A stretch of 64,000 nucleotides of DNA from Hymenobacter fodinae (lineage in GTDB: Bacteria; Bacteroidota; Bacteroidia; Cytophagales; Hymenobacteraceae): NCBI RefSeq assembly GCF_004745825.1, contig NZ_SRLA01000001.1, forward strand, positions 1,054,001-1,118,000. Direction: 5' to 3'. The position numbers and the translations under genes were made by a program. The notes under the pieces were generated by a model. That model saw nothing but the letters and a program-made list of their open reading frames with translations. It searched no databases and was not told the origin of the DNA. Positions 1 through 64,000 of the stretch are shown here, piece by piece; position 1 is the stretch's first letter; each line of letters begins with the position of its first letter.

Positions 1-571
1 ACTGCGTGGTCTTATTGGCCGGAACCACAATGGCATAGTTACCATTCCGGTCCGTAGATACCCCGCGACGGTTGGCCCGGTCTAGCACGGTAGCACCTAC
101 TAGGGGCTGGCCATCCTCATTCAGGATGCGGCCGCGCATGGTTACTACGCGTACAGCCGTTGCGTTAGCTGCTAATGCTTCTGCCGCCTCGGCCTCAGCC
201 ACGGTGGCATCAGCCGTGATAGGGAAGTTATCGGTAGGCGTATTAGGCGTGTTCGTGCCGGCAAATACGGCGCCGCCTAGTAGGGCGCTGCCTACCAGCA
301 GGGCAGCTGCCCGCTGACGGAAACGCTGCGGCTCCGTCCGAATCATATCGAACTGGCGCTGTACCCAACCTACTGGCCGCACCTGCTGACCCTGGTTTTT
401 CATCTCATAAAACCGACGCAGGGTGGCATCAGCTTGTGAGCTGTTGGTTTTCATGTAGGCGTCGACCGCCTCTGTGTTCTCGATTGATAAATCACCGCGT
501 AAGTACGCGTCCCGGTAAGCCGGGAGTAAGTCGCCCGTGATCGGGTGAAATGGGTTAGCACTTAGTTTCAT
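1..571 (-). CDS. Membrane-anchored protein with carboxypeptidase-regulatory-like domain, 3' part cut by window edge
   Basis: The reading frame starts at ATG 571 and is open to the window edge, so only about 190 N-terminal residues are visible. Residues 1-85 are hydrophilic and probably cytoplasmic. One membrane segment follows at about 88-105 (AAALLVGSALLGGAVFAG), then an Ala/Thr-rich linker, then the start of a CarboxypepD_reg/CNA-B-like beta domain (RGRILNEDGQPLVGATV). That domain is common at the N-terminus of Bacteroidota surface proteins, but here it follows an inner-membrane anchor instead of a signal peptide. The layout resembles IM-anchored anti-sigma-like proteins; the function is unknown. 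No partner gene lies upstream, only an AT-rich gap. Confidence 0.75.
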   Translation of the reverse strand, partial: MKLSANPFHPITGDLLPAYRDAYLRGDLSIENTEAVDAYMKTNSSQADATLRRFYEMKNQGQQVRPVGWVQRQFDMIRTEPQRFRQRAAALLVGSALLGGAVFAGTNTPNTPTDNFPITADATVAEAEAAEALAANATAVRVVTMRGRILNEDGQPLVGATVLDRANRRGVSTDRNGNYAIVVPANKTTQ

Positions 572-1000
572 GCAAAAGGTATTTTATGGTAAAAGACAGG
601 AGGGTAGTCCGGGCTTTGGAGCGTATACAAAGGTGATATAGAATATTTGAAGGAAACAGTGTATGTACTTGAATAACAGATAATTTATATTATCCCATTT
701 TAGATAAAATGGTATTTATACCCGTTCAATGGGCTTATACGGGTTATAAAAGCCTATGGTTTTAAGATTAAATAAATTTTTTAGCGCCTAAAGAATCTTC
801 GAAAGTAACAGGCTAATGCCCATTATGGGATATTAACTATATATTATTAATTTGTATTTTTAAAACATTAGTATTTGTAATGCCCTCATTATCTGAGTTA
901 ATATATAAGTAACTTAATGCTTGTTTCATTTTGGGACTGCTCTGAATGGTGCAAAATTCGATGTGTAAGCTGAACAGTAGAATTGCATAAAAGCAACAAA
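572..1000. other. AT-rich gene-free stretch
   Basis: About 430 bases without a convincing gene on either strand and clearly richer in A+T than its surroundings. It holds two small inverted repeats: CCATTTTA...TAAAATGG near 695-712, and TTATACCCG (716-724) with CGGGTTATAA (740-749). I saw no tRNA, no Bacteroidota promoter matching both boxes, and no coding bias. It probably carries the promoter of the truncated gene at 1-571. Confidence 0.5.
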
Positions 1001-1033
1001 AAAGCCCCACCGGCAATACACCGGTGGGGCTTT
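1001..1033 (-). terminator. Intrinsic terminator after tsf
   Basis: The stem AAAGCCCCACCGG / CCGGTGGGGCTTT has an 8-base loop. On the minus strand it is followed by T-rich sequence. It lies 20 bases beyond the tsf stop codon. Confidence 0.85.
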
Positions 1034-1053
1034 ATATGTGTTAGTCTTGTTGC

Positions 1054-1893
1054 TTAGCCTACGATGGCTACGCGCTTGAACTCAGAGATAGTTAGACCTT
1101 TTGACGTTTTGTCGAGCAGCTGCGAGATAGTAACCGAGTTGTCCTTCACGAACTCCTGGTTGAGCAGGGTGTTCTCCTTATAGAACTTGTTCAGCTTGCC
1201 TTGGGCAATTTTCTCCAGCATAGCCTCTGGCTTGCCTTCTGAGCGAGCCTGCTCCTTGCCGATTTCGATTTCGCGCTCGATGGTAGCAGCATCAACGCCA
1301 TCTTTATCAAGAGCAACTGGCTTCATCGCAACGATCTGCATCGCTACGTCGCGGCCTACAGTGGTTACGTCGGCACCGCCTACGTTCTTCATGGCCACCA
1401 GAACGCCTTTCTTGTTGTCGGAGTGGATGTAAGAAGCAACCTTCTCACCGGTTACGTTCTCGTAGGCCACTACGTCGAGCTTCTCACCAATTTTGCCCAT
1501 CAGGTCCGTGATGTGGTCCTGCAGCGAACGGCCATCAGCCTGAGGAGCAGCCAGCAGTTCTTCTTTGGTAGCAGCGTTGGTTTTAACAGCTGCGTCCAGG
1601 ATCTGCTGAGCGAGGTTCTTGAAGTCTTCAACTTTTGCAACAGGCTCAGTTTCGCAAGCCAGAGCAATCAGTTTGCCGTTGGTGCCGTCTTCGCTAACCG
1701 CGGCCAGCACGAGGCCTTCCGACGTAGTGTTTTCCGAGCGCTTGTCGGCAATTTTCTGACCCTGCTTGCGCAGAATGTCACGAGCGGCTTCGAAGTCGCC
1801 TTCAGCTTCCGTCAGAGCTTTTTTGCAATCCATCATGCCCGCGCCAGTCATGGTGCGGAGCTTATTCACGTCTGCGGCGGTAATTGCTGCCAT
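1054..1893 (-). CDS. tsf: Elongation factor Ts
   Basis: EF-Ts is the guanine-nucleotide exchange factor that recycles EF-Tu-GDP during translation. The 279-residue product has the typical N-terminal UBA-like segment (VNKLRTMTGAGMMDCKKAL, residues about 10-28), followed by the core dimerisation domains. Length is normal for the family. It is the last gene of the rplM-rpsI-rpsB-tsf cluster. It is separated from rpsB by 141 bases containing a terminator-like hairpin, so its expression may be partly uncoupled from rpsB. Start at ATG 1893. Confidence 0.97.
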   Translation of the reverse strand: MAAITAADVNKLRTMTGAGMMDCKKALTEAEGDFEAARDILRKQGQKIADKRSENTTSEGLVLAAVSEDGTNGKLIALACETEPVAKVEDFKNLAQQILDAAVKTNAATKEELLAAPQADGRSLQDHITDLMGKIGEKLDVVAYENVTGEKVASYIHSDNKKGVLVAMKNVGGADVTTVGRDVAMQIVAMKPVALDKDGVDAATIEREIEIGKEQARSEGKPEAMLEKIAQGKLNKFYKENTLLNQEFVKDNSVTISQLLDKTSKGLTISEFKRVAIVG

Positions 1894-1974
1894 TGTTGTG
1901 AGAGTATATGAGGGTGTGAGGGTTATCTGATCTGGTACCGCATAGTGGCCTAGGCCAGTAGCGGGCAGTTAAAG

Positions 1975-2019
1975 AAAAAGGGAACATCGGAGCCGAGCGC
2001 TTCGCATGTTCCCTTTTTT
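1975..2019 (-). terminator. Terminator or attenuator between rpsB and tsf
   Basis: The arms AAAAAGGGAACAT (1975-1987) and ATGTTCCCTTTTT (2006-2018) form a 13-bp stem ending in a T run on the minus strand. It lies within the translation-factor cluster, so it may act as a partial terminator lowering read-through into tsf. Confidence 0.75.
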
Positions 2020-2034
2020 CAATGAACAGGCAGA

Positions 2035-2802
2035 CTATTCGTCAGCGTTCTGTTTTTCCTGAATGCCTTCGTCTTCAGCTTGCTTCTTGTCGGCATCCTC
2101 CTTGTCGACTTTCCGCTCTGAGAGGCCTTCTTCGATAGCTTTGCCAATCACCCCAACGATGAGTTGGATTGACTTCGAAGCGTCGTCGTTAGCGGGAATC
2201 GGGAACTGCACCAGCTCGGGGTTCGAGTTCGTGTCGCAGATAGCAAACACCGGGATACCCAGTTTCTGGGCTTCTTTCACGGCGATGTGCTCACGCTTCA
2301 CGTCAATCACGAACAGAGCAGCGGGCAGACGGCTCAGGTCGGCGATGCCGCCCAGAACACGCTCCAGTTTCTCACGCTCACGCGACATCATCAGCTTCTC
2401 GCGCTTAGCGAGGGCGGCGTAGGCCGTGTTCTCCTTCACCATCTTGTCGATGGTGCTCATTTTCTTCAACGACTTGCGCACGGTGGTGAAGTTGGTGAGC
2501 ATGCCACCCAACCAACGGTCCGTTACGAACGGCATTTTAAGGCGCTTAGCCTCTTCCGTTACGATTTCCTGCGCTTGTTTCTTGGTAGCCACGAACATCA
2601 CCTTACGGCCGCTCTTAGCGATGTTGCGGATAGCCGCAGACGCCTGCTCGAGCGAAACGAGGGTTTTGTTGAGGTCAATGATATGGATGCCGTTCTTCTC
2701 CATGAAGATGTACGGCGCCATTTTCGGATCCCACTTGCGCGTGAGGTGACCAAAGTGGGCACCAGCGTCAAGCAGTTCTTTATAAGTGGTGGTCTGAGCC
2801 AT
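2035..2802 (-). CDS. rpsB: 30S ribosomal protein S2
   Basis: S2 is a structural protein of the small subunit, bound near the head-body junction. The 255-residue product has the typical start (LLDAGAHFGHLTRKWDPKM) and the family signatures DRWLGGMLTNFTT and PAALFVIDVKREHIAV. The C-terminus is a charged Lys/Glu/Asp-rich tail (about residues 225-255), as in many Bacteroidota S2 proteins. It lies 21 bases after rpsI in the cluster. Confidence 0.97.
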   Translation of the reverse strand: MAQTTTYKELLDAGAHFGHLTRKWDPKMAPYIFMEKNGIHIIDLNKTLVSLEQASAAIRNIAKSGRKVMFVATKKQAQEIVTEEAKRLKMPFVTDRWLGGMLTNFTTVRKSLKKMSTIDKMVKENTAYAALAKREKLMMSREREKLERVLGGIADLSRLPAALFVIDVKREHIAVKEAQKLGIPVFAICDTNSNPELVQFPIPANDDASKSIQLIVGVIGKAIEEGLSERKVDKEDADKKQAEDEGIQEKQNADE

Positions 2803-2823
2803 GATAGGGGTTCCTCTGGAAGA

Positions 2824-3210
2824 TTAGCGTTTCGAGAACTGGAACGAACGACGAGCTTTGCGCTTACCGAATTTCTTACGTTCCACCATGCGCGGGTCGC
2901 GGGTCAGGAAGCCTTCTTTCTTCAGCGCGGGGCGAACCTCCGTGTTGTCGCCTACGAGGGCTTTCGAGATGGCCAGACGGATAGCCTCAGCCTGAGCCGA
3001 GATGCCACCACCGCGCACGTTTACCTTAATGTCGTACTGCCCTACTTGCTCGAGCGTCGCCAAAGGCTGGTTCACGATGTTTTCCAGGAGTTCGTTACCG
3101 AAGTAAGTCTTCATGTCCCGGCCGTTGATAGTGATATTCCCTTGCCCGGCTTGCATGTAGATGCGAGCCACCGAGGTTTTTCTTCTACCAGAGGTGTTGG
3201 AAATTTCCAT
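2824..3210 (-). CDS. rpsI: 30S ribosomal protein S9
   Basis: S9 is a small-subunit protein whose basic C-terminal tail reaches the P-site tRNA. The product has 128 residues and carries the conserved GRRKTSVARIYMQAGQG start, the VRGGGISAQAEAIRLAI helix and the KKFGKRKARRSFQFSKR tail ending in Lys-Arg. It lies 38 bases after rplM, the usual partner order in bacteria. Confidence 0.97.
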   Translation of the reverse strand: MEISNTSGRRKTSVARIYMQAGQGNITINGRDMKTYFGNELLENIVNQPLATLEQVGQYDIKVNVRGGGISAQAEAIRLAISKALVGDNTEVRPALKKEGFLTRDPRMVERKKFGKRKARRSFQFSKR

Positions 3211-3248
3211 TAATAGAATGAGTTAGAAAATGGGGGAGCCGAGGTGGC

Positions 3249-3701
3249 CTAGAGGTTGGTGAGTTCAACAGCTTTGGGCTGCTGAGCTTCGTGGGGGTGC
3301 TCAGCACCAGCGTACACGAACAGGTTGCGGAATTGCTCGCGGCCGAGGCGGTTGCCTTGCAGCATGCCTTTTACTGCGTGCTCAATTACGCTGGCAGAGT
3401 TTTTAGCCTTTTTGTCGCGCAGGTTGATGCGCTTCTGACCGCCGGGGTAGCCCGAGTGCGTGATGTAAATCTTGTCGGTCAGTTTTTTGCCGGTTACGCG
3501 CAGCTTGTCGGCGTTGATAACGATAACGTTGTCACCGCAGTCGGAGTTGGGCGTGAAGCTTGGCTTGTGCTTGCCACGCAGCATGTTGGCAATCTGGCTG
3601 GCCAGACGGCCCAGCGGCGCAACACTGGCATCAACCACAACCCAGGCCTTGTCGGCATTGGCTTTGTTGACGGATACCGTCTTGAAGCTCAGATGATCCA
3701 T
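3249..3701 (-). CDS. rplM: 50S ribosomal protein L13
   Basis: L13 is an early-assembly protein of the large subunit. The 150-residue product has the motifs WVVVDASVAPLGRLASQIAN and KIYITHSGYPGGQK, normal for L13. It is the first gene of the cluster and follows a near-perfect Bacteroidota promoter at 3766-3796, giving a leader of roughly 60 bases. Its stop codon is TAG inside a CTAGGCCAC copy of the iterated heptamer. Confidence 0.97.
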   Translation of the reverse strand: MDHLSFKTVSVNKANADKAWVVVDASVAPLGRLASQIANMLRGKHKPSFTPNSDCGDNVIVINADKLRVTGKKLTDKIYITHSGYPGGQKRINLRDKKAKNSASVIEHAVKGMLQGNRLGREQFRNLFVYAGAEHPHEAQQPKAVELTNL

Positions 3702-3765
3702 TGGGGAGGAGGATAAGCGTTTGGAAATGAGGAGAAACCGAACACGGGTTCGGGAAAAACGGACA

Positions 3766-3796
3766 CAAAGTTACCGCCTTACTTCGAATATTCAAA
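3766..3796 (-). promoter_or_regulatory. Bacteroidota-type promoter of the rplM operon
   Basis: On the minus strand the sequence reads TTTG, 19 bases, TAACTTTG. This matches the known Bacteroidota consensus (-33 TTTG, -7 TAnnTTTG) in both boxes and spacing. It is the only site in this window where I found both boxes correctly spaced. Confidence 0.8.
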
Positions 3797-3887
3797 GCCA
3801 TGCGATAATAATTGTCCCTGAAACAGTTACTACCGGCTTCTGGCTGATTCTGGAAAGCACTTACCTTGCGGCCCCATTTCGCTAACT

Positions 3888-5411
3888 ATGGAGTTTATTA
3901 CCACCAAGCCTACTTCTACTGTGTATGCGCGGGCAACTTGGCTGTGCCGGCTGGCCTGGGTAGTGTTAGGGTTAGGAGTGATTTTGCGTGGTGTGATCTG
4001 GGCGCAACAGCGCTCATTGTATCTGGATGAGGCCAACCTGCTGCGCAATTTCACGGAGCGTACTTACCTAGGCCTGTTCCGCAACCTCGACTATGAGCAA
4101 TATTCGCCTCCGCTATTTTCAGTGCTGGTGAAAGCTTCCATCGGTCTGTTTGGGAACAATGAGTTGGCGGTACGACTGGTGCCAGTGCTGGCCAGTATGC
4201 TCACGCTAGGCCTGTTCTTCCGCCAAACGCAGCGCTGGCTTACCCCGGTTGTAGCCGTGTTTGCCCTAAGCTTTCTGGCCTTTGGAAAAGTGTTCGTTGA
4301 CTACGGTACCGTGTGTAAGCAATATGCCACCGACGGCTTAGCAGCACTAGTGCTGATAGAGGCTGCCTATTATATCGGGCGCGGTCAGTTTAGAGGTAGA
4401 GAAGCCGGGGTGTGGATAGCGCTGGGTTGCCTCAGCATCTGGTTTTCTATGCCCGCAGTGTTTGTGTTGGCCGGAATAGGGCTGTGGTATTTGCAGCAAG
4501 CTTGGCTGCGGCGCGACTGGACGGCAATGGGTTGGATACTTGGTGCTGGCCTAGCATGGCTGATCTGCTTTGGCGCGTACTATCTGCTCCTACTGCAAAC
4601 CAACGTGGAGTCGAGCTATCTGCAACAGTATCACCGTGAAATGTTTCTGGCTTTCCCGCCTCGTAACCCCGAAGAACTGCAACTGCTTCTCACGCAATTG
4701 GGCGAGCTTATCAATAAAACGGTGGGTAAAACGGCGTTGGCAGCGGCGTTGGCTGTCGTCTGCTTTCCGCTAGGCCTCTACCAACTACTCAAACGCCCAC
4801 ATTTCCTGACTTGGGTGCTGCTGGTACCAATAGCTGCTTGCTTAGCTGCTTCGGCGCTACACTATTACTCGCTTATGTCGAGGCTGGTGCTGTTTATGTT
4901 GCCACTGGTGCTGCTGGTGTTGGGCTGGGGCGCGCAATGGTTAGGTCGCCAACACAAATGGGCCGCCGGGGTTTTAACTCTCCTCGCAGTAGTAGTGCTG
5001 GCAAACCAACAACAGTTGCGTTACCTAGGCAAACCATTTCAGAGTGACTATACCAATATTCGGTCAGGTCTGGAGCTTGTGGCCACGCACCAACAACCCG
5101 GCGACGCGGTGTTTGCTTATTACAACGTAGCGCCCGTTGCGCGCTATTACACTCAGGAACATACCCCGCGGCTTAAACTATCTGGACTGTTCTTGCAGGA
5201 AGCTGGGCAGCAGCCCTCCAAACAGGATCCGTTCACCTACGGCTTACTCAAGCTACAACAGCAAGGGCACCGACGTATTTGGGTAGTGTATGACCGCGAA
5301 GATGAGGGACCGGCTCAATTGGTGGCTGTGCAGGGAAAAGTGCTGGCGCGCTACCCAGTGTACCGGGGCTACGTGCTGCTCTATAAACCAGGTGCTGTTC
5401 AGCCGCGCTAG
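3888..5411 (+). CDS. Polytopic glycosyltransferase, GT39/ArnT-like
   Basis: The 507-residue integral membrane protein has about 11-13 hydrophobic segments and a soluble C-terminal region of about 100 residues. The first extracytoplasmic loop carries the acidic pair SLYLDEANLLRNF, the position of the catalytic Asp-Glu in PMT/ArnT-type (GT-C) transferases, which use polyprenyl-linked sugars. A Pro-rich YSPPLFSVLVK follows, also typical. The acceptor is unknown and no glycan genes are nearby. Start is ATG 3888. The stop TAG lies inside the string CTAGGCCTAG. Confidence 0.75.
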   Translation: MEFITTKPTSTVYARATWLCRLAWVVLGLGVILRGVIWAQQRSLYLDEANLLRNFTERTYLGLFRNLDYEQYSPPLFSVLVKASIGLFGNNELAVRLVPVLASMLTLGLFFRQTQRWLTPVVAVFALSFLAFGKVFVDYGTVCKQYATDGLAALVLIEAAYYIGRGQFRGREAGVWIALGCLSIWFSMPAVFVLAGIGLWYLQQAWLRRDWTAMGWILGAGLAWLICFGAYYLLLLQTNVESSYLQQYHREMFLAFPPRNPEELQLLLTQLGELINKTVGKTALAAALAVVCFPLGLYQLLKRPHFLTWVLLVPIAACLAASALHYYSLMSRLVLFMLPLVLLVLGWGAQWLGRQHKWAAGVLTLLAVVVLANQQQLRYLGKPFQSDYTNIRSGLELVATHQQPGDAVFAYYNVAPVARYYTQEHTPRLKLSGLFLQEAGQQPSKQDPFTYGLLKLQQQGHRRIWVVYDREDEGPAQLVAVQGKVLARYPVYRGYVLLYKPGAVQPR

Positions 5412-5441
5412 GCCTAGCCACCTAATACCTGTTTAAACAAC

Positions 5442-5472
5442 AAGGCCCTTCCTCATGAGAGAAAGGGCCTTT
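5442..5472. terminator. Bidirectional terminator between convergent genes
   Basis: AAGGCCCTT pairs with AAGGGCCTT around an 11-12-base loop. A/T-rich flanks on both sides serve the glycosyltransferase on the plus strand and the pseudouridine synthase on the minus strand. Confidence 0.75.
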
Positions 5473-5485
5473 GCTTCATTTGGGC

Positions 5486-6199
5486 CTAGCGGTATTGTTG
5501 CAAGTTCTCAACCAACACCCGGAAGTCTTTGGGATAGGGGGCTTCGATGGTCACAGGCTCACCGTTAAGCAGGCTGAACGTGAGCTGACGAGCATGCAGG
5601 GCAAAACGCTTGATAAATGGCTGCTCCTCCTCGCCCTGCTTCATGTTGAACTTCTTCTTCAGCGAAGACAGGTAAAAATTGTCGCCGCCGTACATGGTGT
5701 CGCCTACAATAGGAGCTTGCAGATAGGCTAGGTGCAACCGAATCTGGTGCATGCGCCCAGTAATAGGCTGGCATTCCAGCAAGGTGTGCCGGGCGTATGC
5801 CTCTAGGGTGCGCACCAGCGTAACGGCGGGTTTGCCCTTGTAGGCCAGTCGGGCCCGGCCTTTAGTGGTAGTTTCGATGCTGCGGTCTACCTCCAGTCCT
5901 TCGTACTCGTGCACGCCCCACGATACGGCATGGTAAATTTTCTTTACCTGCCGGTCTTCAAACTGCATGGCCAAGTGACGGTAAGCCGCTGGGTTCTTAG
6001 CCAGCGCCAATGAGCCGCTGGTTTCCTTGTCTAGGCGGTGGCAGGCCTGCACATCATCATACACTTCGCGGGCCAGACGCAGGATGTTGGGCGCGCCGCC
6101 AAACCGCTCGTCGAGGGTAGCTAAAAAGGGGGGTTTGTTGATGACGACGTAGTCCTCGTCTTCAAACAGAATCAGGTCTTTAAACTCGGGTAGCTTCAT
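5486..6199 (-). CDS. RluA-family RNA pseudouridine synthase
   Basis: The enzyme isomerises specific uridines to pseudouridine in rRNA or tRNA. The 237-residue product has the family signature with the catalytic aspartate (ACHRLDKETSG, residues about 53-63), the GRARLAYKGKPA strand, and the late ITGRMHQIRLHLAY motif. No N-terminal S4 domain is present, so it is a short RluA/RluC-like form; the target base cannot be assigned. A TACCTTTG box lies only about 10 bases before the ATG, so the mRNA may be nearly leaderless. Confidence 0.9.
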   Translation of the reverse strand: MKLPEFKDLILFEDEDYVVINKPPFLATLDERFGGAPNILRLAREVYDDVQACHRLDKETSGSLALAKNPAAYRHLAMQFEDRQVKKIYHAVSWGVHEYEGLEVDRSIETTTKGRARLAYKGKPAVTLVRTLEAYARHTLLECQPITGRMHQIRLHLAYLQAPIVGDTMYGGDNFYLSSLKKKFNMKQGEEEQPFIKRFALHARQLTFSLLNGEPVTIEAPYPKDFRVLVENLQQYR

Positions 6200-6208
6200 A
6201 AGGAGCTA

Positions 6209-6216
6209 CAAAGGTA
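6209..6216 (-). promoter_or_regulatory. Probable -7 box for the pseudouridine synthase gene
   Basis: TACCTTTG on the minus strand matches TAnnTTTG. No -33 TTTG is present. Transcription would start within a few bases of the ATG at 6199. Confidence 0.4.
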
Positions 6217-6258
6217 CGGAAGGTGAAATTGAGAAAAGGTAATGACGTGCTTCACCCA

Positions 6259-7350
6259 TCACTTCAGCACCTCGTCGCCTTTCACCTCTTTCCCTGTAGC
6301 TAGCTTTGGTTTAGGAAGCTTAAACTCCAGCGTAGTACCCTGGCCTAGCTCACTCTGCACCCGGATGGTAGACTTGTGCGCCTCCACAATGTGCTTGCTG
6401 ATAGCGAGGCCTAGGCCCGAGCCGCCCGCCTCCCGCGACTCCCGGCTCCGGCTTTTATCGATGCGGTAGAATCGCTCAAAGATGCGGTTTTGATGCTGCT
6501 TCGGAATGCCTTCTCCATCGTCGTGCACGCTGATACGGATACTTTTGCCGCTCTCCACCAGCGCTACCGTTACGTGGCCATTTTCCCGGCCATACTTAAT
6601 GGCGTTGTCAATAAGATTGATGAGTACCTGGCGGATGCGGTTGCGGTCGGCCAGCACCTGTAGGCCACCGGCCGGGAATTCTGCCGGCGACAACGCTAAC
6701 TGCACGTTGCGACGGGCCGCCTTCAACTCTAATTGTTCAAAAATATCGTGCACGAGTTGCACCAGGTCGAAGCTTTGGCGGCGCATACGTACCACGCCTT
6801 TCTCTAGTTGCGAAATCGTGACCAGATCCTGTACTAGTGCATCCAGGGCATCGAGGCTGGAGGCCGCTTTGGCTAGGAACTTCTTGCGCGTGAACTCATC
6901 CACTTCATCGTCATCCAGAATGGTATGCACAAAGCCCTGCGCTGCAAAAATGGGCGTTTTCAGCTCGTGCGATACATCGGCCAGAAACTCGCGCCGTAAT
7001 ACCTGCAGGCGCTTCAGCTCATCAATTTCCTGCTGCTTGCGCTGGGCCATGTCCAGAATCTCGTCGCGCATGCGCTTAAGAGGCTCCGGCCGAAACAGAA
7101 ACTTGTTTGACATGCGCCGGAATTCCTTGCGCTTGATGTGCTCCAGGCCCTCATAGATGTTGTTGATTTCCTGGAAAATGAGAGCCTCAAACATGAGGTA
7201 GAGGAGCAGGAAGCAGGCCGCAATACTGATGCCCGCCACCAGTACGCCTTCCCGCAGGGGTAATCGGGGGCCTAGCCAAGCCAGTAAGCTGAGAATGGTA
7301 GCCACCAGCAACGACAGTAGTATGGCAATGGTGCGGGAAGAGAGTTTCAT
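6259..7350 (-). CDS. Sensor histidine kinase, PhoR-like
   Basis: A 363-residue membrane kinase. Two membrane segments (about 8-25 and 36-57) enclose a very short external loop, so it may sense the membrane or a partner. A coiled linker (60-120) leads to the HisKA domain with phospho-accepting His128 (FLADVSHELKTP). The ATPase domain has the N box (QVLINLIDNAIKYG), G1 (DDGEGIP), F box (IFERFYRID) and G2 (GSGLGLAISKHIVEAH). It lies downstream of the response regulator at 7510-8208, separated by a hairpin. It is the likely cognate kinase. Confidence 0.93.
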   Translation of the reverse strand: MKLSSRTIAILLSLLVATILSLLAWLGPRLPLREGVLVAGISIAACFLLLYLMFEALIFQEINNIYEGLEHIKRKEFRRMSNKFLFRPEPLKRMRDEILDMAQRKQQEIDELKRLQVLRREFLADVSHELKTPIFAAQGFVHTILDDDEVDEFTRKKFLAKAASSLDALDALVQDLVTISQLEKGVVRMRRQSFDLVQLVHDIFEQLELKAARRNVQLALSPAEFPAGGLQVLADRNRIRQVLINLIDNAIKYGRENGHVTVALVESGKSIRISVHDDGEGIPKQHQNRIFERFYRIDKSRSRESREAGGSGLGLAISKHIVEAHKSTIRVQSELGQGTTLEFKLPKPKLATGKEVKGDEVLK

Positions 7351-7416
7351 TCTCTAAAGGAAGAGCGCGAAAGGCTACTAGGTAACGAGCCTACATGGAG
7401 GCTCAATGGTATGAGG

Positions 7417-7481
7417 AAAGGACCTTACTTGCCTGAACGACTGGCCTAGCAGCGGCTCGCTCAAACTAGTAAGGTCCTTTT
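7417..7481 (-). terminator. Terminator between response regulator and kinase genes
   Basis: AAAGGACCTTACT (7417-7429) pairs with AGTAAGGTCCTTT (7468-7480). The 38-base loop contains a GGCCTAG copy. The long loop makes it a weaker terminator candidate, and some transcription may continue into the kinase gene. Confidence 0.55.
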
Positions 7482-7509
7482 GGTAACAGGCTGACGGGGG
7501 CAACGAGGC

Positions 7510-8208
7510 TTAGTCGATATTGAACTTGTAGCCTACGCCCTTGATGGTTTGGATGTGATGGTCGCCGACTTTCTCTCGGACTTTGCGCACGTGCACATCC
7601 ACGGTGCGGGCTAGCACAAATACGTCGTTGCCCCAAATATTCTGCAGCAGCTCATCGCGGCCGAAGACTTTGTGGGGTGAGGCGGCCAGGAAAGCCAGCA
7701 GCTCGAACTCCTTTTTGGGTAAGCTGATTTTCTTGCCTTCCTGGTACACGGCAAAACCGGTGCGGTCAATCTTCAGGCCGTTGATTTCGATGCTGTCGGT
7801 CTGGACCTGGGGGTCTTTGTCGCGGCGCACGAAGGCAGCCAGGCGGCTCATCAGGGCGCGCGGCTTGATGGGCTTGGCAATGAAGTCGTCGGCACCAGCT
7901 TCAAAGGCGGCTACTTCCGAAAACTCCTCGGCACGGGCCGTTAGGAAAATGATATAGGTTTCCTTGAACCGGGGCATTTCGCGGAGCTGGCGGCAGGCCG
8001 CAATGCCATCTAGGTTGGGCATCATCACGTCCAGTAGAATGATGTCGGGACCAAACTGCGGGGCTACCTCAAGGGCCTTGCGGCCGTCGGGGGCGGAGGC
8101 CACCTCGTAGCCTTCCTTGCGCAGGTTGTACTCCAGCAGCTCCACGATGTCCGGATCATCATCGACTACTAGGATTTTGTAAGCGTTGGGGTTGGCGGTT
8201 GGCTGCAC
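7510..8208 (-). CDS. OmpR/PhoB-family response regulator
   Basis: DNA-binding response regulator of 232 residues. The receiver domain has acidic pocket VVDDDPD and phospho-acceptor Asp60 (LLDVMMPN), the conserved Thr in FLTARAEE and Lys in FIAKPIKPRAL. The C-terminal winged helix has RTVDVHVRKVREKVGD and IKGVGYKFNID. I chose the GTG at 8208 because it gives the normal family length and lies about 40 bases after a TAnnTTTG box. The frame is also open from ATG 8394, which would add 62 residues with no family resemblance. Partner kinase at 6259-7350. Confidence 0.85.
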   Translation of the reverse strand: MQPTANPNAYKILVVDDDPDIVELLEYNLRKEGYEVASAPDGRKALEVAPQFGPDIILLDVMMPNLDGIAACRQLREMPRFKETYIIFLTARAEEFSEVAAFEAGADDFIAKPIKPRALMSRLAAFVRRDKDPQVQTDSIEINGLKIDRTGFAVYQEGKKISLPKKEFELLAFLAASPHKVFGRDELLQNIWGNDVFVLARTVDVHVRKVREKVGDHHIQTIKGVGYKFNID

Positions 8209-8247
8209 GTTGCGGGGCGGTTTAGGGTAAAACAGAATGCGCGAGTT

Positions 8248-8255
8248 CAAAAGTA
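8248..8255 (-). promoter_or_regulatory. Probable -7 box for the response regulator
   Basis: TACTTTTG on the minus strand matches TAnnTTTG. It lies inside the longer possible reading frame from 8394 and therefore favours translation from GTG 8208. Confidence 0.5.
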
Positions 8256-8418
8256 CCGCCGGCCGACGGGCGCGGCGTGTTACGTTTTCATTACCGCCGA
8301 CCACGGGTTGGCGTGGTGCAACGGCAACAGCGGTGATTTCCTCAGATTCCGACCAAGAGGTTGCTGGCTGCCAGGACGATTCGGTGAAATCCATACGGTG
8401 GAGGTTGAAAAATGAGGC

Positions 8419-8450
8419 AAAAAAAAAGCGACCCAGACGGAGTCGCTTTT
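8419..8450 (-). terminator. Terminator after the DUF3108 gene
   Basis: AAAAGCGAC pairs with GTCGCTTTT. A nine-base T run follows on the minus strand. It separates the DUF3108 gene from the response regulator gene. Confidence 0.85.
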
Positions 8451-8458
8451 AGGCAGAG

Positions 8459-9286
8459 TCAATTTTTAGCTACCAGATTCAGACGGTTTCGCAGGCCTTG
8501 ATATTTATACATATCAACTTTTACAGCCCCCAATACCAGTTCTGCCTGAATCAGCACCGGAATTTTATTACGGTCGTCGGAGAGGTATACCGAGACGGCA
8601 TTTTCTCCGCGGAAGAGTTTATTGTCGGGCATTTTCGGGACGAGCCGGATGGCGCGGATGGCACCTGCTTTGGTTTCAACGGTTTCTCGGCCTTTGTAAA
8701 TCACATCCATGTTGAAGACTTCCTCATCAAAGAACCCCTGTACCTTGATAATTTCTCCCACCTTCCGTTGGTCGTAGTTGAGAGTGCGAAGGTAATAAAA
8801 GCCGCTGACGATGTCCTGAACGTTATTTGGAGTTTTGAAAGTGCCCCGTTTCACGTCATTCTTGTTCCGCTTGTGGCTTTCGACGGCGGCCACATCCCGG
8901 GCATGATCGAAGTCGACGGTTTCTTGCTTACGGTAATTCTTCTCCTCGATGTTGCGGAAAAAGCGCTGGGGCAAGATGCTGGTGGTATCGATGTAAGACC
9001 GCCACGTGTCCCGAATACGCAGAAAATAATCGAAGGAGCCCGTGGTACGCCCCGTGACGGTAGCCCGGAAGCAAGGGCGCTCATTCACGCGGTGAATGTT
9101 ATCAGCCAGCTCAATAGTAGCTTCAGCCGCGTTGATCAGGCCGTAATGCACTTTGTACTGTAGCACTTCGCCTTTGGCAAAGCTATTATTCGGGATAGTA
9201 CGCGTCGCATCGGAAGGCCCAAAAGCAGTTAGCAGTGCCGCTAACGGCAGAAGAAGTGAAGGAAAAAGGAACCAGCGGCGAGTCAT
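8459..9286 (-). CDS. DUF3108 periplasmic protein
   Basis: A 275-residue exported protein with an N-terminal signal peptide (FLFPSLLLPLAALLTAF). The body matches the DUF3108 pattern: FAKGEVLQYKVHYGLINAAEA at the start, DIVSGFYYLRTL in the middle and AVSVYLSDDRNKIPVLIQAEL near the end. The family is predicted to form a beta-sandwich in the periplasm, and its role is unknown. It has its own terminator and a -7 box at 9339-9346, so it is probably monocistronic. Confidence 0.85.
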   Translation of the reverse strand: MTRRWFLFPSLLLPLAALLTAFGPSDATRTIPNNSFAKGEVLQYKVHYGLINAAEATIELADNIHRVNERPCFRATVTGRTTGSFDYFLRIRDTWRSYIDTTSILPQRFFRNIEEKNYRKQETVDFDHARDVAAVESHKRNKNDVKRGTFKTPNNVQDIVSGFYYLRTLNYDQRKVGEIIKVQGFFDEEVFNMDVIYKGRETVETKAGAIRAIRLVPKMPDNKLFRGENAVSVYLSDDRNKIPVLIQAELVLGAVKVDMYKYQGLRNRLNLVAKN

Positions 9287-9338
9287 GTAATAACGGCGAA
9301 ATAGGATATAGCCGGTGCCTTCTCAAATGCGATGCCAG

Positions 9339-9346
9339 CAAAGATA
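9339..9346 (-). promoter_or_regulatory. Probable -7 box for the DUF3108 gene
   Basis: TATCTTTG on the minus strand, about 50 bases before the ATG at 9286. No TTTG at the -33 position. Confidence 0.4.
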
Positions 9347-9432
9347 ATGGATTCAACCCGGGCATGAATACGTCTCTACGGAAAGCTCACGAAGATTGGT
9401 TTTAGCAGCTGCAAACTAGCAATAAGCTGCAC

Positions 9433-9470
9433 AAAAAAAGACCCCGCCTGTATATCGGCGGGGTCTTTTA
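9433..9470 (-). terminator. Terminator after recA
   Basis: AAAGACCCCGCC pairs with GGCGGGGTCTTT around a short loop. A T run follows on the minus strand, 20 bases beyond the recA stop. Confidence 0.9.
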
Positions 9471-9490
9471 CATTGCTAAGCACAAGTGGC

Positions 9491-10579
9491 CTACAGCTCT
9501 ACGGTGTCGTCGTCGTCGAGGGTGCGGTCTTCCGGAATAGCCGCCAGAGCAGCTTCCGGCTCCCCTTTCACCATGGCGCGAATTTGCGCCTCGATTTTAT
9601 CGGCTAACTCTGGGTTATCCTGCAGAATGGTTTTAACACCTTCGCGACCCTGGCCCAAGCGGTTGCCATCGTACGAGAACCACGAGCCCGACTTGGCGAT
9701 AATGCCCATGTCTACGCCCAGGTCCAGAATCTCGCCTACTTTCGAAATGCCTTCGTTGTAGATGATATCGAACTCAATCACTTTGAAGGGAGGAGCAACT
9801 TTGTTCTTCACCACCTTCACCTTGGTGCGGTTACCGGTTACGTTGTCCTTGTCTTCCTTGATCTGGCCAATCCGACGGATGTCGAGACGTACCGAAGCGT
9901 AGAATTTCAGGGCGTTACCACCGGTAGTGGTTTCGGGCGAGCCGAACATTACACCGATCTTCTCACGCAGCTGGTTAATGAAGATGCAGAGGCAGTTGGT
10001 TTTGTTGATGGTACCGGTGAGCTTCCGCAGCGCCTGCGACATCAGACGAGCGTGCAGACCCACTTTCGAGTCGCCCATATCGCCTTCCAGTTCGCCTTTC
10101 GGCACCAGTGCAGCTACAGAGTCAATTACGATGATGTCGATGGCACCTGAGGAAATCAGCTGATCGGCAATTTCCAGAGCTTGCTCACCATTATCGGGCT
10201 GTGCAATCAGCAGGTTTTCGGTATCGATGCCCAGCTTCTTGGCGTACAGCGGGTCGAAGGCGTGCTCGGCGTCGATGAAGGCCGCGATGCCGCCTTTCTT
10301 CTGCGCCTCAGCAATTGCGTGCATGGTCAGGGTCGTCTTACCCGACGATTCTGGGCCGTAGATTTCCACTACGCGGCCTTTTGGTAGGCCACCCACACCC
10401 AGGGCAATATCCAGACCCAGCGAACCGGTGCTGATGACTTCGACGTCCATCACCTTGTTGTCGCTGAGCTTCATCACGGTGCCTTTGCCGTAGTTCTTGT
10501 CCAGCTTGTCCAGCGTCAGCTGGAGGGCTTTCATTTTCTCGGCGTTGGCGTTGACGGCCTTGTCAGTGGTTGCAGCCAT
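9491..10579 (-). CDS. recA: Recombinase RecA
   Basis: RecA polymerises on single-stranded DNA for strand exchange and stimulates LexA-type cleavage. The 362-residue product has Walker [10 protein letters not shown] (75-83), Walker [11 protein letters not shown], the L1 loop region [16 protein letters not shown] and L2 [25 protein letters not shown]. An acidic tail ends the protein (DDDDTVEL). Length and order are standard. No SOS operator could be recognised upstream. The stop TAG sits in GTAGGCCACT, a one-base variant of the iterated motif. Confidence 0.98.
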
Positions 10580-10779
10580 ACTTCTATAGAGGGGGTTATT
10601 GAGAAATGCTTCTTAGGTTTGGTGAATGTAGCCCTTTTGACTGGCTCGCGCAATGTGGCGAGTGGCCTAGTGGAGCTGCATTGCTAGCCCCTTTTCGGGC
10701 CGGCTCATGGTAACGCCGCCGGGCTATATTTTGTGCCCACAATGCTAAAAAAATTCGTCGGTTTTAGGATGTTTTTTCT

Positions 10780-11949
10780 GTGCTAAAATTTTTAGGAAAC
10801 AGCCCCTTTTCTACCTTCCTGATACTGACCTTAGTAGCGTGGCTGAGTGGCCTAGAGCCAGCTTGCGCGCAGCTAGACAACCGAGCCTTTACGCGACCCA
10901 TGCCCTTGGGCCCAGCGTATGAGCACCAATTGCGCCTAGACGTAGAAGGCTTCCTGTTCAACAAAGACAACGAGTACTTTAATAAGATTGACCCCGGCCT
11001 GACCTACTTTGGAGCGCAGCTGGCGCCCCGGTTGGTGTATTTTCCGTCGGACCATCTGCGGCTGGAAGCAGGTGTTTTCTTATGGAAGGACTACGGCACC
11101 CCCCGGCTGCGGCAAGTACGCCCGTTGTTTACTGTACGGTACCAGCAGGGGCGCCACAGCCTGCTGTTTGGCAACATTCAGGGCAACCTCTACCACGGCT
11201 ACATTGAGCCGATGTTTGACTTCGAGCGCGTGATTACGAACCGCTTGGAAGAAGGTACTCAGTACTTGTATCAGTCGCCACGTACCAACCTTGATGCCTG
11301 GGTGAATTGGCAGCGTCAGCAGTACCGCTACAGCAACTTTCAGGAAGAAGTGGCTGGTGGTCTGACGGCGGAGCACCGGCTACTCAACGACTCAGCAGAG
11401 TGGGTGGTAGGCCTGCCGTTTCAGTTTACGGCTACTCATCGAGGTGGCCAGATTGACACCATTGATAAACCCCTGCAAACGCTGTTTAACGCGGCTACTG
11501 GCCTACGTGTGCGCCGGGCGTTGCCCTACAACTTTGTGTCGGCCGTGCACTTCGACGGTTACGTGACGTATTTCCACGATTATTCTTTTACTAAAGAATT
11601 GCCCTTCCAGAGCGGAACAGGGCTATACCTCAACGCAGGGGTAGATACCAAGCTGTCTACCGTGCAAGTGGCCTACTGGCATGGCAACGGGTACATTTCG
11701 CCTTTGGGTGGGCGCCTATATCGCTCCATATCTGTCTCGCCGGCTGACCCCGATTACGTAGAGCGGCAGAGGCAGCTGCTGATTTTGCGCGTACTGCGTG
11801 ACTACCGCTTGCCCGGCAACCTCATCCTGACCACGCGCTTTGAGCCGCTCTACGACTTGAACAACGGACTGTTTGACTTCTCCTTTGCCCTGTACATGAA
11901 CTTCAACCAGAGCTTTCTGCTCAAGAAGTTGCGGCACGACGCAAACTAG
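10780..11949 (+). CDS. Predicted outer-membrane beta-barrel protein
   Basis: A 389-residue protein. Start is GTG 10780, because the in-frame sequence immediately encodes a signal peptide (FLILTLVAWLSGLEPACA) with cleavage before QLDNRAF. The mature part has many alternating aromatic/polar strands (for example GVFLWKDYG, HSLLFGNIQG, LILTTRFEPLYD) and no helices. This fits an outer-membrane barrel of about 14-16 strands. I do not recognise a named family. It stands alone between divergently oriented recA and a convergent acetyltransferase gene. A TATATTTTG string near 10727 could be its -7 box. Confidence 0.65.
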   Translation: MLKFLGNSPFSTFLILTLVAWLSGLEPACAQLDNRAFTRPMPLGPAYEHQLRLDVEGFLFNKDNEYFNKIDPGLTYFGAQLAPRLVYFPSDHLRLEAGVFLWKDYGTPRLRQVRPLFTVRYQQGRHSLLFGNIQGNLYHGYIEPMFDFERVITNRLEEGTQYLYQSPRTNLDAWVNWQRQQYRYSNFQEEVAGGLTAEHRLLNDSAEWVVGLPFQFTATHRGGQIDTIDKPLQTLFNAATGLRVRRALPYNFVSAVHFDGYVTYFHDYSFTKELPFQSGTGLYLNAGVDTKLSTVQVAYWHGNGYISPLGGRLYRSISVSPADPDYVERQRQLLILRVLRDYRLPGNLILTTRFEPLYDLNNGLFDFSFALYMNFNQSFLLKKLRHDAN

Positions 11950-11981
11950 TGGCCTACGGACCGGTGCACCTGATTAGAGCT

Positions 11982-12560
11982 CTACCTAGTCTCCTCCCGC
12001 CTTCGAATGTAGTAGCGGATAGAGCGGTCCGCACAGGGTTGGAGCAGGCGTGGCCGCGGTGGCAGAGGCGTAAAGGCAGCTGATTCAGCTACGGCACAGC
12101 TGCGCGGGTTATCGGCGCGGCAGCGGATAAGCAGCCGCTCAGCCCTTAGCGTGGTAAACCCAAAGGGCACTATCGCGGCCAAAGCCTCGCGGGCGTAGCC
12201 GTGTCCTTCAGCTGCAGCCGAAAGATAGTACCCTATTTCGGCGGAAATAGGGGTGGTCCAGTTCGGCTTGAGGCTAATGTCGCCGAGGTACGCCTGGGTT
12301 TGCGTGTGCCAGATGCCGAATACATATAAGCGGCCGGCTTGCCAGTCTTGCGCAAACATAGCCAGCACCGTTGCTGCGTCGGGTAAGTGTTGCACGCTGG
12401 CCTCCCGGTTGGGAAAAGCGGGGCGTAGGCGCGGGCGGTCCTCGTCAATTACTTGAAAGAATGCGGCCTGATCGGAGGGCAGGTAGGGGCGTAGCGTGAG
12501 CCGGGCTGATAGCAGCGGGGTGTGAGCAGGAGCACGAAGAGGCGGTGAGGCGGCGTACAT
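11982..12560 (-). CDS. GNAT-family N-acetyltransferase, RimJ/RimL-like
   Basis: The 192-residue product matches the RimJ/RimL-type GNAT fold: RLTLRPYLPSDQAAFFQVI at the start, GDISLKPN (beta 4), EIGYYLSAAAEGHGYAREAL with the acetyl-CoA pyrophosphate loop (QxxGxA-like, here AEGHGYA), and RLLIRCRADNPRSCAVAE. These enzymes acetylate protein N-termini or small amines; the substrate is unknown. The C-terminal 25 residues are Arg/Pro-rich and less typical. It is convergent with the barrel gene at 10780. Confidence 0.82.
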   Translation of the reverse strand: MYAASPPLRAPAHTPLLSARLTLRPYLPSDQAAFFQVIDEDRPRLRPAFPNREASVQHLPDAATVLAMFAQDWQAGRLYVFGIWHTQTQAYLGDISLKPNWTTPISAEIGYYLSAAAEGHGYAREALAAIVPFGFTTLRAERLLIRCRADNPRSCAVAESAAFTPLPPRPRLLQPCADRSIRYYIRRREETR

Positions 12561-12753
12561 GATTTTGGGCAGTTGCCGGCCAAACGTCCGGGGAATAAGC
12601 CACAGAAGGCAAAGTGGTTGCTACGTGACCTACGCAACAAAAACCTGTCGGGCTGCACTTCGTTCAGGAAAATGGCTCTGCTGCCTCTGGGCAGGCTGAG
12701 CTGGGCGTAGGCCAGTTGCCGCGCTGCATTTTATCACTCAATCATTTACTCCG

Positions 12754-13638
12754 ATGAAAGGAAGACTTGAAAATAAAGTAGCTATTGTAACCGGCGGTGG
12801 TTCCGGTATTGGAGAAGCCATCAGCAAGAAGTTTGCTCGTGAAGGCGCGGCCGTGGTAGTAGTAGGCCTAGACTCTGACCCAGTACGCGAAGTGGTAGAT
12901 GAAATCTTGGCTGAGGGAGGCCGTGCTATTGGGTACCTCGCCGACATCTCCTTGGAAGAAGCCGCCGAATCGTGCGTGAAAGCGGCTGTGAAAGAGTTTG
13001 GCAAACTGGACATCCTGGTAAACAATGCCGGCGCTTTCCCAACAACTTCCACCATTGATAAATATCCGCTGGAAGCTTTTGAGTACATGATTAAGAACAA
13101 CATCTACTCGAACTTCATGATGACCAAGGCGGCCATTCCGCACCTGCAGAAAACGCACGGCAACATTGTGTCAGCCGGCTCCGAAGCTGGCCATATGGGC
13201 GAGCCTCAGAACACACCCTACGGTGGCACCAAAGGCTTTGTGCACGCTTTTCAAAAGGGTGTGGCAGTAGAGCAGGCTAAGTTTGGTGTGCGCTCCAACA
13301 TTGTTGGCCCCGGCCCAATCGATACGGCCTGGACTCATAAGGAAACGGGCCCCATGGATGCTAAAATGGAAAAATTAACCACGCAAGGCGTACCTATGGG
13401 CCGCCGTGGTACGCCAGAAGAAGTAGCCAACGTCTACCTATTCTTAGCTTCGGATGAGGCGAGCTTCGTCACGGGCTCTATCTATTATGTAGATGGGGGC
13501 GTAACCGTATCTAAAGGCCCGCACGGCGATGAAGTGCCTAGCCACCTCAAGAAGGAGCCCGTTGGTGAGCTTGACCTCAAGCACTCCAAAGACGGCAATA
13601 CCAAGGTGCGCAAAGAGGCACTGGCTTCCATGTCATAG
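12754..13638 (+). CDS. Short-chain dehydrogenase/reductase
   Basis: NAD(P)-dependent SDR of 294 residues. It has the nucleotide-binding TGGGSGIGEA (about 14-23), the NNAG motif and the catalytic Tyr-x-x-x-Lys (YGGTK). The C-terminal EEVANVYLFLASDEASFVTGS plus YYVDGG is standard for classical SDRs. After the catalytic fold there is a 40-residue hydrophilic tail that is not part of the core. Substrate unknown. Monocistronic, with a strong terminator at 13661-13702. Confidence 0.9.
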   Translation: MKGRLENKVAIVTGGGSGIGEAISKKFAREGAAVVVVGLDSDPVREVVDEILAEGGRAIGYLADISLEEAAESCVKAAVKEFGKLDILVNNAGAFPTTSTIDKYPLEAFEYMIKNNIYSNFMMTKAAIPHLQKTHGNIVSAGSEAGHMGEPQNTPYGGTKGFVHAFQKGVAVEQAKFGVRSNIVGPGPIDTAWTHKETGPMDAKMEKLTTQGVPMGRRGTPEEVANVYLFLASDEASFVTGSIYYVDGGVTVSKGPHGDEVPSHLKKEPVGELDLKHSKDGNTKVRKEALASMS

Positions 13639-13660
13639 TGCGGGAAAACCATAGCGCAAT

Positions 13661-13702
13661 AAAACAAAAGCGCCGCTTCTGCAGAAGTGGCGCTTTTGTT
13701 TT
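13661..13702 (+). terminator. Terminator after the SDR gene
   Basis: A long stem of AAAACAAAAGCGCC with GGCGCTTTTGTTTT, extended by GCTTCT/AGAAG. It lies 22 bases after the stop. Confidence 0.85.
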
Positions 13703-13737
13703 AGGTAGTGCAGGCAGGTGGCTAGGCCACTCCCTGA

Positions 13738-14175
13738 CTATTTCTGCAAGGCAATACCGTTGCCCGAACGAGACTGTGGTGGGCTGCCCAAGGCGTGCTG
13801 GGTGCGCATCACGTTTACAAGGCGAGCGGCTTCATTGAAAAACTCCAGGCGACGGATCAGCATTTCCTTGGTGAGCACTCGGCCTTCGGGCGTCCGCATC
13901 ATGGCCTTTTTGTCTTCCAGAATGCGGCGCATTGTAGCCTCGGTAGCCGACTCATGCTGCAGGTACTGGGCAGCAAATTCGCGGATGGTATCGAGGCCCT
14001 GGGTGGTAAGGCGAAAATGCTCGCCCCCTTGGTTGAGGACTTCGCACAGCACATATACCTCAATGGGCAACGACGTGGGAAGATGGGTGGTGCGAACATT
14101 GAGGCCTGCATCCAGCGCATCAAGAATGATTCGGACGTTGCGCTCAAACTGCTGGTAGTAACCGGCTGCTTCCAT
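13738..14175 (-). CDS. Conserved-looking hypothetical protein downstream of MoxR
   Basis: 145 residues, no signal peptide and no membrane segment. Predicted largely helical (FERNVRIILDALDAGL, TEATMRRILEDKKAMM). I do not recognise a family. It starts 82 bases after the end of the MoxR ATPase gene, on the same strand and with no terminator between, so the two are probably co-transcribed. A role linked to MoxR is only inferred from position. Confidence 0.65.
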   Translation of the reverse strand: MEAAGYYQQFERNVRIILDALDAGLNVRTTHLPTSLPIEVYVLCEVLNQGGEHFRLTTQGLDTIREFAAQYLQHESATEATMRRILEDKKAMMRTPEGRVLTKEMLIRRLEFFNEAARLVNVMRTQHALGSPPQSRSGNGIALQK

Positions 14176-14257
14176 ATGGGCTAGGGGACTTAAAAACTCA
14201 GGGACTTTGTAGGCTGCGCCTATACGTTGACTACACCTGTGGCCCCTGAGGCTCTAC

Positions 14258-15226
14258 TTATAAAAGTTCTTTTACAATCTGCTCTACGGTGATGCCTTCG
14301 GCTTCGGCCTTAAAGTTACGCACCAAACGGTGGCGCAAAATGGGCAAGGCCACGGCTTTCACGTCTTCAATATCGGGCGAATATTTGCCGTTGAGCAGCG
14401 CGTTGCACTTGGCTCCTACAATTAGGTGCTGAGAAGCCCGCGGGCCAGCTCCCCATTCCAGCAGTTGCGTGGCGCGGGCGCCAGCCCGGTCGGTGTTAGG
14501 GCGGGTTTTATGCACTAGGCCTACGGCATACTCCACTACGTTATCGGCCACGGGCACGCGGCGCACCAGCTGCTGGTAGGCCTGGATTTCATCGGCGTGC
14601 AGAATCTTGGAGACTGTGGGTTTGGTATCGGAGGTGGTGTTCTTCACAATTTGCAGTTCCGCCTCATAGCTGGGGTAGCCCAACTCAATATTGAACATAA
14701 AGCGGTCAAGCTGCGCTTCGGGCAAGGGGTATGTACCTTCTTGCTCAATGGGGTTTTGCGTAGCCAGTACAAAGAACGGCCGCTCTAGTGGGTAGCGTTT
14801 ACCAGCCACCGTCACAGCGTATTCCTGCATGCTTTCCAGTAGGGCCGCCTGCGTTTTGGGCGGCGTCCGGTTGATTTCGTCGGCCAGCACGATGTTGGCG
14901 AAGATAGGGCCCGGTACAAAGTGGAAGTCGCGTTGCTGATTTAGCGTCTCGGAGCCCACAATGTCGGAGGGCATCAGGTCGGGCGTGAACTGCACCCGGT
15001 TGAAGGAAAGATCTAGCGAGTCGGCAATGGTCTGAATCAGCAGCGTTTTGGCTAAGCCAGGAACTCCCACTAGCAAGCAATGGCCTTGCGAGAATACGGC
15101 CGTCAGCACCAGCTTTACCACTTCATCCTGCCCAATAATCACCTTGCCAATTTCCTGACGCAACGTGCGGTACGCCTGCGCCAGCGAGTCGGCGGCTTCT
15201 TTATCTGATGCGAATGTTCTAGCCAT
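14258..15226 (-). CDS. MoxR-family AAA ATPase
   Basis: A 322-residue MoxR-type AAA+ chaperone-like ATPase. Walker A is GVPGLAKT, Walker B is IVLADEINRTPPKTQAALLE, and the sensor motif is FFVLATQNPIEQEGTYPLPEAQLDRF. The family usually acts with von Willebrand domain proteins to mature enzymes or complexes, often next to bat genes in Bacteroidota. Here no VWA partner is adjacent, and batD lies 36 kb away in this window. Followed by a hypothetical gene on the same strand. Confidence 0.93.
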   Translation of the reverse strand: MARTFASDKEAADSLAQAYRTLRQEIGKVIIGQDEVVKLVLTAVFSQGHCLLVGVPGLAKTLLIQTIADSLDLSFNRVQFTPDLMPSDIVGSETLNQQRDFHFVPGPIFANIVLADEINRTPPKTQAALLESMQEYAVTVAGKRYPLERPFFVLATQNPIEQEGTYPLPEAQLDRFMFNIELGYPSYEAELQIVKNTTSDTKPTVSKILHADEIQAYQQLVRRVPVADNVVEYAVGLVHKTRPNTDRAGARATQLLEWGAGPRASQHLIVGAKCNALLNGKYSPDIEDVKAVALPILRHRLVRNFKAEAEGITVEQIVKELL

Positions 15227-15296
15227 AGATAAGTATGAAGAAGAGAAGTGAGGAGACGCCCATCAGGGGGCGGTAGCTACATACGCGGCTTAAAAC

Positions 15297-15337
15297 AATA
15301 AAAGACATGAGAAGCCCTGCTTCCCATGTCTTTTATT
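15297..15337 (-). terminator. Terminator after the SurA-like gene
   Basis: AATAAAAGACATG pairs with CATGTCTTTTATT. It lies just downstream of the stop at 15349 on the minus strand. Confidence 0.8.
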
Positions 15338-15348
15338 TCACTTCAATC

Positions 15349-16737
15349 TTAGTTAGAGGAGGTCAAGACCTGACAGTCAACATACTGCGGGTCTACTTCC
15401 AGATAGACAGTGTTGCGGTTGGCAGCAAACCACTCATCCAGCGCTTTATTCTTTTTCTCGTTGAGAGCCGCGGCAGCAATCTTCTGGTAGTCGTCGGTGA
15501 GGTTAGCCTGATGGGGCGGGGTGTTCGACTTCAACCACAGAATACGCATGGCGTCTTTGCCGTCGTCGGTGCGGTAAGGCATGGGCGGCGTGATGCTACC
15601 CACCTTCATGGTATCAATGGCGAAAAAGATAGCCGGATCGAGCTTGTCGAGGGGTAGGTAAGAGCTACCGTCTTGGCGGTTTGCAATGAGGCCACCGTTG
15701 CCGCTCGTCAGTTTGTCTTCGGAGTTATCCTTGGCGGCTTTAGCAAACGTAATGCTGTCGCTGAGGATGCGACGGCGAAGTTTGGTCAGTTCCTGAGCGG
15801 CTTCGTTGGCATCGGCAGCGCCGGTTTCAGGCTTCAGCAGAATATGACGCGTGCTGAAGCTGTCACCTTTGCGCTCAATCAGCTGGATGAGGTGGAAGCC
15901 AAACTGCGACTCTACAACTGGCGAAAGCTGGCCGGGCTCCAGGCGCAAGGCGGCCGCCTCGTACTCAGGCACCAACTCACGACGCTTAAAGAAACCTAAG
16001 TAACCACCTTCGGCCGCCGAACCGGGGTCTTGCGAAAACTGCTTAGCCAACGTCGCGAAATCTTCGCCGCCCTGAATACGGGCGCGCAGCTCATTCAGCT
16101 TAGCTTGGGCAGCTTGCTTGGCCTTGGTATTCGTTTTGGCAAACCGGATAATCTGGCCTACTTCCACTTCTGTAGAATAGTACGGCAAGCTATCCTTGGG
16201 AATACGGTTGAAGAACTGGCGCACCTCACGGGGAGTAACCGATACTTTGCCGGAAATTTTCTCCTGCATTTCCTGCTGCACCAATTGCTCTTTCACCTGC
16301 ACGCGCAGCTCTTCCTTGAGTTGCTTGACGGGTTTGTTGTAATACTCTTCGAGCTTCTTTTCCGAGCCGATCTGCTGGATGAAGTAGGCCATGCGACGGT
16401 CCAACTCGCTTCTCACCCGCGAGTCTTCCACCACTACGGAGTCAGTCTCGGCTTTGGCTAGCATGAGTTTGTTGAGGGCCAGGCTCTGCAGAATCTGGCA
16501 GCGCAGGTTGGGCGGCAGGGGCTTGCCCTCGGCGCGAGCCTGCTCCTGGGCGTAGAGGGCCTCTACGTCGGAGCGCAGGACAATCTGGTTATCGACCTTC
16601 GCGACAATGCCATCGAGAACCTGGCGGCCAACAGGGCGTCCCACGCCAAGCTGCGCGTGGCTAGCCGTAACGGATGCCGCCAGCAGGGCGGCACTCAGGA
16701 GCACCCCACGGGCCGACGTATGCAAAAAGTGAATCAT
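15349..16737 (-). CDS. SurA-like periplasmic peptidyl-prolyl isomerase
   Basis: A 462-residue chaperone for outer-membrane proteins. Start chosen at ATG 16737 because it gives a clean signal peptide (GVLLSAALLAASVTASHAQ); an upstream ATG at 16854 would bury it. A SurA N-terminal helical domain follows (DGIVAKVDNQIVLRSDVEAL). One clear parvulin domain lies at about 170-290 (FATLAKQFSQDPGSAAEGGYLG and ESQFGFHLIQLIERK), then a second, more diverged one starting SFSTRHILLKPE. It is the 3' member of a pair of parvulin genes, with 16999-19314 upstream. Confidence 0.9.
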   Translation of the reverse strand: MIHFLHTSARGVLLSAALLAASVTASHAQLGVGRPVGRQVLDGIVAKVDNQIVLRSDVEALYAQEQARAEGKPLPPNLRCQILQSLALNKLMLAKAETDSVVVEDSRVRSELDRRMAYFIQQIGSEKKLEEYYNKPVKQLKEELRVQVKEQLVQQEMQEKISGKVSVTPREVRQFFNRIPKDSLPYYSTEVEVGQIIRFAKTNTKAKQAAQAKLNELRARIQGGEDFATLAKQFSQDPGSAAEGGYLGFFKRRELVPEYEAAALRLEPGQLSPVVESQFGFHLIQLIERKGDSFSTRHILLKPETGAADANEAAQELTKLRRRILSDSITFAKAAKDNSEDKLTSGNGGLIANRQDGSSYLPLDKLDPAIFFAIDTMKVGSITPPMPYRTDDGKDAMRILWLKSNTPPHQANLTDDYQKIAAAALNEKKNKALDEWFAANRNTVYLEVDPQYVDCQVLTSSN

Positions 16738-16931
16738 GGAATCTTTACCAAGTAATGCCCACCGGAACACGTAAGCTCCGTAGGCCAGACAGCAGGCAAA
16801 ACGCCAAAAGCCGCCCGTAAATTTCATCATAAATACTTTCTCCGGCAAAAACAACCCAGCGCCTCGTTGGCGGCTGCGCGTTTGGGAGTAGAGCCAGGTG
16901 AGTGGCCTAGCGTTGCATCCCCTTAAAAGAA

Positions 16932-16973
16932 GATAGGAGCCTAAACGGGTTTTTAGTCCATTCGAGCTCCTAT
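16932..16973 (-). terminator. Weak terminator-like hairpin between the two parvulin genes
   Basis: GATAGGAGC pairs with GCTCCTATC around a 24-base loop. Only a short T stretch (TCTTTTAA) follows on the minus strand. It may attenuate transcription into the SurA-like gene. Confidence 0.45.
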
Positions 16974-16998
16974 CAACTGCTGAGGGCGTTCTAGGCCA

Positions 16999-19314
16999 CT
17001 ATTGCTTTGTTATCAGCTTGTCTACCTCGGCTTGGTTAATCTTCACCGGATACTTCTCGCGCAGCTGGTTGACCCATTCTTTTTCCAGGTAATTCTGGTA
17101 GTCGGAAGTAGCTTGACCGCGGGCTTCGGCGAGGGTTTTAGGGCCAGCCGGTAGTTGCTTCTCTATTTGCACGGAGTAGTAGCGGCCATCCTGTTGGGTA
17201 GTATACGTGCCGGGACCACTGGCCAAGAACTGGTCCACAGCCTTGTTGTCGCCCTTCTGGAAGTTACGCTGCTGTACCTGCACTGACAACGGGTTCTGCT
17301 CGTTCAGCAGAGCTTCCAGCGCAGTGGGGTTGGTGGTGGTAAGCTCAAAAGTTACGTTGCCGGCAGTTGCGCGCGAGTCGGCTGAGGCCGTGAGGCGGGC
17401 GGCATTGGCACCTTTGCTGCGCAGGTAGGCCACTACGCGGTCGGCACGGCGACGAGCCAGGGCTGCCGATTCGCCTTTCTTGATGTGGCCTACTACAGTT
17501 GTGCGGGTCAGCGTTTCGTCGTTGGCCAGACGGAAGGCCAACTCGTCTAGCGCGGGTACCGCGGCGGGCAGTTCGGCCGAATTAGCTTTGAAAGGAACAG
17601 GAGCGGGTAGGCCACTCTTAAGCGGGTAGCTGCCGGCCTTCTGCAACTGCTGAGCTTTGGCTAGCAGCTGAGGCGAGGCCGCACTGATTACGGTAGCCTG
17701 CACGCGGGGCTCCCACTGGTACTTGGCCTGGTTGGCGGTGAAGTACTGCTGCAGGCCAACGGTATCCTCAATGGCTTTGCTCCATACCTTCTCATCCATC
17801 AACTGGAACAGTAGAATACCGTCGCGGTACTCCTTCACTAGCATGCGGTAGTCCTCGTACTTGTTTTCCAAGTTGGCCTTTTCGTATTCGGTCAGGCTTT
17901 GGTCCACGTACTGGTCGTAGAGCTGCTGCATGGTAAAGCGCGCATCTGCTCCGGGCCGGGGCTTCTGGTTTTGCTGTACATAGGCCAGAAAGTCGGACAC
18001 CAAATACGGCTTGCCCTGAATAGTAAACAGCGTTTGCGCGTCGCCAGTGGCCTTCTTGCCTTTGGCAGGCGCTGTGCTAGTAGCAGGGGCGGTATACCGG
18101 AAGCGGCCATTCACAACGGCGGTATCGGCTTTGGCGAAGGCGTAATCTTTGCCGGCCGAGTTCTCCGTGAAGTTGTTTTCCGTCCGGACGCGCTTCAGGA
18201 AAGCGGCGCGGTTCAGCTCCGCCCGCGAGTCTTTGGCCACTTTGCTTTTCAGCGTGGGCTCCATAGCCTCGAAAGAAGGCACGGGCTGCTTCTCAATCAG
18301 TCTAATGATGTGCCACCCGTAAGGCGTCTGGACTGGCCTAGACAGGTCGCCGGGTTTCTGGAGCTTGAACGCTGCTTCCTCAAAGCTCGGAATCATACGG
18401 CCCGTGCCGAAAGGAGGCAGCTCCCCACTGTTAGCCGCCGAGCCGGCATCCTCTGAGAACTGCGCCACCAGCTTTTCCCAGCTCTCTTTGCGCTGGGTAA
18501 GGCGGCTATACAGCTCATCCACTTTCTTTTTCACCGTCACTGAGTCGGCCTTAGGCATGCCGGGAGTGGTCCGGATCATAAGGTGAGCTACCTTGATTTC
18601 GCCCTGAGCCGGACGCATATCATTCACCTTGATGATGTGGTAGCCATAGCGCGTGCGTACCGGCTGCGACACCTGGCCTACGGGCGTGTTGTAAGCCACC
18701 GACTCAAACGGATACACCATTTGCATGGCCGTGAAGTAGCCCAGCTGGCCGCCATTGTCGCGGGCTGAAGGGTCCTCGGAGCTTTCCCGGGCCACCTTAT
18801 TGAAATCTTCGCCGCCGGTTACACGCTGCCGCAGGGCCATAATGCGCTGGTACACGGCCAGCGTATCCTTAGGGTCGGCATCGGGCTGCACGCGCAACAG
18901 AATGTGCGAGGCATTCACTTCCTTGCTCATGCGGTCGTAGGCTTCCCGCACCAACTTGTCGGTCACGCTTTTCTCGGTGAGGTAGGGCTGGGCCAGTTGC
19001 TGCTTGTAACCGTCGAGCTCACGCTTAAAGGCCTGAGTGGTATCGAGGCCACGCTGCTCGGCCTCCAGCACCTTCAACTTGAAATTGGTATAGAGGTCGA
19101 GATACTCGGCTACGCTGGCTTTAGTGCCAAATTCGGGCGCCGAGCTATTGTTCTTGCGATATACATAGCTAAACTCCGACGTAGGAACCTGGGTGGTGCC
19201 AAGGGTTTCTACAACGGGCTGCTTGGCCGTAGCAGCAGTGGGTTTTGTGGTTTGGCAGCCGGCCAATAGCGCGGCGGCGGCAGCCGTACCAGCAAACAAA
19301 AAGCGGTTGTGCAT
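16999..19314 (-). CDS. Parvulin-type PPIase lipoprotein with embedded OmpA-like segment
   Basis: A 771-residue lipoprotein. The signal peptide ends in lipobox LLAGC with Cys20. Two parvulin (Rotamase) domains are recognisable: about 130-235 (ASHILLRVQPDADPKDT to TRYGYHIIKV) and 240-355 (KVAHLMIRTTP to PYGWHIIRLIEK). Around residues 600-655 a stretch looks like the OmpA peptidoglycan-binding fold: TVVGHIKKGES, then ALARRRADRVVAYLRSKGA, then RLTASADSRA. The C-terminal 100 residues are again PPIase-associated helices. It probably assists envelope protein folding; the OmpA-like part may be degenerate. Confidence 0.88.
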   Translation of the reverse strand: MHNRFLFAGTAAAAALLAGCQTTKPTAATAKQPVVETLGTTQVPTSEFSYVYRKNNSSAPEFGTKASVAEYLDLYTNFKLKVLEAEQRGLDTTQAFKRELDGYKQQLAQPYLTEKSVTDKLVREAYDRMSKEVNASHILLRVQPDADPKDTLAVYQRIMALRQRVTGGEDFNKVARESSEDPSARDNGGQLGYFTAMQMVYPFESVAYNTPVGQVSQPVRTRYGYHIIKVNDMRPAQGEIKVAHLMIRTTPGMPKADSVTVKKKVDELYSRLTQRKESWEKLVAQFSEDAGSAANSGELPPFGTGRMIPSFEEAAFKLQKPGDLSRPVQTPYGWHIIRLIEKQPVPSFEAMEPTLKSKVAKDSRAELNRAAFLKRVRTENNFTENSAGKDYAFAKADTAVVNGRFRYTAPATSTAPAKGKKATGDAQTLFTIQGKPYLVSDFLAYVQQNQKPRPGADARFTMQQLYDQYVDQSLTEYEKANLENKYEDYRMLVKEYRDGILLFQLMDEKVWSKAIEDTVGLQQYFTANQAKYQWEPRVQATVISAASPQLLAKAQQLQKAGSYPLKSGLPAPVPFKANSAELPAAVPALDELAFRLANDETLTRTTVVGHIKKGESAALARRRADRVVAYLRSKGANAARLTASADSRATAGNVTFELTTTNPTALEALLNEQNPLSVQVQQRNFQKGDNKAVDQFLASGPGTYTTQQDGRYYSVQIEKQLPAGPKTLAEARGQATSDYQNYLEKEWVNQLREKYPVKINQAEVDKLITKQ

Positions 19315-19445
19315 ACAGGAGGAAAGTATTCTTCTAAGCGCTCAAGCCGGCCGGAGTGTGCTCCGGGCATGGACGGCTGACCAACGCAATTTTACGGATT
19401 TTTTTCCGCCGCGCGGAGTTCGGCAATTAGTCTGCCAGACATAAA

Positions 19446-19473
19446 AAAAGCACCCCTTGGTAAGGGTGCTTTT
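19446..19473 (-). terminator. Terminator of the partner-switching operon
   Basis: AAAAGCACCCCTT pairs with AAGGGTGCTTTT. A T run follows on the minus strand, about 22 bases after the RsbW-like stop. Confidence 0.85.
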
Positions 19474-19494
19474 CTCACTAGCTCCTAACGAAGC

Positions 19495-19908
19495 TTAGAC
19501 TATTTTCTTATGCAGCCGACAGATATTGTGGAGCCCTTGGGTGGTAAACTCCACCCGATCCATAATGCGGTTTACCAGCATCATGCCCACTCCACCTTTT
19601 TTGCCAATCCGCACGAACTCCTGCAAATCGGGCTCCCGGTAGCTGGCAGGGGAGTAGGAAGTTGGGCTTTCATCTTCGATTTCGATGCCGAACTCCTGAT
19701 TCTTCATGCTGAGCCGGACGTCCAGAAACCGTGATTCGTCTTCACTGTTGCCGTGAATAATGAGGTTGGCCACTACTTCATCCACCGCCAACACAATTTG
19801 GTTGATATGCAGCTCTGAGAGCTTGTAGTGTTCCAGAAATTCGCTCACAAAGTCACGCACTACCTTTAGGTTGCGGCGAGTGCAGCTGACTCTTATAGCG
19901 TTTTTCAT
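19495..19908 (-). CDS. RsbW-like anti-sigma/serine kinase ATPase
   Basis: A 137-residue HATPase_c_2-type kinase. The N box is LAVDEVVANLIIHGN; the G1 region is IEIEDESP, where the usual Asp-x-Gly is altered; the G2 region is KKGGVGMMLVNRIMD. RsbW-type proteins bind a target (classically a sigma factor) and phosphorylate the STAS antagonist. It is the last gene of the operon, 23 bases after the STAS gene. No RsbW-controlled sigma factor lies nearby, so its target is unknown. Confidence 0.85.
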   Translation of the reverse strand: MKNAIRVSCTRRNLKVVRDFVSEFLEHYKLSELHINQIVLAVDEVVANLIIHGNSEDESRFLDVRLSMKNQEFGIEIEDESPTSYSPASYREPDLQEFVRIGKKGGVGMMLVNRIMDRVEFTTQGLHNICRLHKKIV

Positions 19909-19931
19909 TCTCTGCGGATAGTCCCGTAGGA

Positions 19932-20261
19932 TTAAATAGCGGTAGCCTCAGCCTCTGACGGTACAATCGTCAGGAGCGAGTCTAGGCCTAGGATTTCAAA
20001 TACGTTATGCACTTTTTCTTGCATGTTAAAGAACACCAGCTTCACGTTGGCATCCTGAAAGCGCTGCAGGTGCGAAATAAAAACACCTAAACCGGCAGAT
20101 GAAATATAGTTCAGCCGCTGGCAGTCGATGAGCACCTTCTGGTACTCCAGAATGGAAGGCTGATTCAGCTCCGTATCAAGCAGAACGGACGAGCTGGCAT
20201 CCAGTTCGCCATCCAGAACAAGGGTGAGCGTATGGTCGGTGGTGTGTTGGTTGATTTTCAT
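19932..20261 (-). CDS. STAS-domain anti-sigma factor antagonist, RsbV-like
   Basis: A 109-residue single STAS domain. The phosphorylation-site motif is intact (LNYISSAGLGVFISHLQRF, about residues 52-70). Unphosphorylated RsbV-like proteins sequester the kinase; phosphorylation by the kinase and dephosphorylation by the SpoIIE-type phosphatase reset the switch. The gene lies between the phosphatase (14-base gap) and the kinase (23-base gap), as expected for a complete module. Confidence 0.92.
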   Translation of the reverse strand: MKINQHTTDHTLTLVLDGELDASSSVLLDTELNQPSILEYQKVLIDCQRLNYISSAGLGVFISHLQRFQDANVKLVFFNMQEKVHNVFEILGLDSLLTIVPSEAEATAI

Positions 20262-20275
20262 ATCCCAAGGCTACG

Positions 20276-22375
20276 TTAAAGGGGAATATCGGGTTGGGAA
20301 GCCCGGAATTTAATGACGAGCAATGTCTGGTCGTCATGCATGGGCTGCCCACGGCTAAACTCCTCTAAGTCAGTTAGGATACTCTCCTTAATAACGGCCG
20401 CATCCATGTAATAGGTGCGCTCTAGCATCTGCTGCAGGCGGTCTTCGCCGTACTCCTCACCAGCGGCGTTGCGGGCTTCCACAATGCCATCGGTGTAAAT
20501 GACCATCACATCACCCGGGTTGTAATCATAAAACTGGTTCTTGATGTGCTTTTCATAAGAGTCGTTGCGGATGATGCCCAAGCCTAGGCCAGCCGTGTGG
20601 AAGTATGATACCTCCTCCTTAATGGAGTGGTAATACAGCGTGTGGCAATGGCCAGCTCGTGCGAATACAAACCCGCCATGCTCATAATCAATGATATAGA
20701 GCGACGCCGTTATGAAGGCAGACCGCTCTAAGCAGCGAGCCAGAGCGCTGTTGGCCTGCGCCATAAACTTGCTGGGCACCGGAAATTTCTCTCGTTCGTT
20801 GCGGGCCAGTGGGTTTTCCTGCATCAGGGCGTGGAAGATTCCCTTCATCTGGGCTACGTGGAAGGCCGCAGTAATACCCTTGCCCGATACGTCGCCGATA
20901 AGCACGGCCAGGCGCCGGCCGGGCAAATGCAGGAAGTCATAGAAGTCGCCACCTACCTCTTTGGCCGCCTGGGCATGGGAGCTGATTTCAAACCAGTTAT
21001 CAATGGGCAGGTCCTTCGGAATCAGGCTGTCCTGCACCGAGGAGGCAATTTTTAGCTCCTCCTGCACCAGCTGGTTCTGAATGGAGGCCTGCATCAGCTG
21101 CAGGTTTTCGATGCTTAGTACCGTCTGACTCGTGAAGGTCTGCAGAATGCTCAGGTTTTCGCGGTCGAAGCCCTGGCGCTGCTCTTTTAGCATGTAGAGG
21201 GCTCCGTACTGACGCTTGCTGGAGCGCAGGGGCATCACAATCATGGACCCATACGACAACTCCAAACTCCGGAAGCCGGCGCTGTTCTGCAAGTCATTGT
21301 TGAGGTACTCTATGTGGCCTAGGTTATACTCCGTGAGCAACCGCTGAATGGCCGCGGCCTGATCGGGGCTAATGTGGTAGTGCTGTCCGGTGTAGTCAAT
21401 ACCCTCGGTGCTTTCTACCTCCAGCCAAGCTGCATCCGCCTCTACCGTCTGAATGGCCGAATCGAAAAGCATGCGGTACACCTCCTCGGGCGTTTGACTT
21501 TTCTGGATGAGCTGGGTCAGGCGCTGCAGACTCAGGATTTCTTCGCGCTTCTGCTCAAATACGCCGGCTGTGGGCAAGTTAAAGAACGTTACCATCAGCC
21601 CCATAAAGGCGTAAAACGCCGCGAAGAACGCGTTCAGCACCAAAAAGGCGTGCTGCGGAGCCGGTGCTACCAGCAGGGGGTCATATTGAGTTTGTAAGAA
21701 GTAAGCGGCGAAGACGCCCATTGCTACAATAATGCCCGCCTGCAGCAATACAGCCTGAATTTTCTGACGCCGGTTAAGATAGGCCACCCATTTTTGATGG
21801 CTGCTGATGTACACGCCCAGCACCGCTAGGCCACCCAACAGGGCTGTCGTCAGGCTATAGGGCAATGACCGGGGTACCAGGCTCAGAAGCAGCGTGATGC
21901 CTAATAGCAACTCAAACCACTCCCAAATGCGGCGTAACCGGGCTGAGGAGCGGAAAAGGACCAAGGAGCGCCAGCTGTAGTTGGTGCGAGCCAGGAAGAG
22001 GATGAACAGGCCTACATTCACGGTGTAAAGCACCGTAAACAGCATGGGGCTAGTGCTGGGCACCTGGGTTTTCAACAGCCGCTCAATTAGGTGCAGCAGC
22101 ACGCAAATGGTGGCCAGCAGACCAGGGCCGAAAACCAAGCTGCGGAGCAGGCCTACGAAATCAAGCCCACGCAAACGGTCGGGACGAGCACGCTCCTGCA
22201 GAAATACGGCAGCAGCGAATATAGCCTGCACTCCCAGCAACAGCCAGCTTGGTGGGGTACCAACTCCGGGCGCCAGCGTGGGGCGGGCGTAGAGAAGCGT
22301 ACACACCAGAAGCCCCACCCAACTGAGTAAGGCAAATGGCTGCATAAAGGAAGATAACTTCCGGGAGAGAGACAT
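20276..22375 (-). CDS. Membrane PP2C/SpoIIE phosphatase with GAF domain, RsbU-like
   Basis: A 699-residue sensor phosphatase. The N-terminal 270 residues hold about eight membrane helices. A GAF domain follows at about 290-430 (RMLFDSAIQTVEADAAWLEV to LQTFTSQTVLSIEN), then a short helix, then the SpoIIE-type PP2C domain (470-690). Metal-binding motifs are present: KEVGGDFYDF, LIGDVSGKG, VMVIYTDGIVEA and HDDQTLLVIKF. It should dephosphorylate the STAS protein encoded next in response to an unknown membrane or GAF ligand. First gene of the operon. Confidence 0.92.
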   Translation of the reverse strand: MSLSRKLSSFMQPFALLSWVGLLVCTLLYARPTLAPGVGTPPSWLLLGVQAIFAAAVFLQERARPDRLRGLDFVGLLRSLVFGPGLLATICVLLHLIERLLKTQVPSTSPMLFTVLYTVNVGLFILFLARTNYSWRSLVLFRSSARLRRIWEWFELLLGITLLLSLVPRSLPYSLTTALLGGLAVLGVYISSHQKWVAYLNRRQKIQAVLLQAGIIVAMGVFAAYFLQTQYDPLLVAPAPQHAFLVLNAFFAAFYAFMGLMVTFFNLPTAGVFEQKREEILSLQRLTQLIQKSQTPEEVYRMLFDSAIQTVEADAAWLEVESTEGIDYTGQHYHISPDQAAAIQRLLTEYNLGHIEYLNNDLQNSAGFRSLELSYGSMIVMPLRSSKRQYGALYMLKEQRQGFDRENLSILQTFTSQTVLSIENLQLMQASIQNQLVQEELKIASSVQDSLIPKDLPIDNWFEISSHAQAAKEVGGDFYDFLHLPGRRLAVLIGDVSGKGITAAFHVAQMKGIFHALMQENPLARNEREKFPVPSKFMAQANSALARCLERSAFITASLYIIDYEHGGFVFARAGHCHTLYYHSIKEEVSYFHTAGLGLGIIRNDSYEKHIKNQFYDYNPGDVMVIYTDGIVEARNAAGEEYGEDRLQQMLERTYYMDAAVIKESILTDLEEFSRGQPMHDDQTLLVIKFRASQPDIPL

Positions 22376-22529
22376 GAATCGGGGTTGAGTACAGAGGCCT
22401 AGAGACCGGCAAGCGGGCTAAAAGGACAGCCAAGATACAGGGCTGGAAGCTAACTCTTGTTGTGTTCTAACGAAATTAGGTATTGGGCAGGGGGTAAGCC
22501 GCTGGCAATGCGGCCTCAATAAAAATAAA

Positions 22530-22561
22530 TTTGCCGATGACCCAAGAAGGCCATCGGCAAA
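22530..22561 (-). terminator. Terminator after guaB
   Basis: TTTGCCGATG pairs with CATCGGCAAA. AT-rich sequence with T runs follows on the minus strand. Confidence 0.85.
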
Positions 22562-22588
22562 CTCTGTGAGCCTTAAGCTCAACCATAA

Positions 22589-24085
<1,497 letters not shown>

Positions 24086-24216
24086 TTATTGCCGGGTAAA
24101 TTTACGGCGAATAATTGGGTTTCCGGTGTTCGGCTTCTCGATTTCCAAATTGTGCTTATGTTAAATCTTGCCTAAACAGCCGTGAGCGTACATTTTTCAC
24201 TTGCAGCCAAGGACAG

Positions 24217-24247
24217 AAAAAGCCCCAGTGAAAATCACCGGGGCTTT
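24217..24247 (-). terminator. Orphan terminator-like hairpin upstream of guaB
   Basis: AAAGCCCCaGTGA pairs with TCACcGGGGCTTT. The longer T run (TTTTTCTG) is on the minus strand. No annotated gene ends on either side, so it either isolates guaB from upstream transcription or ends an unannotated RNA. Confidence 0.6.
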
Positions 24248-24527
24248 CTGCTGAGGGGAGTTAGTAGGGAGAGCGGAACGTGCGTTTAGCGGCACTGGCC
24301 TAGCCAAGATGGGCTAAGCCGGCGTATGCACAAATATGAAGTGGCTAGATGAGCAGAGCATGAGTTCTGCATGGCAGGGAGAGTAATGGTGGAGGGCTCG
24401 CGCAAATGGCTGCTAACGCCCGGGCTTAGCTAGGCCACGCAAAACCCTGCGCTGTTCTCAGCAGTTATACTTCCCAGCCTCCCAACTCTTGGAGAGGCGC
24501 TTTCTCATTATTTCCCCTCGAATCTTC
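24248..24527. other. Gene-free stretch between guaB and SDR gene
   Basis: With the hairpin at 24217-24247, guaB and the SDR gene are 466 bases apart. This stretch has two copies of the iterated heptamer (24297 and 24430). I see no convincing protein start, no tRNA and no clear promoter match. Confidence 0.45.
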
Positions 24528-25373
24528 ATGGCAACCCCTAAAACCTGGTTTATCACCGGCGTCAGCACCGGTTTCGGCAAAGAGCTAGCCGAATATTGCC
24601 TTCAGAACGGCGACAAAGTAGCCGCTACCTTCCGCAAGCAAGAGCAGGCCGATGAGTTTACGCAAAAAGCCGGCGAAAACGGCCGGGGCTTTGTGTGCGA
24701 TGTTGTGCAGGAGCAGCAAGTAAAGCAAGCAGTGGAAGGTGCCATTCAGCACTTCGGACAGCTCGATGTCATCGTAAACAATGCGGGCTACGGCTCCCTG
24801 GGCAGCATTGAGGAAATTGATGATGCTGAGGTGCAGCGCCAATTCGATGTGAACGTGTTTGGGCCGCTGCGCGTGTTGCGGGCCGTGCTGCCCCACCTGC
24901 GCGAGCGGAGAAGTGGCCACGTGCTCAACATCACCAGCATCGGGGGCCTGAAAACCTTCCCTGGTGTGGGCGTGTACAATGCCAGTAAATTTGCCCTGGA
25001 AGCCATTGGGGAGAGCCTGGCCCAGCAAGTAGCCCCGCTCGGCATCAAGGTTACCAACATTGAGCCCAGCGGCTTCCGCACTGAGTGGGCCGGCAGCTCG
25101 GCTACCTACGCCGATACCAATATTGAAGACTACCGCTCCACGGTGGGTGAAAACCTGAAGGGCATTCAGGGCTATAGCGGCAAGCAGCCCGGCGACCCAC
25201 AGCGTGCCGCCAAAATCATGTTCGACGTGGTGCGCCAGGAGAATCCGCCGCTGCACCTACCCCTCGGCAAAGCTGCCGTGAAAGGTGCCCGCGAAAAATT
25301 CACTGGCCTAGTGAAAGAGCTGGAAGCAGTAGCCGACCTTGGCGACTCCGCCGACTTCCCGGCTGGCGAATAA
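24528..25373 (+). CDS. Short-chain dehydrogenase, oxidoreductase type
   Basis: A 281-residue SDR. Start at ATG 24528; the frame is open from TTG 24489, but the extra 13 residues do not belong to the fold. It has cofactor motif TGVSTGFGKELA (about 8-19), NNAGYG, Ser in LNITSIGG and the catalytic YNASK. The layout resembles the subgroup often annotated as oxidoreductase or retinol-dehydrogenase-like. Substrate unknown. Monocistronic, convergent with the barrel gene at 25451. Confidence 0.9.
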   Translation: MATPKTWFITGVSTGFGKELAEYCLQNGDKVAATFRKQEQADEFTQKAGENGRGFVCDVVQEQQVKQAVEGAIQHFGQLDVIVNNAGYGSLGSIEEIDDAEVQRQFDVNVFGPLRVLRAVLPHLRERRSGHVLNITSIGGLKTFPGVGVYNASKFALEAIGESLAQQVAPLGIKVTNIEPSGFRTEWAGSSATYADTNIEDYRSTVGENLKGIQGYSGKQPGDPQRAAKIMFDVVRQENPPLHLPLGKAAVKGAREKFTGLVKELEAVADLGDSADFPAGE

Positions 25374-25390
25374 GTAAAGCTTGTTTCAAT

Positions 25391-25424
25391 AAAAAGCCCC
25401 GCAGTGCACAACTGCGGGGCTTTT
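25391..25424. terminator. Bidirectional terminator
   Basis: AAAAAGCCCCGCAGT pairs with ACTGCGGGGCTTTT around a six-base loop. It lies between convergent genes. Confidence 0.88.
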
Positions 25425-25450
25425 GCTGTATGGCAAGAGAAACAGACCAA

Positions 25451-26152
25451 TTAGAATTTAGCGCCGATGCCCAGCTGAAACTCCCTGATACGGTACTCAG
25501 CATCATAGGTGTACGGACCATTCACATTGCCTTCAAAATGTGAAGCTCCCGGGATGAGCACATTGTAGGGAGTATCAGAAACGGTGGCCGAGAGCAAGAG
25601 CCGGTCGTTAGTGAAATACAAGCCCGGCTGAATGAAGGTGTAGCTGTAACCGTCTTTGCTGAGGTTCACCATTTGTCCTACCGATACGCCAGGCATCAGG
25701 TGGCCCGTAGCCCCAATGTTGAACTGGTAGTGAATACCCCAGTCGGCGCGGGCACGGGTCAGCAAGCGGCTGATGTGCTGTTGTTCGTAGGAGGTAATCA
25801 TGCTGTTGACTACGGTTTGGGTATAGCCAGTTTTGTAGTTCAGATGCTGCATATCGAGCCCTACCGTGCCCGAAAGCACCACATGCTCCGACAACGGTTT
25901 GAAGGCCTTGACCTGCATAAAGCCCGAGAAGGTGTTCCGAATAGTTACGCGGCGGTCGGCTTCCGAAAAGATAGGTGTGGCCGACTGGGGCCGGTAGGTG
26001 CCGCCGTAAGACATTGCGCGAAAGTCGCTGATTTTTGGGCCCGCCTCAAAATAGAACCGCCACTTGGTGGGCGTATACTGAGCAATACTTTCATGACTTA
26101 AGAAGCTGCCGGCCAAGGTCAACAAAAGGGCGGGAACGTAGGATTTGAGCAT
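25451..26152 (-). CDS. Predicted outer-membrane barrel protein
   Basis: A 233-residue exported protein. The signal peptide (VPALLLTLAGSFLSHESIAQ) ends at about residue 25. The remainder is rich in alternating strands (WRFYFEAGPKISDF, HVVLSGTVGLDMQHLNY, HYQFNIGATGHLMPGVSVG) and ends in GIGAKF, a terminal Phe typical of Bam substrates. Size suggests an 8-10-stranded barrel of the PorT/outer-membrane-beta-barrel type. No operon partners. Function unknown. Confidence 0.65.
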   Translation of the reverse strand: MLKSYVPALLLTLAGSFLSHESIAQYTPTKWRFYFEAGPKISDFRAMSYGGTYRPQSATPIFSEADRRVTIRNTFSGFMQVKAFKPLSEHVVLSGTVGLDMQHLNYKTGYTQTVVNSMITSYEQQHISRLLTRARADWGIHYQFNIGATGHLMPGVSVGQMVNLSKDGYSYTFIQPGLYFTNDRLLLSATVSDTPYNVLIPGASHFEGNVNGPYTYDAEYRIREFQLGIGAKF

Positions 26153-26285
26153 ATATGGGAAGGTAGAAAAGAGGTAAGGCGTAGGTGAGAGAGTCCGCTA
26201 AACCCAAGGATTATGCCGAAATATTGACGCCAGCTAATATTTAATAAAACAGGGTTGGTGGGGCCTGGTAAAAGTTAAGTGTGGC

Positions 26286-28814
26286 CTAGAGCCCATTCTG
26301 CTTTTTGGTGCCCCGAATGGCTTGCGCCTCTAGCGGATTTTCGGGCCAGTAATGCTTGGGGTAGCGGCCGCGCAGCTCCTTACGCACCTCAAAGTAGCTG
26401 CTAGTCCAGAAGCTGCGTAGGTCACGCGTGACCTGTGCCGAGCGGTAGCCGGGCGAGAGCAGGTGTAGCGTGAGGGGCACGCGCCCGCCGCCCACCGTGG
26501 GCGTATCCAGCAGGCCAAACACTTCCTGCAACCGCACGGCCAGCACTGGGGCTGCTGGCTCGGAGTAGTCTAGCCGGATGTTGGAGCCGGTGGGTACTTC
26601 TAGGTGAGACGGAGCCAACCGATCAAGCTCTTGGCGCTGCGCCCAACCTCCAGGCAGGCGGTTAAGGAGGGCTTCGCCTAAGTCAACTCGGCTCAGCTCG
26701 GTCAGCGACTTTACGTTGGTGAGGTAGGGACTTAGCCAGTCTTCCAACTCATCCAGCAATTGCTCATCCGATACACTAGGCCAGTTCTCGGGGAACAGGT
26801 GGTGAAGAAATGCTAGTCGTTCCCGCGTCTGGGTGGCGGCTTCACTCCAGGGCAGACGGTTAATACTTGCGGCCTTTAGAGCACCTAGTAAGGCGGTTGT
26901 AATGGCCTCGGGGCTGGGGTTGGGTAAGTTGGCTTCTGATAACACTAGGGCACCCAAGCGGCGCAGGCGGCGCGCCAGAACGCGGCCAGTGGCATCGTCC
27001 CAGCGGACTTCCTCCAGCGTTTCAATCTGTTCCGTGAAGTGTTCTTCCAGCTCCGCCTTGCTCAGCGGAGCCGCTAGGCCAGCCCGTGGCTGGGCGGCGG
27101 TGCCATCTAGTGCCGCCACGGCAAAGAAGACATCCTGGGAGCTAAAGAACTCGGCGGGCAGCGTGGCGCGCTGGCCCGTGACCAGGCGCACGCGCTCCGG
27201 GGTTTCGCGTTGGCCTAGGCGGTCGGGGTAGGCCAGAGCAGCTAGCAGGCCGGCTACATCAGGTTCTATTTCTCCTTTTACTCCGGCACGGTTGCGCAGC
27301 ACGGCCGCCGCTTCGCGCACCCGGCGCACCGCCCCAGCATCGGGGTGCAGGCCGGGTAGCGGGGCCCGTCCCGTGGCCAAAGCTTCCAGGCGCAGTCGCA
27401 GATCCGGCGGCCCAAAAGAACCATCGGCGGGGCGCAGAATGTCGCGTTCGGTGAGCAAGGCGGCCAGGGCGCAGGCGGTAGCACCATGCCCAATTTCCTT
27501 GCCGCGCACCACTAGGTGGGCTAGGCGGGGCGCTAGGCCTAGGCCAGCCAACAGGCGCCCATGGGCGGTGGGCAGACCATCGGGCGTGAGAGCCTGAAGG
27601 CGCACCAGCAACTCGCGGGCCTGAGCTAAAGCCGGGGCGGGCGGCGCATCGAGCCAGCGCAGGGCCGAGGCGTCGCGGGCACCCCAAAGGGCCAGCTCCA
27701 GAGCCAGGACGCTGAGGTCAGCGGTAAGGATTTCCGGGGCGAGATGGTGTGGGAGCTGTTCGTAGTCGTGGGCGGTCCAGAGGCGGTAGCAGGTGCCGGG
27801 CCCGAGGCGGCCGGCGCGGCCCCGGCGCTGGTCGGCGGCGGCTTGGCTCACGGGCTCGGTGCCCAAGGTGGTGAGGCCAGTGCGCGGCTCGAAGCGCGGC
27901 ACGCGGGCATACCCGCCATCCACCACTATCGTGACGCCCTCAATGGTTAAACTGGTTTCGGCGATGCTGGTGGCCAGCACAATTTTGCGGCGGCCGCGCG
28001 GCGCCGGGCGGAGGGCAGCATCTTGCTGCTCAGCGGGCAACTCTCCGTGCAGAGTGTGCACGTCAATGGTGTCGGGCAGGGAGGCGAGCTTGTCGGCCAC
28101 GCGGCGCTGGTCGGCTAGGCCAGGTAAGAATACCAGCACGTCGCCGGTGGGGTGCTCCGCCAAAGCTTCCCGAATAATGACCGGTGTGAGGTCTTGCAGC
28201 TTCTCGTGCGGCCGGCGGCTAGCGGAAGCGGCCCGTGCGGGGCTCAGGTAGTGCGTTTCTACCGGGAACATGCGGCCCAGGCTGCGTACTACCGGCGCGC
28301 CCAGCCAAGCCCCCAGCCGGTCGGCATCCAGCGTGGCCGACATTACCAGCACCCGCAGATCAGGGCGCAGCACGCTTTGGGCATCCAGCGCCAGCGCTAG
28401 GCCTAGGTCGGCCTGTAGGCTGCGCTCGTGAAATTCGTCAAACAGCACCGCCGCCACTCCTTCCAGGGCGGGGTCGTCCTGGAGTTGACGGGTTAGGATT
28501 ACCTCCGTGACAACCTCAATGCGCGTTTGGGCCGATACTTTGCTTTCCAGGCGCATACGGTACCCGACGGTTTGCCCCACGGGCTCGCCCAAGAGTTGGG
28601 CCATGCGCGTGGCCGCCGCCCGCGCCGCCAGCCGCCGTGGCTCCAGTACAATGATGCGGCCCCCTTCCCGCCAAGCAGCTTCCAGCAGAGCCAATGGCAC
28701 CACCGTGGTTTTTCCGGCACCCGGCGGGGCTTGCAGCACGGCTACATTGTGCGTTTCCAGTGTCTGGAGCAGTTCGGGTAGCGCGTCATTTATGGGTAGA
28801 TCGGGGAGGAGCAT
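26286..28814 (-). CDS. hrpB: ATP-dependent RNA helicase HrpB
   Basis: A DEAH-box-like helicase of 842 residues. Walker A is APPGAGKTT, motif II is LFDEFHERSLQADL, motif III is VMSATLD and motif VI is QRRGRAGRLGPG. The helicase-associated and HrpB C-terminal domains follow, with the closing signature HLLSPGYRSAQVTRDL and GRYPKHYWPENP. The length is normal for HrpB. The family's physiological role is not settled. The stop TAG lies inside CTAGGCCAC. Confidence 0.95.
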   Translation of the reverse strand: MLLPDLPINDALPELLQTLETHNVAVLQAPPGAGKTTVVPLALLEAAWREGGRIIVLEPRRLAARAAATRMAQLLGEPVGQTVGYRMRLESKVSAQTRIEVVTEVILTRQLQDDPALEGVAAVLFDEFHERSLQADLGLALALDAQSVLRPDLRVLVMSATLDADRLGAWLGAPVVRSLGRMFPVETHYLSPARAASASRRPHEKLQDLTPVIIREALAEHPTGDVLVFLPGLADQRRVADKLASLPDTIDVHTLHGELPAEQQDAALRPAPRGRRKIVLATSIAETSLTIEGVTIVVDGGYARVPRFEPRTGLTTLGTEPVSQAAADQRRGRAGRLGPGTCYRLWTAHDYEQLPHHLAPEILTADLSVLALELALWGARDASALRWLDAPPAPALAQARELLVRLQALTPDGLPTAHGRLLAGLGLAPRLAHLVVRGKEIGHGATACALAALLTERDILRPADGSFGPPDLRLRLEALATGRAPLPGLHPDAGAVRRVREAAAVLRNRAGVKGEIEPDVAGLLAALAYPDRLGQRETPERVRLVTGQRATLPAEFFSSQDVFFAVAALDGTAAQPRAGLAAPLSKAELEEHFTEQIETLEEVRWDDATGRVLARRLRRLGALVLSEANLPNPSPEAITTALLGALKAASINRLPWSEAATQTRERLAFLHHLFPENWPSVSDEQLLDELEDWLSPYLTNVKSLTELSRVDLGEALLNRLPGGWAQRQELDRLAPSHLEVPTGSNIRLDYSEPAAPVLAVRLQEVFGLLDTPTVGGGRVPLTLHLLSPGYRSAQVTRDLRSFWTSSYFEVRKELRGRYPKHYWPENPLEAQAIRGTKKQNGL

Positions 28815-28900
28815 GGGAGTCGTTCAGGCAGAGGGAGCCCGCAGAGGGCGCGGGGTTTTCGCGGAAGGCGCTGAGCTGTTCTGGTTGAAAACCGACTGGC

Positions 28901-29224
28901 CTAGTACACCGCCACCGACGGGTCGACGCGGGTGCTCCAGGCGTGAATGCCGCCGCGCAGGTTCAGCAGATTGGTCATTTCGTGGCGGTGCTGCAGGTAG
29001 GCCAGGGCCTGCATAGAGCGCACTCCGTGGTGGCAAATGAGCACCGTAGGCCTATCGGGGTCAATTTCTTCTACCCGGCTGGCCAGCTCACCCAACGGAA
29101 TAAGGTAGCTGCCCTCGATGCGGCAGTATTCGTACTCTTCGGGCTGGCGCACGTCGATGAGCTGGAGGTCGTCGCCGCGCTGCAGGCGGGCGTGCAGGTC
29201 TTCGGGGGTGAGTTCAGGGAGCAT
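28901..29224 (-). CDS. Rhodanese-like domain protein
   Basis: A single-domain rhodanese of 107 residues, start ATG 29224. An upstream in-frame ATG (29404) would add 60 residues of unrelated sequence overlapping the pnuC promoter region. The DVRQPEEYEYCRI motif is followed by the active-site loop with catalytic cysteine (LICHHGVRS) and by the closing LRGGIHAWS. It may carry persulfide sulfur for thiolation or detoxification. Transcribed divergently from pnuC. The stop TAG is in CTAGGCCAGT. Confidence 0.9.
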   Translation of the reverse strand: MLPELTPEDLHARLQRGDDLQLIDVRQPEEYEYCRIEGSYLIPLGELASRVEEIDPDRPTVLICHHGVRSMQALAYLQHRHEMTNLLNLRGGIHAWSTRVDPSVAVY

Positions 29225-29286
29225 AAGCGGCAAGGCCAGAGAGGAAGAAAAAGCAGAAGCAGCCGCAAAATTAACCGGTGGCGGCT

Positions 29287-29294
29287 TAGCTTTG
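29287..29294 (+). promoter_or_regulatory. Probable -7 box for the pnuC operon
   Basis: TAGCTTTG matches TAnnTTTG and lies 63 bases before the TTG start at 29358. No correctly spaced -33 TTTG. Confidence 0.4.
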
Positions 29295-29357
29295 GTCTTT
29301 GCCGCCGCCCAGGCTAGGGAGGAGTGGCCTAGCTTGACCTTAACCGGACGTTTCATT

Positions 29358-30032
29358 TTGTCGCAGTCGTTGTACGAACTCTGGACCGCCGCCGCGGGCA
29401 ACACGCCCCTGGAGTGGGTGGCCGTGCTTACCGGTTTTGCCTGCGTGTGGCTGGCGGCCCGCGAGTCGCTCTGGAATTTTCCCGTGGCTATCTTCAGCTG
29501 CGCGCTTTACATCGTTATCTACAACGGCGCCAAACTCTACTCCGACCGTAACCTGCAGGTGCTGTTTATTCTGCTGAGCGTGTACGGTTGGTACGAGTGG
29601 CTCTACGGCGGCCGCAGCAACACCGAGCTGCACGTTACGCGCACCTCCCGGTTGGAGTGGATTCTCTGCGGACTATTTGTGCCGTTCTTTACGGTAGGCT
29701 TCGGTACCTACCTCACGCGCTACACCGATGCGGTAGTGCTACCCGCCAACGGCTCGGCCGCGGCGGTTCAGCTGGCTCATTTTATGCCCTATATCGACAG
29801 CTTTACCACGGCCGGCAGTTTGGTGGCGCAGTTTCTGATGATGCGCAAGCGGCTTGAAAACTGGTGGCTCTGGATATTGGTCGATATCATTTATGTGCCC
29901 GTGCTCTGGTACAAGCAGCTATTCCCCACCTCAGGCCTGTACGCGCTGTATTTGGGGCTGGCTGTGTACGGCTTTTGGGAGTGGCGCCGGGCGCTGCGCA
30001 AGGCTGAATCTACTTCTCTCATATCAGCCTAA
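29358..30032 (+). CDS. pnuC: PnuC-family vitamin/nicotinamide riboside transporter
   Basis: A 224-residue membrane protein with about seven helices, matching PnuC: WNFPVAIFSCALYIVIY, LYSDRNLQVLFILLSVYGWYEW, and near the end LVDIIYVPVLWYKQLFPTSGLY. The chosen start is TTG 29358, which gives normal family length; no ATG is available. It overlaps the next gene by TAATG, so uptake is translationally coupled to the kinase-like product, which fits nicotinamide riboside import with trapping by phosphorylation. Thiamine transport (PnuT-like) cannot be excluded; a TPP riboswitch lies 2.5 kb downstream but not in front of this gene. Confidence 0.85.
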   Translation: MSQSLYELWTAAAGNTPLEWVAVLTGFACVWLAARESLWNFPVAIFSCALYIVIYNGAKLYSDRNLQVLFILLSVYGWYEWLYGGRSNTELHVTRTSRLEWILCGLFVPFFTVGFGTYLTRYTDAVVLPANGSAAAVQLAHFMPYIDSFTTAGSLVAQFLMMRKRLENWWLWILVDIIYVPVLWYKQLFPTSGLYALYLGLAVYGFWEWRRALRKAESTSLISA

Positions 30033-30586
30033 TGCTTCGAATTTCCCTAACTGGGCCCGAATCGACGGGCAAGACCACGCTGAGCCAGCAATTAGCCGAG
30101 CACTACCACACGGCCTGGGCTCCCGAATATGCCCGCCAGTACTTAGAAGAGCGTGGCCCCGAGTACACGCTGGCCGACCTGGAAGACATAGCCCGCGGGC
30201 AGTTGCGGGCCGAGGAAGATGCCGTGGCGCGGGCCCAGCAGCTGGGCCGGCAGGTGGTGTTTCTGGATACCGATTTACTGGTAATTAAAATTTGGTCGGA
30301 GCATGCGTTTGGGCACTGCCCCGAGTGGATCTTGCGCCACATTGCCCAGCATCACTACAGCCTGGTGCTGCTGCTGAACGTAGATTTACCCTGGGAGCCC
30401 GACCCACTGCGGGAGCACCCCAACCACCGACAGTATTTTTACGACCTCTACCAACGTGAATTGCGCAGTCAGGTAGCGAACTTTGCTGAAATAAGTGGTA
30501 CCCCGGCCCAGCGCCTAGAGCAGGCCTGCTTTCACGTTAATGAGCTGTTGCAGGCGGCCGAATCTTCCCGCCCTGCTTCCTCGTAA
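30032..30586 (+). CDS. NadR-like AAA ATPase, probable ribosylnicotinamide kinase
   Basis: A 184-residue P-loop protein with Walker A LTGPESTGKTTL at residues 6-17, as in the C-terminal kinase domain of NadR. The LDTDLLVIKIWSEHAFG and DLPWEPDPLREHP motifs match that domain (AAA_28). It lacks the NadR adenylyltransferase and HTH domains. The start overlaps the pnuC stop. It probably phosphorylates imported nicotinamide riboside to NMN; this is inferred from family and neighbour. Confidence 0.85.
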   Translation: MLRISLTGPESTGKTTLSQQLAEHYHTAWAPEYARQYLEERGPEYTLADLEDIARGQLRAEEDAVARAQQLGRQVVFLDTDLLVIKIWSEHAFGHCPEWILRHIAQHHYSLVLLLNVDLPWEPDPLREHPNHRQYFYDLYQRELRSQVANFAEISGTPAQRLEQACFHVNELLQAAESSRPASS

Positions 30587-30613
30587 GGTCGCTGACCGCC
30601 ACTTACATTCGAA

Positions 30614-31489
30614 ATGACCTATTTCCTCGAGAACGAACAATGTCGCGTGGGCATCAACTCCCACGGAGCCGAGCTTAGCAGCTTTATCCGCAAGGACCTG
30701 GACGAGCTGGAGTACATCTGGGCGGCCGACCCCGCTGTGTGGGCGCGCCATGCGCCGGTGCTGTTCCCCATTGTGGGCCGCCTCCCGCACGACGAGTTCC
30801 AATACCAGGGCCAAACCTACGCGCTAGGCCAGCACGGCTTCGCCCGCGACCGGGAGTTTCAGGTGCTAGACCACTCCGGTACTGCCGTGGCCTTTGAGCT
30901 GCGCGCCGATGAAGAAAGCCGTCGCAAGTACCCTTTCGACTTTGTGCTGCGCGTGAGCTACCGCTTGGCCGGCACCATGCTCACTATAGGCTGGGAGGTT
31001 GAAAACCCCGGCACCGGCGAGCTGTTGTTCAGTATTGGCGCGCACCCGGCGTTCCGCTGCCCTCTGGTGGAAGGCGAAACTTTCGAAGACTACAAGTTTG
31101 TTTTCGACCAGCCGGTAACGGCCGAGCGGCACTTGCTGGAAGGTGGCCTACTAAATGGCAACACTGCTCCGCTGCTGAACAACCAAGAAACATTGCCCCT
31201 GAGCTACTCGCTCTTTGCCGATGATGCGCTGGTACTAAAGCATTTCGATTTTACCCACGTAACCTTGCGCAGCCGCCGCTCCGGCCACGGGGTGCGCGTG
31301 CGCTTCGATGGCTTTCCGTTTCTAGGCCTCTGGACCAAAGGTGCAAACGCGCCGTTTGTATGCATTGAGCCATGGCAAGGCATTGCCAGCTCTACTACCG
31401 ATTCGGGGGAGCTAGCCGATAAAGAAGGAATTCTGACGCTAAGCCCCCATCAACAATTCTCCACTTCCTACAGCATTACTGTTGAGTAA
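30614..31489 (+). CDS. Aldose 1-epimerase family protein
   Basis: A 291-residue galactose-mutarotase-like beta-sandwich protein of the LacX/YeaD type. Recognisable segments are INSHGAELSSFIRKD, HAPVLFPIVGRL, the catalytic-type His in LGQHGFARDREF, the second His in FSIGAHPAFRCPL, and CIEPWQGIASS with the Glu. It interconverts sugar anomers; the substrate is unclear. Gap of 27 bases after the NadR-like gene suggests co-transcription. Confidence 0.9.
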   Translation: MTYFLENEQCRVGINSHGAELSSFIRKDLDELEYIWAADPAVWARHAPVLFPIVGRLPHDEFQYQGQTYALGQHGFARDREFQVLDHSGTAVAFELRADEESRRKYPFDFVLRVSYRLAGTMLTIGWEVENPGTGELLFSIGAHPAFRCPLVEGETFEDYKFVFDQPVTAERHLLEGGLLNGNTAPLLNNQETLPLSYSLFADDALVLKHFDFTHVTLRSRRSGHGVRVRFDGFPFLGLWTKGANAPFVCIEPWQGIASSTTDSGELADKEGILTLSPHQQFSTSYSITVE

Positions 31490-31502
31490 CCTTTTGGCCT
31501 GA

Positions 31503-31934
31503 ATGTCAAACCAAGTACAAATTCGCCCCATTACGGCCGCCGAGACCTACCCGCTTCGCCACCAAGTGCTCTGGCCCCAAGAGTCGCCAGACTACGTTAA
31601 GCTGAACTACGACGACCAAGGCCACCACTTTGGCGCCTTCTATAACAACCAGCTGGTTTCCGTTATCTCCTTGTTCATTGATGGCAACGTGGCCCGCTTC
31701 CGCAAGTTTGCCACCCGCCCCGACTGCCAAGGCCAGGGCATTGGCTCGCGGCTGCTGCGCCACGTGCTGGAATACGCCCGTGACAAAGGTGCCCAGCGCA
31801 TATGGTGCGATGCCCGCGCCGTGAATGAAGCCTTCTACCGCGCCTTTGGCCTGGAGCCCGAGGGTAACCGCTTTTACCGCGGCACCATTCCCTACATGCG
31901 CATGGCCCGCGACCTGAAAGAGCCCGTGCTCTAG
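31503..31934 (+). CDS. GNAT-family N-acetyltransferase
   Basis: A 143-residue single-domain GNAT. Motif A is FATRPDCQGQGIGSRLLRHVLEYA, carrying the acetyl-CoA pyrophosphate signature QGQGIG, and motif B includes NEAFYRAFGLEPEG. It resembles ElaA/YjdJ-like acetyltransferases. It begins 13 bases after the epimerase gene and is the last gene of the apparent operon. Its stop TAG lies in CTAGGCCAGT. Confidence 0.88.
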   Translation: MSNQVQIRPITAAETYPLRHQVLWPQESPDYVKLNYDDQGHHFGAFYNNQLVSVISLFIDGNVARFRKFATRPDCQGQGIGSRLLRHVLEYARDKGAQRIWCDARAVNEAFYRAFGLEPEGNRFYRGTIPYMRMARDLKEPVL

Positions 31935-31980
31935 GCCAGTCAAGAACTAAGCTTCATTAACCGAAGCAGGATTACACTGA

Positions 31981-32074
31981 AACGTCATGCTGAGCTTGCC
32001 GAAGCATCTCTACCGCTTTGCTAACATCTGATTAGCTCTGGTAGAGATGCTTCGACTGCGCTCAGCATGACGTT
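31981..32074. repeat. Large imperfect palindromic intergenic element
   Basis: Outer arms AACGTCATGCTGAGC (31981-31995) and GCTCAGCATGACGTT (32060-32074) pair perfectly over 15 bp. Inner arms GAAGCATCTCTACC (32001-32014) and GGTAGAGATGCTTC (32040-32053) pair over 14 bp. They are split by small internal loops, and the apical loop is 25 bases. T-rich sequence (CTGTTTTT) follows the right arm, so it may also end the pnuC operon. Layout resembles a REP/MITE-type element. Only one copy is in this window. Confidence 0.85.
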
Positions 32075-32110
32075 CTGTTTTTACTTGATGTGCTTCTTAG
32101 CTACACTGGC

Positions 32111-32356
32111 CTAGAGCAGCATGGGCTCAGTGGGGCGCACGGGCGTACGAGTGGGCCGGCCGTAGTCGGGTTCCCAATCGTTGATGGGGCGGGTAATGCC
32201 GGGCGGCAGGTCAAGGTCAGGCAAGCCATCATCAAGAGGCTCGCCGCCCTCATCGTCGTTGTCGGGTGCGGGGGGCTGCCGAAACCGCCGGCGCGGGGAG
32301 AGGAGGAAGTAGACCAGAATGGCCAAAACCACGAGCATGTAGACGATGATGTTCAT
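32111..32356 (-). CDS. Small single-pass membrane protein
   Basis: 81 residues. An N-terminal hydrophobic helix (IIVYMLVVLAILVYFLL, residues 3-19) is followed by an arginine cluster and a Pro/Asp-rich hydrophilic tail, so the tail is probably cytoplasmic. No known family recognised. The stop TAG lies within CTAGGCCAGT, as in several neighbouring genes, which supports it as a real gene. Confidence 0.65.
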   Translation of the reverse strand: MNIIVYMLVVLAILVYFLLSPRRRFRQPPAPDNDDEGGEPLDDGLPDLDLPPGITRPINDWEPDYGRPTRTPVRPTEPMLL

Positions 32357-32542
32357 GGTGAAAAAGAGTTTAAAGGTCGGACGGGATGGGACGCAGCGAG
32401 CTATAGCAAATAACGGAGGCCGCGCGGGAGTTGTTTTGTTTCGCCGGATTTTCTGAAGGCCCGGATGCTGCCTAAGTTACATGATTATCAGGCGAAAGTA
32501 AAGTAACCCGGGGCGGACTGCTGGAAGTGGCCTCCGCTTGCC

Positions 32543-32550
32543 TACCTTTG
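32543..32550 (+). promoter_or_regulatory. Probable -7 box for the TPP riboswitch transcript
   Basis: TACCTTTG lies about 12-15 bases before the start of the riboswitch fold, where a promoter would be expected. Confidence 0.55.
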
Positions 32551-32561
32551 CTGCCAGAAGT

Positions 32562-32650
32562 TTTAGGGGTGCCTCTAGGCCAGTGTGGCCGTAGCGGCTG
32601 AGATCATACCCATTGAACCTGCCCGGGTAATGCCGGCGAAGGGAACAAAC
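32562..32650 (+). promoter_or_regulatory. TPP riboswitch (THI element)
   Basis: The conserved core is intact: GGGGTGCC, then GGCTGAGATCATACCC, ATTGAACCTG, and GGGTAATGCCGGCGAAGGGA. These are the pyrimidine- and pyrophosphate-sensing helices of the thiamin pyrophosphate aptamer. The P3 side arm is formed by CTAGGCCA and TGGCCGTAG, so one copy of the genome-wide heptamer is part of it. The TonB-receptor gene begins about 70 bases downstream. The gap includes GC-rich self-complementary sequence (TGGCGCCA), a candidate expression platform. Confidence 0.95.
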
Positions 32651-32717
32651 GATCCGCGAGCGAAACACCGAAGGTGCCGACCCCTGGCGCCAGGTCCGTT
32701 CCACCTTTCCAGTTTCA

Positions 32718-35204
32718 TTGTTGAAAAAGGTACTAACTACCGGAGCAGCCCTGTTGGCGCTTTCGGGCTCGGCATGGGCGCAAGGCCCCGTGTCCGGCAC
32801 CATTCGTGATGCCCGCACGGGCACCGCCCTGCCCGGCGCTACCATTTTGCTAGATGGCGCGGCCGTGGCCGCTGCCCCCGACGGCTCTTTCACGCTGCCC
32901 GCCGTGGCAGCTGGGGCGCACGAGCTGCGCATTACGTTTATAGGTTATGACCCCCTGGTAAGCCGGGTGCTGGGCCAGGAGGCTCCCCAGCAGCTGCAGC
33001 TTACGCTACAGCCCGGCGGCGTACTTACCGGCGATGCCCTCGTGACGGCATCGCGCGCCAACGACCGTACGGCTACGGCCTACACCAACGTGAGCAAGCA
33101 GGATCTGGCCAAGCGCAACTTCGGCCAAGACCTGCCTTACCTGCTCGACCAAACGCCCTCGGTGGTGGTAACCTCCGATGCTGGCGCCGGCGTGGGCTAT
33201 ACTGATATCCGCATTCGGGGCACCAGCAACACGGGCATCAATATGACCATTAACGGCGTGCCCTTGAACGACCCGGAGTCGCGCGGCTCCTTTCTGGTGA
33301 ACCTGCCCGATTTGGCTTCCTCCGTCAGCAACCTGCAGGTACAGCGGGGCGTGGGCACCAGCCAAAACGGCGGCGCGGCTTTCGGGGCCAGCATCAACAT
33401 CTCCACCCTGGACAACCGCCAGGAAGCCTACGCCGAAAGCCAGAACACCTACGGCTCCTTCAACACCTGGAAGAACAACGTCTCCTTCGGGACGGGCCTG
33501 CTGGGCAAGCACTTCACCGTAGATGGACGCCTATCGAGGATTGCCACCGACGGGTACATGAACCGCGCCTTCTCGGACCTCAAGTCGTACTACCTTTCGG
33601 CGGGCTACCAAGCCAACAATACGCTGCTGAAGTTTATCACCTTCTCAGGCCGCGAGAAAACCTACCAGGCTTGGAACGGTGTGCCCGAGCCCGCTATTAC
33701 CGGCAACCAGACCCTCCTGCAGCAATACATTGATAACGGCGAGCTAAGCGAGGCTGATGCCGAGCGCGTCCGCCGCGAAGGCCGCCGCTACAGCTACTAT
33801 ACCTACGACAACCAGACCGACAACTACCAGCAAAACCATTACCAGCTTCACCTCTCCCAAGGGCTAGGCCAGGACTGGAATATAGGGGCGGCCCTGCACC
33901 TCACGCGTGGCTTTGGCTACTACGAGAGCTACCGCGCGCGGCGCAAATTCACAGACTACGGCCTGCAAAACGTAATTATCGGCGGCGACACTATTACCCG
34001 CACTAATCTGGTAGACCAGAAGTGGCTGGACAACTATTTCTACGGCGGCACCTTTGCGCTCAACTACCAGCCCAAGCAGAACGACAAGCTGCAGGCCACC
34101 CTGGGCGGCGCCTGGAACCGCTTCACCAATGACCATTACGGCGAAGTGATTTGGGCGCAGTACGCCTCCAACAGCAACATTAGGCAGCGCTACTACTTCA
34201 ACGACGCTACCAAAACCGACTACAACGCGTACGCCCGCGCTACTTGGCAAGTGCTGCCCCGCCTGGGCGTATACGGCGACCTGCAGGTGCGCCGCATTGA
34301 CTACAGCATCAACGGCGTGGAAGACGACCAGAACGACGTAACCACTCGCGCCCGCTATACCTTCTTCAATCCCAAGGCCGGGGCTACGTTCTCCTTGGGC
34401 GAAGGCCAGCAGCTCTACGCCAGCTACGCCGTAGGCCAGCGTGAGCCCGTGCGCTCCGACTTCACCGACCGCCCCGCCGGCGACCAAACGGCAAAACCTG
34501 AGCGCTTGGAAGACTACGAGGGCGGCTACCGGCTGTCGTTGCCGAATACCAACTGGTTGGGTACCAACACGGCAGTGCGTTTCGAGGCCAACTACTTCTA
34601 CATGCACTACCGCAACCAGCTGGTGGCTACCGGGCAGCTGAACGATGTAGGCACGGCCCTGCGCACCAACGTGGCGCGCAGCTACCGCACTGGCCTAGAG
34701 CTAACGGGCTTTGCCTCGGCCAATGATAAGCTCAGTCTCAGCAGCACCCTCACCCTGAGCCGGAACAAGATTCTGGGCTACCGCGACGTGACCTATGATG
34801 CCGACTACAACCCCGTAGTAGCAGCCGAGGCGCGCACTACTACGGTATCGTACTCGCCCTCGGTAGTGTCGGCGCACACCTTGGAGGGGCAGCCGCTAAG
34901 TGGCCTACGCGTAGCCTTACTTTACAAAACCGTGAGCCGTCAGTACCTCGATAACTCCACCAGCGAAGACCGCCGCATCAAGCCCTACCAAGTGCTGGAT
35001 TTCCGGGTGCGCTACGCCATTCATCCGGCGTTCGTGAAAGAAATTGAGCTAGGCCTGTTGGTAAACAACGTGCTCAACCGCCGCTACGTGGCCAACGGCT
35101 ACACCTACGGCTACCCCGGTGCCGACGGTCAGCAGCAAACTTTTAACTGGTATTTTCCACAAGCCACACGCAACTTCCTGGCCTCAGTAGGCGTGAAATT
35201 CTAA
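32718..35204 (+). CDS. TonB-dependent receptor under TPP riboswitch control
   Basis: An 828-residue outer-membrane receptor. The start is TTG 32718 or the adjacent TTG 32721; no ATG is available. Signal peptide (TTGAALLALSGSAWAQ), a CarboxypepD_reg domain (about 25-105, GTIRDARTGTALPGATI), the plug (YLLDQTPSVVVTSDAGAGVG, then DIRIRGTSNTGINMTINGVPLND) and a 22-strand barrel ending in FLASVGVKF. The upstream TPP riboswitch implies a thiamine or thiamine-precursor substrate. Monocistronic, with a strong terminator. Confidence 0.93.
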   Translation: MLKKVLTTGAALLALSGSAWAQGPVSGTIRDARTGTALPGATILLDGAAVAAAPDGSFTLPAVAAGAHELRITFIGYDPLVSRVLGQEAPQQLQLTLQPGGVLTGDALVTASRANDRTATAYTNVSKQDLAKRNFGQDLPYLLDQTPSVVVTSDAGAGVGYTDIRIRGTSNTGINMTINGVPLNDPESRGSFLVNLPDLASSVSNLQVQRGVGTSQNGGAAFGASINISTLDNRQEAYAESQNTYGSFNTWKNNVSFGTGLLGKHFTVDGRLSRIATDGYMNRAFSDLKSYYLSAGYQANNTLLKFITFSGREKTYQAWNGVPEPAITGNQTLLQQYIDNGELSEADAERVRREGRRYSYYTYDNQTDNYQQNHYQLHLSQGLGQDWNIGAALHLTRGFGYYESYRARRKFTDYGLQNVIIGGDTITRTNLVDQKWLDNYFYGGTFALNYQPKQNDKLQATLGGAWNRFTNDHYGEVIWAQYASNSNIRQRYYFNDATKTDYNAYARATWQVLPRLGVYGDLQVRRIDYSINGVEDDQNDVTTRARYTFFNPKAGATFSLGEGQQLYASYAVGQREPVRSDFTDRPAGDQTAKPERLEDYEGGYRLSLPNTNWLGTNTAVRFEANYFYMHYRNQLVATGQLNDVGTALRTNVARSYRTGLELTGFASANDKLSLSSTLTLSRNKILGYRDVTYDADYNPVVAAEARTTTVSYSPSVVSAHTLEGQPLSGLRVALLYKTVSRQYLDNSTSEDRRIKPYQVLDFRVRYAIHPAFVKEIELGLLVNNVLNRRYVANGYTYGYPGADGQQQTFNWYFPQATRNFLASVGVKF

Positions 35205-35282
35205 TCTGAAGCTGAGACGAATTTTCCGGGGTGCATTGACTTATTTCTGTCTCAATTCATTAGGAAAGTGTTCCGAAGAAGG

Positions 35283-35321
35283 CAACAAAAAGGGCCGCTC
35301 ACTGAGCGGCCCTTTTTGTTG
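35283..35321 (+). terminator. Terminator after the TonB receptor gene
   Basis: CAACAAAAAGGGCCGCTCA pairs with TGAGCGGCCCTTTTTGTTG. Near-perfect stem with built-in T run. Confidence 0.9.
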
Positions 35322-35374
35322 CGCTAGGAATATCGAGGCATCTGGGTAAGCCGACAAATCGCCTTAATCCGTAA

Positions 35375-37114
35375 TCAGATAATTAATCTGACGCCGCCCA
35401 GCTCAGAAATCTGGTAAGGAAATCGGTCGCCGGGGGAGCCGATGAACATGAAGTTCTTCGGAATCTGCCACTGCTGGGAAAGTTGGTCGATGAGCTCGGG
35501 GCCGAAGCGGCCGGGCAAGGCTACTACTTCTACCTCGATTTGCTCGTAGGCTCGGTCCAGCACCTGGATATCATTCATAAGCTCCTGCGGAAAAGTCTCG
35601 CCTTCAGAGAGCATCGTCACAATTTTCAGGCGGTTCGTAAACTCGTTTTCGACTACGTAGGCCATTACCTTGTTCAGGTTGGAGACGTTGTCGCCTTTCG
35701 TAAAGAATACAAACTCCTGCTGGTGTAATTGCTGGAGCTTACGTTTCACCAGCAGGCGACCCAAGCGGGAAAACTTAGGTGAGTGCTCGGCAAAAGAATT
35801 AACGGCGACCAGCCCCAGGTTGAGAAGTGAAATCCGGTTCAGCATTACGGATACCAGCAGCATAGCCGGCAGGAAGTACTGCAGAAAGACAATGAGGTAA
35901 TCGGGGTGGAGCCGGATGTTGCCGTAAAGGGCCAGCAGAATGCTCAGCAGTGCCACCGCCACGGTCAGGATACCCGCATATACTGGCCTAGGCAAATTGG
36001 GGCGCTTGCTCTTGAGCAGAAAGTTGCCCAGCGCAAAAAAGGCCATAACCGCTAAAAAGGAAATGGTATACACTCCAGAAAGCGGCCCTAACTGGCCGTT
36101 AGTAATCAGCAGCACTGATACGCACAGCAGAAAAAAAACTATCAGAATCAGGTAGTTGCTCTGGCGCTTGTTTTCACGCAAAAAGGCTTGCGGCAGAATG
36201 CGGTCGAGGGTCATGCGCTTCATCAGGCCACTTACCCCCACAAAGGAAGTAAGCACCGCCCCACTGAGCACGGCCACGGCATCTACGGAAATAAGGGTGC
36301 CCAGCCAGGTGCCGCCAGTTTTGGTGCCCAGGTAGGAAAGTAGAGTTTCGGTGTGAGGGCCAACTTCGGACAGGGGTAGGGCAGCCACTGCCAAAAAGGC
36401 AATAACGGGGTTGAAAAAACTGACCACTACCCACATGTTGCGCAACGTTTTGCCAAATACTCCGGGTGCCTGCTCCTCCACAAAGTTGGCTGAACTCTCG
36501 AAGCCCGAAATGCCCAGCATGGCTGCACTAAACCCAAAGAATAGTGCCGTCAGGAGTTGGCCGCCCGGTACGGGCTGCGTGAAGTTGAACGACAGCGTGC
36601 TGATACCATTAGTAGCCAAAAACCAGATGGTAGCGCCCACCAGTAGCGTAAGCGACGTAAGGTGCACCAGAAAAATGCCCACAGCCACCTTCGCCGACTC
36701 TGAAATACCTAGAATAGTCAGTGCCAAGAACAGGCCTAGCAGCCCCAACGTAGCCCAGATAATGGGCAGTCCGTGCCAGAGCGTGTGCAGGTAGTGCATT
36801 GCCTCACTGGCCGAAATTACGGCCGTGGCCATGTACGACAGAATGGTAAGGCAGGCTGCCAAGGCGGCATTCCGCTTGCTGGTGGTGTTGAGCAACACAT
36901 TATAGGCCCCACCATTGAGCGGCAGTGCCCCTACCACCTCGCCGTAAATCTTGCGAAACAAAAACAGAACCGCCCCCACCAACAGCAATGCTACCCAGGC
37001 ATACTGGCCTGCATAGGCAATGGCCAGCGCCGACACATACAGGCAGGAAGAGGAAATGTCGTTGCCACAAATGGCAGTGGCTTCTAACTCATTTAACTTC
37101 TTTTCGTGGCTCAT
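35375..37114 (-). CDS. APC-superfamily amino acid permease with cytosolic C-terminal domain
   Basis: A 579-residue transporter. The start at ATG 37114 is preferred over ATG 37207, whose extra 31 residues are Arg/His-rich and unlike the family. About 12 membrane helices occupy residues 15-430. They open with AICGNDISSSCLYVSALAI (the unwound helix-1 region typical of APC permeases) and YGEVVGALPLNGGAYNVLL. The last 130 residues are soluble (VEVVALPGRFGPELIDQL), resembling a Usp-like regulatory domain. Substrate unknown. Confidence 0.85.
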   Translation of the reverse strand: MSHEKKLNELEATAICGNDISSSCLYVSALAIAYAGQYAWVALLLVGAVLFLFRKIYGEVVGALPLNGGAYNVLLNTTSKRNAALAACLTILSYMATAVISASEAMHYLHTLWHGLPIIWATLGLLGLFLALTILGISESAKVAVGIFLVHLTSLTLLVGATIWFLATNGISTLSFNFTQPVPGGQLLTALFFGFSAAMLGISGFESSANFVEEQAPGVFGKTLRNMWVVVSFFNPVIAFLAVAALPLSEVGPHTETLLSYLGTKTGGTWLGTLISVDAVAVLSGAVLTSFVGVSGLMKRMTLDRILPQAFLRENKRQSNYLILIVFFLLCVSVLLITNGQLGPLSGVYTISFLAVMAFFALGNFLLKSKRPNLPRPVYAGILTVAVALLSILLALYGNIRLHPDYLIVFLQYFLPAMLLVSVMLNRISLLNLGLVAVNSFAEHSPKFSRLGRLLVKRKLQQLHQQEFVFFTKGDNVSNLNKVMAYVVENEFTNRLKIVTMLSEGETFPQELMNDIQVLDRAYEQIEVEVVALPGRFGPELIDQLSQQWQIPKNFMFIGSPGDRFPYQISELGGVRLII

Positions 37115-37389
37115 AAGGAGGAGGTGGAGCAGGTGGCAATACCTTCTACGGCTCCGACGGCTGTGGCGTAGTAGTGCCCTACGTGTGTAGTGGCCTAGCA
37201 AAGGCAAATACGCTCCTGCTTAGTGAGCAATAGGTTGGAAAAAATGCGTTGAGGGGAGGCTTCTTTTCAGGTACTGAATAAGCTCATCAGTAATGCTAGA
37301 CAGACAGTTAGGCAGCCAGTATTTTTGAATCTCGAAAAACGGTACTTTATTTATAAAAATTAGCCCAAAGCTATTTTTTTCGGCATAAC
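37115..37389. other. Gene-free stretch upstream of the permease
   Basis: No convincing gene here. The part 37300-37385 is markedly AT-rich and may hold promoters for the permease (minus strand) and for the candidate RNA downstream (plus strand). One heptamer copy at 37192. Confidence 0.4.
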
Positions 37390-37538
37390 CTTTGCCAGAG
37401 GTTTAGCACGACTTTTTGGGCCAGGAATCTGCCTCCTGGCTTTTGCCGGGTACGTTACCGGAAGGCGGTTCTGGCATTCTTCCTCCGCGCCTCGTGCCCC
37501 AAGACCCTGACTAGCCCCCTCTCTGGTCAGGGTTTTTT
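37390..37538 (+). ncRNA. Candidate structured small RNA ending in an intrinsic terminator
   Basis: No protein frame. GCACGA (37406-37411) can pair with TCGTGC (37492-37497), closing a multibranch structure. Inside are hairpins GCCAGGA/TCCTGGC (about 37420-37440) and CCGG/CCGG (about 37447-37461). A terminator (37504-37538) ends it. The next gene has its own -7 box downstream of this terminator, so this is not simply its leader. The proposed start near 37395-37400 is uncertain: TAACCTTTG at 37386 matches the promoter consensus only with one extra base. Confidence 0.4.
37504..37538 (+). terminator. Intrinsic terminator of the candidate RNA
   Basis: ACCCTGAC pairs with GTCAGGGT, followed by T6. 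No gene on the plus strand lies upstream for more than 2 kb. Confidence 0.8.
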
Positions 37539-37587
37539 GTCTCTAGGCCAGTAGGCGCCGGGCGCCGGGGTTCCTTGCCGAAATGCC

Positions 37588-37595
37588 TATCTTTG
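37588..37595 (+). promoter_or_regulatory. Probable -7 box for the acyl-CoA dehydrogenase gene
   Basis: TATCTTTG matches TAnnTTTG and lies 29 bases before the ATG at 37624. No -33 TTTG at the right spacing. Confidence 0.5.
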
Positions 37596-37623
37596 GAAAG
37601 ACAACCCCACCCACATTCCTACT

Positions 37624-38856
37624 ATGTCTTCGCAAGCTGACGTTCTCTCGCCCAAGGCTCAGGTACAGCAAAACAAAGGCTCCCTGAATGCCGCTGGCTT
37701 CACTGACTATTACGATATCGACGCCCTCCTGACTGAGGAGCACAAGCTCATCCGCCAGAGCATGCGCGACTTCGTGAAAAAGGAGATTTCGCCCAACATT
37801 GAGCAGTGGGCTCAGCAGGCGCACTTCCCATCCGAAATCGTGCGCAAATTTGGCGAGGTAGGAGCCTTCGGGCCTACCATTCCCACGGAGTACGGGGGCG
37901 GTGGCCTAGACTACATCAGCTACGGCCTGATTATGCAGGAAATTGAGCGCGGCGACTCTGGTATGCGCTCCACGGCCTCAGTGCAGGGTTCCCTCGTGAT
38001 GTTTCCCATATACCAGTACGGCTCGGAGGAGCAGCGCCGCAAGTATCTGCCCAAGCTGGCCTCCGGCGAGTGGCTCGGTTGCTTCGGCCTCACGGAGCCT
38101 GACCATGGCTCCAACCCCGGTGGCATGATTACCAAGCTGGAGGATAAGGGCGACTACTACCTCCTAAACGGAGCTAAACTCTGGATTAGCAACTCCCCTG
38201 AGTGCCAGGTGGCCGTGGTGTGGGCCAAGGACGACAATGGCCGCATCCGGGGCGTGATTGTGGAGCGTGGCATGGAAGGCTTCACCACCCCTGAAATTCA
38301 TAACAAGTGGAGCCTGCGCGCCAGCATCACCGGTGAGCTGGTGTTTGAGGATGTGCGCATTCCCAAGGAAAACGTTCTGCCCAATATCGACGGTCTGAAA
38401 GGCCCACTTTCTTGCCTCGACTCGGCCCGCTACGGCATTGCCTGGGGTGCCCTAGGTGCAGCTATTGATTGCTACGAGTCGGCGCTAAAGTATTCGTTGC
38501 AGCGGGAGCAGTTCGGAAAGCCTATTGCCTCCTTCCAGCTGCAGCAGCGCAAACTGGCTGAAATGATTACCGAAATCACCAAGGCCCAACTGATGGTGTG
38601 GCGCCTCGGCATGCTCAAGAATGAAGGCAAAGCCACCTCGGCCCAAATTTCCATGGCCAAGCGTAACTCCGTAGAAATTGCCCTGGAAATTGCCCGCGAA
38701 GCCCGCCAGATTCACGGCGGCATGGGCATCACCGGCGAATATCCCATCATGCGCCACATGATGAACCTAGAGTCGGTAGTGACCTACGAAGGCACCCACG
38801 ACATCCACCTTCTCATCACCGGCGCCGATATCACCGGCATTCAGGCCTTTAAGTAA
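37624..38856 (+). CDS. Acyl-CoA dehydrogenase, glutaryl-CoA dehydrogenase-like
   Basis: A 410-residue flavoenzyme with flavin/substrate loop GCFGLTEPDHGSNPGGM, middle domain WISNSPECQVAVVWAK and ADH signature QIHGGMGITGEYPIMRHMMN. The catalytic glutamate lies in VTYEGTHDIHLLITG, the position used by glutaryl-CoA dehydrogenases. These oxidise and decarboxylate glutaryl-CoA to crotonyl-CoA in lysine/tryptophan breakdown. No partner genes adjacent, so substrate is by family resemblance only. Confidence 0.9.
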   Translation: MSSQADVLSPKAQVQQNKGSLNAAGFTDYYDIDALLTEEHKLIRQSMRDFVKKEISPNIEQWAQQAHFPSEIVRKFGEVGAFGPTIPTEYGGGGLDYISYGLIMQEIERGDSGMRSTASVQGSLVMFPIYQYGSEEQRRKYLPKLASGEWLGCFGLTEPDHGSNPGGMITKLEDKGDYYLLNGAKLWISNSPECQVAVVWAKDDNGRIRGVIVERGMEGFTTPEIHNKWSLRASITGELVFEDVRIPKENVLPNIDGLKGPLSCLDSARYGIAWGALGAAIDCYESALKYSLQREQFGKPIASFQLQQRKLAEMITEITKAQLMVWRLGMLKNEGKATSAQISMAKRNSVEIALEIAREARQIHGGMGITGEYPIMRHMMNLESVVTYEGTHDIHLLITGADITGIQAFK

Positions 38857-38877
38857 GCCTTGTATTTGCTAGTTTAC

Positions 38878-38910
38878 AACGGCCGTTCTGGAAGCAGGGC
38901 GGCCGTTTTT
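38878..38910 (+). terminator. Terminator after the acyl-CoA dehydrogenase gene
   Basis: AACGGCC pairs with GGCCGTT, followed by TTT. It lies 21 bases after the stop codon. Confidence 0.8.
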
Positions 38911-38920
38911 ATTAATCGAT

Positions 38921-39622
38921 ATGACCAATCCAACAGCAGATACCTGGCGCGTGTGGCTTGGGGCGGTGACCCTGTTTGTACTATTTAGCGGCATGTATTT
39001 GTGGGTGACCTACGGCGAGCGGCCGGAAAATCATTCCTGCGCAAATCGAATAGGCCAGTTAGATACGCTCGACCAGCAAGCGTATCGGGTGGTGCAGGAA
39101 TTGCTAGGCCAGTCTAACGCGCAGCCCGAAGCAGAATCAGTGACTACTTTTTATGTAGGTAAGATGCTGACGGAAACTATGCGTCAGCCGAGCCTCGCCA
39201 ACCCGAGGCCTCCGCAAACGCCTGCCCTTGATGAAGCTACGCTACTAGAGTTGCACACGAAATATCAGGTGCTACGGGCTGAAGATTTGCCCTATATGCG
39301 CCAGCAGACAACTCGCTCCGCAAACTTTCGACTTCGGCCACAATGGGTACCCAGCTACAGCATTATGCCAGCAGATACAGCCAGTGCACTTTATAAAAAA
39401 TACGGAGCCGACTGGTTTAGCCTTCCGGTACTGCAAAAGCGCTATCCCATTACGCATCTATTTAGTCTAAGTAAGCCTTTGCTTTCCTGCGATGGGCAAA
39501 CTGCCATTGTAGAAATAGACTACCGGTGTGGGGGCAAATGTGGCCTAGAAAGAATATGGGTGCTTCAGCGCAGAAACGGGAAATGGTATAAAGCCAAAGA
39601 ATTAGGGCACACCATATATTAG
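38921..39622 (+). CDS. Hypothetical membrane-anchored protein
   Basis: 233 residues. One N-terminal membrane helix (VWLGAVTLFVLFSGMYLWV, about 11-29) and a large extracytoplasmic domain. The C-terminus has DYRCGGKCGLERIWVLQRRNGKW, two cysteines in a CGGKCG loop then a Trp/Gly motif seen in several uncharacterised Bacteroidota secreted proteins. No named family recognised. Base composition is more AT-rich than its flanks. Confidence 0.6.
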   Translation: MTNPTADTWRVWLGAVTLFVLFSGMYLWVTYGERPENHSCANRIGQLDTLDQQAYRVVQELLGQSNAQPEAESVTTFYVGKMLTETMRQPSLANPRPPQTPALDEATLLELHTKYQVLRAEDLPYMRQQTTRSANFRLRPQWVPSYSIMPADTASALYKKYGADWFSLPVLQKRYPITHLFSLSKPLLSCDGQTAIVEIDYRCGGKCGLERIWVLQRRNGKWYKAKELGHTIY

Positions 39623-39641
39623 GTAAGGTCGAGTGGCTTCT

Positions 39642-39688
39642 GAAAGAGCAACGCCGCCTAATAGTTGGGCGGCGTTGCTCTTTCTTCT
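39642..39688. terminator. Bidirectional terminator
   Basis: A 17-bp perfect stem: GAAAGAGCAACGCCGCC with GGCGGCGTTGCTCTTTC. It lies between convergent hypothetical genes. Confidence 0.88.
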
Positions 39689-39699
39689 TTTATAAGGCT

Positions 39700-40131
39700 C
39701 TACTTCACCATGGCGGCGTCCTTGGCCGGGAAGTCCTTGCGGAACATGTATTTCACGGTGGGGCCTTCCTGAAGAGTGTTAATCAGCACCCACCCATTTG
39801 AGCTCAGTTCATTAATCTTCCTGATTTCGGCCTGATACACCATGTTGCGTGTGTACCGGGCCCGGCGCTGATTTAAATTACTGGAGTCAATAACTGCCGC
39901 TTGCGAGACAGAGGCGTTGACTGTCTTCTTCGGAACCGTCCAGCCAAAGAGTCGAAACTCTTCCGTCTTGAACGTACCGTCGGGCTCAATAACTGTCAAA
40001 GATGGGTAGGAGGTATTGTTGTCAACTTCCGCACCTTCCCGCACGAGCATGAGGTATTTAGAACTTGATTGTTGGGCATATGCTGCACTAGAGGCCAGTG
40101 CTAGGCCAAGCAGCAGAGTAACATTTTTCAT
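39700..40131 (-). CDS. Secreted hypothetical protein, paralogue of the 40909 gene product
   Basis: 143 residues with signal peptide LLLGLALASSAAYAQ. The mature domain has SLTVIEPDGTFKTEEF, a helix with IRKINELSSNGWVLIN, and a final aromatic strand KYMFRK. The same sequence of elements (VTVSPDGKEQVKEIDF, then VNQYTADGWHLVSV, then IYYLEKK) occurs in the protein from 40909, so the two are likely diverged paralogues. Function unknown; the GW-L pattern resembles DUF4177-type small domains. Confidence 0.65.
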   Translation of the reverse strand: MKNVTLLLGLALASSAAYAQQSSSKYLMLVREGAEVDNNTSYPSLTVIEPDGTFKTEEFRLFGWTVPKKTVNASVSQAAVIDSSNLNQRRARYTRNMVYQAEIRKINELSSNGWVLINTLQEGPTVKYMFRKDFPAKDAAMVK

Positions 40132-40327
40132 AAAGATTTGAGAAAGGTGGGAATAAGGCCTAGAATGAATTAAGTACTATATACGAAGAAACGAATGATT
40201 TAAGGTGAATAGGTAAGTAGCCAGTCTGTATGAGAAGTACAGACTGCTTGACTGGTAGATACTCAAGCATAACAAACCAAGAAAGCCAGCTCGTATACAG
40301 TTGATTTCCACTCCAATCTACTGAGCT
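40132..40327. other. Intergenic stretch with inverted repeat
   Basis: Contains CCAGTCTGTA and TACAGACTG (about 40221-40246), further flanked by CAGTC/GACTGG. The stem lacks a T run, so a terminator role is unlikely. It lies between divergent genes and could be an operator. Confidence 0.35.
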
Positions 40328-40762
40328 ATGGATACCAACGAGAAGCATGAAAACGCCGAGTCGCGGCGGCAGGAGCGCCGGGAGCACGACAAGGAAGAGT
40401 ACCGTAAAGAGGGCATCGAAATGGGTCAGGAGGGGCCTAACCCCAACCTAGGCCACCACGAGCGCAGCCGCACCGGCGACGGCCGTTTCGTGCCCGATAG
40501 TGAGGCTGACAGCGGCTCAACCGACGGCATTGCCAAAACTATAGCCGGCTCGGGCGGCAACAACGGCGGCCGCTACCACTCCCTCGATGAGGTGAAGGAA
40601 AGCAACGTAATGGGCTCGAATGAGGGTGGTACCACCGGGGCAGCCCAAAGCCGGGAGCCGCAACTACGCACTCCCAGCGCCCAAACTTCCCACACCAGTA
40701 AAGGCCCACAAAGCGGAGGAGAAAGCACTAGCCAAGGCAGCAAGAGCGGCAATCAGAGCTAA
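40328..40762 (+). CDS. Hydrophilic low-complexity hypothetical protein
   Basis: 144 residues, no signal peptide and no membrane segment. The N-terminal 35 residues are highly charged (RRQERREHDKEEYRKEG). The rest is rich in Gly, Ser, Asn and Gln and looks disordered, ending in GSKSGNQS. It resembles small stress- or desiccation-associated hydrophilins in composition only. A strong terminator follows, which supports an expressed gene. Confidence 0.6.
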   Translation: MDTNEKHENAESRRQERREHDKEEYRKEGIEMGQEGPNPNLGHHERSRTGDGRFVPDSEADSGSTDGIAKTIAGSGGNNGGRYHSLDEVKESNVMGSNEGGTTGAAQSREPQLRTPSAQTSHTSKGPQSGGESTSQGSKSGNQS

Positions 40763-40804
40763 AACTAACAGCCCCTTCTCACCTGAGAAGGGGCTGTTAG
40801 TTTT
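40763..40804 (+). terminator. Terminator after the hydrophilic protein gene
   Basis: AACTAACAGCCCCTTCTC pairs with GAGAAGGGGCTGTTAGTT around a short loop. A perfect long stem. Confidence 0.88.
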
Positions 40805-40908
40805 AAGGGGAAGTGGCCTAGCGCAACTCATGAAGAAACGTGTTGCACCAGATGCTACAGCGTGGTCAGCAGCCGATTAAAATAAGCGGGTCCGAGGTAT
40901 AAGCCAGA

Positions 40909-41298
40909 CTACTTTTTTTCCAGATAATAAATTGTCTGGCTGAAAATGGTATTGCCGCCGCCAACTACGTCGCTAGGAGCTACGCTTACCAGATGCCAGC
41001 CGTCGGCGGTGTATTGATTTACGGTAGCCATTGCGGCCTTATGCACCTCCGTCATGTTAGCGGCCATCTGCTTAGGGCTGAAGCGGCTAAAGTCAATTTC
41101 TTTTACTTGTTCTTTGCCATCGGGCGACACGGTAACAATGCTGGCTTGGGCATTGAAGCCCAGCGACACACGGGAGATAATCATCATGTAGCCGTTAGCA
41201 GCCGCTGCGGGGGTAGGAGCAACAGGATGAGCCGTAGCAGTAGGCGCAACAGTTACGGCGCTGAGCAGCAAGGTTAAAAGAAGGATAGAGGTTTTCAT
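40909..41298 (-). CDS. Secreted hypothetical protein, paralogue of the 39700 gene product
   Basis: 129 residues. Start at ATG 41298 gives a signal peptide (SILLLTLLLSAVTVAPTATA). A possible upstream start (41376) is less likely because a -7 box (41364-41371) lies between them. The mature domain is about 90 residues with GYMMIISRVSLG, VTVSPDGKEQVKEIDF and YTADGWHLVSV. It shares layout with the 39700 product. Function unknown. Confidence 0.65.
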   Translation of the reverse strand: MKTSILLLTLLLSAVTVAPTATAHPVAPTPAAAANGYMMIISRVSLGFNAQASIVTVSPDGKEQVKEIDFSRFSPKQMAANMTEVHKAAMATVNQYTADGWHLVSVAPSDVVGGGNTIFSQTIYYLEKK

Positions 41299-41363
41299 CA
41301 ATAGAGAAAGTGAAAAGAGGTAAAAAAGCTTCAAAGCAGCCATGCAAAGCGTGGAGCTTTGGC

Positions 41364-41371
41364 CAAAAGTA
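41364..41371 (-). promoter_or_regulatory. Probable -7 box for the 40909 gene
   Basis: TACTTTTG on the minus strand matches TAnnTTTG, about 65 bases before ATG 41298. Confidence 0.45.
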
Positions 41372-41409
41372 TTCAATGTGTAAGTAGAAATAACTGAATG
41401 AGCAGAAGT

Positions 41410-41871
41410 CTAGCGCAGCTCGTCAAACGCATATTGCCCGGTGCTCCAGAACTCATCTAGTGCCATAATGCGCGGTTTGAAGAACGAGATAAGTCTAGGC
41501 CAGTCGTCGCGGTTAAACAGGTTGGCGGGGCGCAGCTCCTGGTAAATCCGGCTAATAGTTTGGCCATTGGCATCTTCGGCGGCGGGCTCCCAGGTCCACT
41601 GCTCGCCCAAGGTTTCGTGCAGCACCAGCTTTAGGGCTTCAAACTGTTCAAAAAACAGTTCTCGAATGCCCGCGTCGGGGTGGGTGAGCTCGATGCCGAT
41701 AGTGGCGTGGCGGCCATCGGCCTGCATGCGGAAGTACACGTGCTTGAGGCCGGTCTTGTAGTTGATCCAGTTGGTGGGTACGCCTTCGGCGGAAGGTACC
41801 GGCTGCATGTATTGCCCGAAGGTGGTCCAGAAAGCTTGGCGGAGTTGGGTAACTTCAGTTTTGCTATACAT
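41410..41871 (-). CDS. DUF4268 domain protein
   Basis: 153 residues matching the DUF4268 pattern throughout: LRQAFWTTFGQYMQPVPSAEG, WINYKTGLKHVYFRMQAD, and FEQFEALKLVLHETLGEQW. The fold has been likened to nuclease-related proteins, but no catalytic role is established. It is probably cytoplasmic. Divergent from the HIRAN-domain gene at 42008. Confidence 0.82.
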   Translation of the reverse strand: MYSKTEVTQLRQAFWTTFGQYMQPVPSAEGVPTNWINYKTGLKHVYFRMQADGRHATIGIELTHPDAGIRELFFEQFEALKLVLHETLGEQWTWEPAAEDANGQTISRIYQELRPANLFNRDDWPRLISFFKPRIMALDEFWSTGQYAFDELR

Positions 41872-42007
41872 CGAAAAGGGAGGGGCCCGCGGCAGCGCTA
41901 GGCCTGTTTGGGTGAAGGCAGCAGAGAGCTACCGGTATGCGTGGCAAGCAAACGCGAAAGATCTGCTCGTTCCGATGTTATTTTACGGCGTCACATCCTC
42001 TTCCGCT

Positions 42008-42343
42008 ATGCCTACGTCTTCTCCCGAACCACTGATCTTGCTGGAGTGCTTAGTTGCCGGTACCACCCACCGCACTGGCCTACGTGAGATGGAACCCCAC
42101 TTACAGCCCAACCAAGGCTTGGCCCTGCAACGGGAGCCCGACAGCTCCTACGACGATTGGGCCGTGCGCGTCTACACCACCGGCCCCAACGCTTTCTGGC
42201 TTGGGTACTTGCCCGAAGGCCGCAATGAAACCGTGGCGCGGCTGCTGGATGCTGGCTATCCGGTAGTGGCCCGTCTTACTCATAAGGCGTGGGAAGAAGA
42301 TTGGCTGCACCTGGAAATTGAAGTGCTGTTAGAGCGGGCTTAG
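42008..42343 (+). CDS. HIRAN-domain protein
   Basis: 111 residues consisting of one HIRAN domain: CLVAGTTHRTGL, LALQREPDSSYDDWAVRVY (the REPDNPYD-type signature) and FWLGYLPEGRNETVARLLDAGY. HIRAN domains bind DNA ends or stalled forks in eukaryotic HLTF, and stand-alone bacterial versions are uncharacterised. Start is the first ATG of the fold; an open frame upstream has no matching sequence. Divergent from the DUF4268 gene. Confidence 0.75.
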   Translation: MPTSSPEPLILLECLVAGTTHRTGLREMEPHLQPNQGLALQREPDSSYDDWAVRVYTTGPNAFWLGYLPEGRNETVARLLDAGYPVVARLTHKAWEEDWLHLEIEVLLERA

Positions 42344-42355
42344 TCGGCTGGTGGC

Positions 42356-43333
42356 CTAGAGCAGGTCAGCTAGCGCCATTACTTCTTCGCGGGCCTGGGC
42401 AATTTCTGGTGCGTCGGGGAAGGTGTGCTGTACCCAGCGGGTAAAGCCGGTTACCATCTCGCCCACAGCTTGGCGGTGGCTAGCCGGTGCCTCATCGGTA
42501 GTGGCGGCCTCAACATCGGGGGGCAACGTCGGGAACAGCTCTTCCAGTCCAATGCGGGTCATGATATCCGACACGAACACCATGCCGCACACCTGCATGC
42601 CCTGGTATAGCTGAATTAGCTCGGGCATGGTCAGGGAAAGCTGCTCTTGCGCGTGCGCGCGGCCGAGGTGTTCTATTAGAGGCTCCAGGGCTTCGGGCTG
42701 CAGATTTTTCAACTGGCCAACGGCCCGCATGAAGGGGTGGTCGGCGGCTTGCGGCAGGCTGTGCACCAGCAGTAGCGAGAGGCGCAACATCTGCAGCTGC
42801 GGCTCGGAGAGGCGCAGGTTGGCAACTGGCGGCACAGGAGCCGGAATGTGGGCAATATACTGGGCAAAGGCTTCCTCAATCTGCAGGCGGTGCAAGCCGA
42901 GCGAGGCGGCCCCGGCGGGAGCAGGCAAATGCTCTTCCAGCGTGGTAAGAAAGGCTCCACTAAGCTCCAGGCAGTAGGTGTTTAGTGCCATCAGTTGCTC
43001 TTCCTGAATGTGCATTTGCTGCTGCACGTAGGCCAGCACAGGCACAGCCAAGGAGGTTTCCAGCGTCAGACGACCCAACAAAAGCAAATGGTATAAGGAG
43101 AGAGGCTCGGTGTGCAGGGCCGCCAACAGGGCCGTATGGTCCTGAATGGCATTTAGCCGCTGAATGTCGGCCGATTCTAGGCCAGTCAGCTGATGGAGCC
43201 GCTGGGAGTATTCGGTGGTAGGTCGGCTGAGAAGCTCAGCCGCGGCCATCCCGTGCAGACTCAGGCAGTGAGCCAGTTGGTCGTAAAAATCAAGGGGGAG
43301 AGCGTCGAGCCAGGAAGAGGAAGGAGAGGGCAT
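42356..43333 (-). CDS. All-helical hypothetical protein
   Basis: 325 residues, no signal peptide or membrane segment. Predicted almost entirely alpha-helical and Leu/Ala/Gln-rich (LYHLLLLGRLTLETSLAV, PELIQLYQGMQVCGMVFV). I do not recognise a family. It has no operon partner, and its stop TAG lies in CTAGGCCAC. Coding bias and the intact frame make it a real gene. Confidence 0.6.
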   Translation of the reverse strand: MPSPSSSWLDALPLDFYDQLAHCLSLHGMAAAELLSRPTTEYSQRLHQLTGLESADIQRLNAIQDHTALLAALHTEPLSLYHLLLLGRLTLETSLAVPVLAYVQQQMHIQEEQLMALNTYCLELSGAFLTTLEEHLPAPAGAASLGLHRLQIEEAFAQYIAHIPAPVPPVANLRLSEPQLQMLRLSLLLVHSLPQAADHPFMRAVGQLKNLQPEALEPLIEHLGRAHAQEQLSLTMPELIQLYQGMQVCGMVFVSDIMTRIGLEELFPTLPPDVEAATTDEAPASHRQAVGEMVTGFTRWVQHTFPDAPEIAQAREEVMALADLL

Positions 43334-43457
43334 GCGGTAACAGCGGATGAAGCCGCAAGTTACGGGCGCAGCAATAGCAAGTTACTGTCGGGCCACTCAC
43401 CTCGGGTTCACAGGCCACGCACCGCCTTGCAGGTTCTGGCCTAAGTGGGGCACTACG

Positions 43458-44138
43458 TTAGCGGCGAAGCAGGGTATAGGCCAGGCGCAGGGCTAGGGCT
43501 GGGTGTACCTTGCGTTGCACGCCGGGGTCAGGCGTTTTGCTGAGGAAATTCTGCTCGGGGGCGTCGTAAAGGTAGTCGCCGGCCCGCTCGTTTTGAGTGG
43601 TGTACTGGGTTTCAATGCGCCGAAAACCCAGGCCAAGGGCTGCATCTACCCAGAACCGCTGGCCTAGCCGGCGCATCATACCGGCTTTTAAAGCACCACC
43701 GTCAATGGTTTTCTCAATGTGAGCCCGCTCATAAGCCCTGAACTCGCCGTTGCGGTAAAAGTTACCCTTGTTCAAGTCGTACTCCTCGGGCACATAAAAC
43801 CCTTCGGCGGCTACGTACCATTGTTTCTGCTCGGTGCGCGGGAAGTAGAAGCGCGCCTCGGCCTTAAACTTCTGATAGCGCATATTCTCCTTCTTGATGT
43901 TCCAGTTGAACAAGTGCAGCGGCGTAAACCGGAATCCGTAATCTAGCTCAAGGCCTACGCGGGGCACCGGCCGAAACTCGGCCCCGAGCAGCAAGGCGCT
44001 GGTGCTGGGGTCAAAGAGCGTAAGTGGGGCTAGTTTCACAAGCAGCCGATCGGTGGGCTGGGGGTGAGGCGTTACCGTTTGAGCCGTGAGTTGGTGGGAG
44101 AGGGCCACGCTGGCCAGCAGAAAGTAGAAGTTGCGCAT
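43458..44138 (-). CDS. DUF3575-like outer-membrane protein
   Basis: 226 residues. Start at ATG 44138, one codon after an in-frame TTG. Signal peptide (FYFLLASVALSHQLTAQ), then a beta-rich body: LVKLAPLTLFDPSTSALLLG, VGLELDYGFRF, KAEARFYFP and a last strand ALALRLAYTLLRR. The N-terminal pattern fits the DUF3575/outer-membrane-barrel group in Bacteroidota. Function unknown, monocistronic. Confidence 0.65.
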   Translation of the reverse strand: MRNFYFLLASVALSHQLTAQTVTPHPQPTDRLLVKLAPLTLFDPSTSALLLGAEFRPVPRVGLELDYGFRFTPLHLFNWNIKKENMRYQKFKAEARFYFPRTEQKQWYVAAEGFYVPEEYDLNKGNFYRNGEFRAYERAHIEKTIDGGALKAGMMRRLGQRFWVDAALGLGFRRIETQYTTQNERAGDYLYDAPEQNFLSKTPDPGVQRKVHPALALRLAYTLLRR

Positions 44139-44359
44139 CAACAGATGAGGTAACAGACTGGCCTAAACGGAGCAGAGGCTGCCCGAAAATAGCAAAACTG
44201 CCAATACGTGCCTAGAGAAGCAGGCGGTGAAGTGGTTATAAAGTGCGTATTGCTAATCATATTAGTTAAAATAGAATTTGGACAATATTTTTTGCTAAAG
44301 AAGGGACAAAGCCCGCCGTTCGGGTGTTATCTTTCGACAAACAGAACCGACTTACGCTT

Positions 44360-45406
44360 ATGCGCGAACCGTATATGACGGGTAGCAACGAACATTTCGA
44401 CGCTACCGACCGAGACATTGACAAGGCCTTGCGCCCGCTTTCCTTCGATGACTTCACGGGACAGGGCAAGGTGGTCGAAAACCTGAAAGTATTCGTGGCG
44501 GCCGCCAAGCAGCGTGGCGAGGCCCTTGACCACGTATTGTTGCACGGGCCTCCCGGCCTGGGCAAAACCACGCTCTCGCACATCATTGCCAATGAGCTAG
44601 AGTCGGGCATTAAAATGACCAGCGGCCCAGTGTTGGACAAGCCTTCGGACCTGGCCGGCCTGCTCACGAACCTAGAGCCCAACGACGTACTCTTCATCGA
44701 CGAGATTCACCGCTTGAACCCAGTGGTGGAAGAGTACTTGTACTCGGCCATGGAGGACTACCGAATCGACATCATGCTCGACTCGGGTCCGAATGCTCGT
44801 TCGGTACAGATTTCGTTGTCGCCCTTTACGCTGATTGGGGCTACTACCCGCTCGGGTATGCTCACCTCGCCGTTGCGGGCCCGCTTTGGTATCAGCTCCC
44901 GCCTGGAGTATTACGACTCCAAGCTACTGACCAGCATTGTGCAGCGCTCGGCCGAGATTCTGGGCACGCCTATTTACGAGGATGCCGCCTTTGAAATTGC
45001 GCGCCGCTCGCGTGGCACGCCGCGTATTGCCAACAACCTGCTGCGCCGCACCCGCGACTTCGCCCAGATCAAGGGAACAGGAACCATCACGAAGGAAATT
45101 GCCCACTTTGCCCTGAACGCCCTCGACGTAGACCAGAACGGCCTCGACGAAATGGACATCCGCATCCTTACTACCATCATCGACAAGTTCAAGGGTGGCC
45201 CCGTAGGCCTGTCTACCATCGCCACCGCTTGCGGCGACGAGGCGGAAACCATCGAGGAAGTGTACGAGCCCTTCCTGATTCAGGAAGGCTTCATCAAGCG
45301 TACCAGCCGCGGTCGTGAGGCTACGGAAAACGCCTACAAGCACCTTGGCCGCCCAATGCCCCAGCACTTGCGCGGTAATGAGGCCACGGGGGAGTTGTTC
45401 AGCTAA
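44360..45406 (+). CDS. ruvB: Holliday junction branch migration helicase RuvB
   Basis: RuvB drives branch migration of Holliday junctions with RuvA. 348 residues: Walker [14 protein letters not shown], Walker [13 protein letters not shown], sensor 1 [19 protein letters not shown] and sensor-2-type [15 protein letters not shown], then the winged-helix domain. ATG 44360 fits the family length. The open frame from GTG 44324 overlaps a promoter-like TATCTTTC and is rejected. ruvA and ruvC are not in this window. Confidence 0.96.
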
Positions 45407-45420
45407 GCTGTAGTTGCTGA

Positions 45421-45472
45421 ACGAAAGAGCCAGAGAGTAGTATTTCATGCTACTCTCTGGCTCTTTCGTTTT
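45421..45472 (+). terminator. Terminator after ruvB
   Basis: ACGAAAGAGCCAGAGAGTAG pairs perfectly with CTACTCTCTGGCTCTTTCGT, followed by TTTTTA. Confidence 0.92.
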
Positions 45473-45577
45473 TATTGGAGGCATAATAAATATTCTATTT
45501 GATGTGATATAGAGGCGTGTCTTTATATCTGTCATTTACATTACTTGCTCTAACTAAAGAGGGTGCCCGTTTTCAGA

Positions 45578-45892
45578 ATGACGCATATAAGCCGCGCTAG
45601 GATAGTAACGCTCTATAAGCGGGCTACTTACTGCTATACAGTGCCTATTGTGCTTGTACTGCTGGCACTGGTAGGTGTTGGTGAGGACATAGTGTTAGGA
45701 GTTTTATTTCTGAGCTTGTTCCCGCTTGCAGTAACTGGCTTGGTGTATACAGTGAAAGCTCTCCGACTTGCTTCAAAAAGCAACGACTACGAGAAAAAAG
45801 ATGTTGGCTATGCTAACCTAGTGTTAGGACTGATCCTAGCTGGGTTCGGGTTACTAGCGCTTGGTTTTGCTTACATGATGACCAGCCGTTAG
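45578..45892 (+). CDS. Small membrane protein
   Basis: 104 residues from ATG 45578; a GTG at 45563 would add five. Three hydrophobic segments: [39 protein letters not shown] and [19 protein letters not shown], with a charged cytoplasmic-type loop [11 protein letters not shown]. No family recognised. The gene and its upstream region are more AT-rich than neighbours, hinting at later acquisition. Confidence 0.6.
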
Positions 45893-45938
45893 CCAAAAAG
45901 CTGCTAGGCCACTTGCTATCAGCCCTGAACGGAATAGA

Positions 45939-45946
45939 TATCTTTG
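45939..45946 (+). promoter_or_regulatory. Probable -7 box for queG
   Basis: TATCTTTG matches TAnnTTTG and lies 22 bases before the ATG at 45969. Confidence 0.5.
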
Positions 45947-45968
45947 TGGTCCGCTACCGCCAATCATC

Positions 45969-46928
45969 ATGCTACCCACCGCTCATTATACTGCTTTTAT
46001 TAAGCGCCGCGCGGCGGAGTTGGGCTTTATGTACTGCGGTATCTCGAAGGCTGACTTTTTGGAGGAGGAAGCGCCGCGGTTGGAAAACTGGCTTAACCGC
46101 CAGATGCATGGGCAGATGGCCTACATGGCCAACCACTTTGACAAGCGTCTCGACCCGCGCCTGCTAGTCGACGGAGCTAAGTCGGTGATTTCGCTGTTGC
46201 TGAACTACTACCCACCCGAGAAAACTCAGCAGCCCGACGACACGCTCAAAGTCAGCAAATACGCCTACGGCCGCGACTATCACTTTGTCATCAAAGACAA
46301 ACTCAAAACCTTGCTGCAGGACATGCAGGCGGAGATTGGGGAAGTAGGTGGTCGTTGCTTCGTTGATTCGGCGCCGGTGCTGGACAAGGCCTGGGCCAAG
46401 AAGAGTGGCCTAGGGTGGGTGGGCAAGAACAGCAACCTCATTCGGCCCGGCGTGGGCTCATTTTTCTTCATTGCCGAGCTGATTGTTGACGTGGAACTGG
46501 CCTACGATGGCCCCATCAAAGACTACTGCGGTACCTGCACCAAGTGCATGGATGCTTGCCCCACCGGTGCCATCACGGAACCCTATGTGGTAGATGGCAG
46601 CAAGTGCATCAGCTACTTCACCATAGAGCTGAAAGATCAGATACCGCGCGAAGTCGAAGGCAAATTTGGCAACTGGGTATTCGGCTGCGACATCTGCCAG
46701 GACGTGTGCCCCTGGAACCGCTTCTCGAAGCCCCACCAGGAACCGCAGTTCAATGCCCATCCTGGCCTCAAAGACCTTACCGTCGGTGATTGGCGCGAAA
46801 TCACGCACGAGTTGTTCTCTGAACTGTTTCGGCAATCTGCGGTGAAGCGCACGGGCTATGCGGGCCTTACCCGCAACATCCGTTTCGTGACCGGCGATGA
46901 GAACACTCCCAGCATACCACAGGAGTAG
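45969..46928 (+). CDS. queG: Epoxyqueuosine reductase QueG
   Basis: QueG reduces epoxyqueuosine to queuosine at tRNA position 34, using cobalamin and two 4Fe-4S clusters. The 319-residue product has DUF1730 at the N-terminus, [13 protein letters not shown], and both cluster motifs: [12 protein letters not shown] and [11 protein letters not shown]. Its length is at the compact end of the family, without a C-terminal HEAT extension. The stop TAG is followed at once by TGGCCTAG. Confidence 0.96.
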
Positions 46929-46956
46929 TGGCCTAGCCGACGTATCCAAAAACGAA

Positions 46957-47022
46957 AGCCCCCGTCCGGCCCGCCCAGAGTTGCTGAGTAGCAACTGAGG
47001 CGGCCCGGACGGGGACTAGTCA
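46957..47022 (-). terminator. Long GC-rich hairpin acting as terminator
   Basis: CCCCGTCCGG plus CCGCC pairs with GGCGG plus CCGGACGGGG. An inner hairpin AGTTGCT/AGCAACT sits in the loop. On the minus strand a T-rich tail (CTTTCGTTTTT) follows, so it ends the 47046 gene; it also blocks read-through from queG. Confidence 0.75.
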
Positions 47023-47045
47023 GGTTGTAGGACGGTGCGAGGGCC

Positions 47046-47234
47046 CTACGCGGTCTGTACGAACACGCGGTTCAATATGCGGCGATACACCGTAGAGAAC
47101 TGCTGGTAGCACCAGGATTTCAGCTCCGACAACTCGGCCGGAACTAGCATTCGTAGAGCTTTGCGCAATTCCTTTTCGAACAAGATCTTGTCGAAGCTCA
47201 CTTTGAGCAGAATGGTTTTGGCGTACTCAAGCAT
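47046..47234 (-). CDS. Small conserved-looking hypothetical protein
   Basis: 62 residues, helical and basic: MLEYAKTILLKVSFDKILF, KELRKALRMLVPAELSELKSW, ending in RRILNRVFVQTA. Small proteins of this pattern recur in Hymenobacter-type genomes as far as I recall, with no assigned function. A strong terminator follows and an AT-rich leader precedes, which supports expression. Confidence 0.65.
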   Translation of the reverse strand: MLEYAKTILLKVSFDKILFEKELRKALRMLVPAELSELKSWCYQQFSTVYRRILNRVFVQTA

Positions 47235-47422
47235 GGCGAAGTGGGTTTTGGAAGGCAGGTATTAATAGAGCGGTTAGGAAATGTGACCTGCTATACGCAA
47301 ACCTTAAAAAAAGGCTATTGTAGAAAGGGACATTTTCTAGGGTTTATAGAAAGATACAAAAGATTGTTTGCAGGATACAAGCAAACGCTTGTTAGTAGTT
47401 CCAAGGCAAAGAATTTGTAATG
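47235..47422. other. AT-rich upstream region of the 62-residue protein gene
   Basis: No gene seen. Contains TAAGGTTTG on the minus strand near 47300, an imperfect -7 box, and several short runs such as GATACAAA. Probably the leader of the 47046 gene. Confidence 0.35.
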
Positions 47423-47452
47423 AAAAAAGGAACGGTTTTACCGTTCCTTTTT
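47423..47452 (-). terminator. Terminator of the downstream ferritin pair
   Basis: AAAAAAGGAACGG pairs with CCGTTCCTTTTT. A T run follows on the minus strand, about 50 bases after the stop at 47500. Confidence 0.88.
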
Positions 47453-47499
47453 GTTGTAAGCCGCTTTTTTACCCTCTTTACTAATTGATGAATTCTTGC

Positions 47500-48378
47500 C
47501 TAATAGATGAACAGGCTCACCACTTCAGTAGCTGTTAGCCCATCTAAAGGTTCATCAAAGGCCTCGGCTACCTTGGCTAAAATGGCCGCCTGCGAGAGGG
47601 GTGGCTTGGCCACGTTAATCGGCAAATTGTCCACGAACGGAACCAGATTGTTGCCGGCCAGATATTGAGTGAAGCTGTCCTCGCCAGCGTAGGCTTTGGC
47701 TGCTACCGAGCCGGTTGTGGCAATAGGAGCATCACTGGGGCTGACCCAGCTTTTAACAGTTGCACCCCGCTGCCGCCGCATCGTGCGGATGTGTGAGGCA
47801 TGTCGCGCCTCCACCGAGTGCGCCCGCACAGCCGACTCCAGCAAGAAGTTATCAAACTGGATGTATTCTACCTGGCCTTTATACGCGCGTACGCCAGTAT
47901 CTTCCAGTAGCTGAGCTACCCGCAAGAAGGTATCAAAGTTGGTGAACACATCAGGGTATAACGCAGCTTGTGCGCCATTTTTGCTGCCCGTAAAATCAAA
48001 GCGAGGAGTGAGGTCAAGAGTGGCCCCAGCGTTTACGAGTAGGCGGGTAAACAATGCCACGTGTTGCTGCTCGTGGCCCTGAATGGTTTGAATAGCCGCC
48101 TGGTTTTCCGTGGTGCCGAAAAAGCTGAGTGGTTGCTGCAGTGCCTGCGTATAAAACGCGTTTTCGAGCTGTTCTAAGGTCAAGGCTAATTTCAGCACAT
48201 CCTGCACAGTTCGGCTGTCGCGTGCGACTGCGGGCTGGGGCAGCGCTGTCAGTACGGCGGGCAGCGCGGCGGTACCAGCCTGAGCCAGTCGGCGGAGTGC
48301 CGTGCGGCGTGGGCCCGTTAGCGTCAGGCTTTCGGTATCGGTTTCGGCCAAGCGGGCCAGCAGTTTCAGAAAATGCAT
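47500..48378 (-). CDS. Ferritin-like domain protein, type B copy 2
   Basis: 292 residues. Start at ATG 48378, 13 bases after the end of the type A gene. The N-terminus has a twin-arginine-like stretch (GPRRTALRRLAQAG) and a hydrophobic segment, so export by Tat is likely. The four-helix core carries metal-ligand-type residues: LEQLENAFYTQAL, IQGHEQQHVALFTRLL, LLEDTGVRAYKGQ and HSVEARHASHIRTMRR. It belongs to the Ferritin_2 group (plant desiccation-related proteins). Same length as the type B copy 1 at 49307. Confidence 0.82.
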   Translation of the reverse strand: MHFLKLLARLAETDTESLTLTGPRRTALRRLAQAGTAALPAVLTALPQPAVARDSRTVQDVLKLALTLEQLENAFYTQALQQPLSFFGTTENQAAIQTIQGHEQQHVALFTRLLVNAGATLDLTPRFDFTGSKNGAQAALYPDVFTNFDTFLRVAQLLEDTGVRAYKGQVEYIQFDNFLLESAVRAHSVEARHASHIRTMRRQRGATVKSWVSPSDAPIATTGSVAAKAYAGEDSFTQYLAGNNLVPFVDNLPINVAKPPLSQAAILAKVAEAFDEPLDGLTATEVVSLFIY

Positions 48379-48391
48379 CCGGAAGAGCAGC

Positions 48392-49111
48392 TTATATAGT
48401 AGGGAGGGAGGAGGCCACGATAGTAGCGGGCACAAACTTGGCAATCAGCTCAACCACCTCCAGAGGCGTTTTAGCCGTGTCGAGGCCAGCCGCGTCACCA
48501 GAAGCGGTAATTACGTCGGTAGCCGCGAAAGAGCCCGGTTGAGCTTGGTCGCGCACGAAAGCGGCGTGCCGGGCTTCTACTGAAGCAATTTTGGCCAGCA
48601 GGCGCAACGAGGTAACGTCCGTAATAAGCTTGGCAGCCCCATTATAAGCGGCCACGCCCGTGTCCTCCAGCGTGCGCGCGGCAGCATATACTCCCGCCCG
48701 GGTAGTAAGGGTAAAGGATGAGAAATCAAACGTTAGGCTGGTGCCCGCCGAGTCGTAGGCATTGGTGCCTAAGGCATACCGGAAAAACTCCCGGTGAATC
48801 ACTTCATGGTCGCGCAGGTCAACGAAGGCCGCTTTATCTTCAGCCGTGAAGTCAGATGGGAAGGCGTCAACTACTTTCTGGTAAAAGGCCGCCTCTAGCT
48901 GTTCCAAGAGGTAGGCGTAGTTGAGTAACCCATTGTCGCCGCTACCTAGGGTCAGGCTAGGAGTAGAAGAAGTTGGCGTGGGGTCGTTATCATCGTTGCA
49001 GCCAGCCAGTACCAGGGTAGAGGTAGCTACGGTGGCACCTACCACACGAAAAAACGAGCGGCGACGCAGCGTACGTGCCAGGAAAGAATTAGAAAATAGT
49101 GGCTCAGACAT
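48392..49111 (-). CDS. Ferritin-like Tat lipoprotein, type A copy 2
   Basis: 239 residues. Start at ATG 49111. The signal is a Tat lipoprotein signal: RRRSFFRVVGAT, then LVLAGC with Cys38, then an Asp/Asn-rich stretch. The ferritin-like core has YLLEQLEAAFYQKVV, DLRDHEVIHREFFRYAL, TLEDTGVAAYNGA and ASVEARHAAFVRD, so all usual Glu/His ligand positions are present. It should sit on the outer face of the inner membrane or periplasmic side of the outer membrane. It pairs with the type B gene 13 bases downstream. Confidence 0.85.
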   Translation of the reverse strand: MSEPLFSNSFLARTLRRRSFFRVVGATVATSTLVLAGCNDDNDPTPTSSTPSLTLGSGDNGLLNYAYLLEQLEAAFYQKVVDAFPSDFTAEDKAAFVDLRDHEVIHREFFRYALGTNAYDSAGTSLTFDFSSFTLTTRAGVYAAARTLEDTGVAAYNGAAKLITDVTSLRLLAKIASVEARHAAFVRDQAQPGSFAATDVITASGDAAGLDTAKTPLEVVELIAKFVPATIVASSLPTI

Positions 49112-49238
49112 GCGTAAATTACTCAGCGGGCTCATCTTAGGTGCCCGGCAGCGGGCGCCTGATAACAAATGTACTCCGATAAACCGGGATGCACTAAATA
49201 GCAGAGCCCCAAGCCAGGGGAAAGGTTGCGTAAAACGA

Positions 49239-49288
49239 GGAAATGAAAAAAGGGACGACCCATCTAGGTCGTCCCTTTTTTCATTTCC
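49239..49288 (-). terminator. Terminator of the upstream ferritin pair
   Basis: GGAAATGAAAAAAGGGACGACC pairs perfectly with GGTCGTCCCTTTTTTCATTTCC around six bases. It cleanly separates the two A-B gene pairs, so each pair is its own transcription unit. Confidence 0.92.
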
Positions 49289-49306
49289 AGTACGTAGGCT
49301 ACTGGC

Positions 49307-50185
49307 CTAGAATTTTACTACTGAGCGGGCAATGTTGGTTACCGTGGTGCTGTCGAGACCTTCGTCGAAAGCAGCGCTAACATCAGCGGCGCTGTAAGTA
49401 GCACCCAGCATGGTAGTGAGGGCCGTAATGCCGCCTTGGGCAACGTTGTCCTCGGCCGGGAAAGTGGTAGTCGGAACCCCAGCACCGTACACTGCGTCGG
49501 GTACGCCGTTAGCATCCTTATTTACAATCCAGGGCATAATGCTGGTTTGGGCACCTGCCGTGGCACCGCGGCGCATGTAGCGGATGTGGGCCGCGTGGCG
49601 TGCTTCTACGGAGTGAATTTGCAGGGCCACCGTGAGCAGGTTTACCTGGTTGCCACCCACAGTGGGGTTAAGGGTGCGCGGAATGCTAGTGGCCTGACCC
49701 TTATAAGCCCGTACGCCCGTATCCTCGAAGGCCTGAGCCAGAGTCAGGAAGCCAGCGTACGTGGTGAAGGCATTGGCGCCAAAGTCGAAGGTAGGAGCAG
49801 TGGCGGGGCTTACATTGCTACCCAGGGCCGCCGTCAGCAGGTTTACGTGAGCCAATTCATGGGCCCGGATGGTAGTGATGGCCGTGCGAGCATCACCAGT
49901 GAGCGTAGTAGAAAGCGTAGCGGCATTCAGGGCCTGGTTGTAGAAGCTATACTCCAGGCGCTCTAGCAGCAGAGCGTAGTTCAGAATGTCGTTTACCGTG
50001 GCATTGCTGTTATTCTGACCCATAGCTTTGTTGAAAGCCGAGCCAATGGCAATAGGAGCAGCCGCCAGCGCCATCTTTTTGGTCATGTCGCCGAGGGCGG
50101 TGAGAGCACTCCGGCGGTGGGTGAGGCGGTCCATGATTTCAGGATCTACCTTCTCCAGTTCAGAAATGATATTGAACAGATTCAT
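49307..50185 (-). CDS. Ferritin-like domain protein, type B copy 1
   Basis: 292 residues. N-terminal LTHRRSALTALGDMTKKMAL resembles a Tat signal, with a hydrophobic stretch but no lipobox. Core helices: LLLERLEYSFYNQAL, TTIRAHELAHVNLLTAAL, FEDTGVRAYKGQATS and HSVEARHAAHIRYMRRG. The match with the type B copy 2 runs along the whole protein, including the VRAYKGQ and SVEARHA segments. The stop TAG lies in CTAGGCCAGT, the only heptamer copy between 46,936 and 52,046. Confidence 0.85.
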   Translation of the reverse strand: MNLFNIISELEKVDPEIMDRLTHRRSALTALGDMTKKMALAAAPIAIGSAFNKAMGQNNSNATVNDILNYALLLERLEYSFYNQALNAATLSTTLTGDARTAITTIRAHELAHVNLLTAALGSNVSPATAPTFDFGANAFTTYAGFLTLAQAFEDTGVRAYKGQATSIPRTLNPTVGGNQVNLLTVALQIHSVEARHAAHIRYMRRGATAGAQTSIMPWIVNKDANGVPDAVYGAGVPTTTFPAEDNVAQGGITALTTMLGATYSAADVSAAFDEGLDSTTVTNIARSVVKF

Positions 50186-50218
50186 AATGCGGGAAAGTCA
50201 GAAGTGGAAGAAGGAGAG

Positions 50219-50941
50219 TTATTTACCTACGTTATCGCCGTTGATGGTTTCGGTGATAAAGGGCTGGGCCAGTGTCAGCACCTCCGATACCGAACGGCGC
50301 ACATCTAAGCCGTTAGCGTCTACCACGTCGCTGCCCGAGAAACTGCCGGGCGTAATCAGGTCGCGGATATAGGCCGCGTGGCGTGCTTCTACCGACACAA
50401 TCTTGCCAGCAATCAGCAGGTAAGTAGAATTCTGAATCAGAGAACCGGCGCCATTATAAGCCGATACACCCAAGTCTTCGAAGGTACGAGCGGTGCTCAG
50501 TACCGACGTGCGGTCTGAGAAGTTGATATTATCAAACTTCGGAGTGAGCGAGCCGATAATTTGCGTAGGAGCCGCCGCTGTAATAGCTGCCTTGAAGAAG
50601 TCGCGGTGAATGGCTTCGTGCTGCGCAATAGCGGTAAGGGCAGTGCGCTCATCGGTTGTCATTCCGGAGAAAGGCGAGGCTACCACTCGGGCATAGAAAG
50701 CAGCTTCTAGTTGTTCCAGAGCGTAAGCGTAGTTTAGAACACCTACGTCGCCGGAGCCTAAGCTAACAGCACCAGGTTGCGTGCCATTGTTATCGTCATC
50801 GTCATCGCAGCCAGAAAGCAGCAGTGCCGTAGCACCGGCCGTAGCACCAGCGTACATGAAAAAGGAGCGGCGCTTGATTGGCGTGTAAAGCGGCTTGGCG
50901 AATTCCGCGTCGTCTCCACCTGATTTGGTGATGTTAGACAT
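50219..50941 (-). CDS. Ferritin-like Tat lipoprotein, type A copy 1
   Basis: 240 residues, first gene of the upstream pair. Tat lipoprotein signal: IKRRSFFMYAGATAG, then LLLSGC with Cys45, then five or more Asp residues. Core: YALEQLEAAFYARVV, AIAQHEAIHRDFFKAA, TFEDLGVSAYNGAG and VSVEARHAAYIRDL. It is clearly paralogous to the type A copy 2 protein. The metal-binding layout suggests a non-haem di-iron or storage role outside the cytoplasm; no activity is established for this group. Confidence 0.87.
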   Translation of the reverse strand: MSNITKSGGDDAEFAKPLYTPIKRRSFFMYAGATAGATALLLSGCDDDDDNNGTQPGAVSLGSGDVGVLNYAYALEQLEAAFYARVVASPFSGMTTDERTALTAIAQHEAIHRDFFKAAITAAAPTQIIGSLTPKFDNINFSDRTSVLSTARTFEDLGVSAYNGAGSLIQNSTYLLIAGKIVSVEARHAAYIRDLITPGSFSGSDVVDANGLDVRRSVSEVLTLAQPFITETINGDNVGK

Positions 50942-50992
50942 AGGAAAGGGGAAATTTGGAGTGAGAAAAAAGTAAGGGCAATATTCTTCCAG

Positions 50993-51016
50993 GCCGCTGT
51001 GTAGCGGCTTTTTTTG
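50993..51016 (+). terminator. Plus-oriented hairpin with T run in the divergent ferritin/batD gap
   Basis: GCCGCT-GTGT-AGCGGC followed by T7 on the plus strand. No gene on the plus strand ends upstream. On the minus strand it lies in the leader of the ferritin operon, so it may be a leader structure or an antisense terminator. Confidence 0.55.
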
Positions 51017-51161
51017 GATTTAAGCAAGTGCTTTAGGGGATTCTGATTGGAGGTACGCGAGCCCGCGAAAAGCGGATTGCGAAAGGCCAAAATCTTATAA
51101 CAACACTTTTCTGCCCGTTTGTAAGCACAGCAGTAAAAGTGGCCACTGCCAGGGATTTACG

Positions 51162-51169
51162 TAGATTTG
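51162..51169 (+). promoter_or_regulatory. Probable -7 box for batD
   Basis: TAGATTTG matches TAnnTTTG, 25 bases before ATG 51194. It overlaps a possible upstream TTG start and therefore favours ATG 51194. Confidence 0.45.
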
Positions 51170-51193
51170 ACTCTTTCTCAATGCGTGCTGCTC

Positions 51194-52675
51194 ATGCAGA
51201 TTTTATTTCGCCTGACTCTGCTCATACTGCTGTTGTTTTTGGGGGCGCTGCCTACCATGGCACAATCGGCTCCACCTCGTGCCGAAGCAGAGATAGTGCT
51301 AGGGCCCTCCGCCTTTACCATCAGTGAGTACTTTACCATCAGCTTCCAACTGCGGGGTGCACCACTAGAGCGCTACTCTCCGTTCCCCGAACTAGAAGGG
51401 TTTAAGAAAAGCGGGAAGTCTAGTACCACCACTACTCGCATCGTGAATGGCGCACGCTCTACGGAGCTGACCATTACCCAGCGTTACGCCGCTTATGCGG
51501 AAGGTGAGTTCGAAGTGAAGCCCTTCACCATGACCATCAACGGCCTTACGGTGCGCTCAGCAGGCACTACGCTGAATGTAGGCCCCCAGGTCACTGCCCC
51601 CGCCGGACCACCCGGCAGTGCCGCTCCGCCCGCCATAGGCCTACTAGATCAGCTTTTTGGCAAGCCTAAGCCCCAGGATTTTGTGGAGCCCAAAGACCAA
51701 GCTTTTCTGGCCTTGGTGCCCGACAAAACGCGGGCCTACGTGGGCGAAGGCGTGCATATCGGGCTCTACTTCTACCTCACCCCCCAAGACCAGGGCGTGC
51801 TGGATTTCTACAACTTTGCTGACCAACTGCAGACTATTATTCGGCTGTTGCGGCAGCGCACGGTGTGGGAAGAGACATTTGACGAGCAGGAGATAGTGCC
51901 CGAAAACGTGCAGGTAGGGGGTAAGCCATTCTTGCGCTACCGGCTGTATGAGGCACAGCTGTATCCGCTGAATGCTCAGCCACTCACCTTCCCGGTAGTG
52001 CCGCTGCGCATGGTGAAGTACCGAGTGGCCAAGAAGCCCGAGCCGGGCCTAGATAACCGGATGGAGGGCTACAAAACCTACTTCACGGCGCCGGTTACCA
52101 TTGCAGTGCTGCCCCTGCCGCCGCACCCCCTTCGCGACGAGGTGCCCGTGGGCGACTACCGCCTGCGCGAAGCCATTAGCCGCACGTCGTTTCGCACGGG
52201 TCAAACATTTGCGTACTCCTTTGTGGTAGAAGGAGAGGGCAATTTATCGGCCCTGAATATGCCCGCAGTAGCGCCGCCCCCTGGCCTAGAAGTGTATGGC
52301 CCCGATGTAGAACAGAGCACCACCCGCCAAGGTGGGCGGGTAGGCGGGCGCAAAAGCTTCCGATATCGATTGGTAGCCCGGAAGCCGGGGGCGTTGCCGT
52401 TTGATAGTTTGTTTGCGCTGGTGGTGTTTAACCCTACTACCGCGAAGTACGACACGTTGCGCTCTGATTTGCGCCCGTTGGTGCAGGGGCCAGTGCAAGA
52501 GGCGCAGCAGGTGCGCACTGACCCCACCGACCCTTTCTATCAGGAAGCCCTGCGTGACGCCGACAACACGCCCCAGAAAATAACGGTTTACCAGGATGTA
52601 CGCCGCTATGCCAACGTGCTGTTGCTGGTGTTGCTGGCCGGCGCTGCGGTGGGCTGGTGGCGAGCCAACAGGTAA
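51194..52675 (+). CDS. batD: BatD-family protein (aerotolerance locus)
   Basis: 493 residues. The start at ATG 51194 gives a clean signal peptide (LTLLILLLFLGALPTMAQ). The body is made of beta-sandwich repeats with the BatD pattern: ISEYFTISFQLRG, FEVKPFTMTINGL, and the later FSYSFVVEGEGNL-like segment (here FAYSFVVEGEGNLSAL). A C-terminal membrane helix (VLLLVLLAGAAVGWW) anchors it. In Bacteroides the Bat proteins are linked to oxygen tolerance. Other bat genes are not adjacent here. Confidence 0.88.
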   Translation: MQILFRLTLLILLLFLGALPTMAQSAPPRAEAEIVLGPSAFTISEYFTISFQLRGAPLERYSPFPELEGFKKSGKSSTTTTRIVNGARSTELTITQRYAAYAEGEFEVKPFTMTINGLTVRSAGTTLNVGPQVTAPAGPPGSAAPPAIGLLDQLFGKPKPQDFVEPKDQAFLALVPDKTRAYVGEGVHIGLYFYLTPQDQGVLDFYNFADQLQTIIRLLRQRTVWEETFDEQEIVPENVQVGGKPFLRYRLYEAQLYPLNAQPLTFPVVPLRMVKYRVAKKPEPGLDNRMEGYKTYFTAPVTIAVLPLPPHPLRDEVPVGDYRLREAISRTSFRTGQTFAYSFVVEGEGNLSALNMPAVAPPPGLEVYGPDVEQSTTRQGGRVGGRKSFRYRLVARKPGALPFDSLFALVVFNPTTAKYDTLRSDLRPLVQGPVQEAQQVRTDPTDPFYQEALRDADNTPQKITVYQDVRRYANVLLLVLLAGAAVGWWRANR

Positions 52676-52824
52676 TGTAGCGAGCGAGGAGAAGCGGGAA
52701 AAATGCGGTCTTGCCCGAACCCGCTATACCTTTACGGTAGCGGCCAGCCTACTTTGCGCCGCTAACACCCCCTACTAGGTGGTCTCTAGGCCACTTCATT
52801 CCTTCACCTTTTTAGCCCTGCACC

Positions 52825-53904
52825 ATGTCTAATACCTTCGGCACCTTGTTTCGCATTACCACATTTGGCGAGTCGCACGGGCCGGGCATTGGGGTGGTAA
52901 TTGATGGGTGTCCGGCGGGGCTGGCGGTGGAGGTAGCTGATATTCAGGCGGCCCTAGATCGGCGCCGGCCCGGGCAAAGCGACCTGACCACTCCCCGCAA
53001 GGAAGCCGACCAAGTGGAGGTGCTGTCGGGTATCTTTCAGGGCTACACCACTGGCACGCCCATTGGGCTGTTCATTCGCAATCAGGACCAGGCTAGCCAC
53101 GACTATTCGCACATTGAGCACGCCTACCGGCCTTCGCACGCCGACTATACCTACGACCAGAAGTACGGCCGCCGCGACTACCGGGGCGGCGGGCGCAGCT
53201 CTGCCCGCGAAACCGCAGCGCGGGTAGCCGCCGGAGCCGTCGCTCAGAAGTTGCTGGAGCAGCACGGTATCCAGGTTAGCAGCTATGTGTCGCAGGTGGG
53301 GGCCGTGCAGGTGCCCGTGGGTTACGAGGCCCTCGATCTGAACTTGATTGAGTCAAATCCTGTGCGTTGTCCGCATCCAGAAACGGCTGAGCGCATGGCC
53401 GAGCTGATTCGGCAGACTCGTGACCGGCACGATACGGTGGGCGGCGTGGTAACGGGCGTAGCCAAAGGAGTGCCTGTTGGGCTGGGTGAGCCGGTGTTTG
53501 ACCGGCTGCACGCTGAGCTAGGCCACGCCATGCTGAGTATTAATGCCGTAAAGGGCTTTGAGTACGGGTCGGGCTTTAGCGGGGTGTTGCTCTTTGGCTC
53601 TGAGCACAATGATGAGTTTTACCGCGACGAGGCCGACCAGGTGCGAACCCGTACCAACCACTCAGGCGGCATTCAGGGCGGCATCAGCAATGGGCAGGAT
53701 ATCTACTTCCGGGTAGCCTTCAAGCCCGTTGCCACTATTCTGCAGCCCCAGAAAACGCTCAACAACCAGGGCGAAGAAATTACGCTGGCCGGCAAAGGCC
53801 GCCACGACCCCTGCGTGCTACCCCGCGCCGTCCCCATTGTGGATGCCATGACCAACCTCGTACTGGCCGATATGCTGCTGCGTGCCCGCAGTAACAAAGC
53901 GTAA
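52825..53904 (+). CDS. aroC: Chorismate synthase
   Basis: AroC eliminates phosphate from EPSP to give chorismate, the last shared step of aromatic amino acid synthesis; it needs reduced FMN. The 359-residue product has all signatures: [20 protein letters not shown] near the start, [24 protein letters not shown], and the late [18 protein letters not shown]. Normal length. It stands alone, with the rest of the shikimate genes not in this window. Confidence 0.97.
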
Positions 53905-53969
53905 GTTTTAATAATGAGGAGATGAGGGAAGTAAGAAAATGGCCGAGGTCATTTCCCTACTTGCTTCCC

Positions 53970-55340
53970 TCACTGCTTATGCGCTTCCACCGCCGCTGGA
54001 GCTGGCAAAATCCAGGGGGCGGGGGCTAGGGTACGAGATTGAGCCGCTAAATCAAGGGAAGGAGAAACCAGCGGGCAGGGCGGACGACGGTTCAGCTGCA
54101 GATAGGAATCGGCGTACACCTGTACCGGGCCTAGGCCACGTTGCCGGTACTCCTCGGCCAGAAAGTGAGCGAACTGAATAATCAGATCGGGCTGGGCAGC
54201 TAGCTTGTTGCACTGACGCGGCGTGAGGTAGGTACTGGGAGCTATTACCTGAGTGCGCCCATCGGGCAACACCACCCGAAAACTGATCTGACCCGACTTG
54301 CTACGCAGCATCATATGCCAGGCAAAATGATGACCCTCCTCGGTCCAGTGCACGTCGCCGGGGTACAGCAAAGACCGCAGCGGCACCAGCAGCTGAACTG
54401 CCGCATATAGGCCTAGGCCACTTAACAACAGCCCCGCGTGCCGAGGAATAGCTAAGCGGTTGGGAGACCAATGCACTGCTGCAACGGGCACGCGTGCGCT
54501 CAGCCAGCGGCGCAGGCCGCGCACCCGCCTAGGCCAGTTGGGTGGAAAATACACGCAACCGGTCATCATCAAGGAAAACCACGGGAAAGTGCCCAGCCCG
54601 AAGATGATGACGTTGGAAAGATGAAATACCACGGCCACGACAAACATCCAGGGGCGAGTACGGCGCCAGAGCAACAAAGGCGCCGCCAGCAAATCGAAGG
54701 CCAGGCCGGCGTAGCTCATCACCCAGGGCGTTAGCCAGTGGCCTAGCACGGGCCCCAGTATTGGGTAAGTAGCCTTGGGCGCTAGCCACACGCTAAGCGG
54801 ACGAGCCAGGAGCCAATCTGCATTAAGCTTGGCCAACCCTGCGTAGAAGTACACCACGCTCAGTTGGAAAATTAGCACGTAGCGCACCCAGGCCGGCACG
54901 GTAGCGGAGGGTGCTACCCGACCGGCGCGCGCATCGGTAGAGGCAGCGCGATGGGCGGGTAGTACACAGAGCCAGGCTGCCAGCAGGCAATAAAGGTACA
55001 GGTGGTTGATGTAGCGCGTTTGCTCGGCCAGAAACAACAACGTGTAGCAGATCGTCAGCAGAAAGGCATTGAGGCGGTAGCGCCACCCAGCTGCCACGGC
55101 TATGCCCGCCGCTACTGCCCCTGCGTGCAGGCCTATACCTACGGCCGGCGGCCAGTGAGGTAGCCAATCAAACCACAGATACGAGAAGTGAAATTTGGGC
55201 TGAGTATATTCTTTGTAATAGCCCAGCGCCAAGCTGCCTGCCATTTCCAGCGCCAATAGTACGCCCGTGCCCACTCTGAAGACTACCAGCCAAGCAATAT
55301 CTATGGGGCGAAACAAGGCAGCAAGTAAACGGTGGGGCAT
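53970..55340 (-). CDS. HTTM-domain membrane protein, gamma-carboxylase-like
   Basis: 456 residues. An HTTM (horizontally transferred transmembrane) domain fills residues 5-290, with about eight helices: DIAWLVVFRVGTGVLLALEM, TRYINHLYLYCLLAAWLC, and the highly conserved VVYFYAGLAKLNADWL. The C-terminal 150 residues are soluble (VHWTEEGHHFAWHMMLRSK, and TYLTPRQCNKLA). This is the layout of vitamin K-dependent gamma-carboxylase homologues. Bacterial members have no proven reaction, so no activity is claimed. Confidence 0.88.
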   Translation of the reverse strand: MPHRLLAALFRPIDIAWLVVFRVGTGVLLALEMAGSLALGYYKEYTQPKFHFSYLWFDWLPHWPPAVGIGLHAGAVAAGIAVAAGWRYRLNAFLLTICYTLLFLAEQTRYINHLYLYCLLAAWLCVLPAHRAASTDARAGRVAPSATVPAWVRYVLIFQLSVVYFYAGLAKLNADWLLARPLSVWLAPKATYPILGPVLGHWLTPWVMSYAGLAFDLLAAPLLLWRRTRPWMFVVAVVFHLSNVIIFGLGTFPWFSLMMTGCVYFPPNWPRRVRGLRRWLSARVPVAAVHWSPNRLAIPRHAGLLLSGLGLYAAVQLLVPLRSLLYPGDVHWTEEGHHFAWHMMLRSKSGQISFRVVLPDGRTQVIAPSTYLTPRQCNKLAAQPDLIIQFAHFLAEEYRQRGLGPVQVYADSYLQLNRRPPCPLVSPSLDLAAQSRTLAPAPWILPAPAAVEAHKQ

Positions 55341-55409
55341 GGCAGCGGGCTTTGCTTAGCCTACGTACCGCCAGGGGGAAAGAGTTTGCGCCCGGTTGAC
55401 TTTGAATCA

Positions 55410-56780
55410 TCAAGCCAACAACAGCCAAATGCTGACTATGGCCAGCACAGGCAGTAAATACGGAACAGCATAGCGCCCGATGTAGCCAAAGAAACTCGGC
55501 ATGGGTACGCCCTCCTTCTCAGCAATGGAGCGCACCAAAAAATTAGGGCCGTTGCCAATGTACGTTAGTGCGCCAAACAGCACGGCTCCGCTGCTAATGG
55601 CCCGCAGCAGAGGCATAGTGTCCGCACCCTCGGCAAATTGCTGCACGGCCGCAGCACTAGTAAAGGGGAGGTCGTGTCCGGCCATGCTCAAGCTCACAAA
55701 AGAGGCGTAGGTGGGCGCATTGTCGAGGAAGGCGGAGAGGATGCCCGTCAGCCAATACAGGGAAGTAGGTGTGAGGCTCTCCGTTACGGCGGGCTTAGAG
55801 GCAATAGATGCGGCCGTTTGCAGGGCCGGAACCATAGTCAGGAAGATGCCGAAGAACAGAAACGCTACTTCCAGAATAGGCGCGAAGTTGAAATGGTTGG
55901 CCGACAGCGCTTGGCGCGAAGCCGTACGGTAGCAGCCCCAGGCGGCTAGCAACTGCAGGACTTCGCGCACAAAAGAAATGCGCGTTTCTCCAAGAGAAAG
56001 GGCGGGCAGCCAGGGCACCCGGGCCGGGTCGAGAAATACAGCCCCTAGCACCACTAGCAGCCAAAGTAGGTTGTAACGGCCGTGAAAGTCGTAGAGCGGT
56101 AGGCCACCCTCTCGGCGGGCGCGGCGCTGCTCGCTCCGCGAAAGAGGGGCGGGGAAGGGGGTGCGCCGGTCACGCAGCCAGAAGAGCAGCAACAGTAGGC
56201 TAGTAGTGAGCAGCCACGGAAACAGAAGGTGCCACGACGTCCAGAAAAACGGCACCCCGCGCAGAAACCCAATGAACAATGGTGGGTCGCCGAGGGGAGT
56301 GAGCAGGCCCCCGGCGTTACTGACCAGAAAAATGAAAAACACAATATGGTAGGGCCTCACCCGCTTATCGTTGAGCCGGATAAGGGGACGAATGAGCAGC
56401 AGCGAGGCGCCCGTAGTGCCGATAAGCGAGGCCAGGACAGCACCAATGGCCAGCAGGAGCACATTGCGGCGGGGCGTGCCGGCCAGGTTTATATTGAGGT
56501 ACATGGTGCCGCCTACCACAAACAGCGCCGTCAGCAACGTCACAAAGGAGAAGTATTCGGCCAGCGTTTCTGCGGCCGTGTGCCAGTCGTGCAGTACCAA
56601 CCCGTAATAGAGTAGCATGAGCCCTCCTAGGCCGACTGCCACATAGGCGTATCGTTTCTCCCAGAATTCGGGGAATAGTAGCGGCCCCACGGCAATAAGT
56701 CCGAGCAAGGTGAAGAAGGGCAACAGCAACGGCCACGGGGGCGCAGTAGCAGCAGTGAGAAGCAGGGCAGAAAGAACCAT
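55410..56780 (-). CDS. NhaD/ArsB-type sodium:proton antiporter
   Basis: 456 residues, start ATG 56780. About 11-12 membrane segments of the ion-transporter superfamily. Conserved segments include NINLAGTPRRNVLLLAIGAVLASLIGTTGASLLL, split here as NINLAGTPRRN and LIGTTGASLLLIRPLI, then FFIFLVSNAGGLLTPLGDPP and FLDNAPTYASF. The NAGG and DNAP motifs are typical of NhaD and related CitM/ArsB carriers. Probable Na+/H+ exchange, but another anion or cation cannot be excluded. Ends 69 bases before the HTTM gene on the same strand. Confidence 0.87.
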   Translation of the reverse strand: MVLSALLLTAATAPPWPLLLPFFTLLGLIAVGPLLFPEFWEKRYAYVAVGLGGLMLLYYGLVLHDWHTAAETLAEYFSFVTLLTALFVVGGTMYLNINLAGTPRRNVLLLAIGAVLASLIGTTGASLLLIRPLIRLNDKRVRPYHIVFFIFLVSNAGGLLTPLGDPPLFIGFLRGVPFFWTSWHLLFPWLLTTSLLLLLFWLRDRRTPFPAPLSRSEQRRARREGGLPLYDFHGRYNLLWLLVVLGAVFLDPARVPWLPALSLGETRISFVREVLQLLAAWGCYRTASRQALSANHFNFAPILEVAFLFFGIFLTMVPALQTAASIASKPAVTESLTPTSLYWLTGILSAFLDNAPTYASFVSLSMAGHDLPFTSAAAVQQFAEGADTMPLLRAISSGAVLFGALTYIGNGPNFLVRSIAEKEGVPMPSFFGYIGRYAVPYLLPVLAIVSIWLLLA

Positions 56781-56921
56781 AGGCAAGCGGCAAAGGTAGC
56801 CACCTCCTGAAACTGATTTTTTTGCGGGGTAGTTATAGCTATGGTTCTATACTCTAGGCCTGGTAGGCGGCTCCTGCTTGCTTATCTTGTGAGCAGCCGT
56901 CTGTAGCTGCGCATACTTGCG

Positions 56922-56929
56922 TACTTTTG
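56922..56929 (+). promoter_or_regulatory. Probable -7 box for nfu
   Basis: TACTTTTG matches TAnnTTTG, about 90 bases before ATG 57018, leaving a leader of roughly 80 bases. Confidence 0.5.
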
Positions 56930-57017
56930 TAACTTCTGCCGCCCCGCGCGGTTGTACCTACCAGCCCGGCAGTGCTGCCGGCTGCTTTTCTCCCGCTTGT
57001 CTCCAAGTCTTTCAAAC

Positions 57018-57650
57018 ATGGCTGAACAACTCACTGCCCCCGCTGCTCCGGTTTCTATCTACGCCGAAGCCAGCCCCAACCCTGAATCCATGAAGTTTGT
57101 GCTCAACACCCAGTTCCTGACGGACGGGGTGAGCGTAGACTATCCTAACGCGGAAGCTGCCGCCAACTCACCCTTGGCCCAGGAGCTGTTTCAGTTCGAT
57201 TACGTAAGCCGCGTATTCATTGCCCAGAACTTTGTAACTATTACCAAAGGCACCGACCACCAGTGGGCTCAGCTCATTCCCGAGCTGCGCACCTTCCTGA
57301 AGTCGTACGTAGAGGCCGGCGGCCCCATTTTCACCGTTGACCCCGCTGCTGAGCAGCACGCTGCCCAACAGGCCGCTGCTACTGGCAACTCTTCGGAGGT
57401 TGACCAGCAGACTAGCCAGAAGATCATCGACTTGCTCGAGAACTACGTGCGCCCCGCCGTAGAGCAAGACGGTGGCAACATCACCTTCAAGAGCTACCAA
57501 GACGGCATCGTAACCGTGAACCTGCAAGGCTCGTGCTCGGGCTGCCCCTCGGCTACCGTAACGCTTAAGTCAGGTATCGAGAACCTGCTCAAGCGTATGG
57601 TACCCGAAGTAAAAGAAGTTGTAGCCGAAGGCGTAACCGCTTCCTTCTAA
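57018..57650 (+). CDS. Nfu/NifU-type iron-sulfur cluster scaffold
   Basis: 210 residues from ATG 57018. The N-terminal Nfu domain has EASPNPESMKFVLNTQFL (about 15-32). The C-terminal NifU domain begins near residue 135 (IDLLENYVRPAVEQDGGNI) and carries the cluster-binding CxxC in LQGSCSGCPSATVTLK. Such proteins bind and pass on 4Fe-4S clusters. An open frame from 56952 adds residues of no family match. Monocistronic. Confidence 0.95.
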   Translation: MAEQLTAPAAPVSIYAEASPNPESMKFVLNTQFLTDGVSVDYPNAEAAANSPLAQELFQFDYVSRVFIAQNFVTITKGTDHQWAQLIPELRTFLKSYVEAGGPIFTVDPAAEQHAAQQAAATGNSSEVDQQTSQKIIDLLENYVRPAVEQDGGNITFKSYQDGIVTVNLQGSCSGCPSATVTLKSGIENLLKRMVPEVKEVVAEGVTASF

Positions 57651-57679
57651 GCTTCTGCACTGCCATATAATACCTAAAC

Positions 57680-57712
57680 AAAAAGCCCCGGCCATAACAG
57701 CCGGGGCTTTTT
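57680..57712. terminator. Bidirectional terminator
   Basis: AAAAAGCCCCGGC pairs with GCCGGGGCTTTTT. It lies between convergent nfu and the DUF5777 gene. Confidence 0.9.
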
Positions 57713-57736
57713 GCGTTTCAAGGTACTACTAGTGGC

Positions 57737-58648
57737 CTAGAGCTTGGGCTTAAGAGTGAAGTTGCGAGCTACGTTAAAGCCAAAGTAGATGTCGCCCTTA
57801 AAGAAGTCGCCGCTGGTGCGGGGCACGAAGAATGGCTCAATCATACCTCGGGAATTTGTGACGTGCAGCTGGAACACGTGGCCGCCCGTTTCAATATCGA
57901 GTCCGGCAGCCAGGGCATCGCGTAGGCCAGTAGCCCGTGAATTAGGCAGGCGGTAGTAGTACTCTAGAGTCAGCGCCAGCCGCTTGGTGAGCTTTTGGCG
58001 GCCAGCGAAACCCACGGCATACACATCGTTCTCATCAGACTCAGTGTCGACCAAATTTCGGTGTACCACCGTGGGGCTCACTTGCACGGAGAGGCCGGGC
58101 GAGAATTTACGGGCCACCAGGGCCTGCCAGGTGTACGTGAGGCGGCGCGGAAATGTGTGCTCGAAACCCTCGTTGGTGTAGCGCAGGCTGGTGAGGGCCG
58201 TAGCGCCCAACAAAGTTACGCTCACGGGCGCCGCGCCTAGGCCAGTGCTTTGGCGCAGGGCCCGATATTTCACGAAGCCATCAAACGTCTTTTCCAGGGA
58301 GCTGCGCCCAATACCCACCGCCAACCGATCGGTAATACCATACTCCAGCCCCAGCCTGATGGTGGCCTGGTCTAAGCCGAAAAAGTTGTAGGCGCCGCTA
58401 TTGAGAGTACCAAAGCGGTGCGAAATCAGGAAGATGAGCGTGCCGCCGCCCGGCGTTTCCACGGAGTGCCCATTGATAACTCGCGTACCTTTAAAGGTAG
58501 CCGTTACGGGTACTTGCCGGGCGCTATCGGGGTTCTGGCGCTCCAGGTCTTGCAGCAGGGTATCTTGCGCTAGGCCACTATGGGCGCAACACAACAGGCC
58601 TAGCCCGCCCACAAGGCGGCAGTAGGTGCTTGATGAAAGCATAGCCAT
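57737..58648 (-). CDS. DUF5777 beta-barrel protein
   Basis: 303 residues with a signal peptide (VGGLGLLCCAHSGLAQ). Matches DUF5777: VTATFKGTRVINGHSVE, then LIFLISHRFGTLN, FFGLDQATIRLGLEYGITD and a last strand VARNFTLKPKL. Predicted outer-membrane barrel. Fourth and last gene of the operon that starts at 60571, six bases after the YceI-like gene. Its family regularly appears next to YceI and cytochrome-like genes in Bacteroidota, with no proven function. The stop TAG lies in CTAGGCCACT. Confidence 0.88.
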   Translation of the reverse strand: MAMLSSSTYCRLVGGLGLLCCAHSGLAQDTLLQDLERQNPDSARQVPVTATFKGTRVINGHSVETPGGGTLIFLISHRFGTLNSGAYNFFGLDQATIRLGLEYGITDRLAVGIGRSSLEKTFDGFVKYRALRQSTGLGAAPVSVTLLGATALTSLRYTNEGFEHTFPRRLTYTWQALVARKFSPGLSVQVSPTVVHRNLVDTESDENDVYAVGFAGRQKLTKRLALTLEYYYRLPNSRATGLRDALAAGLDIETGGHVFQLHVTNSRGMIEPFFVPRTSGDFFKGDIYFGFNVARNFTLKPKL

Positions 58649-58654
58649 AGGGGG

Positions 58655-59245
58655 TTAAGGACGAGAAGCCATAGTTCGGAGAGCATCGGCGGTGAGGCGC
58701 ACTTTCACCTGCACGTTCTTGGCAATGTGGTCGCGCACCAAGGCCGGAATCTCAATCTTGTAGTCGGCCGGTGCCACGTTAAAGGTGGCCTGTACCAGCA
58801 GCTGCCCATTCTGCAACTGCAGGGTGCCCGGCACTTGCACGCGGCGCGTAACGCCATGAATGGTCAGGTCGCCTTCCGCCGTCACCGATTGTACCTTGGA
58901 GGCTGCCTCCCGTAGCTCGGGCAAATTCACTTGCAGCAACCGGCCGGAGAACGTAGCCTTAGGGTAACGCTCCGACTCCAAGTAGTTCTCATTGAAGTGC
59001 TCCTGCATGAGGCTGCGTTTGAACTCAAACGACCGGATGGGAATGCTGAAGGCTAGTTGGCCGGTTTGCAAATCCAGTAAGGCCGCCGTTTGCTGGCTGC
59101 GGGCCTCAATAGCTTCTAGGGGGCTAGAGGAGAAAAAGGAGGTAGTGCCCGTGCGGGTCTGGTAGCGGGTTTCTTGCGCCTGTGCCCAGTACGTGCCCAG
59201 TAGTAAGCCGCCCAGTAGGAAGGGCCGCAACATATGTCGTTTCAT
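58655..59245 (-). CDS. YceI-family periplasmic protein
   Basis: 196 residues, start ATG 59245 (an upstream ATG would add eight residues). Signal peptide (FLLGGLLLGTYWAQAQ) and a YceI lipocalin-like barrel: FSIPIRSFEFKRSLMQEHFNENYLES, split as IPIRSFEFKRS and HFNENYLESERYPKATF, then GDLTIHGVTRRVQVPG. YceI proteins bind polyisoprenoids such as quinones. Third gene of the operon, seven bases after the cytochrome-like gene. Confidence 0.92.
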   Translation of the reverse strand: MKRHMLRPFLLGGLLLGTYWAQAQETRYQTRTGTTSFFSSSPLEAIEARSQQTAALLDLQTGQLAFSIPIRSFEFKRSLMQEHFNENYLESERYPKATFSGRLLQVNLPELREAASKVQSVTAEGDLTIHGVTRRVQVPGTLQLQNGQLLVQATFNVAPADYKIEIPALVRDHIAKNVQVKVRLTADALRTMASRP

Positions 59246-59252
59246 AGGCGGG

Positions 59253-59687
59253 TTAGTTGTTAGGCGCACCTTGCCGCACCCACGCGCGGATGCGGGCTAT
59301 TTCACAGTCAGATAGCTTAGCACCCCCAACGGGCATGGCTGGGTAGCCGGGCGCATGCGTAATTACTCCCATCAAGCGACCATCGGCGGCTACGCGCTGC
59401 ACCTGCGCGTAGGTGGAAAGGCTCACGTCGCCGCTGCGCACGTTGGTGTTGTGGCAATTCACGCACCGCTGCTGCAACAGCGGTGCGACGGACGTGGAGA
59501 AGGTAGTGGCTACCGTGTCGCAGGCTGGGGCTGGCGGATTTTTGCCCAGCAGGTCAGCGGCATTATCGTAGGTGCAGGCGGGCAGTAGGGCCACCAACAG
59601 CAGCAGGCTAGGCCACCAGCCACGACGGGGAGCTAGGGGGATGCACCCCGTCACGAGTGGCTTTCGGAAGTCTAACACCGGCTTCAT
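59253..59687 (-). CDS. Cytochrome c-like lipoprotein
   Basis: 144 residues from ATG 59687, which overlaps the stop of the upstream gene as ATGA. Lipoprotein-type signal (LLLLVALLPACTYD). One haem-binding motif, CVNCHNTN, lies near residue 75, and a distal Met candidate occurs in YPAMPVGGAKLSD. This fits a single-haem c-type domain of the kind seen in Bacteroidota. Second gene of the operon; an electron-transfer role is inferred. Confidence 0.85.
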   Translation of the reverse strand: MKPVLDFRKPLVTGCIPLAPRRGWWPSLLLLVALLPACTYDNAADLLGKNPPAPACDTVATTFSTSVAPLLQQRCVNCHNTNVRSGDVSLSTYAQVQRVAADGRLMGVITHAPGYPAMPVGGAKLSDCEIARIRAWVRQGAPNN

Positions 59688-60571
59688 GGGGTTGCTACCA
59701 GCCATTTGTCGCCTTCACTCACTAGGCCATTGCCTTCCACCTGTCCGCGAGTTTGGTTGTCGGCGGTGTAGTAGTAGAGCGGTTTCCCCTTATAAGTAAG
59801 CTGCTGGTTGGTAACGGCACCGTCGCCGTAGGGGCCGCTGGTGGTAGTTGTGCGGGTGATGGTGCCAAAGTCGCTGCCTTTTAAAGCCGAGGGCAAGTTG
59901 CGCCCCGAGGTGTAGAACGGCGGCCAGACGGTAGCGCAATTGCCGGTGCAATTGGTGGCCAGTGTGGTGGGGTTACGGTCATCTTTGACGAAGGTGTAGA
60001 GCGTGCGGCCCTTGGCATCAATCAAGAAATTCTTGTTACCGCTCTGGTTGGTTGACTTATCCACTACACTCTTGGTGGCCACCATCACCGAGTAAGAAGG
60101 GTTGACCACGTACCACACGTTGCCCACCCCGTCGCCGGAGGTTTGGCCGGTGGCCTCGCGCACATTCTGGCCGTTCACCAGCGGCGCGTAGTAGTACAGC
60201 GGCCAGCCTTTGTACAGGGTCTGAGGTTTCCCGTCGGCAGTCATCTGGGTGGTAAAGTCGCTGGCTTGCAGGTCGCCGCCTACTTGAATATCAGCCTCGT
60301 AGAAAATTGGCCACACGGCCGCGCAGCCGCCCGTGCACACGTTTTTGCCGTCGGTGTCGCGCGTGAAATAATAGAGCGTGTTACCCTCCTTGTCGGTCAG
60401 GAAAGAGCCCAGGCTGGCGGTAGAGGCCACTTTAATAGTGGGGTCAGGCGTGACAACTGGTTTGTCTTTTGAGTCGCTGCAGCTGCTGAGGAGCGGTAGC
60501 CAGCCGAGAAGAAGCCACAGGGTGAGCCGGGCGGCCGGACGGGCAGCCCACGAGGATAAAGAGTAGAGCAT
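59684..60571 (-). CDS. Lipoprotein with COG4315-type secreted repeats
   Basis: 295 residues from ATG 60571; a longer frame from 60850 is rejected because this ATG starts the lipoprotein signal (WLLLGWLPLLSSCSD). Two copies of the PF03640-type repeat follow: FLTDKEGNTLYYFTRDTDG with CTGGCAAVWPIFY, and FLIDAKGRTLYTFVKDD with CTGNCATVWPPFY. Each repeat ends in a YKGWPLYYY or YKGKPLYYY strand. Repeats with paired cysteines are common next to periplasmic redox genes. First gene of the operon. Confidence 0.88.
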   Translation of the reverse strand: MLYSLSSWAARPAARLTLWLLLGWLPLLSSCSDSKDKPVVTPDPTIKVASTASLGSFLTDKEGNTLYYFTRDTDGKNVCTGGCAAVWPIFYEADIQVGGDLQASDFTTQMTADGKPQTLYKGWPLYYYAPLVNGQNVREATGQTSGDGVGNVWYVVNPSYSVMVATKSVVDKSTNQSGNKNFLIDAKGRTLYTFVKDDRNPTTLATNCTGNCATVWPPFYTSGRNLPSALKGSDFGTITRTTTTSGPYGDGAVTNQQLTYKGKPLYYYTADNQTRGQVEGNGLVSEGDKWLVATP

Positions 60572-60708
60572 GGCTGTGAGTAGGTTAAGTGAAAGAATGA
60601 TGGCAGGAGAGAAGTCTCGGAAAAGGCATGGCAGAGCCTGGACTTCAAAAAATGAAGCCAATGGAGGAGGGTATCGGGCAAGCCAATACCGTAGCAGGAA
60701 GGGGTAGC

Positions 60709-62133
60709 CTAGGGGGCCGGCGTTGCTGTCCGGGAGTGACCTAGACCATAGCGGATGCCCAGCAGCAGGCCCGTGCTGCTTAACCGCATTTGCCCAAAGC
60801 CCACGCCGTTCAGCGGAACATTCAGGAAAGGCTCGGCCTGTACTACCCAACGGGGAGTGAGGTTACGCTCGTAGCCTGCTGCCACGCGGAGCATTTGCAG
60901 GGCTTGCGTGCCGCCTTTAGGGTAGCTCCAAGTGCGCGCTATATAGTCGCCGTTCAGCTCGTAGTGGTAAGTGTAGCGTTCATTGCGCAGGTTAAGCGTA
61001 GTAAGGCCTGCGCTGGCATACAGGGAGTAGGTGGGGCGCAACCGTAGGTCGTAGCGGAAGTCGAGGGGGATTTCCAGAATGCGGCAGTTAGCGTCAACTT
61101 CATCCACCGGAATGCGCCACGTCCAGTAGCCGGTTGGCGGACGGTAGTCGGAGCCGCGGGCCCCGTACCGCTTCACGCTACGCAGCACTCCCGTGCGCAC
61201 CCGCAGCCGCGAGGTCAGGCGATATTCGGCCACCACGCCCACCGTACCTCCAGCCCGCGGACTAGGGCTGGGCAGTACTCCCGATAGCTCCGGCCCCCCG
61301 ACTAAGCCTACCCAAAAACGGTAGGTCAGTTGTGGGGCTCGCGGCTCCGGCCGCACTGAATCGGTAGCCGTACTGATAGGACCAATTACTTGCGGCGCTA
61401 GAGCAATGGGGCGGGTCACGGAGTCAGCCTCGCTTCCGGTCTGGCTCACTGCCGCTAAGGCACCTGGCTCGGTCACTGATGGCTGTTGAGGAACGGCAGA
61501 TTGGGCTAGGCCACTGGTAGTACCTGTAGGCACTACCGCCGTAACATCTTGCAGCTTTGGGGCCCGCTCTTCTGGCACGCTGCGCGTAGGGCGGTCAATG
61601 CGGAAGCTACCCGCTGCCAGACGAGCAGCTCCCGCAAACGGCGTCTTCGCGCGTGAAATTTGAAGAAGCCGCCCTGACCGGACTTCCGGTAAAGCACTAG
61701 TTGGTGCAGGTGAATCAGTTAATTCAGCTAGAGGAGCAGCAACTTTCGGCGCGCGGCTGGGAGCTTGTGGCCCTGTAGCCGTTCGGGCCGTTGTTGCTGG
61801 CTGCGTAGAGGCAGAAGGTGTCGGGACAGCAAAAGCAGTTGAAGGAAGTGCAGATTTGGTTTCAGACGCCGGGGTTGGATGGGATGTGCCTAGGCCACTA
61901 GGATAGTAGTTTAGCCACAGCAGCAGAAACAGAGCTACCACACCTATTTCCGTGGCAAACAAACCGGCCACGCGCTGCCAGAGCTGGCGCCGCACCTGGT
62001 GTTGCCGCGCTGCTTCCTCTAGCTGCGTTTCCAAGCGCAGCCAGCCGCTGAGGGATGTCTCGTCGGGGAAGGCTTCGGCTCCCCGTTGGAACAGCCGGTC
62101 TAGCTCTTCATCTGACATATCCGGCGTACGCAT
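60709..62133 (-). CDS. Anti-sigma-like protein fused to a beta-barrel domain
   Basis: 474 residues. ATG 62133 overlaps the sigma-factor gene by 26 bases (ATG 62118 is an alternative). Residues 1-60 are charged (MSDEELDRLFQRGAEAF, as in anti-sigma regions). One membrane helix at about 65-80 (GVVALFLLLWLNYY). A Pro/Ala/Ser/Thr-rich linker of about 190 residues follows, then a beta-rich C-terminal domain (FWVGLVGGPELSGVL to SSTGLLLGIRYGLG) resembling an outer-membrane-barrel family. The product may span both membranes. Encoded next to its likely ECF sigma factor. Confidence 0.75.
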   Translation of the reverse strand: MRTPDMSDEELDRLFQRGAEAFPDETSLSGWLRLETQLEEAARQHQVRRQLWQRVAGLFATEIGVVALFLLLWLNYYPSGLGTSHPTPASETKSALPSTAFAVPTPSASTQPATTARTATGPQAPSRAPKVAAPLAELTDSPAPTSALPEVRSGRLLQISRAKTPFAGAARLAAGSFRIDRPTRSVPEERAPKLQDVTAVVPTGTTSGLAQSAVPQQPSVTEPGALAAVSQTGSEADSVTRPIALAPQVIGPISTATDSVRPEPRAPQLTYRFWVGLVGGPELSGVLPSPSPRAGGTVGVVAEYRLTSRLRVRTGVLRSVKRYGARGSDYRPPTGYWTWRIPVDEVDANCRILEIPLDFRYDLRLRPTYSLYASAGLTTLNLRNERYTYHYELNGDYIARTWSYPKGGTQALQMLRVAAGYERNLTPRWVVQAEPFLNVPLNGVGFGQMRLSSTGLLLGIRYGLGHSRTATPAP

Positions 62134-62704
62134 GGTGTTGTTGGTGTTTAAGCAATAGTTTGAGGTGGGCCCGAGCCTTGAACAGGTTCGACTTGGAAGC
62201 ACCTACGGAGATGCCTAGCTGGTCGGCAATTTCCTCGTGGGTGTAGCCATCAATCACGAAGAGATTGAAAACCGTCCGGTAGGCAGGAGGCAATTGGGCA
62301 ATCAGGCGCAGCAATTCCTCGAACGACAAGGTATCGAGCGGAGTAGAGGCTGCATCTCGGGGGGGGGGTACGGCTTCTAGGTCTACCTGAAAGGCGTGCC
62401 GGTTCCGGGCCCGGAAGTGGTCGATGGCGGTGCGTACCATGATGCGTCGCAGCCACCCTCGTAGTGAGCCAGCCAGATCGGGGAAGCGCTGCTGATCGAA
62501 GCGGGGGAGCTCCTGAAAAACTTTGATGAATCCGTCGTTTACTGCTTCCTGACTGGCGTCCCGGTCGTGGAGGTAGCGCAGACAAATGCTGAATGCATAG
62601 GCATAGTGGCGCAGATACAGCTGCCGCTGGCTAGCCCTGTCGTTCGCACGGCATCCGGCGAGCAACTGGGTAAGAAGCGCATGTTCTGGGTCGGGAGTAA
62701 CCAC
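62108..62704 (-). CDS. ECF sigma-70 factor
   Basis: 198 residues, start GTG 62704. Region 2 includes LYLRHYAYAFSICLRYLHDRDASQEAVNDGFIKVF, here split as LRYLHDRDASQEAVNDG and FIKVFQELPRF. Region 4 has LIAQLPPAYRTVFNLFVID, GYTHEEIADQLGISVGASKS and NLFKARAHLK. No region 3, as usual in ECF factors. The next gene overlaps it and encodes the likely anti-sigma partner. Target promoters are unknown. Confidence 0.92.
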   Translation of the reverse strand: MVTPDPEHALLTQLLAGCRANDRASQRQLYLRHYAYAFSICLRYLHDRDASQEAVNDGFIKVFQELPRFDQQRFPDLAGSLRGWLRRIMVRTAIDHFRARNRHAFQVDLEAVPPPRDAASTPLDTLSFEELLRLIAQLPPAYRTVFNLFVIDGYTHEEIADQLGISVGASKSNLFKARAHLKLLLKHQQHHAYAGYVR

Positions 62705-62779
62705 GGTAGCGGAGCGTCAATCTACTAACCCACTCGGCGCAGCTTGCCCAAAGGTTGCCTGAGGATTCAGAAAAATTAA

Positions 62780-62816
62780 TAAAAAAAGCCCGATCCTTCC
62801 GGACCGGGCTTTTTGG
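62780..62816 (-). terminator. Terminator after secDF
   Basis: AAAAAGCCCGATCC pairs with GGACCGGGCTTTTT (one mismatch), and a T run follows on the minus strand. It lies 33 bases after the secDF stop. Confidence 0.88.
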
Positions 62817-62848
62817 CTGTTGTGCGGTGGCCTAGGCCACGTCAAACA

Positions 62849-64000
62849 TTAGATATTAGCCGTCGAGAGCTTAGGAGCACCGGCGTCGGTGGCAGCATTA
62901 AGGTTGGCTTTTTCCTTGCGGCCGTAGGTGTCCAGGATCAGCGGCGCCGCAATGAACAGCGACGAGTACGTGCCGTAGATGATACCAATCAGCATGGCGA
63001 AGGAGAACGAACGCAGGGTTTCACCGCCGAACACGTAGAGTACGCCCACTACCAGGAACACCGTGGTGAACGTAATCATGGTGCGGGAGAAGGTGCTGTT
63101 CAGAGCGGGGTTTACCACTTGAGCAAATGTCAGGTGCTTGTTCTCGCGCAGGTATTCCCGTATCCGGTCGTAGATAACCACGGTGTCGTTCATCGAGAAG
63201 CCAATTACCGTAAGCACCGCCGCCACGAATACTTGGTCCATCTCGTAGTTCAGGCCGAGGGCCCGCGCAATGGGGAAGGTGGCAATTACCAACAGGGCAT
63301 CGTGGAACAGTGCCACTACGGCCGCCATCGAATACTGCCACTTCTCGAAGCGGAACAGTACGTACACGAAGATGGCCAGCAGCGTCAGGCCCAAGCTCAC
63401 TACCGAGGTCTTTTTGATGTCGTCGGCAATGGTAGCGCCTACTTTCGAAGAACTCTTGATAACAGGGTTTTCAGCCGCGTATTTCTTGGCTAGGCCAGTC
63501 TCCAACGCAGTGCGTACTTTCTTATCGGCATCCGTGCTTTCATCAGCCGCCAGGTAACCCGTGGTGATGCGCAAGCGGTTGTTGGCACCAAAGGTTTTTA
63601 CCTCCGTACCAGCACCCCCGAAGTAGTCTTGCGTGAGCACGTCGCGCACATCCGAAGCCGGAATGGCTTTGTTGAAGTCCACGATGTACTCGCGGCCACC
63701 GCGGAAGTCAACGCCCAGGTTCGGGCCGCCCTGCATAGCCATCAGCACGAAGCCCAGCACGATTACTACCGTCGAAGCAATGTAGGCGTACTTACGCTTG
63801 CCCACGATGTCGAAGTTGGTGCCTTTGAACAGGTGACGCGAAATAGCGGTGTCGAAGGTGAGGGACGACTTTTCTTTGCCTTTGGTGAGACGCTCAATGA
63901 TGAGGCGCGACACGTACACCGCCGACAGGAAGGAGGTGAACACGCCAATACCCAGGGTAATGGCGAAGTTCTGCACCGGACCCGTACCGAAGAAGCCCAG
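62849..64000 (-). CDS. secDF: Protein translocase SecDF, C-terminal (SecF) part
   Basis: The frame runs off the window edge, so about 384 residues of the 3' end are visible. The first residues (LGFFGTGPVQNFAITLGIGVFTSFLSAV, in parts GFFGTGPVQNFAIT and LGIGVFTSFLSAV) are the end of the SecD half. A linker with RLTKGKEKSS follows. The SecF half starts at FDIVGKRKYAYI, with NLGVDFRGGREYI and the helix motif GFSMNDTVVIYDRIREYLRE. A single fused SecDF chain is normal in Bacteroidota. It uses the proton gradient to pull secreted proteins through SecYEG. Confidence 0.95.
   Translation of the reverse strand: MGFFGTGPVQNFAITLGIGVFTSFLSAVYVSRLIIERLTKGKEKSSLTFDTAISRHLFKGTNFDIVGKRKYAYIASTVVIVLGFVLMAMQGGPNLGVDFRGGREYIVDFNKAIPASDVRDVLTQDYFGGAGTEVKTFGANNRLRITTGYLAADESTDADKKVRTALETGLAKKYAAENPVIKSSSKVGATIADDIKKTSVVSLGLTLLAIFVYVLFRFEKWQYSMAAVVALFHDALLVIATFPIARALGLNYEMDQVFVAAVLTVIGFSMNDTVVIYDRIREYLRENKHLTFAQVVNPALNSTFSRTMITFTTVFLVVGVLYVFGGETLRSFSFAMLIGIIYGTYSSLFIAAPLILDTYGRKEKANLNAATDAGAPKLSTANI

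Follow-up and report, generated by a model that had tools for sequence, protein, structure and literature searches.

In plants, Deinococcus and tardigrades, the PCC13-62/PF13668 family has been connected with the ability to survive drying, and its physiological task is unsettled (PMC11616004). The activity measured in this family is that of a metabolite phosphatase: the tardigrade proteins RvFeMP-1 and RvFeMP-2 (PDB 8KCE, 8WAI, 8W9K) and DRB0118 of Deinococcus radiodurans are phosphatases (PMC11616004), so that a preliminary description of the locus reported here, in which the relatives were said to have no proven activity, is outdated on this point. Metal-site mutants of RvFeMP-1 lose the activity, and Asp135, which is essential in RvFeMP-1, is Gly in the active DRB0118 (PMC11616004). 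By the authors' account, the rates are 1–2 orders of magnitude under those of several known metabolite phosphatases; RvFeMP-1 forms dimers via helix 4, and DRB0118 is dimeric for the most part (PMC11616004). Because a DRB0118 mutant was desiccation-sensitive yet radiation-resistant, according to two reports (PMC1978522, PMC1274311), a role in desiccation is plausible for the proteins described below.

The DNA analysed here (the window) is a stretch of 64,000 nt from Hymenobacter fodinae (GCF_004745825.1, NZ_SRLA01000001.1, 1,054,001–1,118,000), and the positions given below are those of the window. On the minus strand, four head-to-tail open frames lie within 47500–50941 in the order A1-B1-terminator-A2-B2, and the frames, together with a 22-bp repeat, agree with the layout given in the preliminary description. 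The starts of A2 and B2 were taken at MSEPLF and MHFLKL; the frames of the ORF program begin farther upstream at TTG. The features are as follows:

50219..50941, minus strand: A1, 240-aa lipoprotein with a Tat-type signal and a ferritin-like domain (sequence, Pfam, alignment, model m1f9609705aa3)
A1 metal-ligand positions (alignment): E76, E79, E109, H112, E155, E185, H188
50807..50872, minus strand: A1 twin-arginine to lipobox Cys, residues 24–45 (sequence)
50792..50806, minus strand: predicted A1 lipoprotein export signal, DDDDD right behind the lipobox Cys (signal as in PMC5080379)
49307..50185, minus strand: B1, 292-aa ferritin-like protein with a Tat-type signal and no lipobox (sequence, Pfam, alignment, model m6e19b1e69eb0)
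B1 metal-ligand positions (alignment): E75, E78, E110, H113, E154, E194, H197
50117..50185, minus strand: B1 conserved 23-residue segment preceding the twin arginines, MNLFNIISELEKVDPEIMDRLTH (sequence comparison)
49239..49288, minus strand: terminator separating B1 and A2, an inverted repeat whose 22-bp arms pair perfectly around a 6-nt loop
48392..49105, minus strand: A2, 237-aa lipoprotein (counted from MSEPLF) with a Tat-type signal and a ferritin-like domain (sequence, Pfam, alignment)
A2 metal-ligand positions (alignment): E68, E71, E101, H104, E147, E177, H180
48992..49057, minus strand: A2 twin-arginine to lipobox Cys, residues 17–38, then NDDND (sequence)
47500..48378, minus strand: B2, 292-aa ferritin-like protein (counted from MHFLKL) with a Tat-type signal and no lipobox (sequence, Pfam, alignment)
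B2 metal-ligand positions (alignment): E69, E72, E103, H106, E159, E190, H193
48310..48378, minus strand: B2 counterpart of the 23-residue segment, equal in length, diverged (sequence comparison)
47424..47452, minus strand: terminator-like 13-bp inverted repeat past B2 (inverted-repeat search)

The open frames also agree with the earlier count of 292 residues for both B proteins; this identity looks like a coincidence because called B relatives span about 260 to 350 aa.

All four proteins belong to Ferritin_2 (PF13668), with Pfam E-values of 1.5e-37 (A1), 6.1e-34 (B1), 1.5e-31 (A2) and 1e-28 (B2) and bit scores of 129.3, 117.6, 109.8 and 100.6, respectively, against a curated cut-off of 24.7. 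NCBIfam matches to the window proteins all fell far under the cut-off. Single-sequence searches of the PDB with A1 and B1 gave no match up to E 1, and PDB matches for these two proteins were obtained only with profiles. The ligand set E,E / ExxH / E / ExxH is complete in A1, B1, A2 and B2, in line with the earlier statement that the Glu/His positions are kept in all four. The alignment also places the FeMP M1 ligands (Glu, ExxH and an acidic residue on helix 4) in each protein; Glu51, Glu90, His93 and Glu132 of RvFeMP-1 are identical residues in A1, and Asp162 aligns with Glu185. At eight positions the window proteins read E,E,E,H,E,G,E,H, as does the DRB0118 subtype of FeMP, and at M2, where the RvFeMP-1 subtype has Asp135, all four have Gly, as DRB0118 does. 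RvFeMPs carry an added IgG-like domain; Pfam finds no such C-terminal domain in the window proteins, which therefore fall into clade 2, not clade 1, of PMC11616004. The fold comparison covered models of A1 and B1, and both fit RvFeMP-1 better than ferritins: RvFeMP-1 was the best match of A1 (Z 23.5, rmsd 1.9 over 163; next group 16.0) and of B1 (Z 18.6, rmsd 2.0 over 159; next group 14.6). Foldseek matched A1 to RvFeMP-1 at E 1.6e-5 and B1 weakly (E 0.059).

A lies directly upstream of B in all 80 named loci, with a median gap of 19.5 bp among 92 called pairs. When 247 genomes of the same class were sampled, A was present in 16 and B in the identical 16, neither occurred alone, and each of the 22 A genes had an adjacent B. 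Left out of this pair count were A-profile matches of 22–25 bits to the signal region only (genomes G206 and G255), a fragmentary A at the edge of a contig (G130:C91), the disrupted B remnant of H. fodinae mentioned below and low-scoring A-to-B and B-to-A cross-hits. Match counts were even in 89 of 101 same-genus genomes. Three loci seemed to hold unpaired genes, L050 (no B), L067 (no A) and L047 (no second A), and at these the raw frames reveal the partner. The H. fodinae genome itself has a third A-B pair (C10:152493-154249, profile search) and the B remnant, with one in-frame TAG (C12:292834-293190); A-B pairs also occur on alphaproteobacterial plasmids. No description of an A-B pair was found in the open-access literature, which omits most subscription papers; the PF13668 family is known, and its two-partner design appears to be undescribed.

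The export signals of the partners differ. A1 and A2 have RRSFF followed by a lipobox (LLSGC and LVLAGC, respectively); in B1 and B2 the motif is RRSAL/RRTAL and a lipobox is absent, and none of 104 B proteins fits the lipobox pattern. The twin arginines are kept by 102 of the 103 aligned A proteins and by 103 of the 104 aligned B proteins, and a TatC gene is present in the genome. The Pfam TAT_signal model gave A1 15.8 bits against a cut-off of 22.7 and did not list A2, B1 or B2. With a twin-arginine signal and a genomic TatC, A and B are predicted Tat substrates. These data match the preliminary description, which had assigned RRxFF-type signals with a lipobox to A and RRSAL/RRTAL without one to B, and they support the extracytoplasmic location it proposed. 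The lipoprotein export signal (LES) of Bacteroidota surface lipoproteins consists of a polar or basic residue and then acidic residues directly behind the lipobox Cys, according to the accessible part of PMC5080379; this part defines no LES for Hymenobacter. A1 (CDDDDD) and A2 (CNDDND) would fit it by sequence prediction. At least two acidic residues at +3 to +6 occur in 65 of 94 A proteins versus 4 of 39 control lipoproteins, and position +4 is acidic in 79 of 94 A proteins versus 8 of the 39 further lipoproteins predicted (p 5e-12, although the rows are not independent of one another). As A is predicted to carry a surface-export signal, the two partners may be sent to different compartments, and a surface A and a periplasmic B might never meet. 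B proteins have a conserved 23-residue segment N-terminal of the twin arginines. In the H. fodinae genome, the profile of this segment matched B1, the B of the third pair and one sequence at E 1.6; it missed B2 and had no convincing match elsewhere in that genome.

What could the pairs do? We put the probability at roughly 0.45 that each A-B pair encodes both components of a ferritin-like, dinuclear-metal FeMP/PF13668 system exported by Tat, for envelope stress and drying, with phosphate-ester hydrolysis as its most likely chemistry. A and B would fold in the cytoplasm and exit through Tat; A would be lipidated and probably displayed on the outer-membrane surface, and B would be released into the periplasm or anchored facing it. 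At least one partner would keep the DRB0118-type metal site E,E/ExxH/E/ExxH, which would most likely hydrolyse phosphate esters, as measured for DRB0118, and this hydrolysis would contribute to tolerance of drying and envelope stress. Against this reading count the Gly in place of RvFeMP-1's essential Asp135 (a Gly shared with the active DRB0118), the low rates measured for the relatives (PMC11616004), and the cytoplasmic location of nucleotide pools, A and B being predicted to be exported. The weak Foldseek match of B1, the chance that A and B never meet, the limited RskA link described below and a ligand set that is also classical for redox proteins count against it as well.

Somewhat unlikely, in our estimate, is that the pair carries out envelope redox chemistry of the ferroxidase, peroxidase or catalase type with Fe or Mn, and that the relatives act as phosphatases only incidentally, when made as recombinant proteins loaded with zinc. 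Glu with two ExxH motifs is the classical ligand set of redox diiron and dimanganese sites, and Tat export allows the metal to be chosen in the cytoplasm; both count for redox chemistry. So do two ferritin-like genes that adjoin a peroxiredoxin-like gene on a Thermus plasmid, and the low activity of RvFeMP-1, whose native metal was not determined (PMC11616004). However, the PF13668 biochemistry in that paper is phosphatase activity, lost in the RvFeMP-1 metal-site mutants, and the A1 and B1 models are closer to RvFeMP-1 than to ferritins, although the fold is silent on the reaction.

We regard it as unlikely that A and B are separate enzymes for the surface and the periplasm that have an operon in common and make no contact. 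The lipobox and the predicted surface-export signal, present in A and absent from B, are what such a division would lead one to expect, but A and B are never apart among the 16 positive genomes of the 247, and seven pairs combine a partner with an altered ligand pattern and one in which the pattern is intact. Moreover, three alphaproteobacterial A proteins lack a lipobox and are still paired with B, and therefore both partners would be periplasmic there.

Genes for an ECF sigma factor and RskA adjoin the A-B unit in 22 of 80 loci, in four arrangements, and in 9 of 11 genomes searched among these 22 the neighbouring RskA is the only one of the genome. In the 247-genome sample, one RskA is found in 15 of the 16 A-B genomes and RskA in 52 of the 231 others (Fisher p 1e-8, not corrected for kinship). 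By coordinates, RskA is near the pair in only one (G121) of the 15 RskA-bearing A-B genomes of this unbiased sample, and in H. fodinae it lies on a different contig from the quartet, beside an HNOB gene. We rejected ECF/RskA as a dedicated regulator: RskA also occurs in genomes without A-B and is near the pair in 1 of 15. At 18 Pedobacter loci, LytTR and histidine kinase genes stand by the unit. A Bacteroidota-type promoter pattern had no match near the genes, and σ70-like promoter matches were near chance frequency. A paper on Haemophilus influenzae RpoE2 was set aside; it concerned Dps. New features of the system are the surface-export signal predicted for A, the 23-residue segment of B and the ECF sigma/RskA neighbours at some loci.

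These features could be combined: A and B would form a heteromeric, surface-linked two-subunit metalloenzyme, the B segment would be a dedicated cytoplasmic docking element through which Tat export is coupled to the loading of metal or the assembly of A with B, and an RskA-type ECF stress system would govern expression in several genera. We consider this combination improbable, the more so as few genomes of the unbiased sample show the RskA link. If true, A-B would be the first member of the desiccation-linked PCC13-62/FeMP family known to be a heteromer. Very improbable is an extracytoplasmic ferritin cage storing iron or another metal: the ferritin-like fold would suit it, but fold alone does not tell cage formation, the dimers of RvFeMP-1 (via helix 4) and DRB0118 (PMC11616004) argue against a cage, and the lipid anchor of A and the C-terminal extension of B would be at odds with a shell.

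The preliminary description held that a two-gene unit was duplicated and proposed phylogeny as a check, with A1 joining B1 as the contrary outcome. In the tree, A1 was joined to A2, and B1 to B2; a clade of A1+B1 was rejected (p-AU 5.4e-6), as was a single clade of all four window proteins (p-AU 9.6e-5). Support in the careful tree was 100/96 for A and weaker, 80/64, for B monophyly. Among the loci in the tree, the A2-type and B2-type clades are drawn from the same nine loci, and therefore pairs were copied as units; this, with the rejection of A1+B1, upholds the duplication claim. The identities are 44% (A1-A2), 37% (B1-B2), 29% (A1-B1) and 29% (A2-B2), and the quartet is a tandem array of long standing whose site is fixed, rather than a copy made recently. 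Although two pairs stand in tandem, a recent duplication of one pair into redundant copies is almost certainly wrong, being disfavoured by identity (37–44% between copies) and by the trees, with their nine loci common to the subtype-2 clades, and some subtype-2 copies at other loci have lost ligands.

As co-encoded proteins with Tat signals, in several genera beside a stress sigma factor, A and B would offer simple genetics for the questions of task, metal and compartment in PF13668. Compared with the known systems, the RvFeMPs are in the same Pfam family, have a eukaryotic signal peptide versus the Tat signal with lipobox here, and are not described as an operon pair. DRB0118, the phosphatase with the same ligand pattern, also has no IgG-like domain and is 28% identical to A1 and 32% to B1 over matched parts; the surrounding 40 kb contain one feature annotated as ferritin-like, and in a 40-row tree DRB0118, entered without helix 1, stood outside both the A group and the B group. 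PCC13-62 (Craterostigma) and Rds1 (Schizosaccharomyces pombe) share PF13668, a secretory signal and a stress link but are eukaryotic and set apart by other M2 ligands, as described in PMC11616004. True A-B pairs in the same order are encoded by Methylobacterium radiotolerans and Mesorhizobium plasmid genes: their A is 50–56% identical to A1 over the matched part, and their B has a DPD..R..RR segment. They differ in that A (three proteins examined) has no lipobox and B is missing most of the Bacteroidota insert ahead of the FDEP motif.

The four ferritin-like frames were found at the position claimed for them in the preliminary description, all on the minus strand and arranged head to tail as A1-B1-terminator-A2-B2:

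50941-50219, minus strand: A1, open frame, PF13668
50185-49307, minus strand: B1, open frame, PF13668
between B1 and A2, minus strand: terminator
49105-48392, minus strand: A2, open frame, PF13668
48378-47500, minus strand: B2, open frame, PF13668

In the Pfam search, the PF13668 (Ferritin_2) scores of all four proteins far exceeded the cut-off. The genome contains six intact family members, namely these four plus the two of a third A-B pair, which is located on a separate contig, at a different chromosomal site (as also in genome G031) and next to a gene that we take to be recX. A B-type remnant, broken and containing a single in-frame TAG, lies on contig C12 (292834-293190), where no match to the A profile was found.

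We then considered how constant the pairing is. A B-profile scan of named genomes confirmed at least 593 loci, and in all of the best 80, which we examined, A lies immediately 5' of B (the count includes the B of locus L050 and the A of L067, both missing from gene calls). These 80 come from Hymenobacter, Rufibacter, Adhaeribacter, Pontibacter, Pedobacter, Sphingobacterium, Chitinophagaceae, Runella and others; across 92 called plus-strand pairs, A and B are separated by -4 to 61 bp, with a median of 19.5 bp. As these loci were recovered via B, they do not test whether B occurs alone. A less biased test is given by 247 genomes of the same class searched with both profiles: A was present in 16 and B in the same 16, with B adjoining A in 22/22 cases (two A-profile matches of 22-25 bits are left out, and distant members may escape detection because the profiles derive from this genus alone). 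Within the genus, the family occurs in 101/101 genomes (our own included), and the member count is even in 89 of them. Plasmids of Methylobacterium radiotolerans and Mesorhizobium also carry A-B pairs, again with A ahead of B. Seven plasmid records contain an A-type match of at least 50%; direct A-B adjacency was confirmed in four, and in a fifth (NZ_CP090581.1) the two matches lie at opposite record ends, ∼0.9 kb apart if the record is circular. The pairing is constant and the pair is old; an open-access literature search found no paper on it.

In a 103-row tree, all A proteins grouped with alphaproteobacterial A proteins and one Pseudanabaena protein (SH-aLRT 97), and all B proteins with alphaproteobacterial B proteins and a B from a Hymenobacter plasmid (SH-aLRT 97). 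A careful 40-row tree supported these groups at 100/96 (A) and 80/64 (B) and rejected a grouping of A1 with B1; A1 goes with A2 and B1 with B2. Some outgroup rows, including the Deinococcus radiodurans relative DRB0118, entered the trees without helix 1. The A2-type clade of the 103-row tree comes from nine loci and the B2-type clade from the same nine, which means that the pairs were copied as units and bears out the suggested duplication of a two-gene unit. The number of pairs varies at one chromosomal site, aroC - batD-like - pair - queG - ruvB (gene names presumed from our reading of the sequences): one in Rufibacter, Adhaeribacter and Sabulibacter loci, and one to three in Hymenobacter. 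Between queG and B2 the window has a small frame of ∼62 codons (MLEYAKTILLKVSFDKILFEKELRKALRMLVP..., 47052-47234, minus strand) with no Pfam match; at further Hymenobacter loci (L041, L047), similar frames are located next to queG or next to the pair.

Genes for an ECF sigma factor and an anti-sigma factor adjoin the pair in 22/80 loci (facing in 10, same-strand downstream in 5, same-strand upstream in 4, divergent in 3), as judged by BLAST clustering with a Pfam check of 2 ECF and 5 RskA proteins. Eleven of these 22 genomes were searched: by coordinate match to the pair loci, nine have no RskA besides the adjoining one, and two have a second. Eighteen Pedobacter loci instead encode a divergent LytTR regulator together with a histidine kinase (one of each Pfam-checked). 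In the 247-genome sample, 52/231 genomes have RskA without A-B, and of 15 A-B genomes having RskA only one (G121) has it close to the pair; in our own genome RskA is not linked to a pair. This counts against a general link. The sole RskA gene found in our genome lies with an ECF sigma gene on contig C12 (L143:5976-8110), followed by an HNOB (haem-NO-binding) gene. Other neighbours were seen on plasmids: umuD and a Y-family DNA polymerase beside the A-B pair of Hymenobacter sp. YIM 151858-1 (L128), spore photoproduct lyase and DNA ligase genes near two ferritin-like genes in Granulicella, and a sigma-70 family factor gene ∼0.3 kb ahead of a single ferritin-like gene in Rhizobium sp. Kim5 (L134).

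Twin arginines are present in 102/103 A and 103/104 B proteins, and the genome encodes TatC. The lipobox pattern was unmatched in 9/103 A proteins. Acidic residues follow the A lipobox Cys, resembling the Bacteroidota lipoprotein export signal described in PMC5080379; an acidic +4 residue occurs in 79/94 A proteins versus 8/39 among the remaining predicted lipoproteins encoded at these 80 loci. The proteins would be exported by Tat, with A probably displayed at the surface. In 87/104 called B proteins, 23 residues precede RR, with Asp at -10 in 98/101 and Arg at -4 in 91/101. Mean pairwise identity of this segment is 54%, near the 60% of the B core, versus 20% for the A n-region (79 loci), and the B1 model has a helix at 3-13 (pLDDT ∼75) where the A1 model is below 50. 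We speculate that the segment is a docking element. On a Miltoncostaea oceani plasmid (L127), a tatA/tatE gene directly follows a single ferritin-like gene.

Structure prediction gave mean pLDDT values of 84.5 for A1 (helices >90) and 77.0 for B1. The best solved-structure match of both is the tardigrade metabolite phosphatase RvFeMP-1, whose fold A1 and B1 share, although for B1 the Foldseek E-value alone is weak. In a profile alignment, RvFeMP-1 Glu51, Glu90, His93, Glu132, Asp135 and Asp162 (numbers from PMC11616004) align with A1 E76, E109, H112, E155, G158 and E185, as read off the alignment. The seven ligands are retained in 98/103 A and 96/104 B proteins; the B of our own third pair is an exception (Glu to Val, helix 3). 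Among the pairs that leave the pattern, seven do so in one partner while the other is intact (one case is only Glu to Asp), and three do so in both. Two subtype-2 A proteins (L043:5171-5908 and L046 A3) have lost most metal ligands and show an HTEYEKH pattern; their B partners retain theirs.

The family had been thought to lack proven activity, which is contradicted by the phosphatase activity of RvFeMP-1, RvFeMP-2 and DRB0118 reported in PMC11616004, whose authors leave the true substrate and metal open. A DRB0118 mutant is sensitive to desiccation and not to radiation, according to PMC1978522 and PMC1274311, the latter also naming the Thermus members TTP0166, TTP0169 and TTP0170. The window pairs may combine phosphatase chemistry, A-B contact and a role in stress. 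An exported location is ill-suited to cleaning the cytoplasmic nucleotide pool, so phosphatase chemistry is a candidate reaction with redox chemistry as a serious rival, and the substrate, too, may be a different one. We took DR_RS16050, a D. radiodurans plasmid MP1 protein whose record carries no old tag, as DRB0118 because Glu76, Glu191 and Gly194 as numbered in PMC11616004 correspond to its E38, E153 and G156, a constant offset of 38. Its eight-position pattern is identical to that of all four window proteins, and the compensating Glu76 of DRB0118 (described in that paper) corresponds to A1 E79.
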